Positions 1 to 64,000 of a DNA stretch of 64,000 nucleotides are shown here, piece by piece. Position 1 is the first letter of the stretch; each line of letters opens with the position of its first letter. The position numbers and the translations under genes are program-made. The stretch comes from Flaviaesturariibacter aridisoli. GTDB taxonomy: Bacteria > Bacteroidota > Bacteroidia > Chitinophagales > Chitinophagaceae. The stretch is from assembly GCF_004343705.1 (NCBI RefSeq), contig NZ_SKFH01000011.1:62001-126000 (forward strand), given 5' to 3'. The notes under the pieces were generated by a model. That model was not told the DNA's origin. It worked only from the letters and a program-made list of their open reading frames with translations, and ran no database searches.

Positions 1-1
1 C

Positions 2-586
2 ACGCTGTTTTTCGTAACGCCCTCCTACCCCACCCTGGGCTGGATCATCATGCTGGGCACCATCGGCCTGCTGGTGTTCATCCTTTCCTTTTTCCGTATC
101 CCTACACGCACGCATGCGGTGGGTGAAGACCTCATCGTAGCGCCCTGCGACGGCACGGTGGTGGTGATCGAGGAAGTGGAGGCCGACGAATATTTTTCGG
201 GCAAGCGCCTGCAGCTTTCCATCTTCATGAGCCCGCTCAACGTGCACGTAAACCGCAACCCTGTTGACGGCGAAGTGAAATACAGCCAGTACCACCCCGG
301 CAAGTTTCTTGTGGCCTGGCACCCGAAATCCTCTACGGAAAACGAGCGCCACAGCGTGGTGTATGACCTCGACGGAAAGGAAGTGCTGGTGAAGCAGATT
401 GCCGGCGCCCTCGCCAAGCGCATCGTCAACTACCTGAAGCCGGGCATGAACGTGAAGCAGGGCGATGAGATGGGCTTTATCAAGTTCGGCTCGCGCGTGG
501 ACCTGCTGCTGCCCCTAGGCACACAGATCGACGTGAAGATCAACCAGAAAGTAAAGGGTGGCGTGACCATCCTGGGCAAATGGTAA
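2..586 (+). CDS. psd: Phosphatidylserine decarboxylase, 5-prime truncated by window edge
   Basis: Converts phosphatidylserine to phosphatidylethanolamine at the inner membrane. The frame is open from base 2, so the N-terminus (perhaps 25 residues) lies outside the window; 194 residues are visible. A hydrophobic segment (GLLVFILSFF) is followed by the APCDGTV segment, MSPLNVHVNR, and KFGSRVDLLLP near the C-terminus. In the short PSD-A family the Gly-Ser of that last motif is the self-cleavage site that generates the pyruvoyl prosthetic group, so the enzyme should be processed into alpha and beta chains. The core looks intact. The stop TAA is at 584-586. Confidence 0.95.
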   Translation, partial: TLFFVTPSYPTLGWIIMLGTIGLLVFILSFFRIPTRTHAVGEDLIVAPCDGTVVVIEEVEADEYFSGKRLQLSIFMSPLNVHVNRNPVDGEVKYSQYHPGKFLVAWHPKSSTENERHSVVYDLDGKEVLVKQIAGALAKRIVNYLKPGMNVKQGDEMGFIKFGSRVDLLLPLGTQIDVKINQKVKGGVTILGKW

Positions 587-618
587 ATGAATTATCTTTA
601 AGGACTAATCATTCCGAT

Positions 619-786
619 ATGAAAAAATCAGCACTCGTCATTCTCGCCGGCCTCTTCGCCGTGGGCACCGTAACCGCCACGGCACTGAACACCGACAAGG
701 GTAAGAAAAAGAAGGCGCAGCACAGCTGCTGCCAGAAGATGAGCCCTGGCTGCCAGAAGTCGATGAAGACCTGCGCGAAGCCCTGA
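619..786 (+). CDS. Small secreted Cys/Lys-rich protein
   Basis: 55 residues. The ATG at 619 is preferred over an in-frame start at 580 because it begins with MKKS followed by a hydrophobic run (LVILAGLFAVGTVTATA), a clean signal peptide. The mature part is very basic (GKKKKA) and carries four cysteines, two adjacent, in a C-C then C then C arrangement with SPGC and KTC. No family is recognised; a small metal-binding or structural periplasmic peptide is conceivable. It is followed within 20 bases by a strong terminator, which supports a real short transcription unit. Confidence 0.6.
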   Translation: MKKSALVILAGLFAVGTVTATALNTDKGKKKKAQHSCCQKMSPGCQKSMKTCAKP

Positions 787-804
787 GCCCTTCCAAAAGC
801 TTGA

Positions 805-832
805 AGCCCCGGCGATGCCGGGGCTTTTTTTA
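805..832 (+). terminator. Rho-independent terminator between convergent genes
   Basis: Nine-base stem AGCCCCGGC / GCCGGGGCT with a GAT loop, followed by seven T. It ends the small secreted protein transcript and abuts the stop codon of the convergent regulator gene. Confidence 0.9.
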
Positions 833-1504
833 TGATTTCACTTCCGCGTCCGGCCTGCGGTTCCACGCAGGGCTGGGCAGGTTGTAGAGCATCGCCAGGT
901 CCTTTAGCTGAAACAGCGTTTTGATCCGGAGCTTTTCGAATATGCGGGACTTGTAGGTGCCCACGGTCGAGGGCTTGACGTTCAGTTTCTGGGCGATCCC
1001 GCTGACCGTTTCTCCCGAAAGCACGAGCGTTGCGATCTCGAACTCGCGGCGCGACAGCGCATCGAACGGACTGCCCGTCTCCGGCTGCCCGAGCTGACCG
1101 GCCATCGTTTCGATCATTTCCTGGCTCATGTAGGTTTTGCGCCCGAGCACCAGCTCAAAAGCACGCCGGATCTCCAGCAGGGAGGAAGACTTGGGCAGGT
1201 AGCTGCGCGCGCCGGCCTGCAGAAAGCGCCGGCCATATACCTTTTCAGGAAGCATCGAAAAGATCAGGATATAGGCCTGCGGGTAGCGGATGGACAGCAA
1301 CTCCACCAGCGCCACGCTGTCGGTCTCGCCGAGATGAATATCGAGGATGACCACATCGATGGGCTGGCGGCGCAGGATCTCCAGCGCAGCGTCGCCGTCG
1401 GCAGCTTCAAAAAACTGCAGCGATACGTCGAGCTCTTCCAGCAGTAACCGCAGGCCGTTGCGCATCACTGCGTGATCGTCAACAAGCAGAATGTTCTTTT
1501 GCAC
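830..1504 (-). CDS. NarL/FixJ-type response regulator
   Basis: Two-component transcription factor. The receiver domain has the acidic pair in LLVDDH, phosphoacceptor Asp in VVILDIHL and the conserved Lys in YLPKSS. The C-terminal LuxR-type helix-turn-helix begins at DALSRREFEIATLV and contains VKPSTVGTYKSRIFEKL. I place the start at the GTG at 1504, giving the family-typical MQKNILLVDDH; an in-frame GTG at 1531 would add nine residues. It is divergent from the PAS histidine kinase at 1718, its likely cognate partner. Target genes cannot be read from the sequence. Confidence 0.9.
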   Translation of the reverse strand: MQKNILLVDDHAVMRNGLRLLLEELDVSLQFFEAADGDAALEILRRQPIDVVILDIHLGETDSVALVELLSIRYPQAYILIFSMLPEKVYGRRFLQAGARSYLPKSSSLLEIRRAFELVLGRKTYMSQEMIETMAGQLGQPETGSPFDALSRREFEIATLVLSGETVSGIAQKLNVKPSTVGTYKSRIFEKLRIKTLFQLKDLAMLYNLPSPAWNRRPDAEVKS

Positions 1505-1717
1505 GGCGCGAATAAATGGGTTTTGAAGCACTTTATCTGTCTGTTTTTTTCCAAACGATTTGTAGCGCCCGGACTACAAATAATGATCCGCGATTTCCAA
1601 AAATTTGCCCAAAAACGTTGCGGCCGAGCTGGCGGTGCCGGACCATGGCGCAATCGGAAAAGCAGCCTAACTTTAGGAGAGCCAGCGGCCTTTTCTGCCT
1701 GACGTCCCGATCCAGCC

Positions 1718-2782
1718 ATGACTTTTTTCCCGGAAATATTCGCTGCTCTTCCCAACCCCTATCTCTTCATCGAAGCGGGACCAGACTTCCGCATCCTGGC
1801 CGCCAACGATGCCTACCTCGCGGTGTCGGGCCAGACCGACCGCATCATCGGGCAACCTCTCTTTTCCGTTTTTCCAGGAAACAGCGATGAAGGCGTTACC
1901 GGCGCCCGCAGCCTGCAGGCCTCCCTGGAGGCAGTGTTGCGGGAGCGGTCGCGCCAGGACCTGCCCCTGATCCGCTACGACACCCGGAGCGCCGGCGACA
2001 GCCCATTTACCGAACGCTACTGGCGGGTGCACAACCTCCCCGTCAGCAACAAGGACGGCGCCCTGCTCGGCATCCTTCACGGCGTGGAAGAAGTGACCAC
2101 GCAGGTGTTGCTGTACCGGCGGATGGCGCACCAGGACGACCGCAACCAGGAGCATATCCGTAATGCCGTACTCACTACCCAGGAAGTGGAGCGCATGGAG
2201 ATCAGCCAGGAGCTTCACGACAACGTAGGCCAGATCTTGCACACGGCACGGCTCTATCTGGAGAAAGCGCAGCTCGACCCGGAGCGCGGCGGCGGCTTTC
2301 TGCCGCTCGGGCATGAGCTGGTGGTCAAAGCGATCGGCGAAGTAAAAGAGTTGTCGCAAACCCTTTTGCACAGCACGCAAGACGAGAAAATGCTCACGGC
2401 ATCGCTCGAAGAGCTGCTTGCCAACGTGACCGACCTGAAAGAAATACAGGTAACGAAAACTTTCGACCTTCCTTCTGAAACGTTCATTGAATCAAAGGTG
2501 AAGACCACGGTACTCCGTATCCTGCAGGAGCAGCTGACCAACGTGATCCGGCATTCGGAGGCGCGCCACCTGCGCATCGGGCTGCATTTCAAGGACGGGC
2601 GTCTCCAGCTGACGGTGCAGGATGACGGGAAGGGATTTGATCCCGCGCACATGGTGCCCGGGTTCGGGATGCGCAGCATGAAGAGCCGCGTGGCTATGGT
2701 AGACGGCAGCCTCGACATCGACTCGCGCCCCGGCGACGGGTGTACCATCCGCGTTTCGATCCCGGCGCGGATACTGTCTTAG
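1718..2782 (+). CDS. Cytosolic PAS-domain sensor histidine kinase (HisKA_3 / NarX type)
   Basis: 354 residues, no membrane segment or signal peptide, so it probably senses an internal cue. A PAS fold covers about residues 8-125 (PNPYLFIEAGPDFRILAANDAY). The dimerisation/phosphoacceptor helix follows with His167 in QELHDNVGQIL. The ATPase domain shows an N box (EQLTNVIRHSEA, Asn275), DDGKGFD (302-308) and GFGMRSM (315-321). This HisKA_3 class pairs with LuxR-type regulators, matching the divergent regulator at 830-1504. Its last four bases overlap the convergent receiver gene. Confidence 0.92.
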   Translation: MTFFPEIFAALPNPYLFIEAGPDFRILAANDAYLAVSGQTDRIIGQPLFSVFPGNSDEGVTGARSLQASLEAVLRERSRQDLPLIRYDTRSAGDSPFTERYWRVHNLPVSNKDGALLGILHGVEEVTTQVLLYRRMAHQDDRNQEHIRNAVLTTQEVERMEISQELHDNVGQILHTARLYLEKAQLDPERGGGFLPLGHELVVKAIGEVKELSQTLLHSTQDEKMLTASLEELLANVTDLKEIQVTKTFDLPSETFIESKVKTTVLRILQEQLTNVIRHSEARHLRIGLHFKDGRLQLTVQDDGKGFDPAHMVPGFGMRSMKSRVAMVDGSLDIDSRPGDGCTIRVSIPARILS

Positions 2783-3195
2783 GCCGGCAGGCGGGCATTC
2801 ACCGTGTCGATCATATCGCGGATGATGCGCACGCTTTCCTGCAGCGTATTGGGCTTTGAATAAAATCCCGTCGCGCCATTTTCAAGGCAGGTGCGGATGT
2901 CTTCCGAAAACGACGACGTGCTGAAGATCATCACGGGTGTTTGCTCCCAGCCGGGAAGCTCGCGCACGCGGCACAGAACTTCTACGCCGCCCATGCGCCG
3001 CATCTGCATATCGCAAATGACCGCAACGCTTTGCGCCGCGGCCGGACCGAGCCCGCGGATGTAGTTCAATAAAGGTTCGCCGTCGTCGAACTGGAGCAGG
3101 GTATGGCAGCCGCATTGCCTCAATCCGTCTTCAAATAACCAACGGTCGTCAGCATCGTCATCCGCATGCAGGATATGCAGGTTTCGTTCTTTCAT
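2779..3195 (-). CDS. Stand-alone receiver domain protein (CheY/Rcp1-like)
   Basis: 138 residues made only of a receiver domain: acidic patch ADDDADD (11-17), phosphoacceptor Asp62 in VICDMQM, Thr/Ser in FSTSS and Lys114 in YSKPN. With no output domain it is likely a phosphorelay intermediate or acts by protein contact. Proteins of this form in Bacteroidota often accompany PAS or GAF kinases; here it converges with one, overlapping four bases at the 3-prime end, so it is not in that operon. Confidence 0.9.
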   Translation of the reverse strand: MKERNLHILHADDDADDRWLFEDGLRQCGCHTLLQFDDGEPLLNYIRGLGPAAAQSVAVICDMQMRRMGGVEVLCRVRELPGWEQTPVMIFSTSSFSEDIRTCLENGATGFYSKPNTLQESVRIIRDMIDTVNARLPA

Positions 3196-3295
3196 CGCAG
3201 ACCCATAAAGGTAGCCCAGCCGGATGGGGTGTAGGCTTCCGGGGCCTTTCGGGGCGCTAAATGTAGCCAGCCGGCTACAGGGCGGCCGCCGCGCC

Positions 3296-4000
3296 TCAGA
3301 GAAACGCCAGCAGCTGCTTCAGTGCCGTCACGGTGTAGGTAGGCGCAAAGGCCTGCGCCGCCCCGTTGAAGTTTACGTGCACGCCGTCCATCCCCACGCC
3401 GCGCGCGCCGGCGATGTCTACCTCGAGGCTGTCTCCGATCATCAGACTGTCAGCGGCCGTGGCGCCGGCCTTTTCAAGGGCATAGTGGTAGATCTCCGGC
3501 TGGGGCTTAAGGCTGTTGCTACCTTCCGAGGTAACGATATGCTGGAAAAAAGTATCAAGGCCCGACACGCGGAGCTTCGCGTGCTGGATCTGCTCGAAGC
3601 CGTTGGTGATCATGTGCATGCCGTAACCTTTTTCCTGCAGGCAGGTAAGCACTTCTTTGGTGTCGGGGAAGATAAGTGTGCGCGTGGGCAGCAGTTGCAG
3701 GAACAACTCGCTGAGCTGCCGGCTGAGGGCTTCGTCGGCGATCTTGAAATCGAGCAGCGTCAGCCACATACGCTTTAGGCGCAGCTCTTCCTGCCGGATG
3801 TAGCCTTTGCGGTAGCGTTCCCACAGCTTGTCGTTGTGCGCGATGTATGTATCGTAAAAAGCGTCGAAGTCGGCGATGCCGCGCTCCGGCAGCTTCAGGT
3901 CGAGGTGCAGCTGCTGCAGGGTGGCGCGCGCATTGGCGTCGAAGTCCCACAGGGTATGATCGAGGTCGAAGAACAGGTGCCGGTATTTGCGTTGGGGCAT
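3296..4000 (-). CDS. yjjG: YjjG-family HAD pyrimidine 5-prime-nucleotidase
   Basis: 234 residues. HAD motif I is FDLDHTLWDFD (Asp12 nucleophile, Asp14), the family-typical form of YjjG noncanonical pyrimidine nucleotidases. Motif II Thr/Ser lies in MITNGFEQIQ, motif III Lys in SLKPQPEIYHYAL, and motif IV in IGDSLEVDIAGARGVGMDGV. YjjG enzymes dephosphorylate damaged nucleotides such as halogenated or oxidised dUMP/dTMP, a house-cleaning role. The gene is divergent from the SDR at 4035, with only 34 bases between start codons. Confidence 0.88.
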   Translation of the reverse strand: MPQRKYRHLFFDLDHTLWDFDANARATLQQLHLDLKLPERGIADFDAFYDTYIAHNDKLWERYRKGYIRQEELRLKRMWLTLLDFKIADEALSRQLSELFLQLLPTRTLIFPDTKEVLTCLQEKGYGMHMITNGFEQIQHAKLRVSGLDTFFQHIVTSEGSNSLKPQPEIYHYALEKAGATAADSLMIGDSLEVDIAGARGVGMDGVHVNFNGAAQAFAPTYTVTALKQLLAFL

Positions 4001-4004
4001 GAAT

Positions 4005-4012
4005 TAGCTTTG
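4005..4012 (+). promoter_or_regulatory. Bacteroidota -7 promoter box for SDR gene
   Basis: TAGCTTTG fits the TAnnTTTG -7 box of the Bacteroidota primary sigma factor and lies 23 bases before the ATG at 4035. No convincing TTTG -33 box is present at 19-21 bases upstream. Confidence 0.5.
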
Positions 4013-4034
4013 CGTGAACCAACAAAAGTACCGA

Positions 4035-4736
4035 ATGAACGTCGTCATCACCGGGGCTTCCCGCGGCATCGGGAAAGCCATCGCCGAACAATTCGCCGCG
4101 CATGGCCACCACCTGTTTCTCAATGCCCGAACCGAGTCAACACTGCTCGCCACCGCCGAGGAGCTGCGCACACGCTTCCCCGCCGTGCGGGTGGAAGCGA
4201 TGGCAGCCGACCTTTCCGATAAAGCATCCGCGCGTCTTTTCGGAGAATGGGCCGTTGGCGCCGCGGGCACCATCGACGTGCTGGTCAACAACACCGGCAC
4301 CTTTACACCGGGTGGTATTTCTACGGAAGCCGATGGCGCCCTCGAGCACATGCTCGGCACCAACCTTTTCAGCGCCTACCACGTTACACGTGCTGTGCTG
4401 CCGCACATGATGGCGGCGAAAAGCGGTCACATCTTTACCATCTGCTCCATCGCATCGCTGCAGGCTTATCCCAATGGCGGCGCCTACAGCATTTCCAAGT
4501 TCGCCCTGCTCGGGTTCAACCGCAACCTGCGCGAGGAACTCAAGCCCCACGGCATCAAAGTCACGTCGGTGCTGCCCGGCGCGGTGTACACCGATTCCTG
4601 GAACGGCTCCGGTGTTTCCGAAGACCGCATCATGAAGCCCGAAGACATTGCGCAGCTGATTTACACCGCGAGCCAGCTCTCGTATGCAGCGACGGTGGAG
4701 GAGATCGTCGTGCGGCCGCAGCTAGGGGACCTGTAG
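4035..4736 (+). CDS. SDR family NAD(P)-dependent oxidoreductase
   Basis: Classical short-chain dehydrogenase: VVITGASRGIG cofactor loop at the N-terminus, NNTG motif, a Ser about 13 residues before the catalytic YSISK, and PGAVYT after it. I start at the ATG at 4035 because it lies 4 residues before the first beta strand and downstream of a -7 box; an in-frame GTG at 4014 lies in the promoter. Substrate unknown; the sequence resembles the FabG/3-ketoacyl reductase-like group. Its stop codon directly abuts a CCCCC/GGGGG palindrome (4736-4769). Confidence 0.88.
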   Translation: MNVVITGASRGIGKAIAEQFAAHGHHLFLNARTESTLLATAEELRTRFPAVRVEAMAADLSDKASARLFGEWAVGAAGTIDVLVNNTGTFTPGGISTEADGALEHMLGTNLFSAYHVTRAVLPHMMAAKSGHIFTICSIASLQAYPNGGAYSISKFALLGFNRNLREELKPHGIKVTSVLPGAVYTDSWNGSGVSEDRIMKPEDIAQLIYTASQLSYAATVEEIVVRPQLGDL

Positions 4737-4769
4737 CCCCCTGTCCCCCGAAGGGGGCAATTAGGTCGA
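4736..4769. repeat. CCCCC/GGGGG palindromic repeat, copy 1
   Basis: A 34-base unit with palindrome CCCCC-GAA-GGGGG, starting at the last base of the SDR stop codon. It matches 14834-14867 (inside metH) at 32 of 34 positions, and a related unit lies at 4855-4887. Confidence 0.8.
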
Positions 4770-4817
4770 AGGTTCCTTACGACGACAAGCCTACTTTTAA
4801 TCATTGCTTCATTAAGG

Positions 4818-4850
4818 AAAAGCCCGGATCGCTTTGCGATCCGGGCTTTT
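4818..4850. terminator. Bidirectional terminator
   Basis: A perfect 15-base stem (AAAAGCCCGGATCGC) with a TTT loop, A-rich on one side and T-rich on the other, between convergent genes. It can serve both the SDR and the response regulator, whose stop codon overlaps its edge. Confidence 0.88.
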
Positions 4851-5589
4851 AATAAGCCTCCCCTTCGGGGAGGTTTAAGGGGGCTTCCGCGTATTTATAC
4901 CCGACGCCTCTTACTGAGTGGAAATACTTCGGGTTGCGGGAATCTTCTTCAAAATACTTGCGGAAGTTCAGGATAAAGTTGTCGATGGTGCGGGTGGTCG
5001 GGTAAACGTTGTAACCCCACACCGACTGCAGGATTTTTTCGCGCGGGACCACTTCGTTCTTGTTTTCGATGAGCAGCTTCAGCAGCATCGTCTCTTTTTT
5101 ACTGAGCTCGATGCGGGCACCGCCGCTGGTGACGGCCTCCTGCGCTTTAAAGTTGACCGTGTGGCCGCCGAAGCTGTAGGTGTCGCCCACGGTGGTCTTT
5201 TCCTTGATGCGCTGGCTTTTGCTGATCAGTTTGCGTACGCGCAGCACCAGCTCCTCGAGGTTGAACGGTTTGGTGAGGTAGTCGTCGGCGCCGCGCTTGA
5301 GGCCTTTCACACGGTCTTCGCTGCTGTTGCGGGCGCTGAGGATGAGGATGGGCACTTCGTCGTTGCTGAGGCGGATGTTCTGCGTCACGGCAAAACCGTC
5401 CACCTCGGGGATCATGATGTCCATGATGATGAGATCGAAATACTCCTCCTGCACGGCCTTCAGGGCGGCGATGCCGTCGTAGGCCGAAGTGACTTCGTAG
5501 CCTTCCAGCTCCAGGTTGAGCCGGAGCGTCTCGTGCAGGTTTTCTTCGTCTTCCACCACCAGGATAGAAGGTTTGGCAGGGGTGCTCAT
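4849..5589 (-). CDS. OmpR/PhoB-type response regulator with repeat-derived tail
   Basis: 246 residues. Receiver domain: ILVVEDEE (Asp14), phosphoacceptor Asp57 in LIIMDIMIPEVDG, Lys in DDYLTKPF. The C-terminal winged helix contains ELSKKETMLLKLL and RTIDNFILNFRKYFE, ending in GVGYKY. It belongs with the kinase 8 bases upstream (RprXY-like arrangement). After GVGYKY the last dozen residues (AEAPLNLPEGEAY) are encoded by a palindromic repeat at 4855-4887 rather than by recognisable domain sequence, so the tail looks acquired. Confidence 0.93.
   Translation of the reverse strand: MSTPAKPSILVVEDEENLHETLRLNLELEGYEVTSAYDGIAALKAVQEEYFDLIIMDIMIPEVDGFAVTQNIRLSNDEVPILILSARNSSEDRVKGLKRGADDYLTKPFNLEELVLRVRKLISKSQRIKEKTTVGDTYSFGGHTVNFKAQEAVTSGGARIELSKKETMLLKLLIENKNEVVPREKILQSVWGYNVYPTTRTIDNFILNFRKYFEEDSRNPKYFHSVRGVGYKYAEAPLNLPEGEAY
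4855..4887. repeat. CCCC/GGGG palindromic repeat inside a coding 3-prime end
   Basis: CCTCCCC-TTC-GGGGAGG palindrome followed by TTTAAGGGGG. It forms the last codons of the response regulator (translated APLNLPEGEA) and is related to the copies at 4736 and 14834. Confidence 0.7.
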
Positions 5590-5597
5590 ATGTACGC

Positions 5598-6581
5598 TCA
5601 GGGTTTTTTAAACCGTACCGTAAAGGTAGCCCCCTGCGGCTCATTGTCGCTGAGGGTAATGCCGGCATCGTGCGCGCGGGCAATGCGGCTGCAAATGTAC
5701 AGCCCCAGGCCGGTGCCTTTGGCGCGGCGCGTCTGCTCGTTGCCAACCCGGTAAAACTTTTCAAACACCCGCTTCTTTTCAGCGTCGGGGATGCCGGGGC
5801 CTTCGTCGGACACCTGGAAGACCACCTGCCCCCGATCGGTGCCGAGGCTGCAGGAGAAGCAGGCATCCCGCGCATACTTGGCGGCATTTTCCAGCAGGTT
5901 GCTCACCAGCAGGCGGAGCAACAGCGGGTCCCCGGTAACGGTAACGCCTTCAGGCACCGTGGAGTTGACGCAGCGCTCTGGGTTGCGGCGGCGCACCTCG
6001 TCGAGCACACTGCGCACAATGCCGGAAAGATCCACGTCTTCGCGCGTGGGATGATAGGCGGCATCGTCGAGCTGCGAGCTGAGAAGCACGTTGTTGATGA
6101 GGGTGTCGAGGCGCATCGTTTCTTCGAGTGATGCCTGCAGCAGGCGGCGTTGTGTGTCTTCGGGCAGCTGGCGCCGCTGGAGTGTTTCGAGGTTGAGGCG
6201 CGCCACCGACAGCGGTGTTTTCAGCTCGTGGGTGATGGCCATCACGAAATTCTGTTGCTGCCGCTGCACCTGGAACTGCCGGCGCACGAGCCGGTAGATA
6301 TACGCCGCGCCGAAGAGGATCAGCGCGAGGAACGTAACGCCTTCATACACATACTTGCGGGTATTGCGCTCATACTGTGCCTGGAGCGCGCGGCCTACGG
6401 CGGCGCCCTGCTCCGACTCGCCGATCAGCGGCGCCGAAGCCCAGATCTTGAGGTCGTAGATCTCCTTGTTCTGCCGCTCCAGCGACAGCAGCCACCATAC
6501 CAGCGCCGCGATGATGTAAAACAGGAGCACCCAGAATACGATGGTCACCAGGCGGGTCTGAGGTCTGTTAGCGGCGGCCAT
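5598..6581 (-). CDS. Membrane sensor histidine kinase
   Basis: 327 residues. Two membrane helices (about 13-33 and 81-97) flank a short periplasmic sensor of about 45 residues. The HisKA helix has His118 in ITHELKTPLSVARL; the ATPase domain shows NLLENAAKYA, DEGPGIP, EKFYR and GTGLGLYI. It is followed 8 bases later by its OmpR-type regulator, so the two form a cognate pair. Upstream, gldH ends one base before this start, suggesting one transcript with gldH. Confidence 0.93.
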   Translation of the reverse strand: MAAANRPQTRLVTIVFWVLLFYIIAALVWWLLSLERQNKEIYDLKIWASAPLIGESEQGAAVGRALQAQYERNTRKYVYEGVTFLALILFGAAYIYRLVRRQFQVQRQQQNFVMAITHELKTPLSVARLNLETLQRRQLPEDTQRRLLQASLEETMRLDTLINNVLLSSQLDDAAYHPTREDVDLSGIVRSVLDEVRRRNPERCVNSTVPEGVTVTGDPLLLRLLVSNLLENAAKYARDACFSCSLGTDRGQVVFQVSDEGPGIPDAEKKRVFEKFYRVGNEQTRRAKGTGLGLYICSRIARAHDAGITLSDNEPQGATFTVRFKKP

Positions 6582-6582
6582 A

Positions 6583-7059
6583 TCAGCGTTGCTTTTTCTC
6601 GATCCGCAGGCCTACGTTCAGCACCTGCTCCAGCGGATCCTCGCGCATCAGCTGCTCGATGGAGAAGGTGTACGTGCCCGCTTTGTGAAAACGGAAGTCC
6701 TGGTCCAGCGGTGTCAGCGCAATGCGGTGCTCGTAGATGTCGTCCATGCCGCTGCCGAGCCAGCCCTTCTCGGGGTTGGCCAGCGGCAGTTCGTACTGCA
6801 CGCGCGTGGCTTGCCCGTCGGGAGCCAGCGTAGCGAGCCCCACCCAGATGTTGTTGTAGTGGTAGCGGGCCGAATGGCGCAGCAGCACATAAATATTGTA
6901 GGAAGCCGTCGTGTCTTTAATGGCAAAGCGGAACGAAGGCTTCGTGCTGCTCTTCCAGGCCTGCCCCTTGATGGACACCGTCTGTTCGTACAGGTCGATG
7001 CTGTCGCAGCCGGCGAGCGCCATCAGGGACAAAAAAACGATCGTGAAAAATTTAGTCAT
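6583..7059 (-). CDS. gldH: Gliding motility lipoprotein GldH
   Basis: 158 residues; signal peptide with lipobox ALAGC (Cys18). The mature part shows GldH hallmarks: YEQTVSIKGQAWKSSTKPSF, RHSARYHYNNIWV and the IEQLMREDPL C-terminus. In Flavobacterium GldH is needed for gliding and type IX secretion; in many non-gliding relatives it is kept for secretion. It sits between yicC and a two-component system on the same strand, with the kinase starting one base after its stop. Confidence 0.88.
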   Translation of the reverse strand: MTKFFTIVFLSLMALAGCDSIDLYEQTVSIKGQAWKSSTKPSFRFAIKDTTASYNIYVLLRHSARYHYNNIWVGLATLAPDGQATRVQYELPLANPEKGWLGSGMDDIYEHRIALTPLDQDFRFHKAGTYTFSIEQLMREDPLEQVLNVGLRIEKKQR

Positions 7060-7083
7060 AATAAGCTCTGTGAATCCTTACTT

Positions 7084-7119
7084 ACATCAGACATCCGAGA
7101 TCAGACATCCGATATCCTA
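7084..7119. repeat. Iterated-word locus at yicC 3-prime end
   Basis: The words CAGACATCCGA and GATCAGACATCCGATATCC repeat with small changes directly after the yicC stop codon, and include that codon at 7117-7119. One of a class of word-repeat loci in this window. Confidence 0.6.
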
Positions 7120-7992
7120 CAATACATTCAATACCTGCTCCTTCGCTTTTTCGAGTTCGTCTTTCATCTGCACCACGCACTTCTGGATGGTGTGGTCGTA
7201 GGCCTTGGAGCCGGTAGTGTTGATCTCGCGGCCGATCTCCTGGAGGATGAAGGAAAGCTTCTTGCCCTTGTTGGAATCTTCCTCGTTGAGCACCTGGGTA
7301 AAATATTCGAGGTGGTTGTTGAGTCGCACCTGCTCTTCGCTGATGTCGATCTTCTCGATGTAGTAGATCAGCTCCTGCTCGAGGCGGTTGGCGTCGTAGT
7401 TCTCTTTGCCTACGTGTTCTTCCAGCAGGCGGGTAATGCCTTCGCGGATCTTTTGCTGGCGCAGCGGCTCGAGGCTGGCCACCTGCTCCTGCTGCGCGGC
7501 GATGTTGCGGATGCGCAACTCCAGGTCCTGGCGCAGGGAGCGGCCTTCATCGGTGCGGTGGCGGTTGAGGTCTTCGATGGCGGCCTGCAGCGCTGCCTCG
7601 AATTGCTGCCACTCGGCATCGGTAAGCGTTTCGCTCGAAGGCGTGATCACTTCGGGCAGCTTGATGATGGTGGCCAGCAGGTCGCCGGTTTCGAGGTGCA
7701 ACTCATCGGCCAGTGTACGCAGCGACTGGTGGTACGCTTTGACGAGGTCGGTGTTGATGGTGATGGGCTTTGCGCTCCCGGTTTCCTTGAGGCTGATGCC
7801 GCAGTCTACCGTGCCGCGCACGAGTCCTTCGGAAAGAACCTTGCGGATGTTGAACTCAAACGGCTTGAGGAAGGCCGGCATCTTCAGTTGCAATTCGAAT
7901 TGCTTTCCATTGAGCGATTTGATATCGATCAGGAAGGTCTTGTCGCCCACGGCCCGCTCCGCTCTTCCGAAGCCTGTCATTGATTTCAGCAT
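7117..7992 (-). CDS. yicC: YicC family endoribonuclease
   Basis: 291 residues, full length. Starts MLKSMTGFGRA and ends with the DUF1732 region (SFILQEIGREINTTGSKAYD), both diagnostic of YicC. YicC proteins are metal-dependent endoribonucleases linked in E. coli to small RNA turnover and stationary-phase survival. The start is preceded on the minus strand by a TACCTTTA box at 8014-8021, giving a short leader. Likely co-transcribed with gldH and the two-component system downstream. Confidence 0.92.
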   Translation of the reverse strand: MLKSMTGFGRAERAVGDKTFLIDIKSLNGKQFELQLKMPAFLKPFEFNIRKVLSEGLVRGTVDCGISLKETGSAKPITINTDLVKAYHQSLRTLADELHLETGDLLATIIKLPEVITPSSETLTDAEWQQFEAALQAAIEDLNRHRTDEGRSLRQDLELRIRNIAAQQEQVASLEPLRQQKIREGITRLLEEHVGKENYDANRLEQELIYYIEKIDISEEQVRLNNHLEYFTQVLNEEDSNKGKKLSFILQEIGREINTTGSKAYDHTIQKCVVQMKDELEKAKEQVLNVL

Positions 7993-8025
7993 GCACCAAA
8001 TTGTTTATAGAGGTAAAGGTAGAAA

Positions 8026-8055
8026 TAAAAAGTCCCGACGAGATCGCCGGGACTA
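8026..8055 (-). terminator. Minus-strand terminator upstream of yicC
   Basis: Stem AGTCCCG-CG / CG-CGGGACT, followed on the minus strand by TTTTTATTT. No minus-strand gene lies upstream of it, so it either insulates yicC or ends a small RNA from the AT-rich gap to its right. Confidence 0.75.
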
Positions 8056-8078
8056 ATATTGGGTTGGGTTAGTAAGTC

Positions 8079-8095
8079 AGGAAATAAAATTTCCT
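8079..8095. repeat. Perfect palindrome in AT-rich gap
   Basis: AGGAAAT-AAA-ATTTCCT, seven-base arms and a three-base loop, in the divergent region between yicC and lpxD. It could be an operator or a hairpin of a small RNA. Confidence 0.5.
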
Positions 8096-8220
8096 ACCAC
8101 AATATTAAAAAGTTTTTCCGCTAATAGAAAAAAAATATGCACAATTTTATTCACATTTTTTTGTCGTTGTAGTAGAACGACGATAACGCAATCGCATCCG
8201 CGCAGCCGAAAGCTACACCC

Positions 8221-8228
8221 TACCTTTG
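8221..8228 (+). promoter_or_regulatory. -7 promoter box for lpxD-like gene
   Basis: TACCTTTG, an exact TAnnTTTG match, 22 bases before the ATG at 8251. No clear TTTG -33 box is seen upstream. Confidence 0.6.
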
Positions 8229-8250
8229 TTTTTCATTCTTCAAATCAATT

Positions 8251-9198
8251 ATGCGCTTCGATCAACCAGTTGCACTCACCGATATCGCAAGCCTCATCGG
8301 CGCCGAGATCATCGGTAACAAAGAAGGATTCGCCACCGGCATCAACGAGATCCACAAGGTGGAAGCAGGCGACCTCGTTTTCGTGGATCATCCCAAGTAC
8401 TACCGCAAATGCATCGAGTCGGCGGCAACGTTCATCATCATCAACCAACCCACGGAAGTGCCGCCCGGCAAGGCTTTGCTGCTGACGGCCGAACCGTTCG
8501 AAGCGTACCAGACGATCGTGCGGCACTATCGCCCCTTCGTTCCGCTGCGCACCGCCGTGAGCGAATCGGCAACGGTCGGTGAAGGCACGTACATCGCACC
8601 CGGTGCTGTCATCGGCAACAACGTACGCATCGGCCGCGACTGCGTCATCCATCCCAACGTGTTCATCGGCGACCATTGCATCATCGGCAACGACTGCATC
8701 ATCCAGTCGGGCACGGTCATCGGCTCCGATGCATTTTATTACAACAAGAAAACATCCCGGCCGGTGCATTATAAAAAGATGCTCAGCTGTGGACGCGTGA
8801 TCCTGGAAGACGCGGTAGAGATCGGCGCCAACTGCACCATCGATCGCGGCGTGAGCGGCGACACCGTGATCGGCGCGGGCACCAAGATGGACAACCTCGT
8901 GCACATCGGTCACGACACGGTAGTAGGAAAGAATTGTCTCTTTGCGGCACAGGTCGGCATTGCCGGCGCCACCACCATCGAAGACGGTGTGATCCTCTGG
9001 GGGCAGGTAGGCGTGAGCAAAACGCTGACCATCGGCGCCGGCACCGAAGTGTATGCGCAAAGCGGTGTGCCCGCTTCCATCGCCGGCGGTAAAAAATATT
9101 TCGGATCGCCCGTGCAGGAAGCTTCGGTCAAGATGAAGGAACTCGTTTGGATCAAGCGCATCCCGGAGATCTGGCAGAAGATCACGGGGAAGGAATAG
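8251..9198 (+). CDS. lpxD: LpxD-type UDP-3-O-acylglucosamine N-acyltransferase
   Basis: 315 residues. An N-terminal uridine-binding-like domain (1-100) precedes a left-handed beta helix of hexapeptide repeats (about 105-275; VIGNNV, IGRDCV, IGNDCI) and a C-terminal helix. The segment NLVHIGHD (His218, His221) corresponds to the LpxD catalytic region. LpxD adds the second hydroxyacyl chain in lipid A synthesis. At 315 residues it is somewhat shorter than the usual 340, and no lpxA/lpxC neighbours are present, so it may be a second LpxD-like copy rather than the main one. Confidence 0.85.
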
Positions 9199-9333
9199 TT
9201 CAGGAAGGTTTAGAAATGTTCAGTCGGTTTAAATAGGTTCATGAAACAGGCAGCGCGCCCATTTAAAGTAAAAATCACCCTGGACCTTTCTAAAAGATCC
9301 TAAACCCTTCAAAACCTGCCTGACCCCCAAACC
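9199..9333. repeat. Iterated-word stretch downstream of lpxD
   Basis: Variants of TTCAGGAAGGTTTAG and GGTTTAAATAGGTTC on the left are mirrored by CCTAAACCC, AAAACCTGCCTGA on the right. A loose inverted structure directly after the lpxD stop codon. Confidence 0.45.
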
Positions 9334-9368
9334 TTAGCCTTGGCTTCAATATTGCTGCAATCCCGCTG

Positions 9369-9611
9369 ATGAAACACCTCGCCTGGATCCTATTGCTCGC
9401 CTCCTGCGTTGGAGGTTCGTCGCGTCAGGACGAAGAGCCGCCTTCAACGGTGGACAGCCAGCTGCTGCAGGTGCCGGCCGACGCTGCGCCGGTGATCGAC
9501 ACCGACGATCACAACAAGCCGTCTACCGAACCCATCACGCTCGATTCGCCCGTTGGGCCCACACCGGGCTGGGATACCGTGCTGGAGCACCCCTTGCCCG
9601 GGAAGCAATGA
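9369..9611 (+). CDS. Small putative lipoprotein
   Basis: 80 residues. MKHLAWILLLASCVGG is a short lipoprotein signal peptide with lipobox LASC. The rest is acidic and rich in Pro, Thr and Asp, without predicted fold (for example DTDDHNKPSTEP). No family recognised. It stands alone between lpxD and the LOG gene on the same strand. Confidence 0.55.
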   Translation: MKHLAWILLLASCVGGSSRQDEEPPSTVDSQLLQVPADAAPVIDTDDHNKPSTEPITLDSPVGPTPGWDTVLEHPLPGKQ

Positions 9612-9668
9612 CCCCGTCCGGTGCGGCCTTTACCGATTGCCGCTTACATTTAGGTCCTAATCGTTTCC

Positions 9669-10424
9669 ATGTCCGATCCACAAACAGAGCCGACCCGCAA
9701 GCAGGACCCCATCATCCCACCCAAGCAGCACGTATACCTCGACGGCCCCAAGAGCAGGAGCTACGAGCTTCGCTTTGCGTGGAAAGTGTTTTACGAGCTC
9801 GTCCGCGCCATCCGCACCCTGCACTTCGTGGGCCCCTGCATCACTGTATTCGGCTCGGCCCGTTTCCGCGAAGACCATGAATATTACCAGAAGGCGCGCG
9901 AGTTCGGCGCCCGCATCGCCGGCATCGGCTTCACCACCATGACCGGCGGCGGCCCCGGTATCATGGAAGCCGCCAACCGCGGCGCCTACGAAGCCGGCGG
10001 CAACTCCGTCGGCTGCAACATCAAGCTGCCCTTCGAGCAGGTGGAGAACAAGTGGCTCCACAAGAGCATGACCTTTGAGTTTTTCTTCACCCGCAAGACG
10101 ATGCTCATCAAGTATTCCTACGCCTTCATCATCATGCCCGGCGGTTTTGGTACCATGGACGAGTTCTTTGAAACGCTTACGCTCATCCAAACGAAGACCA
10201 TCACCGGCTTCCCCGTGGTGCTTTACGGAAAGGAGTATTACAGGGAGTTGCTGGAGGCGATGTACGACATGGCGCAACGCGGTACCATCGCTCCTTCCGA
10301 CATGAACCTCGTGCTGCTCACCGACGACCTCGACGAAGCCATGGAACACATCCGCAAATACATACAGACGAATTATAAAATCAGGCCCCGCAGGCGACTG
10401 TGGTGGCTGTTTGAAAAAAAGTAA
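9669..10424 (+). CDS. LOG family protein (TIGR00730)
   Basis: 251 residues. The Rossmann-like LOG fold shows VFGSARF, MTGGGPGIMEAANRGA (GGGPG 93-97) and the signature PGGFGTMDE (157-165). LOG proteins hydrolyse nucleotide 5-prime-monophosphates at the N-glycosidic bond (PpnN or cytokinin-riboside phosphoribohydrolase type). The extra N-terminal 50 residues and the basic C-terminus (RPRRRLWWLFEKK) match the longer bacterial subgroup. The GH97 gene begins two bases after the stop. Confidence 0.9.
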   Translation: MSDPQTEPTRKQDPIIPPKQHVYLDGPKSRSYELRFAWKVFYELVRAIRTLHFVGPCITVFGSARFREDHEYYQKAREFGARIAGIGFTTMTGGGPGIMEAANRGAYEAGGNSVGCNIKLPFEQVENKWLHKSMTFEFFFTRKTMLIKYSYAFIIMPGGFGTMDEFFETLTLIQTKTITGFPVVLYGKEYYRELLEAMYDMAQRGTIAPSDMNLVLLTDDLDEAMEHIRKYIQTNYKIRPRRRLWWLFEKK

Positions 10425-10425
10425 C

Positions 10426-12522
10426 ATGAAACGCTACCTGCTCCTGCTGCTCGCCGGCCTCTCCCTGAAAGCCGGCGCCCAGTCCACCGAACTACAGTCG
10501 CCCGACAACCGCCTCCGCCTGTGGGTGCACCTCGACAACGAAGGCCACCTGCAGTATGCGCTGAAGTTCGGCCAACGCGACGTGCTGCAACCAGGCACCC
10601 TGGGCATCACGCTCAAAGAACCCAATGTAGACCTCGCCACCTTCCGGCTGGTAGACCAGAAAGTAACCAGCCACGACGCCACCTGGACGCCCGTGTGGGG
10701 CGAATGGAGCCGCATCCGCGACCAGCACAACGAGCTGCGCTTCGAGCTGGAAGACCGCAGCGACGCGCACATACGCGTCAATGTCCTGTTCCGTTTGTTC
10801 AACGAAGGCCTCGGCTTCCGCTACGAATTTCCCGAGCAGAAAAACCTGCAGCACTTCGTGGTCGCGGCGGAGCACACCCAGTTTCACCTCAGCGGCGACC
10901 ACAATGCCTTCTGGATCCCCGGCGACTACGACTCCAATGAATATCCCTATAACCATACGCGCCTCAGCGCCGTGGATGCCACCGTGGGCGACCAGCACAC
11001 GGAAATCAGCACCCGCAGCATCATCGGGCCCGACTTCGTGCAAACGCCCCTCATGCTGAAAAGCGACGACGGCCTGTACATCAACATCCACGAAGCGGCG
11101 CTGATCAACTACCCCGCCATGAACCTCCACGTAGACAAGCAGCAGCACCTGCTTCAATCGCAGCTGGTGCCCGATGCAGTGGGGAACAGTGCCTACCTGC
11201 AAACGCCGGCACGTACGCCCTGGCGCACCGTCATCGTAAGCGACAAGGCCACTGACGTGCTGGCCGCCACGAAGATGATCCTGAACCTCAACGAGCCGCC
11301 CGCGCTGAAAAGCACCGCCTTCATCAAGCCGCAGAAGTTCGTCGGCGTATGGTGGGAAATGCACGTAGGGAAAGGCAGCTGGGATTATGCCGGCGGCCAG
11401 GTGGGCTCGCAGCAGTCGTCGCGCGTGCCGCACAGCGCCAACACGGCCAACGTAAAACGCTACATCGACTTCGCCGCCCGCAACGGCATCAAGAGCGTGC
11501 TGGTGGAAGGCTGGAACACGGGCTGGGAAGACTGGTTCGGCCGCTGGAAAGAGGACGTGTTCGACTTCGTAACGCCCTACCCCGACTTCAATGTAAAAGA
11601 GCTGCATGCCTATGCAAAGAAGAAAAGCGTGAAGATCATCATGCACCATGAAACCTCCGGCTCGGTGACCAACTACGAGCGCTGGATGGATACGGCTTAC
11701 CGCTTTATGAAACTTTTCGGCTACGACGCCGTGAAAACCGGCTACGTGGGCCGCATCATTCCGCGTGGCGAGCACCACGACGGGCAATGGATGGTAAACC
11801 ACTACACGCGTGTGGCAAAGAAGACCGGCCAATACGGTATCATGGTAGACATGCACGAGCCGACGCGCCCGACGGGGCTGCAGCGCACCTATCCCAACTG
11901 GCTCGCCTCCGAAGCCGCGCGTGGCAATGAATTCAACGCCTGGAGCGTGGGCAACCCGCCGGCGCACGAAACGATCCTGCCCTTCACCCGCCTCATAGGC
12001 GGCCCGATGGACTACACGCCAGGCATCTTCGAAATCAAAATGAGCGCCTACGATCCGAAGAAAAAAGAACAGGTGCATACGACGCTCGCCAAGCAACTGG
12101 CGCTCTATGTAACGATGTACAGCCCGCTGCAGATGGCCGCCGACCTGCCGGAGAATTATGAAAAGCATAAGGATGCGTTTCAGTTCATCAAAGACGTGGC
12201 CGTAGATTGGGACGATACAAAATACCTCGCCGCTGAGCCGGGCGAATTTCTCTGGGTAGCCCGCAAAGCCAAAGGCTCCGCCAGCTGGTTTGCCGGCGCC
12301 GTTACCAACGAGCAGTCCCGAACGATCGAAGCCGATTTTTCCTTCCTCGAAAAAGGCAAGACCTACCTCGCTACGATCTACCGCGACGCCGACAACGCGC
12401 ACTGGCAAAACAACCCTACGGCGTATACGATCGAAAAGCGCCGCGTGACTGCCGATACAAAGCTGACGCTGAAACTCGCCGCCGGCGGTGGTGTGGCAAT
12501 TAGCCTCGTGCCGGTAAAGTGA
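10426..12522 (+). CDS. Glycoside hydrolase family 97 (SusB-like alpha-glucosidase)
   Basis: 698 residues with a signal peptide (MKRYLLLLLAGLSLKAGA). I start at the ATG at 10426; an in-frame TTG lies at 10411. The N-terminal beta-sandwich is followed by a catalytic (beta/alpha)8 barrel. Residues equivalent to the inverting SusB set are present: Glu in MHHETSG (about 409), Glu in DMHEPTRPTG (about 478), and a Glu 24 residues later in ARGNEF (about 502), the same spacing as SusB Glu508/Glu532. It should be an inverting, calcium-dependent periplasmic alpha-glucosidase. A sugar transporter follows. Confidence 0.93.
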   Translation: MKRYLLLLLAGLSLKAGAQSTELQSPDNRLRLWVHLDNEGHLQYALKFGQRDVLQPGTLGITLKEPNVDLATFRLVDQKVTSHDATWTPVWGEWSRIRDQHNELRFELEDRSDAHIRVNVLFRLFNEGLGFRYEFPEQKNLQHFVVAAEHTQFHLSGDHNAFWIPGDYDSNEYPYNHTRLSAVDATVGDQHTEISTRSIIGPDFVQTPLMLKSDDGLYINIHEAALINYPAMNLHVDKQQHLLQSQLVPDAVGNSAYLQTPARTPWRTVIVSDKATDVLAATKMILNLNEPPALKSTAFIKPQKFVGVWWEMHVGKGSWDYAGGQVGSQQSSRVPHSANTANVKRYIDFAARNGIKSVLVEGWNTGWEDWFGRWKEDVFDFVTPYPDFNVKELHAYAKKKSVKIIMHHETSGSVTNYERWMDTAYRFMKLFGYDAVKTGYVGRIIPRGEHHDGQWMVNHYTRVAKKTGQYGIMVDMHEPTRPTGLQRTYPNWLASEAARGNEFNAWSVGNPPAHETILPFTRLIGGPMDYTPGIFEIKMSAYDPKKKEQVHTTLAKQLALYVTMYSPLQMAADLPENYEKHKDAFQFIKDVAVDWDDTKYLAAEPGEFLWVARKAKGSASWFAGAVTNEQSRTIEADFSFLEKGKTYLATIYRDADNAHWQNNPTAYTIEKRRVTADTKLTLKLAAGGGVAISLVPVK

Positions 12523-12540
12523 TCTTCAAATAAAAAAAGT

Positions 12541-12574
12541 CGCAGAAGGCGTCGCGCAAGCGACGCCTTCTGCG
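12541..12574. repeat. Perfect 15-base hairpin after GH97
   Basis: CGCAGAAGGCGTCGC / GCGACGCCTTCTGCG with a GCAA loop. The flanking run is A7 on the left, so only minus-strand transcripts would get a U tract; for the plus-strand GH97 transcript it is a hairpin without one. The following GATTGCGAGCGCAGCGGAA resembles a REP-type repeat. Confidence 0.65.
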
Positions 12575-12677
12575 TGATTGCGAGCGCAGCGGAACAATGA
12601 TAGGCGATCGCCCGTCGTGCCAACCACGTACCTTCACCCAGCTCCAAAACATTACACCCAAAACTTAGATAATACTC

Positions 12678-12962
12678 ATGGAACCCATCGAAGTCCTCGG
12701 CATGGTGGCCGGCTCCATTTCAGCGATTACCTTTCTGCCGCAGGTGATCAAAACCTGGCGCACGAAATCGGCTGCCGACATCTCCCTGCTCATGTTCACC
12801 TTCGCCACCATCAGCGTCATCCTCTGGCTGGTGTACGGCATCGCCAAGAAGAGCGTGCCGATCATCTACACCAACAGCATGGTGCTGCTGTTCTCCCTCA
12901 TCATGCTGTATTTCAAGTTCCGCTATGGCAAACAGCAAATACCCGTTGCGCATGAAGCCTGA
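12678..12962 (+). CDS. SemiSWEET sugar transporter
   Basis: 94 residues, three predicted membrane helices and one MtN3/PQ-loop repeat: LPQVIKTWRTKSAADIS holds the PQ motif (21-22), and WLVYG follows in helix 2. SemiSWEETs work as homodimers and allow facilitated diffusion of sugars such as glucose or sucrose across the inner membrane. Its place right after a periplasmic alpha-glucosidase suggests uptake of the released glucose. Its 3-prime end overlaps the next gene. Confidence 0.9.
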   Translation: MEPIEVLGMVAGSISAITFLPQVIKTWRTKSAADISLLMFTFATISVILWLVYGIAKKSVPIIYTNSMVLLFSLIMLYFKFRYGKQQIPVAHEA

Positions 12963-13560
12963 CCCGACGATCGTGTGGGACCTCGGCAATGTGCTGGTGA
13001 ACTGGAGCCCGCGCTACCTATACGACCGTATCTTCCAGGACCCGGCGGAGCGCGACTGGTTCCTCGACCAGGTGTGCACAATGGAATGGCACAACAGCGT
13101 AGACGGAGGCAAGCCCACCGCCGAAGCGACGCGGGAGCTTTCGGAAAAGCACCCGGACAGGGCGCACCTCATCGAAGCCTTCTACGCCCGCTGGAGGGAA
13201 ATGTTCCAGGGCGCTATTGAAGGTTCCGTAGAAATACTGGACGAGCTCCGCCGCAAGAACTACCCGCAGTATGCCCTCACGAACTGGAGCGCCGAGCTTT
13301 TCGGCCAGTCGCGCTCGGATTTTCCGTTCCTTGAATGGTTCGACGGCATTGTGCTCAGTGGTGCCGAAGGCTTTACCAAGCCTGATCCGCGCCTGTACCT
13401 CCGGCTGCTGGAGCGTTATGGCCTCAGCGCCGCGCACTGCCTGTTCATCGACGATAAGGCCGTGAACGTAGAGGCCGCCCAGAACCTCGGCATGGACGGC
13501 ATCCTGTTCAGCGACCCCGAAGCCCTGCGCCGCGACCTGGCGCTGCGCGGTGTTCTCTGA
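12952..13560 (+). CDS. HAD family phosphatase, YihX-like (first of tandem pair)
   Basis: 202 residues from the ATG at 12952, which overlaps the transporter by 11 bases; an in-frame ATG at 12925 would overlap by 38. Motif I is VWDLGNVLVNW: nucleophile Asp10 in the family form DLGN without a second Asp. Then ALTNWSAE (motif II), GFTKPDPRLYLRLL (motif III) and FIDDKAVNVEAAQ (motif IV). E. coli YihX acts on glucose-1-phosphate, which would fit the sugar genes upstream, but specificity is an inference. About 40 percent similar by eye to the next gene. Confidence 0.85.
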   Translation: MKPDPTIVWDLGNVLVNWSPRYLYDRIFQDPAERDWFLDQVCTMEWHNSVDGGKPTAEATRELSEKHPDRAHLIEAFYARWREMFQGAIEGSVEILDELRRKNYPQYALTNWSAELFGQSRSDFPFLEWFDGIVLSGAEGFTKPDPRLYLRLLERYGLSAAHCLFIDDKAVNVEAAQNLGMDGILFSDPEALRRDLALRGVL

Positions 13561-13561
13561 G

Positions 13562-13569
13562 TACTTTTG
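13562..13569 (+). promoter_or_regulatory. -7 promoter box for second HAD gene
   Basis: TACTTTTG matches TAnnTTTG and lies just after the first HAD stop, 18 bases before the GTG start of the second. The tandem copy may thus also be transcribed on its own. Confidence 0.5.
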
Positions 13570-13586
13570 CCGCTCAATCGACCATT

Positions 13587-14201
13587 GTGATCAAGGATAT
13601 CATCTTCGACCTCGGGGGCGTGCTCATCGACTGGAACCCCGACTATGTGTTTGACAAGCTGTTTGAAGGGCGCCCCCACGACAAGCAGTATTTCTACGAG
13701 CATATCTGTACTTCCGACTGGAACGAGGAACAGGACGCAGGCCGCCCGCTGCAGGAAGCTACCGAGTTGCTGGTGCAGCGGCATCCCGAATGGAAAGAAC
13801 CGATCGAAGCCTTTTACGGGCGCTGGGAGGAAATGCTCGGCGGCCCCATCCAACCCACGGTGGAACTGTTTCGCCGCCTGAAGGAAAGCGAACGCTACCA
13901 GCTCTACGCCCTCACCAACTGGAGCTCGGAGACCTTTCCCGTAGCCCTGGAGCGCTACGACTTCCTGCATTGGTTTCACGGCCGCGTGGTGAGCGGTGAA
14001 GAAAAGATGCGCAAGCCGGCGCCGGCCTTTTACCAACTCATCCTCGATCGCTTCGACCTCGATCCGGCAACGACCCTGTTCATCGACGACAACAAGCGCA
14101 ACGTGGATGCCGCCGCGGCTATGGGTATCCAGTGCATCTGGTTCCGCTCGCCGGAGCAACTGGAGCAGGAGCTCAGGAACCATAACCTGCTGCGGGTCTA
14201 A
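13587..14201 (+). CDS. HAD family phosphatase, YihX-like (second of tandem pair)
   Basis: 204 residues, GTG start. Motif I IIFDLGGVLIDWNP, motif II ALTNWSSETF, motif III KMRKPAPAFYQLIL, motif IV FIDDNKRNVDAAAAMG. Same architecture as the preceding gene, including the paired Trp residues after motif I, so the two arose by tandem duplication and have since diverged. Its stop codon TAA is the first triplet of a 17-base inverted repeat shared with the stop of the convergent metH. Confidence 0.85.
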   Translation: MIKDIIFDLGGVLIDWNPDYVFDKLFEGRPHDKQYFYEHICTSDWNEEQDAGRPLQEATELLVQRHPEWKEPIEAFYGRWEEMLGGPIQPTVELFRRLKESERYQLYALTNWSSETFPVALERYDFLHWFHGRVVSGEEKMRKPAPAFYQLILDRFDLDPATTLFIDDNKRNVDAAAAMGIQCIWFRSPEQLEQELRNHNLLRV

Positions 14202-14322
14202 GAGAAAGAACGCGGATTTTTATAATGATTAAGATTAGCGCGGATTTTGGCTGCGTAGAACAAGGTCATAAACAATCATAATAAACCCACGTGTTCCGCT
14301 TGCGGAACCCGCGTTCTTTCTC

Positions 14323-14325
<3 letters not shown>
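14199..14325. repeat. Inverted repeat joining two convergent stop codons
   Basis: TAAGAGAAAGAACGCGG at 14199-14215 is mirrored exactly by CCGCGTTCTTTCTCTTA at 14309-14325. Each arm begins with the stop codon of one convergent gene. Between them the word GCGGATTTT repeats, and a GTTCCGC-TTGC-GGAAC hairpin lies near the right arm. Confidence 0.75.
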
Positions 14326-17051
<2,726 letters not shown>

Positions 17052-17055
<4 letters not shown>

Positions 17056-18080
17056 GGGGTCAATTCTTTTTCTACGGTAGGTAAAGGTCGGGGGGCCAGG
17101 TGGCGCACCTGCTGCGCAATGTGGCGGATATGATCGGGCGTGGTGCCGCAGCAGCCACCCACGATGTTGACGAAGCCTTCCTTGGCCCAATCCTCGATGA
17201 AGTGCGCCGTGTCTTCGGGCTGCTCGTCGTACTCGCCCATCGCGTTGGGCAGGCCGGCATTCGGGTAAGCCGACGTATAGCATTCAGCAAGGGTACTGAG
17301 TTCTTCCACGTGCGGGCGCATTTCCTTCGCGCCGAGCGCGCAGTTGAGCCCGATGCTCAGGGGACGGGCATGGCGCACCGACGTGTAGAAGGCCTCCAGC
17401 GTTTGCCCGCTGAGCGTGCGGCCCGAGGCGTCGGTGATGGTGCCCGAGATCATGATGGGCAGCGGCTCGCGCCCGCTTTCGCGGAAGTATTGCCGGATGG
17501 CGAAGATGGCGGCCTTCGCATTGAGCGTATCGAAGATCGTCTCCACCAGCAGCAGGTCGGCGCCACCGTCAACCAAGCCTTTCACCTGCTCGTAATAAGC
17601 AGCCGCCGCTTCGTCGAAAGAGAGCGCGCGGTAACCGGGGTTGTTGACGTCGGGGGAAAGGGACAGGGTTTTGTTCATCGGACCGATCGCACCGGCCACA
17701 TAGGCGTGGGCATTGACCGCGTCGGGATGCGCGGCGGCATACTCCGTAACGGCTTCTTTCGCCAGGCGCGCCGCAGCGACGTTGAGTTCGTAGGCCAGCG
17801 ACTCCATGCCGTAATCAGCGAGCGACACGCGCTGCGCATTGAAGGTGTTCGTTTCAATGATATCCGCGCCGGCTTCGAGGTATTCGCGGTGGATGCCTTT
17901 GACGATGCCGGGCTGCGTGAGGCAAAGCAGGTCGTTGTTGCCTTTCAGGTCCGAAGGCCAGTCCTTGAAGCGTTCGCCGCGGTAGTCGGCTTCGCCGAGC
18001 CCGTGCCGCTGGATCATGGTGCCCATGGCCCCGTCGATGATCAGGATGCGCTCGCGGAGCGCGTCGTGTATTGCTGACAT
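17052..18080 (-). CDS. Methionine synthase homocysteine-binding subunit
   Basis: 342 residues, a Zn-dependent homocysteine S-methyltransferase domain alone. It starts with [15 protein letters not shown]; the zinc cysteines are visible in [10 protein letters not shown] and [11 protein letters not shown], equivalent to the three Cys ligands of E. coli MetH. As a separate protein it must dock onto the partner encoded by the next gene, to which it is linked by a GTGA stop/start overlap. A 130-base leader with hairpins and a TATCTTTG box precede it. Confidence 0.92.
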
Positions 18081-18208
18081 AGAGGTTCCGTTTAAACCGC
18101 GGAAGGTTTACAGCAAGCAATACAATTAAAAAAACGATGGAAAATCGAAGAAAGGAGCTTTCCCGCGTTTATTAGTTCTGTAGAGCCGAACAATAAACAA
18201 ATCCGCTG
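18081..18208 (-). promoter_or_regulatory. Structured 5-prime leader of the metH operon
   Basis: On the minus strand the leader contains an 11-pair hairpin (GTTTATT-GTTC / GAAC-AATAAAC, one bulge), then CGAT-ATCG followed by T7 like a weak terminator, then two competing helices near the start: AAACC/GGTTT and TTCCG/CGGAA. I see no match to the SAM or cobalamin riboswitch cores I know. A regulatory RNA is plausible but unproven. Confidence 0.4.
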
Positions 18209-18214
18209 TGGGTG

Positions 18215-18222
18215 CAAAGATA
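18215..18222 (-). promoter_or_regulatory. -7 promoter box of the metH operon
   Basis: Minus-strand TATCTTTG, an exact TAnnTTTG match, about 135 bases upstream of the first metH start codon. Confidence 0.55.
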
Positions 18223-18235
18223 AGGCGGAGGCCGC

Positions 18236-18328
18236 CATCGAATAATGGCTATTGAATAATAACTATTGAATATCGGATGGTTGCTCCTTCGTTATTCAAT
18301 ATCCAATAAGCATTATTCAATAGTCAAT
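18236..18328. repeat. ATTGAATA palindromic element, copy A
   Basis: Multiple ATTGAATAA words on one arm and TTATTCAAT on the other around a GAAGGAGC...TCCGATAT core. It begins a few bases after the recR stop codon. The core and arms match a second copy at 36686-36776. Confidence 0.8.
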
Positions 18329-18333
18329 GCGCG

Positions 18334-18957
18334 TCAGCGCCCCGCTTGCGAGACGTAGCTTTCGATCGGCAAACGGTTCTGGAGCGAGCGGGCGAGGGTC
18401 ATCTCGTCGGCGTACTCGAGCTCGCCGCCGAAGGCGATGCCGCGGGCGATGGTGGTGATGCGAACCGCGGAAGGGAGCTTCTTCTGGATGTAGTAGATAG
18501 TGGTGTCGCCCTGGATGCTGGGGCTGAGGGCGAAGATGACCTCGGCGGTCTCTTCCTTGCCGATGCGGTGCAGCAGCGTGTCGATATGGAGCTGGCCCGG
18601 TCCGATGCCGTCGAGCGGGGAGATGACGCCGCCGAGCACGTGGTAGGTGCCGCTGAACTGCTGCGTGCTTTCGAGGGCGATGACGTCGCGGATATTCTCC
18701 ACCACGCAGATGACGTCCTGCTTGCGCAGGGAGTTGGCGCAGATGGAGCAGATGTCGGCGTCTGCCACGTTGTGACAGCGGTTGCAGAACTTGATCTCGC
18801 TGCGCATACGGCTCAGCACCTCGCTGAACTGCTGCACTTCCCCGGGCTCCTGCTTGAGCAGGTGCAGCACGAGGCGGAGGGCTGTTTTCCGGCCGATGCC
18901 GGGCAGTTTGGCGAATTCGTTGACGGTATTTTCCAGGAGCGCCGAGGAGAATTGCAT
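18334..18957 (-). CDS. recR: Recombination mediator RecR
   Basis: 207 residues, full length. A helix-hairpin-helix (KLPGIGRKTALRLVLHLL) is followed by a four-Cys zinc finger (Cys58, 61, 70, 73) and a TOPRIM domain (VVENIRDVIALE ... ALSPSIQGDTTIYYI), ending in a Walker B-like region (ARGIAFGGELEYAD). RecR works with RecO/RecF to load RecA at single-strand gaps. Upstream of metH on the same strand, separated from it by a palindromic element. Confidence 0.95.
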   Translation of the reverse strand: MQFSSALLENTVNEFAKLPGIGRKTALRLVLHLLKQEPGEVQQFSEVLSRMRSEIKFCNRCHNVADADICSICANSLRKQDVICVVENIRDVIALESTQQFSGTYHVLGGVISPLDGIGPGQLHIDTLLHRIGKEETAEVIFALSPSIQGDTTIYYIQKKLPSAVRITTIARGIAFGGELEYADEMTLARSLQNRLPIESYVSQAGR

Positions 18958-19067
18958 AAGGTTACAAATTTACCTTTTTACGCCCGGATTCAGGGGGATG
19001 ACGGTGCTAAAAAATGGTTACAAAAGCACGTTGGAAGGCCTACTTTCGCCGCCTCAAAACTGACTGC

Positions 19068-20246
19068 ATGAGCTACCTTTCCCGCGCCCTGTTCGGGGCG
19101 CTGTTCCTTGTCCTGACCCTATTCGCATCCGCACAGCGCAACTGGCGCCCCGGCTACGTCGTCAACCGCGATGGTGACACCCTCCGCGGCGAGATCGACG
19201 ACCGCAAGTGGAGCCTGACGCCCGCTTCCATCGCCTTCCGCCCCTCCGCGCAAGACCCCCTTTCCGAGTACGGTGCCCGGCAGCTCAACGGCTTTGCCGT
19301 GGCCGACGGCGACCTCTATGCCGTGCAGGAACTGGAAGTGGACGATGCCCCGGTAGACATGGCCTACCTGGTGGACATTACCGAAAACCGGAGCAACCTC
19401 CGCCGGGTATTCCTCCGCCGCCTGTATGAAGGCCACCTGGTCTCCCTGTACGAATTGCAGGAAGCCTCCAAAACACACTTCTTTATCCGCGACAGCAGCG
19501 GCACCTTTACGGAGCTGCAATACCGGGTCGGCTACATTCCCGGCACACGCACTATCGATACGCGCCGGGGCTTTCGCAACACCCTGTATTTATACGTACC
19601 CGACAAAGAAAGCGCGCTGGCGGAAGCGGTGCGCAATGCCGAGTACAATTCGGAAAGCCTCCTGTTACTCTTCCCCAAACTCAATGCGGAACAATCCCTG
19701 AGCCGGAGCGAGCGCCTCCAGCGGACGCGTGGCATTCGCCTTCAGGTGTTCGCCGCCGCCGGCATCGTGACCAACTTCGTTCAGCTTAAGTCAACGCCAT
19801 CGATGGCGCAAACACCGCCCGAGAAATCGACCGCCGACCCGCTTTATATTGCCGGACTTGAACTGAGTGAAAAGAACCGCCTGCAACACTTCTTCCTGCG
19901 CCTCGCCTTTTCCTACTCGTCGTTCAGCTACAGCGGCGATGTAAAGCTTCCTACCGCGACGATCACTTACGAAGCCAGGAATGTCAAGACGTTCCGCAGT
20001 GGCGTTTCCGTCCATTACCAGCATCACTTCGGACGGCTGAAGGCGTACCTCGGCCCCGGCGTTGCCTTCGAATATTCCAAGGTGGATTACACCAACATCC
20101 CGCAGTTCCAGGAATACCGGGGCATGGTGCCGCAGATCGGCGGCGGCCTCCGTTTCGGCCCTGTTTTCGTTGCGGCCGATTACCGCTTTCCCACGCAGAA
20201 CCGCTTTCTCTCCGGCGCGCTGCTCTATGCAGGCTTCTGCTTCTGA
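19068..20246 (+). CDS. Secreted protein with C-terminal outer-membrane barrel-like region
   Basis: 392 residues from the ATG at 19068, which begins a clear signal peptide (SRALFGALFLVLTLFASAQ); a TACTTTCG box lies 27 bases upstream, so the in-frame start at 19014 is not used. The N-terminus GYVVNRDGDTLRGEIDDRKW is a pattern seen in Bacteroidota surface proteins of unknown function. The last 150 residues alternate like beta strands (LRLAFSYSSFSYSG, VSVHYQHHFG) and end in Phe, as outer-membrane barrels often do. Function unknown. Confidence 0.75.
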   Translation: MSYLSRALFGALFLVLTLFASAQRNWRPGYVVNRDGDTLRGEIDDRKWSLTPASIAFRPSAQDPLSEYGARQLNGFAVADGDLYAVQELEVDDAPVDMAYLVDITENRSNLRRVFLRRLYEGHLVSLYELQEASKTHFFIRDSSGTFTELQYRVGYIPGTRTIDTRRGFRNTLYLYVPDKESALAEAVRNAEYNSESLLLLFPKLNAEQSLSRSERLQRTRGIRLQVFAAAGIVTNFVQLKSTPSMAQTPPEKSTADPLYIAGLELSEKNRLQHFFLRLAFSYSSFSYSGDVKLPTATITYEARNVKTFRSGVSVHYQHHFGRLKAYLGPGVAFEYSKVDYTNIPQFQEYRGMVPQIGGGLRFGPVFVAADYRFPTQNRFLSGALLYAGFCF

Positions 20247-20261
20247 CCGGGCATCCCGCAT

Positions 20262-20295
20262 AAAAAAGCCCCCGCCTTGAGGCGGGGGCTTTTTT
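20262..20295. terminator. Bidirectional terminator
   Basis: A perfect 15-base stem AAAAAAGCCCCCGCC with a TTGA loop between convergent genes, with A and T runs on the two sides. Confidence 0.92.
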
Positions 20296-20303
20296 ATGAC
20301 TCG

Positions 20304-21716
20304 TTATCGGCCCGGCGGCTGGGGCAGCTCGATCTCGATCTCGTTGTCGAGATCGGGCTTCACGGTAAGCTTGCGCTCTACCGGCAGCACGATTTCGGGC
20401 TGGCGCTTTCCGCCAAAGAAACGGCCCGCGTCCCAAATACCGTTACCGTTGCGGTCGAAAAGCAGGCGCAGGTCGTAGTCGCCCGGCGGGAAGAGGTCGC
20501 GGCTGAGGGTGCCGCTGCCCACGGGCGCCGAGAACACGACCTTGTCGCCCTGCACGAATTGCAGCACGGGGTTGCTGGAGGGAACGGCACCGCGGAAGCG
20601 CAACAGCAGCTTGCCGTAGTCTGTAGTTCGTTTCGCGCTGAATAAGACCGTGTCGTTGCGCAGCTGGCTGCGGCCGGTGGTATCGGTGGCGAAGTCTTTT
20701 TCGAGGATCAGCTGGTAGCTGGCGCCCTCCGTCCAGGCGCTGCGCAGGCTCAGTACCCGGCGCGTGCTGTCGAGGCGCAGGCTGGCGGGCACCGCGGTCG
20801 CGCTGTCGCGGTAGAGGCGCACCTTGCTGCTGTCGAAAGTTTTCACTTTGTTGTCGAAGGTGATGCGGAAGTCGCTCTGCAGGTCCTGCGTGCCGGGTGC
20901 GGTGGTGTATTTGAGGCGACGGTCGGTAGCGGCCTGCGGCGTCGAACGGGGTGTGCCCGAGGGTGAAGCGCCATTGGTGACAGCGGGCGTTTCGCGGTAG
21001 GCATAGAGCTGCAGCGGCGTATTCCCGCGGCCCGTCGTCACCGAAGAATCCAGGAAGCCGAACAGCTGGTTCTTGGCCAGGTAGCGGCGGTTGTTCTTGT
21101 CTTCAAGCACATACACGGCAAAGGTGCCCGCCGGCAGGTTGCGGAAGCGGAAGCGCCCCTCGGCATCGGGGTGCGTGATGTAGCGCGGACCCTGCGTTAC
21201 CACGGCGCTGTCCTGGAGGTTGCGGTACAGTTCCACCAGCAGCGTGCTGTCGGTGCCGCCGGTCTCGGCAAGGGTGACGATGCCGTCCAGCGACAGCGAG
21301 TCGAGCGCGGGGCCGGTGGAAAAGGTATAGTCGAAGTCGCGCAGAATATTGCCTTCATTGAAATCGCGGATGGCGCTGCCGAAGTTAAAGGTGTAGGTGG
21401 TATTGGGCTCCAGCGTGTCTTTGAGACGGATGGTCAGCGTGCGGAGGCGGGTGGAGATCTCGGGCTGGATCTCGTACATCGGCGACACGGTCAGGTTGGT
21501 CCGCGTTTCCTGCAGCGTGATGTATTCGTCGAAGGTAAGCTCGATGGTCTTGCCGCGGAAGTTGGTCGTGGAGTCGGGCGGAGAAGAGCGCACGAGGCGC
21601 GGCGGCAGGCTGTCGCGCGGGCCACCGGCAGGCGGAACGATGTTGGCGCAGGAGTTTCCCAGCTGCGCCAGGATCAGCAGCAAAAAAGCGGCCGCCGGAA
21701 AAGAAAAGCGGTTCAT
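20304..21716 (-). CDS. Ig-like domain lipoprotein
   Basis: 470 residues, lipoprotein signal (lipobox LGNSC). The N-terminal CANIVPPAGGPRDSLPPRLV followed by SPPDSTTNFRGKTIELTFDEYI is a Bacteroidota SbsA-type Ig-like domain; further beta-rich regions and a GRFRFRNLPAGTFAVYVLEDKN segment resemble carboxypeptidase-regulatory-like folds. Such proteins are common, conserved and of unknown function. It follows the GH3 gene by 55 bases on the same strand and may be read through from that operon. Confidence 0.78.
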   Translation of the reverse strand: MNRFSFPAAAFLLLILAQLGNSCANIVPPAGGPRDSLPPRLVRSSPPDSTTNFRGKTIELTFDEYITLQETRTNLTVSPMYEIQPEISTRLRTLTIRLKDTLEPNTTYTFNFGSAIRDFNEGNILRDFDYTFSTGPALDSLSLDGIVTLAETGGTDSTLLVELYRNLQDSAVVTQGPRYITHPDAEGRFRFRNLPAGTFAVYVLEDKNNRRYLAKNQLFGFLDSSVTTGRGNTPLQLYAYRETPAVTNGASPSGTPRSTPQAATDRRLKYTTAPGTQDLQSDFRITFDNKVKTFDSSKVRLYRDSATAVPASLRLDSTRRVLSLRSAWTEGASYQLILEKDFATDTTGRSQLRNDTVLFSAKRTTDYGKLLLRFRGAVPSSNPVLQFVQGDKVVFSAPVGSGTLSRDLFPPGDYDLRLLFDRNGNGIWDAGRFFGGKRQPEIVLPVERKLTVKPDLDNEIEIELPQPPGR

Positions 21717-21771
21717 GTTCCGGCAAACATAATTCCTTTCCGGCGGCAGCCCTGCTAAGAAAGCGATAATC

Positions 21772-24054
21772 TTACTTGTCCAGTACGAACGACACCGACT
21801 GGGTGCGGTCCGACGAAGGGCCCACCTGCACCCGGAACTCGCCGGGCTCGGCTACCCATTGCAGCGCGCTGTTGTAAAAACTCAGCTCGTTCACCGTCAC
21901 CGGGAAGCGGATCGTGCGGCGCTCGCCCTTGCGCAGGTTCACTTTCCGGAAGGCCTTGAGCTTGCGCACCGGCTGCGTCACCGATGCCACGGGATCGGCG
22001 ATGTACAGTTGCACCACCTCTTCGCCGTCATAGGCGCCGCTGTTGGTAACGGTGACGGAGGCCATCAGCGTTTCGCCGCGGCGCAGGTGCGTTTTGTCGA
22101 GCGTCAGCGGACCGTAGGTGAACTGCGTGTAGCTCAATCCGTAGCCAAACGCGAACAGCGGGTCATTCGACACATCGAGGTAGTTGGAGCGAAACTTCTG
22201 TCCTTCGCCGGCGGGTTGCGGGCGGCCGGTATTCTTGTGGTTGTAGTAAACGGGGATCTGCCCCACGTTGCGCGGCCAGCTCATGCTGAGGCGGCCCGAC
22301 GGGTTGTAGCGGCCGAAGAGCAGGTCGGCGAGCGCGTTGCCCGCTTCGTGCCCGGGAAACCAATACTGCAACAGCGCATCCGCCTGGCGGGCTTCGTTTT
22401 CGATCGTCAGCGGGCGGCCGCTCATCAACACCACAACGATCGGTTTGCCGGTAGCCTTCAGCGCGGTCAGCAACGCCTGTTGCGACGCGGGCAGCCCGAT
22501 GTCAGAGCGGCTTGCTGCTTCGCCGGTAAATTCAGAAGCCTCACCCAGCACGGCTACGATCACGTCGGCGGCCTGTGCCACGGCGAGGGCCGAGTCGAGC
22601 AGTTGCTTCGAAGTACCCGGCCCCCTATCCACGCGCTCGCCGAATACGTTGGCGCGCTTGGCCAGCGCCGTGTCGTCGGTGATATTGGCGCCCTTCGCGT
22701 ACAGCACGTTCACCCCGCTCTCGCGGCGCAGGGCCTCGTAGATGGGCACAGAGGTTTGCGCATCGCCGCTCACCGCCCAGGTGCCGAGCATGTTGCTGCG
22801 GTTGTTGGCCAGCGGCCCGATGAGCGCGATGGTGCCGCGGGCTTGCAGCGGCAACAGGTTGCGGTCGTTTTTCAGGAGCACCGCCGAGCGCGCGGCATAG
22901 CGGCGCGCGGCGGCGCGCATGGCGGCATTCTGCACGGTGCGCCGGGCGCGGTCCGCATTGCAATAGCGGAAAGGGTCTTCAAAAAGCCCGAGCTTGTATT
23001 TCGCTTCGAGCACCCGGCGGCAGGCCGCGTCGATGTCGGCCAGCGTCACCTTGCCTTCCTTCAGCGATTTTTGCAGCGTGGTCAGAAAGCCTTCGCCCAC
23101 CATATCCATATCGATGCCCGCTTTGAGGGCGAGGCGCGACACTTCCTGCAGGTCGCCCATGCCGTGCTCGATCATCTCGTTGATGGCGGTATAGTCGGTC
23201 ACCACAAATCCTTTAAAGCCCCACTGGCGGCGCAGCAGGTCGGTCATCAGCCAGCGGTTGGCCGTGGCGGGGATTCCGTCGATCTCGTTGAAAGAGCTCA
23301 TCACGCTGCCCACACCGGCGTCGACGGCGGCCTTGTACGGCGGCAGGTAGTACTCGTACATTTTGACGCGGCTCATGTCGGTGGTGTTGTAGTCGCGGCC
23401 GCCTTCGGCAGCGCCGTACAACGCGAAGTGCTTCACGCAGGCCATCAGCGTGTTGTCGGCCGAGAGGTCTTTGCCCTGGTAGCCGCGCACCATCGCGGCC
23501 GACAGCTGGCTGCCCAGGAAGGGGTCTTCGCCGGCGCCTTCGGCTACTCGGCCCCAGCGCGGGTCGCGGGCAATGTCGACCATGGGCGAGAAGGCCCAGC
23601 TAAGGCCGTCGGCGGTGGCCTCATCGGCCGCCATGCGCGCGCTTTCCTCCACCAGCGCCGTATCCCAGCTGCACGACAGCGCCAGCGGTATCGGCCAGGT
23701 GGTCTTGTAGCCATGAATGATGTCGGACCCGAAGAGGAGCGGGATCTTGAGCCGGCTGCCCGTAACGGCGAGGGTCTGCGCCTGCCGGATCTTATCTACA
23801 CCGATCACGCCGAACAATCCGCCCACCTGCCCGCGACGGATCTTGCTCTCCACATCCGAGCTCACCACGGCCCCCGTGGCTACGCCACCACCGGGGGTCA
23901 GCAGGTTCAGCTGCCCGATCTTTTCCTCCAGCGTCATCCGCTTCATCAGGTAGCCCACGTACACGGTCATGCCGGAAGATCCGTTCTGCGCAAAGAGGCC
24001 GCTTACGGCGAAGAGCAACAGGAAGGCTAGGGTGGCTTTTTTCAACAGTATCAT
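21772..24054 (-). CDS. bglX: GH3 beta-glucosidase (BglX-like)
   Basis: 760 residues with a signal peptide ending at GLFAQ. Domains: (beta/alpha)8 barrel with KHF (208-210) and nucleophile Asp287 in GFVVTDYTAINE; alpha/beta sandwich (VVVLMSGRPL); and C-terminal fibronectin-III-like domain. Periplasmic BglX enzymes remove terminal beta-linked glucose. Last clear member of the locus; beside two GH144 genes it likely hydrolyses sophoro-oligosaccharides, as the GH3 enzyme next to a Bacteroides GH144 does. Specificity is inferred from context. Confidence 0.92.
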   Translation of the reverse strand: MILLKKATLAFLLLFAVSGLFAQNGSSGMTVYVGYLMKRMTLEEKIGQLNLLTPGGGVATGAVVSSDVESKIRRGQVGGLFGVIGVDKIRQAQTLAVTGSRLKIPLLFGSDIIHGYKTTWPIPLALSCSWDTALVEESARMAADEATADGLSWAFSPMVDIARDPRWGRVAEGAGEDPFLGSQLSAAMVRGYQGKDLSADNTLMACVKHFALYGAAEGGRDYNTTDMSRVKMYEYYLPPYKAAVDAGVGSVMSSFNEIDGIPATANRWLMTDLLRRQWGFKGFVVTDYTAINEMIEHGMGDLQEVSRLALKAGIDMDMVGEGFLTTLQKSLKEGKVTLADIDAACRRVLEAKYKLGLFEDPFRYCNADRARRTVQNAAMRAAARRYAARSAVLLKNDRNLLPLQARGTIALIGPLANNRSNMLGTWAVSGDAQTSVPIYEALRRESGVNVLYAKGANITDDTALAKRANVFGERVDRGPGTSKQLLDSALAVAQAADVIVAVLGEASEFTGEAASRSDIGLPASQQALLTALKATGKPIVVVLMSGRPLTIENEARQADALLQYWFPGHEAGNALADLLFGRYNPSGRLSMSWPRNVGQIPVYYNHKNTGRPQPAGEGQKFRSNYLDVSNDPLFAFGYGLSYTQFTYGPLTLDKTHLRRGETLMASVTVTNSGAYDGEEVVQLYIADPVASVTQPVRKLKAFRKVNLRKGERRTIRFPVTVNELSFYNSALQWVAEPGEFRVQVGPSSDRTQSVSFVLDK

Positions 24055-24168
24055 AAAAGCTGTATTTCTTGGTTTTATAAGGACACAAAGGAAAGTCAGG
24101 ACCGCTGCAAACCCGAACCGCGTCGTGCGGAAAAACGGGGTTGACGTAGTATTGATGTAGTGCCGGGG

Positions 24169-25926
24169 CTAGTCGGAACGCACGGGCTCCGACTTCGCTC
24201 CCACTCCACCTTCATTAAACGCCTCGATGCGGAAGTAATAGGCCCGCTCGCGGTCCATCCCTTTGAAGTAATATTCGTTCACGCCATACAACAGGATGTT
24301 GCTGTACAACTTGTCGGGCGATGTGCCCATGTAGATGTTGTAGCCCGTAGCCCCGTCTACCGGCGACCATTTGATCCAGGCACTGCGCTTGTCTTTTTCG
24401 GTGCGCAGCACGAAGAAGGCCTTCGGAGGCGGTGGCGGCGTCACGTTGCCTTTGCCGAAAACGCGGAGGCCGCTGATGGCGAACTTGCCCGTGGGCATGT
24501 GGCTATTTTCCAGGCGGATGTAGCGCGCCTGCACCGGCGTGGCGAGCTCCACGTAGTCGTGGGGCACGTCGCTGCGGTTGTGGCGCTTGTCGGCGATAAC
24601 GGTCCAGCGCTTTCCGTCGGTGGAAGCCTTCAATACATATTGGTGAAATACACCGCTGCTCTTGCCGAGAAACTCCGCATCCTGGTCGGCGTAGTTGATC
24701 TGCACCGCCTGCACCGTGGAAACCGCGCCGAGGTCGCTTTGCAGCCATTCGCCCGGGCCGCCCGACACGGCGCTCCAATAGGTCTTGATCGACTCATCCA
24801 CTGCGTTGTTGGCAGCGTAGCCACCCAGCGTGCTCGACACTTGCACCGGCTTGTTGTAGTTGAGCAGCATCCAGCCCGTGAAGCCGCCGTCCCCATTGGG
24901 CGAGTAGCCGTCCGCGCGCGCCGCCCCGGGCAGGTAGTGCGGGTAGTCGCCGAAGGCAGTGTTGCAATACATGACGCCGCTGCTGTCGAAGCCCGCCGGC
25001 CAGAGGCCGAGGCGGCGCTCGAAGTTGTTCTTTACCGAAATGCCGATGGTTGATACGTGCCAGTAATTGCCCCAGCGGTCCTGGAAGGTGGCGCCATGGC
25101 CGGCACCGCGTGCAAAGCCGCCGGCTTTCCACGACAGCGGGTCGGACTGCGGCGTGAAGGGCCCGAGCGGACCGTCACCGACCACCACACCGTCGGCATA
25201 GCCGCTGAACTCGGTACCGGGCGCGCCGTATTGCAGGTAATATTTTCCGCCGTGTTTGGTCATCCACGCGCCCTCGATGAAGGGATCCAGGAACGTATCA
25301 TCCAGGTATTCGCCGAAGCGCTGCCAACCGTAGCGCCAGGGCTCCAGCAGGTACATTTCCTGCCGTGTGCCAATGGGCCGCAGCGTCTTCCGGTCCAGCT
25401 CGATGCCGTAAAGCGGGTATCGGTTCGAAGAGCCGTTGTATTGATACAGCTTGCCGGGATCATCGGTGAAGAAAGCCGGGTCCCAGCCGCCGATCTCGAA
25501 GGAGTCGACGAGCGGCTTCCAGTCATTCCCCTTCGGATCGGTGCTCATCCAGATGCTGAAATTCTTTGTGTAGGTCGAACCGAACACGATCATCGTATCG
25601 CCCAGCACGCCCACGGCCGGCGCGCAGAGCTCGTCGTAGGTACCGGTATTCCAGGGACGCAGGAAGCGGCGCGACACGTAGTTCCAGTGCGAGAGGTCGG
25701 GGCTCCACCAGTAGCCCCATTGGTTGGTGGAAAACAGGTAGTAGTCGTTCTTATATATCACGATCACGGGGTCGGCGGTGGCGCGGTGCCGTCCCCATTC
25801 GGCAAAGGCCGGGATGGGGGTGTAGCCGTAATCGAGGTTTACCGGGTTGCAATAGGTGCGCTGCGCGCCGGCATAGTAAACGCCAACGCACAGGAGGCAG
25901 CACAATAGTGCGGTATGCCGTTTCAT
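24169..25926 (-). CDS. GH43-like glycosidase with discoidin and FN3 domains
   Basis: 585 residues, signal peptide ending at YAGAQ. The N-terminal five-bladed propeller region shows YCNPVNLDYGY ... ADPVIVIYKNDYYLFST and GGWDPAFFTDD, as in GH43. Residues about 350-480 look like an F5/8 type C (discoidin/CBM32) domain (QVSSTLGGYAANNAVDESIKTYWSA), then PPPPPKAF linker and an FN3 domain. The start overlaps the upstream GH144 stop as ATGA, so translation is coupled. Its role on a glucan is unclear; GH43 usually acts on arabinose or xylose side chains. Confidence 0.85.
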   Translation of the reverse strand: MKRHTALLCCLLCVGVYYAGAQRTYCNPVNLDYGYTPIPAFAEWGRHRATADPVIVIYKNDYYLFSTNQWGYWWSPDLSHWNYVSRRFLRPWNTGTYDELCAPAVGVLGDTMIVFGSTYTKNFSIWMSTDPKGNDWKPLVDSFEIGGWDPAFFTDDPGKLYQYNGSSNRYPLYGIELDRKTLRPIGTRQEMYLLEPWRYGWQRFGEYLDDTFLDPFIEGAWMTKHGGKYYLQYGAPGTEFSGYADGVVVGDGPLGPFTPQSDPLSWKAGGFARGAGHGATFQDRWGNYWHVSTIGISVKNNFERRLGLWPAGFDSSGVMYCNTAFGDYPHYLPGAARADGYSPNGDGGFTGWMLLNYNKPVQVSSTLGGYAANNAVDESIKTYWSAVSGGPGEWLQSDLGAVSTVQAVQINYADQDAEFLGKSSGVFHQYVLKASTDGKRWTVIADKRHNRSDVPHDYVELATPVQARYIRLENSHMPTGKFAISGLRVFGKGNVTPPPPPKAFFVLRTEKDKRSAWIKWSPVDGATGYNIYMGTSPDKLYSNILLYGVNEYYFKGMDRERAYYFRIEAFNEGGVGAKSEPVRSD

Positions 25927-27224
25927 TTGAGGTAAGGGCTTTTAAAATTCAGCTTGCGCAATCCGCCCTGGACCTCCGGGCAGCTCATAAACAACTTCCA
26001 CAGCAGGCCGCTGCGGTAGTTCTCGATCATCGCCACGATCGGTCCCTGGTCGATGGCCAGGTAGGACTCGGCATACCAGTCTTTGCTTTCGCTGAAGGCG
26101 TCGCGAAAACCGTAGGGCCCCCACAGCTTCGCTTTCTGCGGACCGTAGAAATACCGGAGTGCCTTCATCGACTCGGCCGGCGAATAAGGAAAGGCCGACA
26201 GTGCCGCCGTGGGCGTGATCACGCCCAGGTCCTCCGTCGGCGAGTGCGCGGCATAGCCCACCCAGGAGTCGGATGCCGTCAGGCCCCAGCAGTTCTCGCC
26301 GTAGCCTTTGTACTTCTTCGGGTTCTGCACGCAGTAATGGTGGTTGATCTTTGTATGGGCCGTGTTCTGCTGCCAGTAGTCGGCATAATCGTCCTTCAGC
26401 CCGTGCGGGTCGAGCCCGAGAAAGGAATACTGGCTGAAGAACAGCGGGCCGCCCCAGTCGAACCCGAGGGGCAGCACCGTGCCGAGGAAGGTCCTTCCGT
26501 TTTTGAAGAAATTGCTTTGCGCCCAGCCGCGGTGGTACACCGATGCCGGCACGGGATACCGATCGGCAGAGGCGGCCAGTATATATACAATAAGGCACTC
26601 GTTGAAGCCGCGGATCGGGAAGTTCATCGCCCAACCGTTGTTGGGACTCCAGTGCCAGTACAGCACGTCTTCGCCGCCCTTGGTGAACCAGTTCCACTCC
26701 ACGTCGCTCCACAGCCAGTTGATGCGGTTGCGCAGTTCGCGCTCCACGTTGTTGTCACCATTGAAATACTGGCGCGCACAGAGCAGCCCCTGGAAGAGGT
26801 AGGCCGACTCAACGAGGTCGGCGCCATCGTCTTTGCGGCTGAACGGTATGGTGCGCCCCGTAGAGCCGTTGAGCCAGTGCGCGAACACGCCGTGGTACGC
26901 ATCGGCCTTGAGCAGGAAGTTGACCATCTTCAGCAGGAGGCGCGCCGTGGTATCGCGACCGATAAAGCCGCGGTCCACGCCCGCGATGAGCGCCATCACG
27001 CCAAAGCCGGTACCGCCGGTGGTGACCACTTCGTTGCCGTAACCAAAGCTGTTGTTGCTCCGCTCGCGCGCCATGCCGCTTACGGGGTGGGCGAAGTCGG
27101 TGAAGTAGCGCAGTGTGGCCTTTTGCACGGTGTCGAGCAAGGCAGCGTCCGATAGTGTTTGCGACGAAGCGGGCGCAGCAACGGCCAGCAGGAAGACGAA
27201 GAGGAGCAGTCGGATCGGTTTCAT
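25923..27224 (-). CDS. GH144-type glucoamylase-like protein (beta-1,2-glucan active), copy 1
   Basis: 433 residues, signal peptide ending at ASSQ. An (alpha/alpha)6-barrel family with signature stretches YFTDFAHPVSGMARER, GFGVMALIAG, LYWHWSPNNGWAMNF, GFNECLIVYILAASA, NCWGLTASD and IDQGPIVAMIENYRSGLLW. The first GH144 enzyme was characterised from Chitinophaga pinensis as an endo-beta-1,2-glucanase; other members release sophorose. The signal peptide points to the periplasm. It lies ten bases after a paralogous lipoprotein and is coupled to the GH43 gene. Confidence 0.85.
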   Translation of the reverse strand: MKPIRLLLFVFLLAVAAPASSQTLSDAALLDTVQKATLRYFTDFAHPVSGMARERSNNSFGYGNEVVTTGGTGFGVMALIAGVDRGFIGRDTTARLLLKMVNFLLKADAYHGVFAHWLNGSTGRTIPFSRKDDGADLVESAYLFQGLLCARQYFNGDNNVERELRNRINWLWSDVEWNWFTKGGEDVLYWHWSPNNGWAMNFPIRGFNECLIVYILAASADRYPVPASVYHRGWAQSNFFKNGRTFLGTVLPLGFDWGGPLFFSQYSFLGLDPHGLKDDYADYWQQNTAHTKINHHYCVQNPKKYKGYGENCWGLTASDSWVGYAAHSPTEDLGVITPTAALSAFPYSPAESMKALRYFYGPQKAKLWGPYGFRDAFSESKDWYAESYLAIDQGPIVAMIENYRSGLLWKLFMSCPEVQGGLRKLNFKSPYLK

Positions 27225-27234
27225 GTGTTTGGTT

Positions 27235-28908
27235 TTACAGGTAAGGCGCGCTGAAGCCCAGGTTGCGGAGCCCGTTCTTTACTTCGGGGCAGCTCGTGAA
27301 CAGGTTCCAGAGCAGGCCGCTGCGGTAATTTTCCATCATCACCACGATGGGCCCCTGGTCGATAGCGAGGTACGAATCGGCAAACCAGGGATCCTGCAAG
27401 CGGAAGGCGTCGTGCGGGCCATAGGTGCTCCAGAGGCGATCGCCCAGCTTATAATAGAAAAAACGGAGGGCCTTCATGGATTCGGCAGGCGTATACGGAA
27501 ACGAAGAGAGGGCCGCGGTAGGTGCAAGGACACCCACATCGTTGGTCGGCGACGAGGCCGTGTAGCCATTCGGGATGTCGCTGGCGGTGAGGCCCCAGCA
27601 CTGATCGCTGTAGCCATAGTATTTTCTCGGGTTGGCCACGCAATAGTCGTGGTTGATGAGCGCATGATTCACCACCTGTGTCGTATAGTTGGCATAGGCA
27701 TCGGTGAGCCCGTTGGGATCCAGGCCCAGGAAGGAGTAGTGGGAAAAGAACAGCGGCCCGCCGTATGCAGGACCCAGGGGCAGCGGATGCCCGTAGTAGG
27801 AGCTGCCGTTGCGCATGCCCCCGCTCTGCGCCCAGCCCTGGTCGTACACGCTGCGCGGAATGCTGTGGGTGTTGGAAGAAGCGGCCAGCACATACGTGAT
27901 GAGGCATTCGTTCCAGCCGCGGATGGGCATGTTCATCGCCCAGCCACCGCTGGGACTCCAGTGCCAGTACAGCACTTGCTCGCCGCCCTTGCGGAACCAG
28001 TCCCACTCCACGCGGTCGACGATTGTATTGATGTCGTTGCGCAGCGCGGCCTCGTCGGCAGCGGCGCCGCTGAAATATTGCCGGGCGCAAAGCAGTCCCT
28101 GCACGAGGTAAGACGTCTCCACGAGGTCGGCGCCGTTGTCGGCCGGGCTGAAGGGTATGACCACGCCGGTAACACCGTTGAGCCAGTGCGGGTAGGCGCC
28201 GTGAAAGGTTTGCGCCGTGTTCTCCAAAAAAGCCACGGTCGTTTGCAGGCGCTGCAGCGCCTGTGCCCGCGTAATGAAGTTGCGGTGAGCGCCCACGAGC
28301 AGCGCCATGATGCCGAAGCCCGAGCCGCCCGAGGTCACCACGTCGCCCGACGTGTTACGCTCGCGGGCGAGGCCGCTGACGGGGTGGCCGAAGTCGTAGA
28401 AATACCGGAAGGCCTGCAATTGCGTTTGCTCCACAAGTGCGGTGTCGGAAAGAACCGGGAACTTATCGCTCGAGTCGATGCCGGTGAAGATCGTAAGGGT
28501 GGTGGCCGGCGAAAAGGCGCCGCCGGTGGCGGAGCGGAGGTCGCCGGAGAGGGTGATGCTGTAGCGGGTAAGTGGTTGCAGCGCGGTGGCCGGCGTTACT
28601 TGAAGCACGCTGTCGTTGCCGGCGTAGGCAAGGCTGTAGGTGACGGCGCTGCCGGTGCTGCTTTGAAAGGAGAGGCTGCGGCCGACGCTCGCGCGGTCGA
28701 GCGGCGCGGTAAAGGCGAGCTGCAGCTGTGGCTGCCGCAGTGGCACGCCAAAGGCGGTGAGCCCCGTTGCCGGCACCCCGTTGACCTGCAGGGAGGCGAG
28801 GCCGAAGCCGGGTACCGGTGCGGGCACCACGGGAGCGGCTCCTTCGTTTTTCTTTTTACAGGAAAAGGCCAGGAGGACCAGCAGGGCCACTTGGAGCGGG
28901 CGTTTCAT
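27235..28908 (-). CDS. GH144-type lipoprotein with N-terminal Ig-like domain, copy 2
   Basis: 557 residues; lipobox LAFSCKKK (Cys17), so probably on the cell surface. Residues 30-130 form an Ig-like domain (FTAPLDRASVGRSLSF ... YSITLSGDL). The catalytic part has the same signatures as copy 1 (YFYDFGHPVSGLARER, LYWHWSPSGGWAMN, QCWGLTASD, IDQGPIVVMMENYRSGLLW). A surface endo-acting enzyme feeding SusC/D and a periplasmic paralog finishing the job is the simplest reading. The gene is preceded by a terminator hairpin that may lower its expression. Confidence 0.85.
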   Translation of the reverse strand: MKRPLQVALLVLLAFSCKKKNEGAAPVVPAPVPGFGLASLQVNGVPATGLTAFGVPLRQPQLQLAFTAPLDRASVGRSLSFQSSTGSAVTYSLAYAGNDSVLQVTPATALQPLTRYSITLSGDLRSATGGAFSPATTLTIFTGIDSSDKFPVLSDTALVEQTQLQAFRYFYDFGHPVSGLARERNTSGDVVTSGGSGFGIMALLVGAHRNFITRAQALQRLQTTVAFLENTAQTFHGAYPHWLNGVTGVVIPFSPADNGADLVETSYLVQGLLCARQYFSGAAADEAALRNDINTIVDRVEWDWFRKGGEQVLYWHWSPSGGWAMNMPIRGWNECLITYVLAASSNTHSIPRSVYDQGWAQSGGMRNGSSYYGHPLPLGPAYGGPLFFSHYSFLGLDPNGLTDAYANYTTQVVNHALINHDYCVANPRKYYGYSDQCWGLTASDIPNGYTASSPTNDVGVLAPTAALSSFPYTPAESMKALRFFYYKLGDRLWSTYGPHDAFRLQDPWFADSYLAIDQGPIVVMMENYRSGLLWNLFTSCPEVKNGLRNLGFSAPYL

Positions 28909-28924
28909 ATGGTTCGTTTAAAAA

Positions 28925-28954
28925 AACCGGGACAACGCCTTCGTTGTCCCGGTT
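28925..28954 (-). terminator. Intra-operon terminator/attenuator
   Basis: Perfect 13-base stem AACCGGGACAACG with a CCTT loop, followed on the minus strand by T6-7. It lies between the LamG gene and the first GH144 gene, so it should separate highly expressed SusCD-LamG from the enzymes. Confidence 0.8.
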
Positions 28955-28968
28955 CGTTCGGAGAAAAA

Positions 28969-29898
28969 TTAGCGGCCGGCTTTTTCCAGCTGGTACAGCG
29001 AGCTGATGTCGGTATCGCTGAGGGCCGAATACCATACGCGCAGCTCGTCGATCTGGCCGTTGAAGAGGCCCTGCCAGGTTTGGGCGGCCGAGTTGGCGAA
29101 GCCCGTGTTGGCGTTCGGGAAGGCGCCGATGAGCGACTGGTAAGGCGTGGTACCCACGATGCCGCCCAAGCCTACCGGCGGGTTGCCGTCGGTGCGGTGA
29201 CGGAAGTTGTTGTTCGACACCAGCACGCCGTCGGCGAAGATGTCGATGTTGGAACCCGTGCCGTCGTAGCGCATTACGTAGTGTACCCAGCGGTTGGCGC
29301 CCTTAACGGTTTTGAAATCGGTTTCCCGCACACCGTAATCGTTGATGTTGTCGCCACCGCGACGGTTGCCGTTCGAATAGGTGCTGAACGCGGAGTGAAA
29401 CACCAGGGTGTCGTTGTAAGCCACCGGCTTGTTGTTCTCGAGGTACATGTTCACCGGGCCGGTGTTCCAGTCGCTCTGTGTGGCGGCGCTCTGCGTGAGG
29501 GCGAATACGCTGGTGGTGGCCGTGGTGCCGTTGTTGGCGGTCTTCACCCAGGCGCTCACCGTAATGCTGCCGATGTTGGCCACGTTCAGTGCGGCGATGG
29601 AAGGATACAGCACGTACCCGTTGTTCAGGCCAAGGGCCTGGCTGCCCGCAGGACCGGATACGAACGAGGTGCCGGCGCTCGAGGTCGGCGCGGTGTTCGA
29701 CATGCCTTCATTCAGCGTGCCGTTGAAGGTCCAGTGTGCCTTCAGCGTGGCGGCACCCACTTCGTTCGAGTTGTTGAAGCCGCCGATCGGGTCCGGGGGC
29801 GCCACGTCGTTGTCTTTCTTTTTGCAGGACGTCATCATCATGCCGCCCATCAGGAGGGTCAGAGCGCCAACAGTCAGTCGGCTGGTCATCTTGTTCAT
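28969..29898 (-). CDS. LamG-domain surface lipoprotein
   Basis: 309 residues; lipobox MMTSCKKK (Cys25). Residues about 50-300 form a concanavalin/LamG jelly roll (AHWTFNGTLNEG ... ITVSAWVKT ... RWVHYVMRYDGTGSNIDIFADGVLV ... FNGQIDELRVWYSALSDTDI). It takes the position of a SusE/F-type surface glycan-binding protein, directly after SusD. It probably binds the glucan; no catalytic residues are evident. Confidence 0.82.
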   Translation of the reverse strand: MNKMTSRLTVGALTLLMGGMMMTSCKKKDNDVAPPDPIGGFNNSNEVGAATLKAHWTFNGTLNEGMSNTAPTSSAGTSFVSGPAGSQALGLNNGYVLYPSIAALNVANIGSITVSAWVKTANNGTTATTSVFALTQSAATQSDWNTGPVNMYLENNKPVAYNDTLVFHSAFSTYSNGNRRGGDNINDYGVRETDFKTVKGANRWVHYVMRYDGTGSNIDIFADGVLVSNNNFRHRTDGNPPVGLGGIVGTTPYQSLIGAFPNANTGFANSAAQTWQGLFNGQIDELRVWYSALSDTDISSLYQLEKAGR

Positions 29899-29949
29899 AA
29901 GTGTTGCAGTTTAAAAATTAGGAATGACTAAAAGAGTTGAATGCGTTGT

Positions 29950-31479
29950 TTAATAGCCGTTGTTCTGGTTGATCCGTCCACCGCTGAGGTCGATCTGCGT
30001 TTGCGGGATGGGAAACACTTCGTTCTTGTTGTCTACAAACGTCTTGCCCAGCGCCCGCAGGATGGTGCCGGCCCGCCCTTGCCGCACGATGTCGAAGAAG
30101 CGGTCCTGCTCCATGGCCAGCTCCAGTCGGCGCTCGTTCCACACCGATTGCTGCGTGGCGGGAACCGAGGTCAGGCCGGCACGTGTGCGGATGGCGTTGA
30201 GGTCATTCTGGGCTTCCCCCGCATGTCCCGTTTGCAAACCCGCTTCGGCATGGATCAGCAGCACTTCGGCATAACGCACGATCTTGACGTTCTTGGGCAG
30301 CCGGTCGGTATTGCCACTGCCGCAATAGGGATCCACGCGGCGGCCGAAGTAGGCCTTGTAGTTATACCGGTCGTTCTGCACCGCATTGCGGGGCGGGATC
30401 TGGAAGCCGTCCCACAGCGTCGTTCCGTTGGGCTGGATGAATAGGATGGTGGCGTCGCGGCGCACGTCGTTCGCCTCGTAGGCAGCGGCCAGGTTATCGC
30501 TCGGCGTATTGAGCCCGAAACCCAGGTCGGCCCAGCCGCCCACGCCGCCGGCACGCGGTCCCTGCGCCACCACGTAAAAGGGCACCGAAGCGTTGCAGTT
30601 GGCATCCACACCGGTCTGGATCTCGAATACCGACTCCACGTTGTTGTCGGCGAGGGCTTTGTTGCGGAAGTTCTGTGCGTAGTTGGTCACCAGTCCGTAT
30701 TTGTTCGATGCGATCACCGCATCGGCGAGCTCGTAGGCCTTCTGGAAGTTACGCTGATACAGGTACACTTTCGCCAGCAGGCTTTGCGCCGCCCCCTTGT
30801 TGGCACGCCCCGGCTCGGTACCGGGATCGCCTTTTGCCGGCAGGCTGTCAACGCCGTACTGCAGGTCGTTGATGATGGCCGTATACACCTGGTCGCGCGT
30901 GGCCCGTACGTTGAATTCGTCGCTGGCGGCATCGGCCAGGCTTTCCGGCACGCGCAGCGACAGCGGCACGCCGCCGAAAAGACGTACGAGGTTGAAATAA
31001 AAATAGGCGCGCAGGAACCGTACTTCCCCGATCAGCGTCCGCTTCGTGACGTTGTCGATCGTACTGCCCTCGAGCACTTTCAGCGCATTGTTGGCGCTGT
31101 TGATGCCGCGGTAGTGGCCGTTCCAGAGGCGGTCTACATAAAAGTTACGGCTGTTCAGGTCGCTGGTGAAGTTGTCGAAGCCCACGGCTTCCGGCGACTG
31201 GTCGGCGGGGGTGCTGCCCTTGTCGGCGTCGTCGGAGGCCACGTCGGTGGCCATGCAGAAGATGATGCCGTGTACGTCGTCGCCGAAGCCGCCCTGGTAA
31301 AGCTGGCTATACACGCCCGTAACGAGGCGGCGCGCGATGGTCGGGTCGCCGGCAATGGAGTTTTCGGTGAGCTCGCCCGGCGGCTCTACCTCCAGGAAGC
31401 TGCGCTTGCAGTTGGTAAAGGACAGGGCCAGTACCAGCGGAAGCGACAGGAAGGTCAGTTTATGGAGTGATCGCTTCAT
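29950..31479 (-). CDS. SusD/RagB family nutrient-binding lipoprotein
   Basis: 509 residues; lipobox FTNC (Cys24). TPR-like helices (FLRAYFYFNLVRLFGGVPL, AKVYLYQRNFQKAYELADAVI) and the RagB C-terminal region (VPATQQSVWNERRLELAMEQDRFFDIVRQGRA) are typical. SusD caps the SusC barrel and binds oligosaccharide at the cell surface. It lies three bases after susC, the standard pairing. Confidence 0.95.
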   Translation of the reverse strand: MKRSLHKLTFLSLPLVLALSFTNCKRSFLEVEPPGELTENSIAGDPTIARRLVTGVYSQLYQGGFGDDVHGIIFCMATDVASDDADKGSTPADQSPEAVGFDNFTSDLNSRNFYVDRLWNGHYRGINSANNALKVLEGSTIDNVTKRTLIGEVRFLRAYFYFNLVRLFGGVPLSLRVPESLADAASDEFNVRATRDQVYTAIINDLQYGVDSLPAKGDPGTEPGRANKGAAQSLLAKVYLYQRNFQKAYELADAVIASNKYGLVTNYAQNFRNKALADNNVESVFEIQTGVDANCNASVPFYVVAQGPRAGGVGGWADLGFGLNTPSDNLAAAYEANDVRRDATILFIQPNGTTLWDGFQIPPRNAVQNDRYNYKAYFGRRVDPYCGSGNTDRLPKNVKIVRYAEVLLIHAEAGLQTGHAGEAQNDLNAIRTRAGLTSVPATQQSVWNERRLELAMEQDRFFDIVRQGRAGTILRALGKTFVDNKNEVFPIPQTQIDLSGGRINQNNGY

Positions 31480-31482
31480 ACG

Positions 31483-34400
31483 TCAGAAATTTAAGTTTAC
31501 GCCAAAGGCATAGGTTCGGGTAGTCGGGTAGGCATTGAGCTCGATGCCCTGGCTCAGCGGGTCGCTGCTGGCGAGCTCGGGCGTGAAGCCCGAATAGTTC
31601 GTCAGCGTATAGAGATTTTGCGCGGTGAGATACACCCGCAGGCCCTTGATGCCCCAGTTGCTCCAGCGGGCGCCCTGCACGGTATAGCCTACCGTCAGGT
31701 TGTTGATGCGTGCAAAGGAGCCCGACTCGAGGAAGTAGGTGGAATGGGGCAGGGCATTGAGGTTGGCGCGCGGAACGTCGGAGCTGTAGTTGGCAAAGGT
31801 CCAGCGGTCTTCGGCCACGCTGGCCTCGATGTTGTCGCGCTGGTTGAAGCGGGCCGCCTTTTTACCATTATAGATCTTGCTGCCCAGCGCGGCATAGATG
31901 GCTACGCTCAGGTCGAAGTTCTTGTAGGCAAACGAACTGTTGAGGCCCAGGGTCACCTTGGGCAGGTACGAGCCGGAGAAAACGCGGTCGTTGTCGTCGA
32001 TCTTGCCGTCGTTGTTCTGGTCGATATAGCGCAGGTCGCCGAGCGCGGGCGCCTGCCCGTTGATGGTGATGGGCGTGCCGTTGCTCGTGATGTATTGCGC
32101 CAGCTCTTTCTGGTTGTGAAACACACCGTCGGCTTCCAGCATATAGAAGGAGCTGATCGGCTGGTTGTTGTCGGTGGCGGTGGTGCTGCCCTTGGAGCCG
32201 ACGAAGCCCGAGAACACCGTTTGCCCGCCGCGGAGCGCCACCACGTTGTTTTCGTTGTAGCTCGCGTTGACGCCCAGTGTATAGCGCACCTGCTTGCCGA
32301 TCTTGCCCTGCCAGTTGAGCCCCAGCTCCACGCCTTTGTTGTCGATGCTCGCCAGGTTGGTATACACGAGGTTGGTGAGCGTGCCGATGAGGATCGGCAC
32401 CTGCACGAGGGCGTCTTTCACTTCCTTGCGGTACACGTCCAGCTCACCGGTAAGGCGGCCGTCCAACAGGCTGAAATCGAGGCCCAGGTCGGTCTCCGTC
32501 GTCGACTCCCACTTGATGTTCTTATCCACGAACGTGGAATAGTTGATCCCGGAATTATACTGGCCGTTGAAAAAATACGGCAGGTTGTTCTGGATCGTCT
32601 GGATGCTGGCCGACAGCGGGATATTGTCGTTACCGAGGCGGCCGTAGGAGGCGCGCAGCTTCAGGTAGTTGAACAGCTTCTGGCCGCCCATGAACTTCTC
32701 GTTGCTGATCACCCAGCCCAGGCCGATGGCGGGCGAGTAGGAATACTTCTCGGTGAACTGGGAGGTGCCGTCGGCGCGGAAGGTGCCGGTAACGAGGTAC
32801 TTGCGGTCGAAGGCGTAGCTGAGGCGCGCGATGTAGGAGTTGCGGGTGCGCTCGGCGGCTTCGGAGCTGCTCTTCTGCGTCGACTCGTCGCCCTGGCTCA
32901 GGTAGCGGAGGCTCGGGTCGGCGGGTACGCCGTTGCGCGATGCGATGCTGCCGTTGCTCAGGATGCGCTCGGCCGTGGTGCCCAGCAGCAGGGTGAAGTC
33001 GCTGCGGCCGTAGGTGCGTTGCGCGGTCACCGTATTGTCCCACACCCAGCGGCGGTTGCGCTCGTCGCGTACCTGCAGCAGGCTCTTGTCGTTGCGCTGG
33101 TTGCCGCCGGCCACCAGGAAGGTCGCCGTGTCGTTGGCAAACTGGTTCGTGTAGATGTTGCGGTTGTTGAAGCCCAGGTCCACACCGAAGGAACTGCGGA
33201 AGGTGATCCAGCTCACCGGCTTGAAGTCCAGCGCGAGGGTGCCCTGGAAGCGGTTTTCCGAATACACGTTGTCGTTGCCTTCGATATCGAGCAGCGGGTT
33301 GCCCACGTTCTGGTAGGCCGACGTATTGCCGTAGCGGTTGCCGATCTTGGAGGGAATGATGGGCGCGGCATGGTACGCGTTGTTGTAGGCGGCGCCCAGG
33401 TTCACGTCCTGCGTCCGGCCGTTGCTGAACGAGATGAGGCTGCTCAGGCGGAACAGCTCCGACAGCTTGTAGTCGTTGTTGGAGCGGATGGTGAAGCGGC
33501 GGAACTTGCTGTTGAGCACGATGCCTTCGTCGGCAAAGTAGCCGGCGCTGAGGAAATAGGTCACGCGGTCGCTGCCGCCGGACACCGACAGGTTGTGGTT
33601 CTGGTAAAAGGCGCGCCGCAGGATGGTGCCGTACCAGTCGGTAGACGTGCTGGTGGCGGCCGGGTCTACGAGGATGTCGCCGTTGCCCGTGTTGACGCTG
33701 GCTTCGTTGATGTAGGTGGCATACTGCTGTGCGTTAGCCATCTTCACCAGGTGCGAGGCCTCACGGAGGCCCACGCTGCCGTCGTAGCTGGTGGTCATGG
33801 CGCCGACGCGACCTTTCTTGGTGGTGATGAGCACCACGCCGTTGGCGGCGCGCACACCGTAGATAGCGGCGGCGGAGGCGTCTTTGAGCACGTCCACCGA
33901 GGTGATGTCGGCATTGTTGATGTTGCGGATATCATCGGTGATCACGCCATCCACTACGTAGAGCGGGTTCACGCCACCGAGGATGCTGCCCGTACCGCGG
34001 ATGCGCACCACGGGTGCGGAGTTGGGAGCGCCGGAAGAAATGATCTGCACGCCGGCCACCTTGCCCTGCAGGCCCTGTGTGGCCGTCAGTACCGGCTGGC
34101 GCGCCAGCTCGGTTCCCGACACCCGCGACACGGCACCGGTCACATCGCGCTTGCGCTGGGTGCCGTAGCCCACCACCACCACGTTGTCCATCAGGCTTTC
34201 GGCAGCCACGAGGCGCACGTTCATGGCGCCGTTGCCGATCGGCACCGTCTGTGTCTGGTAGCCCACGTAGGAGAAGGTGAGCGTCGTTACGGCGTCCGGC
34301 ACATTGAGGGTAAATTGTCCCTGCGCATCGGTGCTGGTTCCGGTGCCGGCACCCGGCACGGTCACCGAAACGCCGGCGAGGGGCTGCCCCGCGCTGTTCG

Positions 34401-34797
34401 TCACGCGCCCGCTGACGGGGCGGTCGGCCGGGGGGCGGGAAGCCCCCTCCGGCTGGAGCACTACCACGTTGTTGTCGAGGAGGCGGTAGCTGATGCCCCG
34501 GCTCGGGAGCAGCTGGTCCAGCACGGTGCTCAGTTCGGCATCGCGCACATGCAGCGTCACCGGCTGCTTGCCGGCTACGATCGTTTCGTTGTAAAAAAAG
34601 CGGTAGGCGCTCTGCTGCTCAATGAGGTGCAGGGCCTGGCGCAGCTCGGTCCGGTCCAGGGCCAGGGTCAGCTTGTTGGGCAAACCGGCGCGGGAGGCCG
34701 CGGGCAGCAGCAACAGGAACAGCAACGCCAGGCCGAGCCGCTGCAGGAAGGAGCGGCGCGCCGTCGGTAGGGTATCTTTCTGAGTGTTCATAAGCAA
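31483..34797 (-). CDS. SusC/RagA TonB-dependent outer-membrane transporter with STN domain
   Basis: 1104 residues. After the signal peptide come an STN signalling domain (about 43-115: LTLALDRTELRQALHLIEQQSAYRF), a carboxypeptidase-regulatory-like domain (PVSGRVTNSAGQPLAGVSV), the TonB-box-like SLMDNVVVVGYGTQRKRDVTGAV segment, a plug and a 22-strand barrel ending in Phe. The STN domain marks SusC proteins that signal through FecR to an ECF sigma factor; both are encoded just upstream. It imports the oligosaccharides released at the surface. Confidence 0.96.
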   Translation of the reverse strand: MLMNTQKDTLPTARRSFLQRLGLALLFLLLLPAASRAGLPNKLTLALDRTELRQALHLIEQQSAYRFFYNETIVAGKQPVTLHVRDAELSTVLDQLLPSRGISYRLLDNNVVVLQPEGASRPPADRPVSGRVTNSAGQPLAGVSVTVPGAGTGTSTDAQGQFTLNVPDAVTTLTFSYVGYQTQTVPIGNGAMNVRLVAAESLMDNVVVVGYGTQRKRDVTGAVSRVSGTELARQPVLTATQGLQGKVAGVQIISSGAPNSAPVVRIRGTGSILGGVNPLYVVDGVITDDIRNINNADITSVDVLKDASAAAIYGVRAANGVVLITTKKGRVGAMTTSYDGSVGLREASHLVKMANAQQYATYINEASVNTGNGDILVDPAATSTSTDWYGTILRRAFYQNHNLSVSGGSDRVTYFLSAGYFADEGIVLNSKFRRFTIRSNNDYKLSELFRLSSLISFSNGRTQDVNLGAAYNNAYHAAPIIPSKIGNRYGNTSAYQNVGNPLLDIEGNDNVYSENRFQGTLALDFKPVSWITFRSSFGVDLGFNNRNIYTNQFANDTATFLVAGGNQRNDKSLLQVRDERNRRWVWDNTVTAQRTYGRSDFTLLLGTTAERILSNGSIASRNGVPADPSLRYLSQGDESTQKSSSEAAERTRNSYIARLSYAFDRKYLVTGTFRADGTSQFTEKYSYSPAIGLGWVISNEKFMGGQKLFNYLKLRASYGRLGNDNIPLSASIQTIQNNLPYFFNGQYNSGINYSTFVDKNIKWESTTETDLGLDFSLLDGRLTGELDVYRKEVKDALVQVPILIGTLTNLVYTNLASIDNKGVELGLNWQGKIGKQVRYTLGVNASYNENNVVALRGGQTVFSGFVGSKGSTTATDNNQPISSFYMLEADGVFHNQKELAQYITSNGTPITINGQAPALGDLRYIDQNNDGKIDDNDRVFSGSYLPKVTLGLNSSFAYKNFDLSVAIYAALGSKIYNGKKAARFNQRDNIEASVAEDRWTFANYSSDVPRANLNALPHSTYFLESGSFARINNLTVGYTVQGARWSNWGIKGLRVYLTAQNLYTLTNYSGFTPELASSDPLSQGIELNAYPTTRTYAFGVNLNF

Positions 34798-34873
34798 GAC
34801 ATTTAATGGAAAAAAGTAAGGCTTCGCGTCGGGCGTGTCAGGAGCTGTTGCAAGGCAGTCGGTACATCATGTA

Positions 34874-35935
34874 TCAATTGTTTTGTAGTGACAGCAGGAG
34901 GTACCCGCCGGCCTGCGGCTGCAGCCGGAAGCGGGCAATGAGTTGCAGCTCGGTGAGCGCCTGCGCGAGGCTCTCGTTCACAAAAGCCCCGGACACGCGT
35001 TCACCGGCGAGGCTTTCGTCGCCCACCGTTACGGGCACGCCGTACCAGCGGGTCATCCGGGCGGCCAGCACCGACAGGGGCTCGTTGCGAAACACCAGCT
35101 TATTGTCTACCCAGGCGGTTTCCACCACTTCTTCCGATGCGGTGTGTTCCAGGCTGCGCAGCTCCACCAGCGGCCCGCCCGTGGCCGTGTCGGCCGCCGC
35201 ACGCACCACCAGCTTTTCGTTCGGGCGAAGGCGGTAGTTCTCGCCGGGGCGCTGGCCGAGCGTCAGCTGCACCTGCCCGCGGAGGAGGCTCGTTTCGGTG
35301 GCCTCACCGGGGTAGGCCTTGACGTTGAAGGCAGTGCCCAGCACCTTTATTTGGACATCGCCGGCCTGTATGGTAAAAGGCAGGGCGGCATTGTGGGTGA
35401 CATCGAAAAAGGCCTCGCCGGTAAGCACCGTATGGCGGTGGGTCAGCCCGAAGCCCTCGGTATAGGTCAGGCGGCTGCCGGCATTGAGCCACACCACCGT
35501 GCTGTCGGGGAGCAACACCCGCGAGCGCGATCCCGGGCGGGTACTCACCTCGCTGTGGCGGGCGGAAAGCGTCTGGACGGGTGCCGCCGCGGAACGCAGC
35601 CACAGCCAGGCGCCCAGCAGCAGCGCCGCCGCGGGAAGGGCCAGCCAGAGCGGGCGCCGCCGCGCCGGGGGGCTGGGCAACACCGCGGGCGCGGGTGCCG
35701 GCTCCTCAAGCGGGACACCTGCTTCCCGCAGGCGCTCCAGGTGCCGCTCCCAGGCCGCCGCCGCTTCCGCGGAACGCGGGGGCGTAGGCTGGCCCCACAG
35801 TTGCTCCAGCGTTTCTGCCGAATAACGCAGGTGCGGGTAGGTGCGGCGCAAGTGCGTCCACTCCTCCTCCTCCTCCGGCGTCCATTCGCCAGACAGCTTC
35901 CGGGCTAACAGTGTCCAATAACGTTTTTCGTTCAT
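34874..35935 (-). CDS. FecR-family anti-sigma factor
   Basis: 353 residues from the ATG at 35935 (an in-frame TTG at 35950 adds five). A cytosolic helical part with EEEEEW is followed by a single membrane helix (WLALPAAALLLGAWLWL, about 100) and the periplasmic FecR domain (VSTRPGSRSRVLLPDSTVVWLNAGSRL, GEAFFDVTHN). The C-terminal domain (VSGAFVNESLAQALTELQ) resembles STN and should contact the SusC signalling domain. It controls the sigma factor encoded upstream. Confidence 0.93.
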   Translation of the reverse strand: MNEKRYWTLLARKLSGEWTPEEEEEWTHLRRTYPHLRYSAETLEQLWGQPTPPRSAEAAAAWERHLERLREAGVPLEEPAPAPAVLPSPPARRRPLWLALPAAALLLGAWLWLRSAAAPVQTLSARHSEVSTRPGSRSRVLLPDSTVVWLNAGSRLTYTEGFGLTHRHTVLTGEAFFDVTHNAALPFTIQAGDVQIKVLGTAFNVKAYPGEATETSLLRGQVQLTLGQRPGENYRLRPNEKLVVRAAADTATGGPLVELRSLEHTASEEVVETAWVDNKLVFRNEPLSVLAARMTRWYGVPVTVGDESLAGERVSGAFVNESLAQALTELQLIARFRLQPQAGGYLLLSLQNN

Positions 35936-36016
35936 AACGGTGGCGTACAAGGGTAAAGACCGGTGAAACCGGCGGTACCCCTAAAGCAGGGCAAACTATT
36001 TTTTGGAGGGGATGTA

Positions 36017-36044
36017 GTAACCGGTTAATCGATGAACCGGTTAC
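36017..36044. repeat. Perfect 10-base inverted repeat between sigma and fecR genes
   Basis: GTAACCGGTT and AACCGGTTAC with an 8-base spacer, 10 bases after the sigma factor stop codon. No T run follows on the minus strand, so it may be an operator or RNA-stabilising hairpin rather than a terminator. Confidence 0.6.
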
Positions 36045-36053
36045 CAGGGTAAT

Positions 36054-36629
36054 CTAGTTGAGCGAGGTTTGGCCGGCGGGCTGCAGTTGCCGGTCGATGC
36101 GGCGCAGGGCGATGCTGATCTGCGTTTCCACGGTCTTTACCGACAAGCCCAGCAGCGCGGCGACTTCCTTGTAGCGGAGGCCTTCTTCCTTTACCAGCCG
36201 CAGAATGAGCTGGCACTGTGCCGGCAAGCGGTTCACGATCGCCTCGATGCGTCCGCCCGCTTCGCGGCCCAGCAGCAACTGCTCGGGGTCGGAGGCCGAG
36301 CCGGCGGCCAGGGCTTCCGAATGCGCCTCGGGCAGGTGGGCGTGGCGACGCTCCTTGTCGCGGGCATTGAGGGCGGCATTGCGCACGGCGATGTACAGGT
36401 AGAGGTTCGGGTTCGCGATCTGCTCGAGCTTGCCCCGGTTGATCCAGAGCCGCAGGAAGACGTCCGATACCACCTCTTCGGCCGTGAACCGGTTGTGGGT
36501 GATATGCCCCGCAAAAGCGACCAGCCGGTCGTGGTAGCGGAGAAACAGGTCACGGTAGGCCCCGGCGTCGCCCGCGGCCCCGATGCGTTGGATCAGTTCA
36601 CTGGTAGAAAGGTCCTGTAGCACAGACAA
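36054..36629 (-). CDS. ECF RNA polymerase sigma factor (FecI-like, Bacteroidetes family)
   Basis: About 191 residues. Region 2 shows YRDLFLRYHDRLVAFAGHIT and AEEVVSDVFLRLW; region 4 shows LPAQCQLILRLVKEEGLRYKEVAALLGLSVKTVETQISIALRRI. An ATG at 36701 is in frame but lies inside the palindromic element and upstream of a TAGATTTG promoter box at 36654-36661, so translation more likely begins at TTG 36629 or GTG 36623. It should direct transcription of the downstream SusC/D operon when FecR is triggered. Confidence 0.88.
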   Translation of the reverse strand: MSVLQDLSTSELIQRIGAAGDAGAYRDLFLRYHDRLVAFAGHITHNRFTAEEVVSDVFLRLWINRGKLEQIANPNLYLYIAVRNAALNARDKERRHAHLPEAHSEALAAGSASDPEQLLLGREAGGRIEAIVNRLPAQCQLILRLVKEEGLRYKEVAALLGLSVKTVETQISIALRRIDRQLQPAGQTSLN

Positions 36630-36653
36630 TCGTTTCAAGTGTGTGAGGCTTAC

Positions 36654-36661
36654 CAAATCTA
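36654..36661 (-). promoter_or_regulatory. -7 promoter box of the ECF sigma gene
   Basis: Minus-strand TAGATTTG (TAnnTTTG), 25 bases before the TTG at 36629. It argues against the upstream ATG start. Confidence 0.55.
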
Positions 36662-36685
36662 AGCGAATATCAAACACGGCTGCGC

Positions 36686-36776
36686 ATTGAATAATATCCA
36701 TTGAATAATATCTATTGAATAAGGAAGGAGCCCCTTCCGATATACAATATTCAATAGATATTATTCAATATTCAAT
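36686..36776. repeat. ATTGAATA palindromic element, copy B
   Basis: Repeated ATTGAATAATAT words mirrored by ATATTATTCAAT around a GGAAGGAGCCCCTTCC centre. The element starts three bases after the helicase stop codon and can fold into one long hairpin of about 90 bases. Related to copy A at 18236-18328. Confidence 0.8.
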
Positions 36777-36778
36777 CC

Positions 36779-39700
36779 CTACTCCACCACGCGCAGCATG
36801 CTCCGCTTGCTCTCTTCCTCTTCCTGCTTCAGCTCATGCAGGGCCACGGTCATCTTGTTGGTCTTCACGAATTTGCACCAGTGGCAGTCTTCCTGCCCGC
36901 AGCCGGTGTAAAACCTGCGCGCCTGGATGGCGGCGTAGGTGTCTTTCACCTGCGCCTTCACGTCCTGCAGGTCCATATCGTTGATGAGCACTTCCTCGCG
37001 CACGTATTCCTTCTTCTTGTTGGGCTCCACGAAGTCGAACACCACGTTCGTCACGTTCCACTCGGGCTTGTACGAGCCGATCATGATCTTGTAGAAAACG
37101 GCCTGGCGCCAGTAGTCGCCGCCGGCAGGAATCTTCGGGTTGGGACGGGCAAACTTCTCCCGGCTCCGCTCGGGGTCGCCGGTCTTGTAGTCCACGATGG
37201 TCACGTCGTTGCCACGGAACTCGATCTTGTCGAGCTTGCCGCGCAGCAGCTGTCCGTCTACGTTTACGCTGCGCACGTTGTGCTCGATGAGCACGAACTT
37301 GTTGAGATGCGCCACGTGGCGGTTGTAGTACTGCTTCAGGATCTCGAGGCCGTACTCGCTGCGGCGGGCAAACTGCTCCTTGGTGAAGCATTCGCGGTTG
37401 CGGCCCATATACCAGGTAAAGTCGTTGAGGAAGTCGTCGAGGGCGGGGAAGCGCTCCTGCGGGTCTTTCTTCATCTTCACGAACAGCTGCTCCAGCGCGT
37501 GGTGCACGGCCGAGCCGAACTCGGCGGCTTCGTTGCGCGGCGAGGGGATGCGTACGATGTTGCGGAAGTAAAATTCCAGCGGGCAGCGCAGGTAGTTGTT
37601 CAGCGCCGACACGTTCATCTGGAAGCCGGAGAGCACGCGCGCCACCATTTCTTCTTCGAGTGGCGCCACCTCGGGGGCGAATAAGCCGGTGAGCTGCAGG
37701 GTCTGGAACTCGGCGATGGCTTCGGCCTCGAGCACCTGCGCCTGCACGGGCAGCGGGTGCGACTCGAAGATCTCGGCGATGAACAGCGAAGGTTCCAGCA
37801 GCTTGCCTTCTTCCGTAGCATTACTGTACGAGATATACAGGTGCTGCTTGGCGCGCGTGAGGGCTACGTAAAAGAGGCGGCGCAGTTCCTCGGTATCGTC
37901 GCCCTTGGCGTTGGAGGCGAAGAGCGTGTCGGGGAAGGAGAAGCCCGAGTGGGGCTTGCGCTTCTTCTCCCACGAAGAAGCCGTGGAGCCGGCGAGGAAC
38001 ACGTAGTCGAATTCTAGGCCCTTGGAGCCGTGGCAGGTAAGCAGGTTCACGCCCTTTTCCTGGCCCGACACCTGCACCAGCGGCAGGGCGAGTCCTTCTT
38101 TCCGCATCAGGTCGAGGCGCTCCATAAACAGCTCGAGCGTACTGTACGGATGGCGGCGCAGCTCGTCGCGCACGTGGTTGTAGAAGCCCGTTACAAGCTG
38201 CAGCAGCCAGTGGCGCTCGGTGTGGTCCATGATGTGCCCGAGGAAGCCCGCTTCGCGGAGGATCTTCTCGAGCAGGTTGGCGAGCGTTTCGTTGGCGGCC
38301 GCGCCGATGAGGCGTTCCAGTAAATGTACGGTCTCGCAGAGGCGGCGGTCGAGGCCCTTGTCGAAGAGGTCTTTGGGGGCCGACCGCTCGCACACGTAGC
38401 GGCGGAGGGAGGTCTTTTGTTTTTTGTCCTGGTAGTTGGCGTCCGACACCAGCATGGCGGCCTTGGCCACTTCGAGCGGCGGGATGCCGAACCATTCGAA
38501 GTGGAGGATCTCGAACAGGAGGCCGTCCCCGCCGTAGGGCGTGTCGCGCTCGGCCACGATGTAGTCGAGCACCTGCAGCAGCTGCCGGATGAGGGGCTGC
38601 TCGAGGATGTTGAGGTGGCGGCGGCTGTAGAAGGGAATGCCTTTGAGGCGCAGGTATTGCGCGAGCTCCTCGCCGTAGCGGTTCTCGCGGTAGATGATGC
38701 CGATCTCGGAAGGCTCCACGCCGTCTTTGATGAGCGCTTCGATCTTCGTGGTGATGCCAATGAGTTCCTGCCCTTGTGTCGCATACGCATGCACTTCCGG
38801 GCCATGGGTCAGGTGCGCCATCGCCACGTTGGCGGCGCGCAGGTTCTTGCTCAGCCCGCCGATCTGCTTCACGAGGCGCTCCTCGTTGCGGTCGATGAGA
38901 CTCTTGGAGATATCGAGAATAGGCTGCGTGGAGCGGTAGTTCTCGGTAAGCACCACGGTCATGAGGTCCTGGCCGAAGGAGGTTCCGAAGGCCATCATGT
39001 TTTCCACGTTGGCGCCCTGGAAGCGGTAGATACTCTGGTCGTCGTCGCCCACCACGAACACGTTGGGCTGGTCCCAGTAGTTGATCAGTAGTTCTACGAT
39101 GCGGTTCTGCGAGCCCGAGGTATCCTGGTATTCGTCCACGAGGATGTACTGGTATTTCTCCTGGTAGTGACGCAGCAGGTCGGCATTGTCCTGGAAGGCG
39201 CCGATGACCCAGTTGATCATATCGTCGAAGTCGTAGCGGCTGCGGCGGCGCATCAGCTCCTGGAACTTCGTGAACTCGCCGCAGGCGGCGATGAGCTTTT
39301 GCATGCGCTCTTCCTGCTCGGCGATCTTGTCGGTGCGCACGTCGCCCTTCTTGAAGTCCTTGGTGGCGCGCTTGCAGATGTATTCGTCGCGGTTGGGGAG
39401 GTCTTTAAGGTACTCGCTCACCTTCTGGCAGATGTAGTCGGGCGTCCAGCCTTCGCGCTTCATGAGGGAGAAAAGCTGCTGGAGGTTGTGCATCTCGAAG
39501 TACACGTCGCCGCGGTAGCGCTTGAGGGGATGGTCTTTGCCGAAGCCGTCGATCAGCTCCTTGAGCAGCTCGATGCGCTCGAGGTCGGAGATGGGGTCAA
39601 GGGCCGTTTTTTCAAAGAGGCCCAGGTTGTCCTGGATCACCTCGTTGCAGAAGGCGTGGAAGGTATGCAGGGCCACGCGGTAGGCGTCGGGCCCGATAAA

Positions 39701-39955
39701 GCCGCTCAGGCGGCGGCGCATGGCCACCACGCCGGCGTCGGTATAGGTGAGGCAAAGAATATTATCGGGCTCCACCTGCGCGTCGGAAAGGAGGATCTTG
39801 CCGATGCGGGCGGACAGGATCTGCGTCTTGCCCGTACCCGGCCCGGCGATCACCATCACGGGCCCCTCGATCTGGTCCACTGCGGCTTTCTGCTGCTCGT
39901 TCAGGCGGGCGTATTCGGTTTCGAATTTTTCACGGAGTTCGGAGCGGTAGGCCAT
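36779..39955 (-). CDS. UvrD/PcrA-type helicase fused to a PD-(D/E)XK nuclease
   Basis: 1058 residues from the ATG at 39955 (MAYRSELREKF); the open frame upstream translates word repeats. Superfamily 1A helicase motifs: GPGTGKT (38-44), VDEYQDTSGSQ, GDDDQSIYRFQGA, TENYRSTQPI, TCHGSKGLEFDYVF, LFYVALTRAKQHLYI. The C-terminal RecB-type nuclease shows FGSAVHHALEQLF, GKLDKIEF and VDYKTGDP. A Cys in LRCPLEFYF and three in GCGQEDCHWCKF resemble the iron-sulfur staple of AddB-like nucleases. Likely acts in double-strand break processing, in place of or beside AddAB. Confidence 0.92.
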   Translation of the reverse strand: MAYRSELREKFETEYARLNEQQKAAVDQIEGPVMVIAGPGTGKTQILSARIGKILLSDAQVEPDNILCLTYTDAGVVAMRRRLSGFIGPDAYRVALHTFHAFCNEVIQDNLGLFEKTALDPISDLERIELLKELIDGFGKDHPLKRYRGDVYFEMHNLQQLFSLMKREGWTPDYICQKVSEYLKDLPNRDEYICKRATKDFKKGDVRTDKIAEQEERMQKLIAACGEFTKFQELMRRRSRYDFDDMINWVIGAFQDNADLLRHYQEKYQYILVDEYQDTSGSQNRIVELLINYWDQPNVFVVGDDDQSIYRFQGANVENMMAFGTSFGQDLMTVVLTENYRSTQPILDISKSLIDRNEERLVKQIGGLSKNLRAANVAMAHLTHGPEVHAYATQGQELIGITTKIEALIKDGVEPSEIGIIYRENRYGEELAQYLRLKGIPFYSRRHLNILEQPLIRQLLQVLDYIVAERDTPYGGDGLLFEILHFEWFGIPPLEVAKAAMLVSDANYQDKKQKTSLRRYVCERSAPKDLFDKGLDRRLCETVHLLERLIGAAANETLANLLEKILREAGFLGHIMDHTERHWLLQLVTGFYNHVRDELRRHPYSTLELFMERLDLMRKEGLALPLVQVSGQEKGVNLLTCHGSKGLEFDYVFLAGSTASSWEKKRKPHSGFSFPDTLFASNAKGDDTEELRRLFYVALTRAKQHLYISYSNATEEGKLLEPSLFIAEIFESHPLPVQAQVLEAEAIAEFQTLQLTGLFAPEVAPLEEEMVARVLSGFQMNVSALNNYLRCPLEFYFRNIVRIPSPRNEAAEFGSAVHHALEQLFVKMKKDPQERFPALDDFLNDFTWYMGRNRECFTKEQFARRSEYGLEILKQYYNRHVAHLNKFVLIEHNVRSVNVDGQLLRGKLDKIEFRGNDVTIVDYKTGDPERSREKFARPNPKIPAGGDYWRQAVFYKIMIGSYKPEWNVTNVVFDFVEPNKKKEYVREEVLINDMDLQDVKAQVKDTYAAIQARRFYTGCGQEDCHWCKFVKTNKMTVALHELKQEEEESKRSMLRVVE

Positions 39956-39960
39956 GAGGC

Positions 39961-39993
39961 AGTTTATAGTTTGTAGTTTATAGTTTGTAGTTG
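39961..39993. repeat. Left 33-base arm of inverted repeat bounding the RAYT island
   Basis: Two 14-base units of GTTTATAGTTTGTA plus edges. Matches the reverse complement of 41923-41955 at 32 of 33 positions. Confidence 0.85.
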
Positions 39994-40191
39994 GCTGGCG
40001 CACGCCAGGCTTTTCAGCTATAAAAACGGGCGGAACGCTAATGCCTAAACAGACTCCGCCCGCCGTAGCTTCAGCGCAGGCGGGAAGTAAAGGTAGGGAG
40101 GATTGCTAGGATTTTTAGCAGGCGCCTACTGTGATAATATATATTTCATAAGGAATATCGCTTCCCCGCCTGCGGATTAAAATTCACCAAA

Positions 40192-40332
40192 ATGGCGGCT
40201 AAGGAAAAAGAAATGGATCGTGTCGTTAGGAAAACTTCTGAAATAGCTTTATTGATTGGTCTTTTATATGGGTTGTCCCTTTTGCTTAGAAACCTCCTTT
40301 TTGAACGCGAAAGACGGAGGATTCTGATGTAA
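40192..40332 (+). CDS. Small putative membrane protein in AT-rich patch
   Basis: 46 residues: a charged N-terminus (MAAKEKEMDRVVRKTSE), one hydrophobic segment (IALLIGLLYGLSLLL), and a basic end (RNLLFERERRRILM). Base composition is clearly lower in GC than the surroundings, which could mean foreign origin. No family recognised, and no ribosome site is evident. It may also be chance or a gene remnant. Confidence 0.3.
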   Translation: MAAKEKEMDRVVRKTSEIALLIGLLYGLSLLLRNLLFERERRRILM

Positions 40333-40390
40333 AGATCACTGATGCGCCAGGCGGCGAGCGCAACCTGCCGGAAAAGAAGGCGTTCACAGA

Positions 40391-40800
40391 TGCCGCGCCG
40401 CGAAGCGGTGCCATCCTGATAGCCGGCGGGCAAAGCCCGCCGGTTTACGTTGTTAGAACAAACACTGCGCCCCGAAGGGGCGCCATCTTGATTACGTCCG
40501 GCGCAGCCGGGCGGCCGGATGACGCATCCGAAACCGTTCCAGCAACACCGATCCCACCGGCAGCTTCGCACCGGGGCCCTTCGGACCCCGTAATAAAGAT
40601 GGCGCCCCCGCTTATCGCGGGGCAGGCTCTTTCGGGGCGTTGCTCCATCCATTCCCGTTCCGGCAGGCTGCGCCAGCCGGCTACCGGGATAGCACCGCTT
40701 CGCGGCGCATTGCTTCCCCCATCCGTTTCCCGGGAGGCTGCGCCTCCCGGCTACCTTGTCATCCTGAGCGCAGTCGAAGGATAGCGCCGCTTCGCGGCGC
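40391..40800. repeat. REP-type palindrome cluster beside RAYT
   Basis: About nine GC-rich palindromes in 410 bases, for example CCGGCGGGC-AAA-GCCCGCCGG, GCGCCCC-GAA-GGGGCGC, CCGGGAGGC-TGC-GCCTCCCGG (40730-40750) and GCGCCGC-TTC-GCGGCGC (40784-40800). Two palindromes (40660-40680 and 40730-40750) have GTAG at their minus-strand 5-prime foot, the hallmark of REPs recognised by RAYT proteins. Confidence 0.8.
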
Positions 40801-40856
40801 AGTTCCAAAGCTCTCCGTCCCCTTAAGTGAAGAAGACGTAGGGTGGGCCGCGCTGC

Positions 40857-41315
40857 TTACATCGGATCATGAAAGAGATACTGCGAATCAAACGGAATAT
40901 CCCGCTCGGTCAGCATCCCGATAATTTCCTCGCGGAACTTCATCTTGCGATGATGCGCTTCCTGGTTGCGGATATAAGCGATCACCGTGGGCAGAATGTT
41001 CTTCGTGCAGGCAAACGCGGCATAGCCATCCTGCCAGTGAAAGGGCACCTCCGTAAAACCTCGCTTGTTGATCCATTCCGACGTATCGCTTTTGAGGTCG
41101 CGCATCAGGTTGCTTTCGGCTGTGGATGGATGCTTGCCGATCAGAATATGGAGGTGATCGGGCATCGCGTTGATGGCCAGCACTTTCTGCTTTTTGTTTT
41201 GAAGATGGCCGGTCTGGTAACGCAGCATCTCGTCGCGCCAGGGCGGGAGTAGGAGCGCCCGGCGGTACTTCACCGCCGTGATCAGGTGCACGTGTAATTG
41301 GGTATAAGACGACAT
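40857..41315 (-). CDS. REP-associated tyrosine transposase (IS200-like Y1, RAYT)
   Basis: 152 residues, complete Y1 transposase domain. The HUH motif is in MPDHLHILIG (His54, His56) and the catalytic Tyr114 in VIAYIRNQEAHH. The N-terminus YTQLHVHLITAVKYR and WQDGYAAFA are family typical. These enzymes nick single-stranded hairpins. The palindromes with GTAG feet directly downstream support the RAYT class over a free-living IS200, and no IS200-type ends are seen. Appears intact. Confidence 0.88.
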   Translation of the reverse strand: MSSYTQLHVHLITAVKYRRALLLPPWRDEMLRYQTGHLQNKKQKVLAINAMPDHLHILIGKHPSTAESNLMRDLKSDTSEWINKRGFTEVPFHWQDGYAAFACTKNILPTVIAYIRNQEAHHRKMKFREEIIGMLTERDIPFDSQYLFHDPM

Positions 41316-41476
41316 ACCCGAAAGTCCCGTTCCTATCCGGAATCACCCTGTGTTTTTCACCGTTGCAGCTTGCTTTTTTCCTGCCGGGAAACAGCTGTTT
41401 TTTCCACCAACCACCTACAGCCAACCCGATTACCCAGACGCATGCCGCTGAGTAGGCGCCCGAACGCTCCGTAGTG

Positions 41477-41782
41477 CCCGTACGCACGTACCCGATTGCC
41501 TGCCCGCGCGCTGCATAAAGTACACCCGCACGTTCCGGAAAGGCACCCGCACGCACCTGAAAGGCCACCCACGCGTTGCAGTAAGGCCACCCGCACGTTA
41601 CCTGAAGCCCATACTCGCGTTGCATAAAGGTCACCCACGCGATACATAAAGCCCACCCGCGCGATACATAAAGCCCACCCGCGCGTTACATAAAACCCAC
41701 CCGCGCGTTACATAAAGCCCGTACGCGCGTTACATAAAGCCCGTATGCACGTTACTGAATGGCCATACGCACGTACCATAAG
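41477..41782. repeat. 22-base minisatellite, 14 units
   Basis: Tandem units such as CCCACCCGCGCGTTACATAAAG; units at 41652-41739 are nearly identical and the outer ones diverge. Most are 22 bases, two are 21. The period is not a multiple of three and no reading frame is kept, so it is not protein repeats. Bases 41316-41476 hold nothing else I recognise. Confidence 0.88.
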
Positions 41783-41876
41783 GGCCATACGCTTCCCCCT
41801 GACAACCACGCAGTTACCTATTTTTTGCGCAAAACGGAAACAAGCAACCCTACCCGCTTATTCCCTTGCCCCCAAC

Positions 41877-41910
41877 AAAAAAGCCCCTGTTTCCACAGCG
41901 GCCTTTTTTA
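41877..41910. terminator. Possible terminator between minisatellite and DUF6261
   Basis: AAAAAAGCCCCTGT-TTCC-ACAGCGGCCTTTTTT: stem with a mismatch, A run and T run on the two sides. It could end minus-strand DUF6261 transcription beyond the word repeat. Confidence 0.5.
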
Positions 41911-41922
41911 TCGCGCATCGCG

Positions 41923-41955
41923 CAACTACAAACTATAAACTACAAACTACAAACT
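41923..41955. repeat. Right 33-base arm of inverted repeat bounding the RAYT island
   Basis: CAACTACAAACTATAAAC words; one mismatch to the reverse complement of 39961-39993. It includes the stop codon of the DUF6261 gene. Confidence 0.85.
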
Positions 41956-42690
41956 CCCCGCGCCCTCCAACACCTTCGCGCCCTTTCTTTCGTGCACGAT
42001 CTCGCGGTACTCCTGCGTGAGAATGTCCACCATGCGCACCAGGCGCTTCCAGGGCTCGGCGCCTTCGGCGGTATGGTAGAAGCCGTCGAGTTTGTGAAGC
42101 AGGTTTTCGTAGGCGAGCCGCAGCTCGTCGCGCTTTTCGATCATGGTGTAGGGCAGGTCGAGGTCGGCATCGAGGCCGGCGCGCTCCATGAAGGTGTTGT
42201 CGAAGTGGAGGTTGGCGGCATCGAGGGCATTGACCCAGGCGCCCAGGCCGAGGGCAGCTACAGCGGCCGCGCAGGCGCGGTCTTCGCGGAGGTCGCGCAC
42301 GAGGGCGGCCACGAGGGCGGTTTCGCTGCGGTAGCTTTTGCTGATGTGCCGCGGGCCATAGGCCTCGAGGCGGCGGTCCAGCACGGCGGCGTGCTCGCGG
42401 AGGTCCTCATCGGGGTGATAGAGGTTGCCTTCGCAGAGTTCCTGCAGGCCCAGCACGAGGTCGTGGCGGCGGCCGTCGGCGGCCACCATGCGGGCGGTGT
42501 GGCGCGGCGCGCGGTCGCGGCGGAAGAGGGCCTTGATCTCGCCGTGGATCCGGGCGGCACCCGCCTGGGCGCTCTCCAGGGCCGCCGGCAGTGCGGCGTC
42601 GCTGTTGTCGATGCTGGCCAGCAGCTGCTCGAAAAACTGGATGAATTCCTCGTTGCTGAGGGGGGTTAAGTGTAAAGCATGCGATCGCAT
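41947..42690 (-). CDS. DUF6261 family protein
   Basis: 247 residues from the ATG at 42690 (MRSHALHLTPLSNEEFIQF). All-helical, with no signal peptide; segments such as LDAANLHFDNTFMERAGLDADLDLPYTMIEKRDELR and FYHTAEGAEPWKRLVRMVDILTQEYR match what I know of DUF6261, a Bacteroidota family of unknown function that often occurs near repeats and in many copies. An in-frame start at 42744 is less likely. Its stop lies inside the right arm of the 33-base inverted repeat. Confidence 0.75.
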   Translation of the reverse strand: MRSHALHLTPLSNEEFIQFFEQLLASIDNSDAALPAALESAQAGAARIHGEIKALFRRDRAPRHTARMVAADGRRHDLVLGLQELCEGNLYHPDEDLREHAAVLDRRLEAYGPRHISKSYRSETALVAALVRDLREDRACAAAVAALGLGAWVNALDAANLHFDNTFMERAGLDADLDLPYTMIEKRDELRLAYENLLHKLDGFYHTAEGAEPWKRLVRMVDILTQEYREIVHERKGAKVLEGAGSL

Positions 42691-42929
42691 ATGACTAAGG
42701 GTTTGGTTCCTATTAAGGTACGACGGAACGGAGCACAACCGCAAATCCCGGAGCCCTTCTTTTCGCAGCGCCGTTGCAGTGAGGGCGGCAGGGACGGTGG
42801 GAAGGTTTCTCGCAGAGGGCGCGGCGCGTTTTCCCCGCCGCTGGCGGGGCAGGCTGCAGAGGACGCAGAGGCCTTCCAGTTACCAACAGACACTTAGGCA
42901 GTAGTACAGGCAGGAATGTCGTTTCTGAT
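42691..42929. other. Gene-free gap with CAGAGG words
   Basis: No gene seen. CGCAGAGGGCGCGG near 42834 and GCAGAGGACGCAGAGGCC near 42861 use the same vocabulary as the outer arms of the GxxExxY unit at 45224; a CCCCGCC-GCT-GGCGGGG hairpin lies between them. Confidence 0.5.
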
Positions 42930-42963
42930 CGAGGCTGCGGGAGGCGCCTTACAGGCGGAGGAA
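42930..42963 (+). repeat. 34-base REP-like element, copy 1
   Basis: CGAGGCT-CGGGAGGCGCCTT-ACAGGCGGAGGAA region, three mismatches from 45323-45356. Contains a CGCCT/AGGCG palindrome. Confidence 0.7.
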
Positions 42964-43097
42964 AGCCAACATGCCCTGCCGCTCATCTCGTTCTCTCATT
43001 CTCTCGTTCTCTCGTTCTCTCGTTCTCTCGTTCTCTTGTTCTCTCCTTCTCTGTATTTTCACCCATGCCCCGCCTGTTCCTTCTGCTCCCACTTTTT
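42954..43097 (+). repeat. Duplicated leader plus signal-peptide cassette, copy 1
   Basis: From GGCGGAGGAAAGCC through eight CGTTCTCT-type octamers (42989-43052), the start codon and the first signal-peptide codons. Nearly identical to 43908-44043. Confidence 0.85.
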
Positions 43098-43781
43098 CTC
43101 GCTTCTTGCCTCGGTCCGGGCAACACCGATTGCTGTGAACGCCTGTCGCGCGACAGCCTCGCGCACGGACTGTACGTGGAGCGTTACCACACGTTTTGCG
43201 CCGGCGTCTGGGGCGACGGTTATACCCTGTACCTCACTGATACGACCTCATTCCGCGCCCGTATCGGCTGGCAAGACGAGCACGGCCACCTGGGCTGGCG
43301 GCTCGACGCCGACTCGCTGCGGGTGTTCCGGTATGAGTTTGCCGACGACATCGATACGTTGCGCCACGTACAGCTCTTCCCGGAACAATTGGCGGCAGTT
43401 CGTGCCAAGGGCCACGAAGTGCTACTGCAACCGCTATTGGGTGTTCCGCCGCCGGACTGCGTTCAGCTCGTCACAGATCCGGGCTTTACCGAGTTAAGCG
43501 AAGGTTACCGGCTACGCAGCCGGCAGTTGCAATGCCCGCCCAACTATACCAACGAGTACCGCCTCATCGATGGCAAAGGGCTTAACCTGCTTCTCGGCTA
43601 CGATCGACCCGGCGAAAACCTGTCGTTTTACCCGACGGTGCAAAAGGACGGCTCGATCGACATTTACGAAACAACGAGTCGGCAATGGCGCGACACCACC
43701 CTGCGCGAAGCATTTTACCTGCCCGCCCTGCGCCACGCCGGCCTGGTCCAACCCTGCGACAAAACTTCCACGAAGAAGTAG
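43065..43781 (+). CDS. Hypothetical lipoprotein with duplicated leader
   Basis: 238 residues. MPRLFLLLPLFLASCLG gives lipobox LASC (Cys15). The mature part has several Cys (TDCCERL, YHTFCAG, PPDCVQL, LQCPPN) and no recognised domain. Start codon 12 bases after an array of eight CGTTCTCT octamers. The first 11 residues and the whole leader are shared with the lipoprotein at 44011, but the mature parts are unrelated, so a promoter-signal cassette rather than the gene was duplicated. Confidence 0.7.
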   Translation: MPRLFLLLPLFLASCLGPGNTDCCERLSRDSLAHGLYVERYHTFCAGVWGDGYTLYLTDTTSFRARIGWQDEHGHLGWRLDADSLRVFRYEFADDIDTLRHVQLFPEQLAAVRAKGHEVLLQPLLGVPPPDCVQLVTDPGFTELSEGYRLRSRQLQCPPNYTNEYRLIDGKGLNLLLGYDRPGENLSFYPTVQKDGSIDIYETTSRQWRDTTLREAFYLPALRHAGLVQPCDKTSTKK

Positions 43782-43907
43782 GACCAGTAAAGCTTTCTTT
43801 ACCATCGAACACTCAGACAAGATTAACGGCCGGATAAGCGACTTTTATTTCGAGGCTGGGGGCAGATCCTGCGCGCCCCCGGCCGAAGCCTATGGCGCGG
43901 AGGCCCG

Positions 43908-44043
43908 GGCGGAGGAAAGCCAACATGCCCTGCCGCTCATCTCGTTCTCTCGTTCTCTTGTTCTCTCATTCTCTCGTTCTCTCGTTCTCTCGTTCTCTGT
44001 ATTTTCACTCATGCCCCGCCTGTTCCTTCTGCTCCCCCTTTTT
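43908..44043 (+). repeat. Duplicated leader plus signal-peptide cassette, copy 2
   Basis: Same as 42954-43097 but with seven octamers (43943-43998) in a different variant order, followed by GTATTTTCAC and the start codon. Confidence 0.85.
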
Positions 44044-44601
44044 CTGATTGCTGCCTGCAGCAGCAACGACAGCCAGCCCCGGCAATCGGTCGCCGCAACG
44101 GCTGCTGCCGCAACTTCCCCCACCGATACGAGCTGGCTGCCTGCGTTCCGCGCCTTCCGCGACGCGGTGTACCGACATGACAAGACCGCCGCGCGCGCCT
44201 TTGTGCCGCTGCCGATGGATACGGTGGAAAACGACGTGTGGTACGTGGCCGAACTGGAAAAGGCCACCGCAACCGGCATCAACGGCGCCCGGCCCTTTAC
44301 CGCCGCCCACTTCGACCGCTACTTCGACCAGCTCTTCGCCCCGGGCTTTATCAAAACGCTGCTGAAGGTGAAAAGCGATACCCTATACCGCAGCGGCCGC
44401 TACGAAACCCCGTTCATCACCGAAGGCGATACCCGCTACCGGATGTATACACGAGTGGAAGACAACATCCTGCTACTGAACCTGTATTCCGAGTCGGTCA
44501 CCGAAGCGGAGGAGGAAGTGACCACCGAGTTCAGCGTGCTCTACTACTTCGACATCCAGGGCAATCGCCTGCAGCTCCGGCGCATCCGAGTCGCCGGCTA
44601 A
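44011..44601 (+). CDS. Hypothetical lipoprotein with duplicated leader
   Basis: 196 residues. MPRLFLLLPLFLIAACSS gives lipobox IAAC (Cys16). A Ser/Ala/Thr-rich linker precedes a globular part (WLPAFRAFRDAVYRHDKTAARAFVPLPMD ... YYFDIQGNRLQLRRIRVAG) that looks like a small alpha+beta NTF2-type fold; this is a guess. The open frame runs upstream to 43570, but the signal peptide fixes the start at 44011. The stop is followed by a CATGTACTCATGTATTC word repeat. Confidence 0.7.
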   Translation: MPRLFLLLPLFLIAACSSNDSQPRQSVAATAAAATSPTDTSWLPAFRAFRDAVYRHDKTAARAFVPLPMDTVENDVWYVAELEKATATGINGARPFTAAHFDRYFDQLFAPGFIKTLLKVKSDTLYRSGRYETPFITEGDTRYRMYTRVEDNILLLNLYSESVTEAEEEVTTEFSVLYYFDIQGNRLQLRRIRVAG

Positions 44602-44615
44602 CCCCCTCTCCCCTC

Positions 44616-44645
44616 ATGTACTCATGTATTCATGTACTCATTTGA
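44616..44645. repeat. TCATGTA word repeat
   Basis: CTCATGTA, CTCATGTAT and TCATGTACTCA run in tandem 14 bases after the lipoprotein stop codon. It has no inverted arm. Confidence 0.6.
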
Positions 44646-44682
44646 TCTCCCCTCCTGACCCGCATCTCCCTACCTTACCTCT

Positions 44683-45219
44683 ATGCACCACCACGAGGAC
44701 CTCGTTTTCCTCCGCGACCTTTACGAAGGGGCGCGCCACCGCTACCGGCCGGCACAGTTGCGCACGATCCTGCTTGCCGAGGCGCCGCCCGAAAACCTGG
44801 AGCGCTTCTTCTATTACGAAGACGTGAAGCGGCAGGACTCCCTCTTTCTCGAGATCATGGGCGTGCTCTACCCGCGGCAGAAGGAAGCTTACCTCAAAGC
44901 CAAGCGTCCCACCGAGGGCAAGACCGACCTCCTGCAACGCTTTCAAAGCGACGGCTTCTGGCTCTGGAACTTCTACCCCCTGCCGGCCTCGCTGACCACC
45001 GACAGCGACGCGGTATTGCTCGAACGGCTCCTTGCCGGGCTGCGGCGCTATGCGTCCTTCGACACGCAACTCATTCTCATCAAAGCGTCGGTGTACGATA
45101 CCTGCTACACGCCCCTGACAAGCGCCGGCTACCGCGTGGCGCCTGAGCGCCTGCCCTACCCCGGCAGCGGGCAGCAGGCGGTGTTCCGGGAGGGATTCCG
45201 AAGGGCGTTGGGGGATTGA
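44683..45219 (+). CDS. Hypothetical protein, possibly uracil-DNA glycosylase-like
   Basis: 178 residues, cytosolic. The stretch RTILLAEAPPENLERFFYYEDVKRQDSLFLEIMGVLYP recalls the first motif of uracil-DNA glycosylase folds (LxxEAP) with a DSLF segment, and IKASVYDTCYTPLTSAGY a later strand. I am unsure; it could be a distinct conserved family. Its 3-prime end abuts the outer repeat of the GxxExxY unit. Confidence 0.6.
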   Translation: MHHHEDLVFLRDLYEGARHRYRPAQLRTILLAEAPPENLERFFYYEDVKRQDSLFLEIMGVLYPRQKEAYLKAKRPTEGKTDLLQRFQSDGFWLWNFYPLPASLTTDSDAVLLERLLAGLRRYASFDTQLILIKASVYDTCYTPLTSAGYRVAPERLPYPGSGQQAVFREGFRRALGD

Positions 45220-45223
45220 TGTT

Positions 45224-45265
45224 TTAACGCAGAGAAGCAGAGCGATTCACGGCGGGCACAGAGGC
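45224..45265. repeat. Outer inverted arm, left, of GxxExxY unit
   Basis: 42 bases, starting five bases after a stop codon, with the words CGCAGAG and AAGCAGAG. Reverse complement matches 45902-45943 at 41 of 42 positions. Confidence 0.92.
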
Positions 45266-45322
45266 GAGGTCGCTACCAGCGACTATACGGATTGCGCGAC
45301 AGGTCTTGATCCGTTTTCTGCA

Positions 45323-45356
45323 CGAGGCTACGAGAGACGCCTTACAGGCGGAGGAA
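45323..45356 (+). repeat. Inner inverted arm, left (REP-like copy 2)
   Basis: 34 bases with the palindrome CGCCTTACAGGCG; four bases before the gene stop codon. Reverse complement matches 45811-45844 at 32 of 34. Confidence 0.88.
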
Positions 45357-45360
45357 GGCG

Positions 45361-45747
45361 CTACCAGTTGCGGACATAGCGATGGAAGCCTTGCTTCAGG
45401 AGCGGAACATTGAAGTTGATCAGGTAGGCCAGCTTTTTATCGGCCAGTTTGAGGTAGGTGAGGAGTTGGGATTCATTGACGGGCACCAATTCCCGGACGG
45501 ACTTCAATTCGACGATGACTGACTCATTGACAAGCAGATCCACGTTGAAAATCTCACCCAGATCTTCGCCATCAAAAACAAAACGCACCGGCGCCTCCAC
45601 CTGCACACGGAAGCCGCGCCTGCGTAACGTGATCGCCATCGCTTTCTTGTAAGCCGATTCCAGGAGCCCCGGGCCAAGCGTCCGGTGCACATAAATAGCC
45701 GCATCCAACACGGCAGCACCGATACGGTTCAATTCTTCTTTGTCCAT
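45361..45747 (-). CDS. GxxExxY protein (PD-(D/E)XK nuclease superfamily)
   Basis: 128 residues. The name motif is GLLESAY (Gly27, Glu30, Tyr33). The nuclease-like core follows: Asp70 in IFNVDLLV and Glu80-x-Lys82 in VIVELKSV, an intact (E)-D-ExK set, then LLTYLKLADKKLAYLINF. The family is widespread in Bacteroidota and other phyla, often multicopy, with no established function. Small size, intact active site and flanking nested inverted repeats make it a candidate selfish gene or a helper of the repeats. No partner gene is adjacent. Confidence 0.92.
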   Translation of the reverse strand: MDKEELNRIGAAVLDAAIYVHRTLGPGLLESAYKKAMAITLRRRGFRVQVEAPVRFVFDGEDLGEIFNVDLLVNESVIVELKSVRELVPVNESQLLTYLKLADKKLAYLINFNVPLLKQGFHRYVRNW

Positions 45748-45810
45748 CCGGCAAACCTCACGTCGTTCGGAAAAACATCCATGTGAAAATCAACAGGGAT
45801 TCCTGTTTTT

Positions 45811-45844
45811 TTCCTCCGCCTGCAAGGCGTCTCTCGTGGCCTCG
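45811..45844 (-). repeat. Inner inverted arm, right (REP-like copy 3)
   Basis: Mirror of 45323-45356 (two mismatches) and of 42930-42963. Confidence 0.88.
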
Positions 45845-45901
45845 ATCAGCACGTAGTTTCAGATCGTTCAGGCTGCCAACATAACTGTTGGTAAAGAACC
45901 T

Positions 45902-45943
45902 GCCTCTGTGCCCGCCGTGAATCGCTCTGCTCCTCTGCGTTAA
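45902..45943. repeat. Outer inverted arm, right, of GxxExxY unit
   Basis: Mirror of 45224-45265 with one mismatch; ends 29 bases before the promoter box of the next gene. Confidence 0.92.
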
Positions 45944-45972
45944 GAAACTACGCGCGCGCTCCCCACCCGGCC

Positions 45973-45980
45973 TACCTTTG
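45973..45980 (+). promoter_or_regulatory. -7 promoter box of AraC-type gene
   Basis: TACCTTTG (TAnnTTTG) only three bases before the ATG at 45984, implying a leaderless or near-leaderless transcript if the box is used. Confidence 0.5.
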
Positions 45981-45983
45981 CTT

Positions 45984-46394
45984 ATGACGCCGCATGCCCA
46001 TCATTACGCCCGCATCGTCAAGGCCAAGCTGTTCATCGACGCGCACTACGCCGAGGCGCTGAACCTGTCGCTCATCGCCGACGAGGCCCACTTCTCCCGG
46101 TTTCATTTCATACGCCTTTTCAAAAGCATCTACCGCCTCACGCCGCACCAATACCTCGTGCACGTGCGGATGAAAGAAGCCCGCAAGCTGCTGCAACAGG
46201 GCTGCGCTGTTACCGATGCGATGCTGGCCGTGGGCTTCGATTCCATCACGTCGTTCAGCAGCCTCTTCCGGCGCCACCACCGCCAGACCCCGGGCCAGTA
46301 CCGGCGCCTGCAGCTGCAGCGGCGCCGGTTGCTGCGCGAAGAGCCCCTGCGCTTTGTGCCGCATTGCTTCGCCGCGCAAAAGGGCTGGGTGTAA
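45984..46394 (+). CDS. AraC-family helix-turn-helix regulator (DNA-binding domain only)
   Basis: 136 residues; the ATG at 45984 follows a -7 box. Two HTH motifs: LNLSLIADEAHFSRFHFIRLFKSIYRLTPHQYL and VTDAMLAVGFDSITSFSSLFRRHHRQTPGQYR, the complete AraC/XylS DNA-binding domain with no effector domain. It is followed 65 bases later by a VOC protein, a pairing common in Bacteroidota, so it probably regulates that gene. Confidence 0.9.
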   Translation: MTPHAHHYARIVKAKLFIDAHYAEALNLSLIADEAHFSRFHFIRLFKSIYRLTPHQYLVHVRMKEARKLLQQGCAVTDAMLAVGFDSITSFSSLFRRHHRQTPGQYRRLQLQRRRLLREEPLRFVPHCFAAQKGWV

Positions 46395-46459
46395 ACCGCA
46401 ATTTTGAAGAAGAAAATGCGCGCGTTCCGCCGCTACTTTGCCGTACTAAAACACACAGC

Positions 46460-46876
46460 ATGATTACCCGCCTCAACCACGTTTCCATCTTCGTGCTCGA
46501 CCAGGAAAGCGCCTACGACTTCTACGTCAACAAACTCGGCTTCAACGTACACACCGACGCCCCGATGGGTCCCGGCGCACGCTGGCTCACCGTTACGCCG
46601 CCGCAGCAGCCCGAACTGGAGCTGTCGCTGATGCCGATCGTCGACGGGATGCTGTTCAAAGACGGCGCCGCCGAAAAGATGCGCGCGCTGGTGCAGGCCG
46701 GCACCTTTGGCTTCGGGGTGTTCGAGTGCGACGACCTGCAGGCCACCTACGAAGAGCTGGCCGCGAAAGGCGTCGTGTTTAAAAAGCCGCCCACGCGCGA
46801 GTTCTACGGCTACGAAGCCCTCTTCGTCGACGACTCGGGCAACTGGTTTTCGCTGGGCGAAAAGAAAAAGGACTAA
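46460..46876 (+). CDS. VOC/glyoxalase superfamily protein
   Basis: 138 residues from the ATG at 46460. Two beta-alpha-beta-beta-beta modules: ITRLNHVSIFVLDQESAYDFYVNKLGF and FGVFECDDLQATYEELAAKGV, ending in EALFVDDSGNWFSLGE. Candidate metal ligands are His7, Glu in ELELSL and a C-terminal acidic residue. It may detoxify or isomerise a small molecule; substrate unknown. A TACTTTGC sequence 27 bases upstream may be its own promoter box. The 3-prime end overlaps the convergent gene by four bases. Confidence 0.87.
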   Translation: MITRLNHVSIFVLDQESAYDFYVNKLGFNVHTDAPMGPGARWLTVTPPQQPELELSLMPIVDGMLFKDGAAEKMRALVQAGTFGFGVFECDDLQATYEELAAKGVVFKKPPTREFYGYEALFVDDSGNWFSLGEKKKD

Positions 46877-47553
46877 CGGCTGATGATGCCGTAGACGATG
46901 TTGATGGTGAACGCCACGATCACCGTGTTGTAGATGAAGGACAGCAGGCTGTGCAGCAGCACGAGGCGGCGGATGTGCCGGCTGGTGATCGACACGTCGC
47001 TCACCTGGTAAGTCATACCCAGCACAAAGGAGAAGTAGGCAAAGTCGAGCAGGTCGGGGTGCTGGTCGTTCGGGAACTGCAGCCCGACGCCCCCGTTGTG
47101 CTGCGTTACGCAGGAGTCCGGCCGGTAGTAAAGGTGGGCATACCGCAGCGTAAAAAGGGTATGAATGAGCAGCCAGGAGGCAGTGACTGCCACCACCGCC
47201 ATCCAGATATGCAGGGTAAGGCCGCGCTTGCTGATGGTGGGCAGCTCCTGCAGCAGCGCCAGGATGGCAAAGAGGCTGAAGAACGCCGCTCCGACGATGA
47301 ACAGGAAGCTGAGGAGGCGGCTGATGTCCTGCTCCCGGGCCACCAGGGCAGCATCCCGGGGATTGTTGCTGAGGATGGTCAGCCACGAGAAGGCCAGGAT
47401 CACCCCGGCAAAAAGGCTCCAGGAAGGCAGGAAGGCGCCGCCAACCGTGTAGTGTTGCCAGCGCAGCAGCCCGAAAAACAGGCCGGCGGGGACGAGGGCC
47501 AGCAGCAGCCGCACCGCCCGCGGCACCGCGTTCACCATTCGAAACAGGGACAT
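46873..47553 (-). CDS. DUF1345 family membrane protein
   Basis: 226 residues with about five to six membrane helices (VRLLLALVPAGLFFGLL, FAGVILAFSWLTIL, LLSFLFIVGAAFFSLFAILALL, LTLHIWMAVVAVTASWLLIHTLF, LLSFIYNTVIVAFTINIVYGI). DUF1345 hallmarks are TLRYAHLYY and LDFAYFSFVLGMTYQVSDVSI. Function unknown. Confidence 0.9.
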   Translation of the reverse strand: MSLFRMVNAVPRAVRLLLALVPAGLFFGLLRWQHYTVGGAFLPSWSLFAGVILAFSWLTILSNNPRDAALVAREQDISRLLSFLFIVGAAFFSLFAILALLQELPTISKRGLTLHIWMAVVAVTASWLLIHTLFTLRYAHLYYRPDSCVTQHNGGVGLQFPNDQHPDLLDFAYFSFVLGMTYQVSDVSITSRHIRRLVLLHSLLSFIYNTVIVAFTINIVYGIISR

Positions 47554-47639
47554 CCAAAAAAGTTTAACAGCCGGAAGGTATCGTTTTTCTTGGCAGCCTC
47601 TTTGCCGCTAAGTGGTATTGCTAACCACAAATCAAACAA

Positions 47640-48170
47640 ATGAAAACACACCTGTTGAGCCTGGCAGCCGCCGTGATGCTGCTGGCCTCCTGCGGCGCCA
47701 GCCGCACTACCACGATGAGCAGCAGCACCAACAACGCCGCCTATGGCGTGCCGAGTGTAGTGGGCAGCAACTTCGCCACGCAATTTCCCGGCGCCACCAA
47801 CATCCATTGGTCGGCCTACGACGCGACCGCCTCGCCCCTCGACTGGGACCTTGCCGGCTGGCCCACGCTCACCGGCAACGACTATATGGTCACCTTCGAC
47901 CAGTATGGCAACCGCTACTATGCCTGGTACGATAACGCCGGCAACTGGATCGGCAGCGCTTACGCCGTCACCAACCTCGGCGTGTTGCCCGCGGGCATCA
48001 GCACCGCCATCCAGCAAAACTTCAGCGGCTACACCATCGAGTCGGTACAGCGCGAGCAGTGGAAAGGCAACGCCGCCTACGAGCTCAAGCTGCGCAACTA
48101 CGAAGGCAAGCTGAAACTCCTCATGGACGAAAACGGCACCGTTTTGAAACGTAAAGACAAGGTGGAATAA
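47640..48170 (+). CDS. PepSY-like lipoprotein (DUF2874/BLIP-like)
   Basis: 176 residues; lipobox LLASCGA (Cys18). Two repeats of a PepSY-like unit: VVGSNFATQFPGATNIHWSAY ... NDYMVTFDQYGNRYYAWYDNAGNWIGSAY and LPAGISTAIQQNFSGYTIESV ... AAYELKLRNYEGKLKLLMDENGTVL. Such periplasmic proteins (PF11396 type) are frequent in Bacteroidota and of unknown role. Followed by a strong terminator. Confidence 0.82.
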   Translation: MKTHLLSLAAAVMLLASCGASRTTTMSSSTNNAAYGVPSVVGSNFATQFPGATNIHWSAYDATASPLDWDLAGWPTLTGNDYMVTFDQYGNRYYAWYDNAGNWIGSAYAVTNLGVLPAGISTAIQQNFSGYTIESVQREQWKGNAAYELKLRNYEGKLKLLMDENGTVLKRKDKVE

Positions 48171-48190
48171 GCCCGGATGATTCCATCGGA

Positions 48191-48219
48191 AAGCCCCGAC
48201 GAAACGGTCGGGGCTTTTT
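48191..48219 (+). terminator. Terminator of the PepSY-like gene
   Basis: AAGCCCCGAC / GTCGGGGCTT with a GAAACG loop and T5. Confidence 0.9.
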
Positions 48220-48274
48220 GTGGTGCGCATGCGGATGACGCGCGTCTTGCCCGGCGAACGGGGTGGTCGTTGGT

Positions 48275-48306
48275 AAAAGCAAAAGACGCAGCGTCGGCTG
48301 CGTCTT
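48275..48306 (-). terminator. Terminator of the receiver gene
   Basis: AAGACGCAGC / GCTGCGTCTT with a four-base loop, followed on the minus strand by TTTGCTTTT. Confidence 0.82.
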
Positions 48307-48335
48307 CAGGGTACAATCGTTATTCCGGTAAAGGG

Positions 48336-48731
48336 TCAGGCGGGCTCTTTCTCGTTGAGGAGGTCCATCAGCGACTGGAACAGTTGCGCCTTCGTAAAGG
48401 GCTTTTCCAGGTAGATGTCGGCACCGCATTCGAGGGCGGCGTCTTTGGCGGCACCGTCGTAACCCGAGATCATGATGATCTTCACCGAGGGATGATTCTT
48501 TTTCAGGTAGGGAATGAAGTCGAGGCCATAACCGTCGGGGAGCTTGTTGTCGAGCAGCACGAGGGCGGGCGTTTCGCGCTGGAGGAATTCCTCGGCGGCC
48601 ACCAATCCTTTTACGTGTTCGAGCTCCATGTCTTTGCCGGCGAGCATGATGTTCAGCAGCAGGCACATATCGCCTTCGTCTTCTACGATTAATACTTTAC
48701 GCGCGGGGGCTTCGGGGTGGTTGATTGCCAT
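48336..48731 (-). CDS. Stand-alone receiver domain protein
   Basis: 131 residues, receiver only: VLIVEDEGDM acidic pair, phosphoacceptor Asp in LVLLDNKLPDGYG, Ser in IMISGYDGAA, Lys in YLEKPFTKAQL. Monocistronic, bounded by its own terminator, with no kinase nearby, so its partner lies elsewhere. Different subfamily from the receiver at 2779. Confidence 0.88.
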   Translation of the reverse strand: MAINHPEAPARKVLIVEDEGDMCLLLNIMLAGKDMELEHVKGLVAAEEFLQRETPALVLLDNKLPDGYGLDFIPYLKKNHPSVKIIMISGYDGAAKDAALECGADIYLEKPFTKAQLFQSLMDLLNEKEPA

Positions 48732-48851
48732 GATGGAAGGTTTTTAGGTTGCGTTTTCGGGGTTTGTGGTGAATAAGCAGTAAAGCAGGTCAGTGTGGCG
48801 GCTTTACCTCAACGCTATATACCCTAAAATCGTTCCAAACTCCCCCGAGCT

Positions 48852-49718
48852 CTACTTTGCAGGCTGGACGCGGATTCCCGTTTTTCCCCAACGTCGCCAG
48901 GCGATCCACAGAAGGGTCCCAACGAGGAGGAACACCCACAAATGTGCCCCGGCGACCAGCAAACCGGCGAACCATCCCCAACCTCGGGCGAGGGCGTCGG
49001 CAAGGCGGCTCCCGAAGGGGGGCGTATAACTATCCAGGTCGCTGTTTACGATCACCTCGCGGCGCAGGAGGGGCGGTTGCGCCAGCTCCACGCGCACGAT
49101 GCTGTAGCGCACGGCCTCGTCGATGCTGCGGCCCTCCAGGCGCTGGCCGATCTCTTCGTCGCGCACCTCCAGGGCCGAAGTAGTGGCGGTCACCTTCCGC
49201 GACGTGGCCGGGTTTTCGAGCAGCCGGCGCCGGGCGTCGGCGCGCCATTGGGCCGACACGTAATCGAGCGTGCGGTCGTCCACGTCGAAGTCGCTCCCCC
49301 GCACGAAGGCCGCCACCTGCGCCGCCGCGAACAGGAATTCATCGAGCCGCTCGGCCGGCACGCGCAACGTGAGCGACGCCGAAGGCTCCAGGGCATGCAG
49401 CAGGAGCACCGAGTCGTTGCTCTGCTTCAGCCGGCGGGTAGCGCCTTCGTTGGCCGACAGGTGCTGCTGGCGCAGGGCGCCGCCCATGTCTTTCGCCAGT
49501 ACGGTCAGCGCGCGGGCGCCGCTTTGCACATCGCCCACCTGCAGCTCCAGCGCCGCCGTCTTCACGAGTTTGGAACCGGGCGGCTCGGCGGCGCCCGCAC
49601 CGGCATACCCGGTGCTGTCGGCAGTGGTGTTACCGCGGTACTGCGGTTCTCCGTGGTCGTTAGACTGGCAGGCCACCAGCAAAAGGGCGCAGGCGGCGGC
49701 GAGGGCAATGGGCTTCAT
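48852..49718 (-). CDS. DUF4349 lipoprotein
   Basis: 288 residues from the ATG at 49718; lipobox LLVACQS (Cys17). DUF4349 region: KLVKTAALELQVGDVQSGARALTVLAKDMGG, SASLTLRVPAERLDEFL and a coiled segment (QWRADARRRLLENPATSRKV), then STVRVEL-like strand and a C-terminal membrane helix (LLVAGAHLWVFLLVGTLLWIAW). It is anchored at both ends, probably spanning from lipid anchor to inner membrane. Function unknown. The open frame continues upstream but lacks a better start. Confidence 0.85.
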   Translation of the reverse strand: MKPIALAAACALLLVACQSNDHGEPQYRGNTTADSTGYAGAGAAEPPGSKLVKTAALELQVGDVQSGARALTVLAKDMGGALRQQHLSANEGATRRLKQSNDSVLLLHALEPSASLTLRVPAERLDEFLFAAAQVAAFVRGSDFDVDDRTLDYVSAQWRADARRRLLENPATSRKVTATTSALEVRDEEIGQRLEGRSIDEAVRYSIVRVELAQPPLLRREVIVNSDLDSYTPPFGSRLADALARGWGWFAGLLVAGAHLWVFLLVGTLLWIAWRRWGKTGIRVQPAK

Positions 49719-49998
49719 ACAGTTCTTTAGCCTTGATCCTTTTTGACCCCGGAAAGTAACCTCGCAAAGCGGCGCTAAATGTTTCCGAAATCTGCAAACC
49801 GGCGGGTTACCCCGGGCACCCGCCTGAAAAAGCAGGCGGGAGCAGGCCCTTGTTGCCGTGCTTTTGTTTGAGCCCGGGCAGCGCCGTTTTCCACAAGAGG
49901 ACTGCCCCTTACCGCCCGGCCTTTTATTTCGCTTTTCTGGAAAATAAATTAGGGACGATTCCGGAGCCAATGCCTACTTTGCTTCAAACTGCAACCTT

Positions 49999-50286
49999 AT
50001 GGCTCAGGTCTTCAACCTTGATTTCACCTACCGGAGTTTTGTTCACTCGGCCATCATCACCGTGCGCCAGGTAGGCAACGACCACAGTGTGGTAGCCCAG
50101 ATCCTCGACAGCAGCCTCCGTCATATCGTGCCCGACGGCGAGCTGAATTTCCGGCTCAGCAACGCCAGCCGCCAGCCCACTGCGGCACCGCGCCCGGGCT
50201 ACAACGAACTGGAAACCGCATTACGCACCGCCGTCAGCCAGCACCTCCACCGCACGGCCCCGGAGCGCGGCTTACCCAACCCGTAA
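49999..50286 (+). CDS. Hypothetical protein
   Basis: 95 residues. No signal peptide. N-terminal half looks like beta strands (VFNLDFTYRSFVHSAIITVRQV ... SVVAQILDSSLRHIVPDGELNFRL); the C-terminal half is Pro/Arg rich with ELETALRTAVSQHL helix. A TACTTTGC box lies about 22 bases upstream. No family recognised. Confidence 0.6.
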   Translation: MAQVFNLDFTYRSFVHSAIITVRQVGNDHSVVAQILDSSLRHIVPDGELNFRLSNASRQPTAAPRPGYNELETALRTAVSQHLHRTAPERGLPNP

Positions 50287-50354
50287 TTCTACGGTCCCTG
50301 CCAGACCGCGGCAAGGGGAACCGTTACCTGGAGTAACCGACAAGCGACCTGAAG

Positions 50355-50388
50355 AAAAAGAAAGACGCACCGTAGTGCGCCTTTCGTC
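50355..50388 (-). terminator. Terminator downstream of glycine-zipper lipoprotein
   Basis: AAAGACGCAC-CGTA-GTGCGCCTTT with one mismatch; minus-strand T-rich tail (CTTTCTTTTTC). Confidence 0.7.
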
Positions 50389-50411
50389 TATGCAAGTGTT
50401 TTACCTTCTGC

Positions 50412-51005
50412 TTACTGCATCACCGGGATGCGACCGTCTTTTTTGTCACCGGCCCGGCCTACGCCATAACCACCGGCGGCTCCGATGATACCACCGATCA
50501 CGGCACCCATTGCCCGGTTTTTCTTGTTGATGACGGCACCGGCGGCGGCACCGACTACGCCACCGATCACGGCGCCTTTAGCGGCTTTGCTGATGCCTTT
50601 CTTGGCAGGGGCCTGGGCCGTGCTGCTCGATTCGGAAGAAGCCGAGCCGGCGTCGGTGCCCACCGAGGTACCGGCACCGTTATCGCTCGTAGCTACGGGT
50701 TCCGAAGAAGGAGCCGGCGCGGGTTGCGGCTTCGGCGTGCTCTTGGGAACGTTCACGTAACGGTAGCGGGTTACGGTGCGCACTTTCGGAGCGGCGGCCT
50801 TGGCAACCGCGGGGGCTGCTGCGACAGGCGCTTCGGGTTGTACGGGCAATTCGGACACGATGGCTTTCGAGGCATTGTAAGCGGCGAGGCCGGCGGTATC
50901 GATCGGGTTCACGGCAGGCGTTGCTGCGGTTGTGGCCGCATCGGGTGCGTTGTTACAGGCAACCAGCATCGAGGCAGCGGACAGGAAGAGTACAAATTTT
51001 TTCAT
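50412..51005 (-). CDS. Glycine-zipper lipoprotein
   Basis: 197 residues; lipobox MLVACNN (Cys17). A long Ala/Pro/Thr-rich linker (residues about 20-130) precedes a YMGG-type glycine zipper: KAAKGAVIGGVVGAAAGAVI and RAMGAVIGGIIGAAGGYGVG. Glycine zippers insert in or pack against membranes; such proteins are often envelope-stress or structural lipoproteins. Monocistronic with its own terminator. Confidence 0.85.
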   Translation of the reverse strand: MKKFVLFLSAASMLVACNNAPDAATTAATPAVNPIDTAGLAAYNASKAIVSELPVQPEAPVAAAPAVAKAAAPKVRTVTRYRYVNVPKSTPKPQPAPAPSSEPVATSDNGAGTSVGTDAGSASSESSSTAQAPAKKGISKAAKGAVIGGVVGAAAGAVINKKNRAMGAVIGGIIGAAGGYGVGRAGDKKDGRIPVMQ

Positions 51006-51118
51006 ACGGTTTGTTTTTACAGTGTTCGACCCCCTGAAAGCGGAAACCGTGCCGGCGGCTGTTAAAGAACTGCATAAGGCCGGGCTTTATGAAAGGATTA
51101 GGTTAATCAACGTGAAAA

Positions 51119-51233
51119 CGTGGGGCGTGAGGCGTGAGGCGTGAAGCGTGAGGCGTGAGGCGTGAAGCGTGCGGCGTGCGGCGCGAGAAAAACCGGCGGC
51201 CTTTGACGCCTGACGCCTCACGCCTCACGACTT
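51119..51233. repeat. GCGTGAGGC word locus
   Basis: Eight or so variants of GCGTGAGGC / GCGTGAAGC on one arm, mirrored by GACGCCTGACGCCTCACGCC on the other, at the 3-prime end of the AI-2E gene. The gene stop codon TGA is part of a word. A related word set is seen at 60297. Confidence 0.75.
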
Positions 51234-52325
51234 CTTCCCGATCGGCAGCCACTTCTTCAGCTTGTCGCCGAGGCCGCCTTCGCTTTTGTCCTGCCCCATC
51301 AGGTAGCCATACGGCTCGAGCGCATCCACGTGGTCGCACACGATCTTGAACATCCCGATGAGCGGGATGGCGAGCACCATGCCGGGGATGCCCCACAGGA
51401 GCTCTCCGGCCACGATCCCTGCAATGGTAAAGAGCGGGTTGATACTGACGCCGGCACCCACCACGAGCGGCTCCAGGATGTACGTCTGCAGGAACTGCAC
51501 GGTGCCGTACGTAACCAGGATCCCGATGAGCAGGCCCGTGCCGCCCCCCTGCGCGAGCGCCATACCCGCCGTCAGCGCCGTGCCGGTGAGGTTGCCCACG
51601 AAAGGAATGATCTCCAGCAAGCCGCAAAGGATGGCGAAGAAGAACGGGTTCTTTACCCCCACGATCGAAAAGCCGATGCTGTAGAACACCCACAGGCAAA
51701 GGATCATCAGCGAAAGTCCGCCGAGGTAGCGCCGCGCGACCTTCTGGATGCTCACCAGGGTGTCATCGGCCGTGCTCTTGCTGCCGGCAGGAATCAGGCG
51801 CAGCAGGAAGCGGCGCAGGCGGTTGCGGAGGTACAGGAACAGGAACACGTATACGAATACGAGGATCGTGCTGGTGAGGAAGGTGGCCGTACCACTGAGC
51901 AGGCCGGTGAGAAAACCACTGATCTTGCCCGGCGTCTGCGCCTTCTGCGATTGCACGAGCTGCTGTTGCTCCTGCTGCGACAGCCCGAAGCGCGCCGTGA
52001 TCTGCTGCCGCAGGCGGTCGAACTGGCGCATCAGCTGCTGCTCCATCTTACTGGCATCGTCAGCAAAGCCCGACACCTGCCAGATGATGAGCGACACGAT
52101 AGCAGCTACGATGAGCAAGCCCAGCAGGAGACCGCCCAGTGAAGCCCAGCCGCGCTTCCAGCCCTTGCGTTCCAGCCACTGGGCGGCCGGCAGCAGCAGC
52201 ATGGCGAAAAGAGCGGCAAAGGTGAGCGGCACCAGGAAGGGACGGGCATAGTAGAGGATCACCACGGCGCCTATGAGAACGGCAAAAACAAGGACGGTCC
52301 GGAGGAGCGGACGTTCGGTAGTCAT
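51225..52325 (-). CDS. AI-2E family transporter
   Basis: 366 residues from the ATG at 52325 (MTTERPLLRTVLVF). Seven to eight membrane helices, with a coiled middle segment (MEQQLMRQFDRLRQQITARFGLSQQEQQQLVQ) and the family signature region LCGLLEIIPFVGNLTGTALTAGMAL ... LEPLVVGAGVSINPLFTIAGIVAGELLWGIPGMVLAIPL. Members export varied substrates including autoinducer-2 or sodium; function here is open. Confidence 0.9.
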   Translation of the reverse strand: MTTERPLLRTVLVFAVLIGAVVILYYARPFLVPLTFAALFAMLLLPAAQWLERKGWKRGWASLGGLLLGLLIVAAIVSLIIWQVSGFADDASKMEQQLMRQFDRLRQQITARFGLSQQEQQQLVQSQKAQTPGKISGFLTGLLSGTATFLTSTILVFVYVFLFLYLRNRLRRFLLRLIPAGSKSTADDTLVSIQKVARRYLGGLSLMILCLWVFYSIGFSIVGVKNPFFFAILCGLLEIIPFVGNLTGTALTAGMALAQGGGTGLLIGILVTYGTVQFLQTYILEPLVVGAGVSINPLFTIAGIVAGELLWGIPGMVLAIPLIGMFKIVCDHVDALEPYGYLMGQDKSEGGLGDKLKKWLPIGKKS

Positions 52326-52459
52326 AACCGCAGGGCTAAAAAACTGGTGCCAGCCCACCGTTTCGGTTTTGTCTATACTTCTATCGAAAATATCTACCGT
52401 GTCACTATTGGAACCTTGCTCCTTCTGTCGCACCTTTGCCCCGCGAAAACAAAGTAACT

Positions 52460-53014
52460 ATGAAGAATGTAACCCTGTCCCTGGGCGCCCAGTTCCCCGA
52501 TTTCAAGAAGAAAGCCGTTGTATCGATCGAGAAAGGAAAAGAATTTTACGACCTCACCTACGAAGAAATCCGCAATTCCGGCAAGTGGATGGTGATGTTC
52601 TGGTGGCCGAAGGATTTCACCTTCGTATGCCCCACCGAGATCGCCGAATTCAATAAAGCTTACCAGGACTTTACCGACCGCGACACCGTGCTGGTAGGTG
52701 CTTCCACCGACAGCGAGTTCGTACACGCCGCCTGGCGCCGCGACCACGAAGACCTGCGCGGCCTCCAGTTTCCCATGCTGGCCGACACGTCGAAGTCGCT
52801 CGCTACCGAGCTCGGCATCCTGGAAGCCGAAGAAAAGATCGCCTACCGCGCCACCTTCATCGTAGACCCCCAGGGCATCATCCGCTGGGTATCGCTCTAC
52901 GACCTGAACGTAGGCCGTAATGTGAAAGAAGTACTGCGTGTACTCGACGCCCTACAGACCGACGAGCTCTGCCCCTGCAACTGGCAGAAGGGTGAAGCCA
53001 CGCTGAATGCGTAA
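52460..53014 (+). CDS. Peroxiredoxin, AhpC-like 2-Cys type
   Basis: 184 residues from the ATG at 52460; a CACCTTTG box lies about 25 bases upstream. Thioredoxin fold with peroxidatic Cys57 in DFTFVCPTE and a C-terminal DELCPCNWQKGE that supplies the resolving Cys. WRRDHEDL and FPMLADTSKSLATELGIL are typical of the AhpE/AhpC-like mycobacterial-type group. It reduces peroxides and is probably recycled by the AhpD-like protein encoded next. Confidence 0.93.
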   Translation: MKNVTLSLGAQFPDFKKKAVVSIEKGKEFYDLTYEEIRNSGKWMVMFWWPKDFTFVCPTEIAEFNKAYQDFTDRDTVLVGASTDSEFVHAAWRRDHEDLRGLQFPMLADTSKSLATELGILEAEEKIAYRATFIVDPQGIIRWVSLYDLNVGRNVKEVLRVLDALQTDELCPCNWQKGEATLNA

Positions 53015-53038
53015 AAAAAGCGCCTGCGGGCGCTTTTT
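53015..53038 (+). terminator. Terminator of the peroxiredoxin gene
   Basis: AAAAAGCGCC-TGCG-GGCGCTTTTT, beginning at the stop codon. Transcription of the AhpD-like gene beyond may therefore need read-through. Confidence 0.85.
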
Positions 53039-53040
53039 CA

Positions 53041-53140
53041 TTTCAGATCTCAGATCTGTGATTTCAGATTGCGCCCAAGTACAAGTACGAAATCATGGAT
53101 CTGGTATCTGAATCTCAAAATCATACATCTGAAATCACTT
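53041..53140. repeat. CAGATCT/GAAATC word locus
   Basis: ATTTCAGATCTCAGATCTG and GTGATTTCAGATT on the left are mirrored by GTATCTGAATC, CATACATCTGAAATCAC on the right, between the peroxiredoxin and AhpD-like genes. Confidence 0.75.
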
Positions 53141-53143
53141 TTT

Positions 53144-53737
53144 ATGTTGTTTGGGAATAACACCGCTACCGATAATACCGCAGTGCAGTTGCTGACCGAC
53201 CTCGGCCTGGAACCCGTGCTGTCGCCGCGTTTGCAGGCACTCACCGACACGGGCAGCCGCTACCTCCGCGACCTGAAGATGAATCTGCAGACCGCCCTGG
53301 GCGCCGAAACGCTTGGCGCCAAAGACGCGAGCCTGATCGGGCTGGCCGTTGCCGTCAACGAGGGGCATGAAGGTCTGCAAAATGCCTTCCGCACCCGTGC
53401 ACGGGCAGCAGGCGCCACCGAGGCCGAAGTGGCCGAAGTGCTTGCCTGCACCAGCCTCATGAACACCAATAATGTGTACTACCGCTTTCGCCACTACCTG
53501 CACGACGAGTTTTACGACAAGGCACCCGCAGGGATCCGCATGAGCATCATGGCATCGCCGGTGCTGGGTAAAGAGCTGTTCGAGCTGATCAGCCTGGCCG
53601 TGAGCGCCCTCAACGGTTGTGAGCTGTGCGTCACCTCGCACGAAAAAGCGCTGGTCGGCCACGGTACGGAGAAGATCCGCATCCACGATGCCGTGCGCCT
53701 GTCTGCCGTGGTGAAAAGCCTGGTGGTACTGCTGTAG
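53144..53737 (+). CDS. Carboxymuconolactone decarboxylase family / AhpD-like protein
   Basis: 197 residues from the ATG at 53144; the frame upstream translates word repeats. Two AhpD-like helical units. The second has the redox CxxC: NGCELCVTSHE (Cys159, Cys162, His166), matching the AhpD active site. The first unit carries TSLMNTNNVYYRFRHY without a CxxC. With the peroxiredoxin upstream it likely forms a peroxidase/reductase pair analogous to AhpC-AhpD. Confidence 0.9.
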   Translation: MLFGNNTATDNTAVQLLTDLGLEPVLSPRLQALTDTGSRYLRDLKMNLQTALGAETLGAKDASLIGLAVAVNEGHEGLQNAFRTRARAAGATEAEVAEVLACTSLMNTNNVYYRFRHYLHDEFYDKAPAGIRMSIMASPVLGKELFELISLAVSALNGCELCVTSHEKALVGHGTEKIRIHDAVRLSAVVKSLVVLL

Positions 53738-53755
53738 GCTCGGCTATCGCTGATT

Positions 53756-53789
53756 GGCAATAAAGAGGCTCCACCGGGTGGTGCCTCTT
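53756..53789. terminator. Bidirectional terminator
   Basis: CAATAAAGAGGC-CCACC / GGTGGTGCCTCTTTATT with a short loop and a T6 run, between convergent genes. Confidence 0.88.
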
Positions 53790-53800
53790 TATTTTTTGAG

Positions 53801-55072
53801 CTATTCTATTGCGGCTTCGTGATTGTCGATCGCCGGTGGAACCTCGAGATTCATGCTCTGAAATCCTTCCGTATACCACCAATGAGCCACCACCGGGGCG
53901 GCGTTGGTAACGAGGCCGTCGAATGGACTGCGCCCCAGGTAGTAGCGGATCATCAGCGGGCTGTCGAGCGACCATACGAATACGCGCCGCCCCTGTGCCT
54001 GCTGCGTGGCCACCGCGTCGGGCTGAGGTCCGCCCGTGTATTGCGGCGCCCACACGTTCGCCTGCAGCGATTCGGCAACTTCCGGATCAAGCTCACAAAG
54101 AGAAGGGATCGATACAGGATCGGGCAGCGCTTCAAACTTCGCGCGGATGTCCTTATCAGGTATACCGATGAAAACCTCGAGCTTACGCCCGATGCGCGCG
54201 GCTTCACGCAGGAATTCCTGCTGCAGGTCGTACACCACCGCCAGGTCGTGCGGCTCCTTGATGTCGAGCCACACCACTTGCAGCGGCGTGCGGTACAGCA
54301 CGGCCTCGAGCGCCTCGCGCAGCGACGGTACCTGGCCGCCCTTGCGCAGGCGGATGTGCCGCAACTCGGCGAAGGTGTGATCCCCGATAAAGCCTTTGAA
54401 GAGCGCGTTGTGTACGGAGTCGAAGGCGAGGAAGGAATCATGCGCCAGCACGGGCACATCGTCTTTCGTCCACCGAACGTCGATTTCCACACCGGTAGCG
54501 CCGAGGCGCGCGGCCATCAGCAGCATCGCCAGCGAGTTTTCCGAAACGGGCAGGAAGTCGACGTTGCGGGCCCCGCCGCGGTGGGCGATAATTTGAAAGG
54601 TATCGGATGCCGGCAGCGGGCCGGTGCGCTCCAGCGAGAAAAGGTGGCCGGGGCGCTGGTTGCGCTTTCCATAAAATCCCACCCAGCGCTTGCCGCGTTG
54701 CTCCAGGCGTACCGTTCCGGTGCCCGAGGCCGACAGCTTGCGCCAGTAGCCGTGCAGCAGGGTGGCGTTGGCGTCGGCGCGTGCAGTGCATACGAGGTAG
54801 GCGCCGTCCTGCGCGCAAAAGAAAGACAGGTGCTGTTGCACCGTGTCGCCGTTGCGCGTATAGGTCCACTTCAGCACGGCGGTTTCGCCGAAGAAGTCGG
54901 AGCCAGCGGTGATGCGGTAGATGCCTTCCAGGGCCTGGCAGGCCGGTGCGTCGAGGTCGCGGGTGCCGGGCGCACGGAAGCGGCGCCATCGTCGGCGGGG
55001 TACCGGCACATGCCGGGCCTTATAAGCGATCCAGGCGGCCACACCGCCTGCCAGGAGCAGGAAAGGAATCAT
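53801..55072 (-). CDS. Glycerophosphodiester phosphodiesterase family protein
   Basis: 423 residues. An N-terminal membrane helix (IPFLLLAGGVAAWIAY) is followed by a beta-rich region (70-160) of unknown type and a GDPD TIM barrel: IIAHRGGARN (catalytic His-Arg), ATGVEIDVRWTKDDVPVLAHD (Glu, Asp, His), VVWLDIKEPHDL, then FVWSLDSPLMIRYYLGRSPFDGLVTNAP. It probably cleaves glycerophosphodiesters in the periplasm while anchored to the inner membrane. Confidence 0.9.
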   Translation of the reverse strand: MIPFLLLAGGVAAWIAYKARHVPVPRRRWRRFRAPGTRDLDAPACQALEGIYRITAGSDFFGETAVLKWTYTRNGDTVQQHLSFFCAQDGAYLVCTARADANATLLHGYWRKLSASGTGTVRLEQRGKRWVGFYGKRNQRPGHLFSLERTGPLPASDTFQIIAHRGGARNVDFLPVSENSLAMLLMAARLGATGVEIDVRWTKDDVPVLAHDSFLAFDSVHNALFKGFIGDHTFAELRHIRLRKGGQVPSLREALEAVLYRTPLQVVWLDIKEPHDLAVVYDLQQEFLREAARIGRKLEVFIGIPDKDIRAKFEALPDPVSIPSLCELDPEVAESLQANVWAPQYTGGPQPDAVATQQAQGRRVFVWSLDSPLMIRYYLGRSPFDGLVTNAAPVVAHWWYTEGFQSMNLEVPPAIDNHEAAIE

Positions 55073-55093
55073 GTAAAGTGTTGGGGCAAAAAG

Positions 55094-55110
55094 CGAGCCG
55101 GGGCGGCTCG
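55094..55110 (-). terminator. Terminator of small gene
   Basis: CGAGCC / GGCTCG with a five-base loop, followed on the minus strand by CTTTTTG; 15 bases after the small ORF stop. Confidence 0.7.
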
Positions 55111-55124
55111 TATAACGGTCACGC

Positions 55125-55280
55125 TCAGGCGCGCTTCCAGATGTTGTGCGTGTTCATTTGTGCTTCGCGGGCATACGTGCCGCATTGGTGCTGACCGGTC
55201 TTAACGGAGTAAACGAGCGTTGCTTTCTGAAGTGGTTTGCGTTTGCGTTTTTCGTCGCCGGAATGTTTCTGCATTTCCAT
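55125..55280 (-). CDS. Small basic protein
   Basis: 51 residues: MEMQKHSGDEKRKRKPLQKA, then TLVYSVKTGQHQCGTYAREA and a tail ending NIWKRA. Strongly basic N-terminal half, one Cys, no membrane segment. Its own terminator 15 bases downstream and codon use like the neighbours support expression. No family recognised; a nucleic-acid-binding role is possible. It precedes the GDPD gene on the same strand. Confidence 0.5.
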   Translation of the reverse strand: MEMQKHSGDEKRKRKPLQKATLVYSVKTGQHQCGTYAREAQMNTHNIWKRA

Positions 55281-55342
55281 GTCTCACTAAATTTTACAGG
55301 TAACGTTTGATGCAGAAATGGTTAGAAAAAACGTGCCAAAAA

Positions 55343-56845
55343 TCAGGAAGCCGCTGCCGGCGCGGCCTGCGGGATGCCGAGCACACGTCCGGTATAGGCG
55401 CGTATCTCCTGGCAAAGGGCGGCATCTTTCCCCAACGAGCGTCCGTAGCTGGGCACAAGCCTACGCAGTTTTTGCTGCCATTCTTCCGAGGCGAGCCGCT
55501 GCGGAAAGCAACGCTGTAGCAAGTCGAGCATGATCGACACTGCGGTGGAAGCGCCGGGCGATGCACCAAGCAGTGCCGCGATGGAGCCGTCGGCGGCAGA
55601 CACCACCTCGGTACCGAACTCCAGCACGCCGCCTTCCTCTTCGTCTTTCTTGATCACCTGCACGCGGTAGCCGGCGATGGCCAGCTCCCAGTCTTCCGCG
55701 CGCGCCCCGGGATAATATTCCCGCAGCGCCTCGAGCCTTGCCTCCGGCGTGAGCCGCACCTGGTCGATCAGGTATTTCGTCAGCGGCAGGTTGTGCATCC
55801 CCGCAGCCATCATGGGACGCAGGTTGCTGAATTTGATAGAGCGGAACAGGTCAAGTACGGAGCCGTGTTTGAGAAAGCGCGTGGTGAAGCCCGCATAAGG
55901 CCCGAAGAGCAGCTCGCGCTTACCCTTGATCCAACGGGTGTCGAGGTGCGGCACCGACATCGGCGGCGAGCCCACGGCGGCCAGGCCATACACCTTGGCT
56001 TCGTGCGCGCGGATCACCCCCTCGTTGGTGCAGCGCAACCACTGCCCGCTTACAGGGAAGCCGCCAAAGCCCAGGCCTTCCGGGATACCCGATTTGAGCA
56101 GCAGGGGCAGCGATCCGCCGCCGGCGCCGATGAACACGAAAGGCGCGCGGATGCTGCGTTTGTCGCCGGTAGCCTCGTCTTTCACGCGTACATGCCAGTA
56201 GCCGTCACGCTGGTCGAGGTCGAGCACTTCGTGGTTGAAATGCAGGTGCACGTCTTCGTTCTTCTGCAGGCACTCGAAAAGGCAACGCGTCAGGGCACCG
56301 AAGTTGACATCGGTGCCGAGGTCCATCTTCGTGGCCGCAACCGGGTCCGTAGAACTACGGTCCTGCATCACCAGCGGCGCCCACTGTGTGATGCGCGCGC
56401 GGTCCTCGCTGTATTGCATCCCGCGAAAGAGGTGGCACTCCTGCAGGGCAGCATGCCGCTTCTTCAGGTACTGCACGTTTTTCCCGCCCCACACAAAACT
56501 CATATGCGGAATGGGATGGATGAACTTGTCGGGAAACGTCACAACGCCCTGCTCCACGAGGTATGCCCAGAACTGCTTCGACACTTCGAACGACTCGGCG
56601 ATCTTCACCGCCTTACTGATATCGATGGAGCCGTCGGCACGCTCGGGTGTGTAGTTGAGCTCGCAGAATGCCGAGTGACCCGTGCCGGCATTGTTCCAGG
56701 CGTCGGAGCTTTCCGCCGCGGCAGCTTCAAGGCGCTCGAAGATCTCGATGCGGTAGCCGGGATCCAACTGCTTTAGCAGGGCACCCAGCGTGGCACTCAT
56801 GATGCCGGCACCGATGAGCACGATATCAGTGGTCGTTTCCTTCAT
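55343..56845 (-). CDS. mqo: Malate:quinone oxidoreductase
   Basis: 500 residues, full length. FAD-binding start IVLIGAGIMSATLGALLKQLDP; family stretches SSDAWNNAGTGHSAFCELNYTPE, FPDKFIHPIPHMSFVWG, FVFIGAGGGSLPLLLKSGIPE, FGPYAGFTTRFLKHGS and LGASPGASTAV. A membrane-associated flavoenzyme that oxidises malate to oxaloacetate and feeds electrons to quinones. Monocistronic. Confidence 0.95.
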   Translation of the reverse strand: MKETTTDIVLIGAGIMSATLGALLKQLDPGYRIEIFERLEAAAAESSDAWNNAGTGHSAFCELNYTPERADGSIDISKAVKIAESFEVSKQFWAYLVEQGVVTFPDKFIHPIPHMSFVWGGKNVQYLKKRHAALQECHLFRGMQYSEDRARITQWAPLVMQDRSSTDPVAATKMDLGTDVNFGALTRCLFECLQKNEDVHLHFNHEVLDLDQRDGYWHVRVKDEATGDKRSIRAPFVFIGAGGGSLPLLLKSGIPEGLGFGGFPVSGQWLRCTNEGVIRAHEAKVYGLAAVGSPPMSVPHLDTRWIKGKRELLFGPYAGFTTRFLKHGSVLDLFRSIKFSNLRPMMAAGMHNLPLTKYLIDQVRLTPEARLEALREYYPGARAEDWELAIAGYRVQVIKKDEEEGGVLEFGTEVVSAADGSIAALLGASPGASTAVSIMLDLLQRCFPQRLASEEWQQKLRRLVPSYGRSLGKDAALCQEIRAYTGRVLGIPQAAPAAAS

Positions 56846-56944
56846 AACCGGTGTCGGCTAAAAAGACATGCCAGTGAAGCAATGGGAGAATGCGATGAGG
56901 GGTAATGGAAGAGCAGTGGCGAAAGCAGACCTTATTTTGCGGCA

Positions 56945-56966
56945 TAAAAAAAGCGCCTGCGGCGCT
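56945..56966 (-). terminator. Minus-strand terminator upstream of mqo
   Basis: AGCGCC-TGC-GGCGCT stem followed on the minus strand by T7. It ends whatever is transcribed leftward from about 57170, before mqo. Confidence 0.75.
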
Positions 56967-57172
56967 AAGGTTGGTGGAATTCGGCTTGTAAAAGGGTACG
57001 TTCTAAAGATTGGTTTTCACAGGGTTGGCCGGTAGACACAGGCTTGATAAAAAACGGACGGTCAGGTTCTCTAGGTCGGTGGTCTTCAGGATACTGGACG
57101 GTTCGGTCAAAAGGGTCGGACAGGTCGGTTAAAAGGGCTATTGGATGTAGGCGTTTTCCGTAGGACAATGTA
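56967..57172 (-). ncRNA. Candidate small RNA (or 67-codon ORF) upstream of mqo
   Basis: A minus-strand TACTTTTA box near 57174-57181, about 200 bases of sequence rich in GACC words, and a T7 terminator define a short transcription unit. A TTG-started frame of 67 codons spans it and ends at the terminator, but it has no ATG and an unremarkable composition, so non-coding is slightly favoured. Confidence 0.35.
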
Positions 57173-57181
57173 AAAGTACGT

Positions 57182-57587
57182 CAGCTGGATAGCGATCGGG
57201 CCGCACATTAGACCTGCCCCCCCGGATCATAGGCAGAAGCCCCTTTTCGGGCGTCGACGGCTCCCATCATTTTGCCGCGCAAGCGCTTCCAACTCAGCTG
57301 CCGGCGGATAGCCTACGTGCAAACCCAACACGGCTTTACTATGAAATACTTAGTAGCAATGACATGTATATAAGTCCACTCTGTGAAGTAGGTCGCATGA
57401 AGTCCTGTAAACCACCGCCGTGCTTAACGAACCGGGTAATGGGCGCACACAGCCGGGCGACATATTCTATACGACGTATCTCCATGGATAGATACGGACA
57501 AGTATAGGGACGTGGATAGGGACAAGCTCCGCAGCGGCACGTGGGATGGGGAGCGGGGAGGCTTTATTTGTGGAACGTGCACTGGTT
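57182..57587. other. Gene-free gap
   Basis: No gene, no tRNA-like fold and no strong promoter seen. Variants of GGATAG and GGGACAAG repeat at 57488-57530. Confidence 0.5.
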
Positions 57588-57595
57588 TAGATTTG
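57567..57595 (+). promoter_or_regulatory. Promoter of SDR gene
   Basis: TTTG at 57567-57570 and TAGATTTG at 57588-57595, spacer 17 (consensus 19-21), 21 bases before the ATG. Confidence 0.55.
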
Positions 57596-57615
57596 TGCCT
57601 GAAAACTTTTCAGCT

Positions 57616-58374
57616 ATGAATAAAACAAAAGTAGCCCTGGTTACCGGCGGCAGCCGCGGACTAGGCAAAGACATGGCGCTTGCCATTGCCGGCAAGGGGC
57701 TCGACGTGGTGCTCACCTACCGCAGCGAGCAGGGCGCCGCCGAAGAAACGGTGCGCCAGGTAGAAGCGCTTGGCCGCCGTGCCATCGCCCTTCCGCTCGA
57801 CCTTTCCGTGGGCGGTGCGGCAGCGGGTTTCGCAGCGAAGCTGCAGCAAGCCCTTTCGGCCTGGGGCGTCGACCGCATCGACTTCCTCGTCAACAACGCG
57901 GGCATGGGCGGCAACCATCCCTTCGGCACGGTTACCGAAGCGGTGTTCGATGAATTCCTCAACGTGCACTACAAAGGGGTTTTCTTCCTCACACAGGCGC
58001 TGTTGCCGCAACTCGCCGACGGCGGCGGCATCATCAACATTTCCACCGGCACCACGCGCTTCGTCAACCCCGGCTACTCGGTGTATGCGTCGATGAAGGG
58101 TGCCATCGAAGTGTTCACCCGCTACCTGGCCAAAGAGCTCGGGGCCAGGGGCATCCGTGCCAACGTAGTGGCGCCGGGCCCGATCGAAACCGACTTCAAC
58201 GGGGCGGCGATCCGCAACAACCCGCAGCTGAAAGAGCGGCTGGCCTCGATGACGCCGCTGGGCCGCGTGGGCGGAGCCGACGACATCGGCGGCGTGGTGG
58301 CCTTCCTGTGTACCGATGACGCAAAATGGGTGAACGGCCAGCGCATCGAAGTGAGTGGCGGGATCAATGTGTAA
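57616..58374 (+). CDS. SDR family oxidoreductase
   Basis: 252 residues from the ATG at 57616; the upstream open frame covers the promoter. ALVTGGSRGLGKDMA cofactor loop, FLVNNAGMGG, INISTGTTR, catalytic YSVYASMKGA (Tyr-x3-Lys, here YASMK), VVAPGPIETDF and C-terminal KWVNGQRIEVSGG. This is the classical FabG-like group that often reduces ketones with NADPH. Different lineage from the SDR at 4035. Substrate unknown. Confidence 0.9.
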   Translation: MNKTKVALVTGGSRGLGKDMALAIAGKGLDVVLTYRSEQGAAEETVRQVEALGRRAIALPLDLSVGGAAAGFAAKLQQALSAWGVDRIDFLVNNAGMGGNHPFGTVTEAVFDEFLNVHYKGVFFLTQALLPQLADGGGIINISTGTTRFVNPGYSVYASMKGAIEVFTRYLAKELGARGIRANVVAPGPIETDFNGAAIRNNPQLKERLASMTPLGRVGGADDIGGVVAFLCTDDAKWVNGQRIEVSGGINV

Positions 58375-58409
58375 CCAGGAGCAACGCTAGCCGCAGTATA
58401 TTCGCCCCG

Positions 58410-58724
58410 ATGGAAGTCAAAGGAAAACCGGTTGATGCGCAGACGCGCTGCGTCCATTACCATTCGCCAATGGATGTGATTGCCATCCGGTTCAAATGCT
58501 GCGGCGATTATTATCCCTGTATCCATTGCCATGAAGAAACGGCCGGCCACCCGGTGCAACGTTGGCCCGAAGCCGAATGGAGCATGCGCGCCGTTTTGTG
58601 CGGCGTATGCCGCCACGAGCTGACGATCCGGGAATATTTCGACAGTGCCTATGCCTGCCCTTCCTGTGGCGCCGCGTTCAACCCCGGCTGTCGAAACCAC
58701 AATCACCTGTATTTCGAAGTCTAA
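58410..58724 (+). CDS. CHY zinc finger protein
   Basis: 104 residues. Zinc ligands are visible throughout: TRCVHYHSP, FKCCGDYYPCIHCHEE, AVLCGVCRHEL, YACPSCGAAFNPGCRNH. The CHY finger occurs in eukaryotic Hot13 (mitochondrial zinc homeostasis) and in small bacterial proteins of unknown function. Start at ATG 58410; an upstream frame to 58326 overlaps the SDR. Confidence 0.88.
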   Translation: MEVKGKPVDAQTRCVHYHSPMDVIAIRFKCCGDYYPCIHCHEETAGHPVQRWPEAEWSMRAVLCGVCRHELTIREYFDSAYACPSCGAAFNPGCRNHNHLYFEV

Positions 58725-58728
58725 TTCA

Positions 58729-58817
58729 AAGCCGGAAGTGCGAAGTGGGAAGTGCGAAGCAAGCGTTAAAGCTATTTCCGACTTCCCACTTCCGGCTTCC
58801 GACTTTCTGCTGTGGTA
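58729..58817. repeat. GGAAGTGCGAAGT word locus
   Basis: GCCGGAAGTGCGAAGTGGGA on the left is mirrored by TTCCGACTTCCCACTTCCGG on the right, starting a few bases after the CHY gene stop. The same words occur at the 3-prime end of the phosphoesterase (60402-60428). Confidence 0.75.
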
Positions 58818-58849
58818 TCGGTTTTGCAACGTCCCCCGAAAAAACGGTT

Positions 58850-59122
58850 ATGGATAAGCGTTCCTGGATTCCCATTCTCCTCATCGTATCCCTGGCTTCA
58901 ATCGGCTACGCCATTTACCGCTCCACCGCCGAGCGTGTTGTAATTACCGAGGGCAATCGCCAGACGGTTTATGGTGAGCCGCAAAACGGCCTTGTGCTCG
59001 GCCTGCTGCTGCTGGGCGGACTGTGCCTGCTGGCTTCCGTTGCACTTTCTACGTGGCGCGACACCCGCGAGATCACGTCCACCCGCGTGGAAGAAGGTCC
59101 CATTGCCAACTTCCGTCGCTAG
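58850..59122 (+). CDS. Small two-helix membrane protein
   Basis: 90 residues. Helix 1 WIPILLIVSLASIGYAIY and helix 2 GLVLGLLLLGGLCLLASVAL flank a short loop (RSTAERVVITEGNRQTVYGEPQN); the tail is charged. No family recognised. ATG at 58850 is preferred to the upstream open frame, which covers a word repeat. Confidence 0.6.
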   Translation: MDKRSWIPILLIVSLASIGYAIYRSTAERVVITEGNRQTVYGEPQNGLVLGLLLLGGLCLLASVALSTWRDTREITSTRVEEGPIANFRR

Positions 59123-59261
59123 GGTATTGCAGTTCAGGGGGCGTTTTGTGCCGTTCATCCTGACTATTAGGCGTCTTGTACTACTTTGTATTGCATAGTA
59201 CCTTAGGCGATGCCATCTTTGTGTAGTCAATCACAATTACGACACACAAAAATAGATAGTC

Positions 59262-59705
59262 ATGAAAACGTTCTTCATCGCCCTCAGCTTTATCAGCAGC
59301 CTGTTTTTCAACCAGTTACACGCCAGCCCGGTGATCGACAACCCGGCTGTGGAAGCTGCCTTCGAAAGCCGCTTCGCCGCAGCCCGCGACGCCCAGTGGA
59401 GCGAGCTCGACGGACTTTACCGGGTACGCTTCAGCCTCGATGGCCTCGTGTCGAACGCCTACTTCAACGCCGAAGGCACCCTGGTGGCCCTCACCCGCCT
59501 GGTATCGCCGGCCGCCCTGCCGCAGGCCCTGCGCAACGCACTTCAGGAAGCGCTCGGCACCCGCTGGATCAGCGACCTCTTCGTGGTGGAGTCTGAAAAA
59601 GGCCGCGTTTACTACGCAACGCTGCAAAGCGCCGACGGCAAAGTGGTGCTGCGGTCGGTCCAGGGCCGCCGGTGGGCCCGCTACCACGCCAGCGTTTCGC
59701 TGTAA
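59262..59705 (+). CDS. Secreted hypothetical protein
   Basis: 147 residues with a signal peptide (MKTFFIALSFISSLFFNQLHAS). The mature part (AAFESRFAAARDAQWSELDGLYRVRFSLDGLVSNAYFNAEGTLVAL ... WISDLFVVESEKGRVYYATLQ) resembles a single PepSY-like or DUF-type periplasmic unit found in Chitinophagaceae. Function unknown. A CATCTTTG box lies about 45 bases upstream; a terminator follows. Confidence 0.72.
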   Translation: MKTFFIALSFISSLFFNQLHASPVIDNPAVEAAFESRFAAARDAQWSELDGLYRVRFSLDGLVSNAYFNAEGTLVALTRLVSPAALPQALRNALQEALGTRWISDLFVVESEKGRVYYATLQSADGKVVLRSVQGRRWARYHASVSL

Positions 59706-59722
59706 CCAACAAGCTCTTTCCG

Positions 59723-59756
59723 CAAAGCCCTGCCTGGACGCAGGGCTTTGCTTTTG
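59723..59756 (+). terminator. Terminator
   Basis: CAAAGCCCTGC / GCAGGGCTTTG with a six-base loop, followed by CTTTTG. Confidence 0.8.
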
Positions 59757-59846
59757 GGATAAAATCCCCGCCCGGCGCGGAAAATATCGCGTGCAGCCGG
59801 TAAGTTTGTGTAGATTTACTTTCCAACCCAATACAATCGTCACAGT

Positions 59847-60296
59847 ATGAAACTTTTTGTAGCAGGCCTGCCGTATGACATGGATGATGCGGAGCTGACA
59901 GAGATCTTCGAAAAATTCGGCCCCCTCAATTCCGCGAAGGTGGCGATCGATAAAGAAACCGGGAAGAGCCGCGGCTTTGGTTTCGTGGAAATGCAAAACG
60001 AACAGGACGGTCTCGACGCGATCGAGCACCTGAAAGATATTGCCTTCGGCAAAAAGCAATTGATCGTGAAGAAAGCCGAAGACCGTGGTCCCGGCGGCCC
60101 TGGTGGCGGTGGCGGCTATGGCGGCGGCGGTGGCCAGCGCCCTTATCGCCCCGGTGGCGGTGGTGGCTATGGCGGCGGTGGCGGCAACTACGGCGGCGGC
60201 GGTGGAAACCGCGGCGGTGGCGGCGGCTACGGTGGTGGTGGCAATCGCGGTGGCGGTGGCGGCAACTATGGTGGTAGTGGTGGAAACCGCTACTAA
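59847..60296 (+). CDS. RRM RNA-binding protein with glycine-rich tail
   Basis: 149 residues. One RNA recognition motif: RNP2 KLFVAGL and RNP1 KSRGFGFVEM, about residues 1-78. The tail (80-149) is almost only Gly with Tyr, Arg and Asn, in GGGGGYGGGGGNYGG-like repeats. Similar bacterial proteins bind single-stranded RNA, often in cold or stress responses, and their Gly-rich tails can phase-separate. Terminator directly downstream. Confidence 0.93.
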   Translation: MKLFVAGLPYDMDDAELTEIFEKFGPLNSAKVAIDKETGKSRGFGFVEMQNEQDGLDAIEHLKDIAFGKKQLIVKKAEDRGPGGPGGGGGYGGGGGQRPYRPGGGGGYGGGGGNYGGGGGNRGGGGGYGGGGNRGGGGGNYGGSGGNRY

Positions 60297-60335
60297 GGTG
60301 AAGCGTGAGCCATCAGCGGTGAACGCTGACGCCTA
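60297..60335. repeat. GTGAAGCGTGAG word repeat
   Basis: GTGAAGCGTGAGCC and GGTGAACGCTGACGCC just after the RRM gene stop; same vocabulary as 51119-51233. Confidence 0.5.
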
Positions 60336-60337
60336 AA

Positions 60338-60374
60338 ATAAAAAGAACGGATGCCTTTGGCATCCGTTCTTTTT
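60338..60374. terminator. Bidirectional terminator
   Basis: AAAAAGAACGGATGCC / GGCATCCGTTCTTTTT with a TTT loop between convergent genes. Confidence 0.9.
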
Positions 60375-60425
60375 ATTTGCTGGTATCGACGATTCATGTA
60401 TCCGGAGGCTCCAGCTTCCGACTTC

Positions 60426-61385
60426 CTACTTGCTTACCACGAGCACCTTCTCCTCCTCGTGCCGGATCGCCACGGTGCGACCGTCCTCGAAGGTGCTGAA
60501 GTCGCCCGTAAGCTGGTGCGACGTCACCACGAGGTGATCCTTGGCGCGCTTGACAGTTAGGTAGTGAAACTGCGGCTTGTAATCCGTGGCCACATCGGAA
60601 AGGTCTTCGGTGCCGGCGCGCAGGGGCTGGTGCAGCCCGCCGCCGCCGCCGATGACCATAAAGTCTTTACCACCAACGTGGAAGTGTTCGTAGTTGTGCG
60701 AGTGCCCCGACAGGAACAGGCGGCACTTCGACGTTTTCAGGAAGGCCGGCACAAAGCGTTGCTGCACAGCATGGCTTACACCCACGATCTTGCTGTTGGT
60801 GTACGGCGAATGATGGCAGCTTACGACGATGTACTGCACCGAAGGGTCGTCCTGGAGCGCCTGCAGGGCGTCGGTATACCAACGCTGCTGCACGGAGTCT
60901 TCGTTGGCCGTCATCGCTTTGAAATTGGAATTGAGCAGCACCACGGCCACCGAGTCGACCACCTGCACGTAGCCGGTGCGCACGTGCTCGGGAAAGCGCT
61001 GCTGGAACTTACGCTCGCCGGCGGCGGCGCGGCCCATCACTTCGTGGTTGCCGAGGATGGCGTGCACGGGTACACCGCGGTCGCGGAGGCTGGTAAGGTA
61101 GCGGTCCATCGGCCGCCATTGCGCATTGCTGTAGCCGAGGTTTACTACATCGCCGAGCAGGAACAGGGCCTGCGGGCGGCGGCGCGCCACGTCGGAAAAA
61201 AGGAGGCGCGTAGCTGTTCGGTTGTTATTGGCCTTGAGCCAAAGCGTTTCCACGAACATCGGCGCCTGCGTGTCGCTGGCGAAGGCAATCTCGGTGCTGT
61301 CGTTGTTTGAGGGCATGGACTGTGCATTTGCAGGGCCTGTAAGGCTGGCGGCAAGCAGGGTAAGGACGGCGGCGATTCGGATCAT
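60426..61385 (-). CDS. Secreted metallophosphoesterase
   Basis: 319 residues with signal peptide (ending ANAQ). Calcineurin-like metal motifs in order: FASDTQ (Asp), LLGDVVNLG (GD), ILGNHEVMG (GNH), VSCHHSPYTNS (H) and SGHSHNYEHF (GHxH). A periplasmic phosphatase or phosphodiesterase; the GHSHNYEH end resembles purple-acid-like enzymes. Substrate unknown. Words of the GGAAGT type follow the stop codon. Confidence 0.9.
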   Translation of the reverse strand: MIRIAAVLTLLAASLTGPANAQSMPSNNDSTEIAFASDTQAPMFVETLWLKANNNRTATRLLFSDVARRRPQALFLLGDVVNLGYSNAQWRPMDRYLTSLRDRGVPVHAILGNHEVMGRAAAGERKFQQRFPEHVRTGYVQVVDSVAVVLLNSNFKAMTANEDSVQQRWYTDALQALQDDPSVQYIVVSCHHSPYTNSKIVGVSHAVQQRFVPAFLKTSKCRLFLSGHSHNYEHFHVGGKDFMVIGGGGGLHQPLRAGTEDLSDVATDYKPQFHYLTVKRAKDHLVVTSHQLTGDFSTFEDGRTVAIRHEEEKVLVVSK

Positions 61386-61507
61386 AGGTGTGATTGGCCT
61401 TTAAAAATACCCGATCCGTACCGGCCGGCCTGCGGCCGGGCTTCCCTTTAACATCCTTCCTGACGCTTTTTTAACAGGCTTCTCACAGAAGGCAAATGCA
61501 GTACCAT

Positions 61508-61538
61508 TTTGCGCCCTTGGCGAAGCCGCCTACTTTTG
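61508..61538 (+). promoter_or_regulatory. Complete Bacteroidota promoter
   Basis: TTTG at 61508-61511, a 19-base spacer and TACTTTTG at 61531-61538: the best fit in the window to the TTTG-N19-TAnnTTTG consensus, 20 bases before the ATG. Confidence 0.8.
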
Positions 61539-61558
61539 CACCCCCCAAAACAATCGCT

Positions 61559-62173
61559 ATGACCGCCCTTGTCGGCTACCTCGCTACCCTTTTCCTGGCC
61601 CTGTCGCTGCTCGTGAGCAACGACCTCCAGTTCCGCTGGTTCAACACGCTCGGCTGCCTGAGCTTCATTATATACGGTGCGCTCTTCGGCGCTTTCCCCG
61701 TGATCCTGACCAACACGATCCTGCTGGTGATCAACGTGTATCACCTCATCAAGGTATACCGCTACCGCGCCGAGGAAGATTTTGACCTCATCCCCTACTC
61801 AGCCGGCGACCCGCTGGTGCAGAAGTTCCTGGATTTCTACGGGAAGGACATTGCCCACTATTTTCCCGCCTACCATAACACGGGCGAGGAGAACCTCCGC
61901 TTCTTCGTACTTCGCGATATGGCCATCGCCAACGTGTTTGCCGCTTCGGTGGAAGACGGCGGCACACTCACCGTGCGCCTCAACTACACCGTGCCGAAGT
62001 ACCGCGATTTCAAGGTCGGCACTTTCCTGTTCGACAAGGGCCGCAACTTTTTGCAGCGCCAGAACGTGCGCCGCATCGTGTACAACGAAGTGGCCCATAG
62101 CGGCCACGCGCAGTTTCTCCGCCGCATGGGCTTTGTGCAGGAAGGCAGCAAATACGTCAAGCACCTCTCCTGA
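61559..62173 (+). CDS. YgjV-like membrane protein with C-terminal GNAT-like domain
   Basis: 204 residues from the ATG at 61559. Three membrane helices (LVGYLATLFLALSLLV, TLGCLSFIIYGALFGAF, VILTNTILLVINVYHLI) match the YgjV/Imp family. The second half (DFYGKDIAHYFPAYHN ... MAIANVFAASVEDGGTLTVRLNYTVPKYRDFKVGTFLF ... HSGHAQFLRRMGFVQEG) looks like a GNAT acetyltransferase fold, although the acetyl-CoA loop is weak. Function unknown; the fusion could be a membrane-anchored acetyltransferase. Confidence 0.78.
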   Translation: MTALVGYLATLFLALSLLVSNDLQFRWFNTLGCLSFIIYGALFGAFPVILTNTILLVINVYHLIKVYRYRAEEDFDLIPYSAGDPLVQKFLDFYGKDIAHYFPAYHNTGEENLRFFVLRDMAIANVFAASVEDGGTLTVRLNYTVPKYRDFKVGTFLFDKGRNFLQRQNVRRIVYNEVAHSGHAQFLRRMGFVQEGSKYVKHLS

Positions 62174-62216
62174 CGCGTAGCTGGCACAGCGTTTTCGGTA
62201 TGGTTGGAAAAAGATC

Positions 62217-62423
62217 ATGAGCGACAAGCAATTCGAAACCGCGCGCAACAACGAGCAGTCGCCCGCACCGGGCTTCGCCTCCGTCAATACCCACAACCCG
62301 AGCGAGGAAGCCGAGCAGCAACCCCAAACCTCCCAGCAGGAGCGGCACCCGCGTTCCGCAGAGGATGCCAGCCGCCCCCGGCCGGAAAGTGCAGAAAGGG
62401 CGGCAGGTTCTGAAAGTTCTTAA
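62217..62423 (+). CDS. Small hydrophilic disordered protein
   Basis: 68 residues, rich in Glu, Gln, Ser, Pro and Arg (NNEQSPAPGF, EEAEQQPQTSQQERHPRSAEDA), so probably disordered. It starts 43 bases after the membrane protein and may share its transcript. No family recognised; could be a chance ORF. An AAAGTTCTTAAAGTTTTTAG word repeat follows the stop. Confidence 0.4.
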   Translation: MSDKQFETARNNEQSPAPGFASVNTHNPSEEAEQQPQTSQQERHPRSAEDASRPRPESAERAAGSESS

Positions 62424-62486
62424 AGTTTTTAGGGGTCTGCCTTCGGCCAATAAGAAGCTTTAAAAGCAAACGAAGGTTCGGAACCG

Positions 62487-62514
62487 AAGAGACGCACCCG
62501 GTGCGTCTCTTTCC
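62487..62514. terminator. Bidirectional terminator
   Basis: AAGAGACGCAC / GTGCGTCTCTT with a CCG loop; T-rich tail on the plus side. Lies between convergent units. Confidence 0.85.
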
Positions 62515-63753
62515 TTAAGAACCCTGTTTAATAAACGCCCGGATCGCATCTGCCGTCTGGTCGATCTCCGCATAGGTATTGTAAAAGGCGAACGACACGC
62601 GGGCAAGACCGGTTACGCCCAGGTGTTGCATCAGCGGCTGCGCGGTCAGCTCGCCGGCACAGATGGCGATGCCTTCCTTGTCGAGGAATTTCTCGAGCTT
62701 TTTTACATCCAGGCCGGGCAACCCGAAAGAAATAAGCGGCTCCTTTTCCTTCGCCGTACCGTGGATGACCAGCCGGTCGATCGCCTCGAGCTTTTTCGTG
62801 GCGTAGCGCAAGAGCGCTTGTTCATACTTCGAAGTTTTGTGCCGATCGAGTTCGTTGAGGTAGTCGATGAGCGTGCCCGTGGCGATGATGTCGGCAAATG
62901 ATTGGGTGCCGCCTTCGAACTTCATGGGTGCCTCGGCGTAAGTGCAGGCATCGAAGCTCACCTGCGTGGTCATCTCGCCACCACCAACGAGCGGCGCTAT
63001 GCGATCCAGCCATTCCGCCTTGCCATAAAGCACACCCACACCCGTTGGCGAGCCCATCTTGTGGCAGGACAGCGTATAGAAGTCGCAATCGAGCTCCCGT
63101 AGATCTACGGGCATATGCGGTGCAGCCTGTGCGCCATCCACCACCAGGGCTATGTCGCGGCGGTGCGCCAACGCAGCGATCTCCTTGATCGGGAAGATCG
63201 TTCCCAGCACGTGCGAGGAGTGCGCCACGCTGATGACGCGCGTGCGCTCGTTGATGAGCCCTTCCAGCGCGTCCAAATCCAGTTCGCCCCTGGCCGTGAT
63301 GGGCGCCACCTTCACTACCGCGCCGGTGAGCTGGCCCGCCATAAGCCAGGGCACGATGTTGGCGTGGTGCTCCAGCTGCGACACAATGATCTCGTCGCCG
63401 GCCTCGAGCCCCGCCTGCGCGAGCCCGTTGGCCACGATGTTGACCCCCTCGGTGCAGCCCTTGGTGAAAACGATCTCCTTTTCGGAGGAAGCCTTGAGAA
63501 AGCGCGCCATCTTTTTTCGGGCCGCTTCCTTCAGTTCCGTGCTTTGCTTGCTGAAGTAATGCTCCTCGTCGGGCTTCGCATATTCTTTCGTATAAAAATC
63601 GCGGATGCGGTCGATCACCACCTGCGGCTTGTGGGTGCTGGCCGCGCTGTCGAGGTATACCAGCGGTTTGCCGTGCACGTGGCGCCCCAGCATCGGGATG
63701 CCGCCACGGATCTTCTCAATGTCCAGTCCATACGTTTCCTTTTCCGGTTCCAT
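62515..63753 (-). CDS. SufS/CsdA-like class V aminotransferase-fold enzyme, atypical active site
   Basis: 412 residues. SufS hallmarks: LDSAASTHKPQVVIDRI, FTKGCTEGVNIVA, SQLEHHANIVPW (His stacking on PLP), VDGAQAAPHMPVDL and the PLP Lys in LSCHKMGSPTGVGVLYG. In SufS the catalytic Cys lies in RTGHHCAQPLM; here the aligned segment is CAGELTAQPLM, so Thr replaces the Cys and a Cys sits at the Arg position. It may be a desulfurase using a different Cys, or another PLP activity. No suf genes are visible nearby. Confidence 0.85.
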   Translation of the reverse strand: MEPEKETYGLDIEKIRGGIPMLGRHVHGKPLVYLDSAASTHKPQVVIDRIRDFYTKEYAKPDEEHYFSKQSTELKEAARKKMARFLKASSEKEIVFTKGCTEGVNIVANGLAQAGLEAGDEIIVSQLEHHANIVPWLMAGQLTGAVVKVAPITARGELDLDALEGLINERTRVISVAHSSHVLGTIFPIKEIAALAHRRDIALVVDGAQAAPHMPVDLRELDCDFYTLSCHKMGSPTGVGVLYGKAEWLDRIAPLVGGGEMTTQVSFDACTYAEAPMKFEGGTQSFADIIATGTLIDYLNELDRHKTSKYEQALLRYATKKLEAIDRLVIHGTAKEKEPLISFGLPGLDVKKLEKFLDKEGIAICAGELTAQPLMQHLGVTGLARVSFAFYNTYAEIDQTADAIRAFIKQGS

Positions 63754-63793
63754 AGGGGGCTGTTTCGCAGCAATGGCTCAAAAACCGTGCACG

Positions 63794-64000
63794 TCAAACC
63801 GGTGTGCCGCTCCGGCCGGCCGCCACCGGGCTTCGATTACCGAGCGGCTTGGCACCGACGGCGTAAGCAAGGAGGCGTACCGATAGACGCAGGCCTGCAT
63901 AGTCGTAGGGCTTCGCGATGGGGTCGGTGTGGTAGGCGGCCGCAAAAAGAAGCCCGCCCGGGTCGGAGCAGCAGAATGTCCTCCGCGTCGTCTTCCACGC
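63794..64000 (-). CDS. Partial unidentified gene at right edge
   Basis: Minus-strand frame open from the window edge to a TGA at 63794-63796. The segment LLFAAAYHTDPIAKPYDYAGLRLSVRLLAYAVGAKPLGNRS looks protein-like, whereas the residues before it (CCSDPGG) look less so; a neighbouring frame reads VEDDAEDILLLRPG before the same point. A frameshift near 63945 or a sequencing error is possible. Family not recognised. Confidence 0.35.
   Translation of the reverse strand, partial: AWKTTRRTFCCSDPGGLLFAAAYHTDPIAKPYDYAGLRLSVRLLAYAVGAKPLGNRSPVAAGRSGTPV

Follow-up and report, generated by a model that had tools for sequence, protein, structure and literature searches.

Periodic inverted arms enclose GxxExxY genes in many genomes and suggest a partnership between repeat and protein

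In REP/RAYT systems, the type of the REP follows the type of the RAYT. REPtrons and TIRtrons are described, in the passages of PMC3733652 on such units, as chromosomal single-gene units that are flanked by inverted repeats, and copies of these repeats occur elsewhere in some genomes. The intervening sequences of 23S rRNA are short elements whose ends are complementary and whose loop contains one small ORF; the element of Coxiella has a length of 428 nt according to the part of PMC4990558 that treats it. The 720-base unit described here belongs neither to the REPtrons and TIRtrons nor to the S23 intervening sequences, which are its closest known systems.

The unit lies at 45224-45943 of the window, i.e. 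the whole stretch of 64,000 nt of Flaviaesturariibacter aridisoli DNA that was analyzed, and consists of one gene that is enclosed by two nested pairs of inverted arms. Its parts, together with a single arm copy upstream, are as follows:

42925..42964 (+), third copy of the inner arm, single, representing a half unit 2.3 kb upstream (87.5% over 40 nt)
45224..45265 (+), left outer arm with periodic CGCAGAG / CACAGAG words, 41/42 complementary to the right outer arm
45266..45322 (no strand), left spacer of 57 nt, containing CTACCA, which recurs in most related units
45323..45356 (+), left inner arm, 32/34 complementary to the right inner arm, recurring in gene-less units
45361..45747 (-), gene of a GxxExxY protein of 128 aa, assigned to the PDDEXK_3 fold family by profile matches and invariant residues
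45783..45795 (-), TGTTGATTTTCAC motif 5' of the gene
45811..45844 (-), right inner arm, pairing with the left inner arm (32/34)
45845..45901 (no strand), right spacer of 57 nt
45902..45943 (-), right outer arm, pairing with the left outer arm (41/42)

An earlier note on this DNA had described the nested arms and spacers, and its figures proved exact to the base. The third inner-arm copy that it had placed near 42930 is present as well, and the outer-arm words that it had mentioned in this region are seen by eye as CGCAGAG words preceding that copy. Aligned with the reverse-complemented right flank, the left flank of the gene gives a score of 51, compared with a maximum of 14 in 30 shuffles of flanks from six genes of the same genome, and a repeat search returns the two arm pairs with lengths of 55 nt (89% identity) and 39 nt (90%). 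REP-like units in the form of local hairpins within the inner arms were considered and rejected, with z values of -0.4 to -1.5 in five stretches.

The encoded protein reaches 125.6 bits with the TIGR04256 GxxExxY profile (cut-off 35) and 124.6 bits with the PF13366 PDDEXK_3 profile (cut-off 22). In an alignment of 75 GxxExxY proteins, G25, G27, E30, Y33, D70, E80 and K82 are invariant, in agreement with the intact core of D70, E80 and K82 that had been claimed before. By profiles and residues, the window protein is classified as a member of the GxxExxY/PDDEXK_3 family and is predicted to be nuclease-like; a sequence search found no relative with a solved structure. The pattern TGTTG.TTTTCAC, as present 5' of the window gene, precedes two more GxxExxY genes in this genus; by eye, a nearly identical motif stands before a DUF559 gene. 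As an upstream motif common to the family it was rejected, being confined to the genus (3/103 and 0/71).

Some further features were seen in the neighborhood of the unit. A direct repeat of ~100 bp at 42950-43065 and 43905-44030, recognized by eye, contains GCGGAGGAAAGCCAACATGCCCTGCCGC and then TCTCGTTC repeats; its first copy adjoins the third inner arm (42925-42964), and it is followed by two lipoprotein-like ORFs that both have the signal start MPRLFLLLPLFL. An IS200-like Y1 transposase gene (40857-41315, minus strand) lies outside the unit at a distance of 4 kb; with the model for REP-associated transposases it reaches only 38 bits (cut-off 80), a weak match.

With REPtrons and TIRtrons, the window unit shares the single gene, the flanking inverted repeats and the gene-less repeat copies in the genome, and with REP/RAYT systems it shares the feature that the class of the GxxExxY repeats follows the protein clade. 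The window protein is of the PD-(D/E)XK type (PF13366, the only domain found in the unit), in contrast to the HUH tyrosine transposase type (Y1_Tnp) of RAYTs. Unlike those of REPtrons, GxxExxY arms are long and periodic on both sides of a ~560-bp unit, and, unlike REPs, the outer arms contain neither GTAG nor CTAC, and of the inner arms only the left one has a CTAC. In case of the 23S rRNA intervening sequences, the similarity concerns the complementary ends around one small ORF, but the window unit lies outside rRNA, encodes a PF13366 and not a PF05635 protein, and has periodic arms. Transposons with MITEs resemble the window-type units in their inverted ends and gene-less derivatives, but recent copies were not found, and the arms diverge between relatives while they are complementary within each unit. 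A relation to Cas4 could be considered, as one Cas4 model of PADLOC gives weak matches with 23/75 GxxExxY members (best E 1.6e-5) and 9/75 match a CRISPR-associated PHROG, but the window protein matches neither. Moreover, Cas4 has conserved cysteines of an iron-sulphur cluster, whereas the GxxExxY alignment contains no invariant cysteine column (at most 47%).

Is this layout a peculiarity of the window? A survey HMM built from 17 relatives gave 208 gene hits (191 distinct) in the collected loci, which are mainly intact PF13366 matches rather than fragments; hits that covered <75 positions of the profile had been removed beforehand, and the 174 genes with at least 300 bp on each side form the denominator. 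With a score of at least 18 for the inverted flanks counted as positive, arms enclose 90/174 GxxExxY genes, and 84/174 are below this threshold. The positive genes are distributed as 3/6 in the own genome, 56/97 in the family survey with congeners, and 31/71 in named genomes, the latter being the best 80 loci among the matches listed (69/80 usable rows) and biased towards relatives of the window protein. Dinucleotide shuffles reached 18 in 0/30, 0/485 and 1/355 cases for the own, family and named sets, respectively, and mismatched left and right flanks did so in 0/19, 2/384 and 4/278 cases. UPF0102 genes, which are of similar size, single-copy in 56 of the 60 genomes used, and presumably also of the PD-(D/E)XK fold, have arms at 0/30, random neighboring open frames of 90-260 aa at 6/164, and those neighboring frames whose flanks avoid the cassette at 1/52. 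Of the checks raised in the earlier note, the one on flanking inverted repeats at other GxxExxY genes turned out in favor of its unit, and so did the one on unrelated genes as far as UPF0102 genes and neighboring frames are concerned. Arms-positive units have a median length of 564 bp (n=90) and occur in 11 of the 15 named phyla, archaea included, plus one unplaced row. Direct instead of inverted flank similarity reaches 18 at 40/174 genes, which possibly comes from sides that hold a whole hairpin. The arms-plus-gene unit is real and general for GxxExxY and not local to the window.

The own genome, a 4.37-Mb draft in 84 contigs, illustrates that arms occur with and without the gene. It contains 8 PF13366 matches and six genes with usable flanks; the inverted arms are strong at three of these six genes, with scores of 51, 31 and 30.5, compared with 15.5, 12.5 and 9 at the remainder. 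Each of these three cassettes has an arm type of its own, CGCAGAG in the window, CGCGGAA in C26, and CGGCG in C10. Gene-less units in C34 and C9 have both pairs of window-type arms, outer and inner, in conserved order, C17 has both window-type outer arms and one inner arm, and C39 and C27 contain left halves of the window-type unit without the gene. In C40, a gene-less palindrome with window-type outer and inner-like arms stands directly beside a DUF559 unit. The C10-type arms recur in C44, where they have a length of 16 nt and form a gene-less palindrome, and C13 contains one such arm alone. A scan of C34, C9, C17, C39, C27 and an arms-only site of the congener G070 found no gene remnant (best E 2.8), and the interpretation of these scanned units as decayed genes was rejected, no gene trace being present. 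Regarding the nearest arms, the two gene-bearing units are mutually nearest and the three gene-less units are not, which at n=5 is only a hint. A strict inner-arm pattern, which gives a lower bound as it misses inner arms that are visible by eye, has 1 site in the own genome, 3 in G068, where they are alternative contigs of one place, and 0 in 16 further congeners; with one own-genome site in this lower-bound count, an independent dispersed repeat was rejected as explanation of the inner arm.

Also in the own genome, a DUF559 gene at L045:1762-2229 lies inside CCCTCCC-type inverted arms. It is preceded by the motif TGTTxxTTTTCACATGG, nearly as in the window unit, and a gene-less GxxExxY-type palindrome is found ~125 bp beyond its right arm.

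The arms are composed of short words that repeat every 8-10 bp. The 62 arms of the CRCNRAG class have autocorrelation peaks at 8 to 10, the 8 arms of the CACRGAT class at 9. The words are oriented: in the 90 units, CRCNRAG words of left arms point 162 times towards the gene and 21 times in the opposite direction. In 100 cassettes scoring 16 or more, the 5-mer distance of the arms correlates with the protein distance (Mantel r 0.378, with 0/2000 permutations as high and a maximum of 0.11), compared with r -0.02 for the DNA outside the arms (outer flanks). The correlation is found between different genomes (r 0.377, 4875 pairs); inside single genomes, the match is only suggestive (r 0.44, 74 pairs, 55/2000 permutations as high). 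On the protein tree, which has 131 columns and 46/97 inner branches open, the GATT-type arm requires 3 changes versus 16.9 when shuffled, and the CRCNRAG-type arm 10 versus 30.1. Proteins with GFQEVIYQRAL mostly have GTCTGAAYCAGGATT-like arms, YKDAL-type proteins have CACGAAT or CACAGAT arms, and GLLES-type proteins mostly have CRCNRAG arms; as read from such sequence comparisons, the arm code within GxxExxY shifts with the protein clade. Among relatives that are >60% identical, the own arms pair better than swapped ones in 244/272 ordered pairs, worse in 25, with 3 ties. As the cassettes were selected for own pairing, this test demonstrates that arms drift while pairing within the unit persists, and the strength of the effect is beyond the reach of the preselected set. 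The units of a Nostoc (L209) and a Desulfobacteraceae MAG (L184) have proteins that are 70% identical and arms that can be exchanged for each other (25.5 and 25.0), which looks like a transfer of the complete unit from one phylum to another. Taken at the level of sequence, the arms change together with the protein, which suggests a repeat-protein partnership.

Presence and absence of whole units could be followed at two sites. The cassette of G004 sits between two genes on its own strand, and the flanks of this site were detected in 17/18 genomes of the genus, in a few only partly. In the 15/18 genomes in which the site is readable, with arms judged by eye in the sequence, the cassette is present in G004, G065 and G060, arms without gene are present in G070, and the other 11 have neither. 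No arm sequence is visible by eye at these empty sites, so that there is no visible pre-existing target. The arms at this site pair over 36/39 positions in G004 and 52/57 in G065 but only 32/56 between G004 and G065; those of G060 pair over 19 nt only (17/19) and those of G070 over 30/37. The own C10 cassette is absent in 6/6 relatives in which the site was read; two further relatives, G066 and G067, have longer inserts. Empty sites in sister genomes, which the earlier note had proposed to look for, are thus found for two cassettes. The empty sites are too diverged to place the junctions at either position, and no target-site duplication could be defined. In sister species, the C10 intergenic place holds CCCTCACCCC-type palindromes in G074 and GACAGGTTTTAAAACCTGTC in G070 (L480, L482).

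At the window unit itself, G068 is the only genome with a long match to the gene on the left flank, and this match lies on a different contig than that of the right gene. Two versions of one place in G068 differ by 784 bp that are bounded by arm copies, which fits a deletion between arms; a recent transposition was rejected, as both contigs represent the same place in alternative forms. Within genomes, 0/149 gene pairs are at least 90% identical and 1 is at least 70% identical, a count in which draft assemblies may have collapsed recent copies. Judged by this divergence, the copies within genomes appear to be old, and active copying is not supported.

PF13366 is present in 39/60 genomes, and two or more arm-type repeats are found in 24/39 genomes with PF13366 versus 4/21 without (p 0.0025). 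Arm-type repeats are nevertheless carried by 7/21 genomes without a PF13366 match, and G003 and G016 have 17 each without such a match, which means that a resident gene is not strictly required for gene-less hairpins. Compact hairpins are found at several of the 11 loci that were read in G016, and three such arm hairpins, folded as DNA, fold far better than shuffles (z ~-8). Local hairpins at single arm-pattern sites, one per genome, were found in 7/30 cases versus 1/76 control positions, a weak signal. G055 has long tandem arrays of the arm word (L371, L369, L370).

The layout is not restricted to GxxExxY genes: DUF559 and four-helix genes share it, with other arm sequences. Arms were found at 10/25 standalone DUF559 genes (45 loci, 15 of them inside ORFs >260 aa and 5 skipped), at 22/45 four-helix PF05635 (S23) genes (50 loci), and at 6/38 GIY-YIG genes (50 loci); the first 30 loci per family came from the search and the rest were hand-picked from listed rows, with short frames picked for DUF559. 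With a coarser version of the test, applied before to the first 30 loci, the counts had been 4/25, 5/26 and 5/25 for DUF559, four-helix and GIY-YIG genes, respectively. PF04480 (DUF559) occurs in 27/60 genomes and PF05635 in 45/60, and none of the 20 loci scanned among the 22 arms-positive four-helix loci contained rRNA. For arms scoring 16 or more, with the named genomes left out, arm words predict the family across genomes, correctly in 62/63 cases for GxxExxY, 12/13 for DUF559, 18/31 for four-helix and 0/8 for GIY-YIG, with a balanced accuracy of 0.62 versus at most 0.35 in 200 permutations. Three or more unrelated families thus share the layout, and the arm vocabulary differs from one family to the next, the case being weakest for the four-helix family. 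GIY-YIG is not claimed as a further matched family, as arms occur at only 6/38 genes and without a common arm code.

As to the wider occurrence of these domains, DUF559 is often found inside open frames >1000 aa (L152 and others), as if nuclease domains had been inserted in frame into large proteins, and a 1380-aa frame with DUF559 (G052:C9) contains a match to GIY-YIG as well. Tandem arrays of GIY-YIG matches whose scores are equal or nearly so are found at G000:C53:84-1138, where the period is 430 bp, and at G055:C1:638659-640009.

Which explanations could account for these associations? It is possible, if rather unlikely, that the units act at the RNA level like 23S rRNA intervening sequences, with arms that pair in the transcript, a stem that is processed (e.g. 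by RNase III), and a protein that acts on or with RNA; in such a case, the palindrome could be retained by insulating the host transcript. S23 proteins are known from 23S rRNA intervening sequences with complementary ends, as stated in the passages on them in PMC4990558. In the present survey, their genes have the same layout at 22/45 loci, with no rRNA in the 20 of these that were scanned. The position of the G004 unit between two genes on its own strand and the three compact arm hairpins, at least when folded as DNA, would agree with such a role. Against it, no Rfam family was found at 42700-46100 around the window unit (E up to 1) or, at gathering scores, in 20 arms-positive GxxExxY loci scanned whole, and if any stem sufficed, one would hardly expect the words of the arms to be specific for protein clades. 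To about the same small degree, we consider a passive association in which palindromes arise by template switching and serve as hot spots that catch small genes, the gene having no work to do on the arms. Several observations could be understood in this way, such as the unrelated repeat types at one intergenic site in different species (seen by eye), the several unrelated gene families in the same layout, the gene-less GxxExxY-type palindrome directly beside the DUF559 unit in C40, and the direct flank similarity in 40/174 genes. A mere trapping of genes is difficult to reconcile with arm words that predict the gene family far better than in permutations (albeit in 0/8 cases for GIY-YIG) and that follow the clade within GxxExxY.

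Two further explanations would involve a selfish gene. A homing-type nuclease could cut gene-less palindromes, and repair would copy the gene into the loop with the arms as homology; gene-less palindromes of the same arm type exist, and G070 has an arms-only unit at the orthologous site. We nevertheless regard it as improbable, since both the gene and visible arms are missing at 11/15 of the orthologous sites that could be read, and the unit hence seems to arrive or leave together with its arms, and since near-identical copies within genomes are absent (0/149 pairs). The same absence argues against a classical small transposon with GxxExxY as transposase, to which terminal inverted repeats, MITE-like gene-less copies and empty sites would otherwise point. 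As arms also differ between copies in one genome, and plasmid and viral records gave few relatives, with matches in 4/72,556 plasmid and 0/50,697 phage records for the window protein as sole query and 2 in a motif-limited IMG/VR scan, such a transposon is very improbable.

The reading that we favor, on account of the arm-protein match and the gene-less copies, is a repeat-protein partnership at the DNA level, and we put it forward tentatively, with confidence somewhat short of even. The GxxExxY protein would recognize the words of its own arms, and this partnership would include cutting. The 720-base unit would then be a member of a widespread group of palindromic chromosomal elements with a GxxExxY gene in the loop, and both arms, with their word repeated every 8-10 bp, would be the recognition sequence of the loop-encoded protein. 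When single-stranded or negatively supercoiled, the arms could form a hairpin or cruciform in the cell, the PD-(D/E)XK protein would bind the arm words and nick or trim this structure, and repair after nicking would keep the two arms alike and spread gene-less palindromes through the genome. Occasionally, repair could move arms and gene together, as a complete unit, to another intergenic position or into another genome. This would be a partnership of the REP/RAYT kind on a different nuclease fold. The parallel to REP/RAYT that the earlier note had drawn is partly supported, namely by the general unit, the gene-less copies, the co-variation of arms and protein and the empty sites; its idea of a mobile unit agrees with the empty sites but not with the lack of near-identical gene copies within genomes. 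To our knowledge, S23 four-helix proteins are not known as nucleases, and as this family has the same layout, recognition is supported more than cutting, and nuclease activity may be unnecessary for the palindrome layout.

We know of no settled role for GxxExxY, DUF559 or four-helix proteins. A published explanation of short periodic repeats around these three families was not found in the literature searched. Searches for GxxExxY, PDDEXK_3 or DUF559 together with flanking inverted repeats, for a four helix bundle protein with an inverted repeat, and for TIGR04256 returned nothing, subscription papers and preprints being outside their scope, and the GxxExxY passages of PMC8934634 and PMC12085832 do not mention repeats around the gene.

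In a wider perspective, many short dispersed bacterial palindromes could be matched repeat-protein pairs and not orphan repeats, with GxxExxY, DUF559 and S23 each having a family-specific arm code, a generalization that we regard as evenly poised between right and wrong. If it is true, protein-coding palindromic elements would make up a general class, and REP/RAYT and the intervening sequences of rRNA would be the two corners of it that are already known. Should every type of repeat have a protein of its own, the puzzle of the repeats and the puzzle of the proteins would become one testable question, for which the match of arms and clades offers a ready test of specificity. For the GxxExxY family, a partnership as proposed here would mean that a second enzyme fold joins RAYT as a keeper of chromosomal palindromes.
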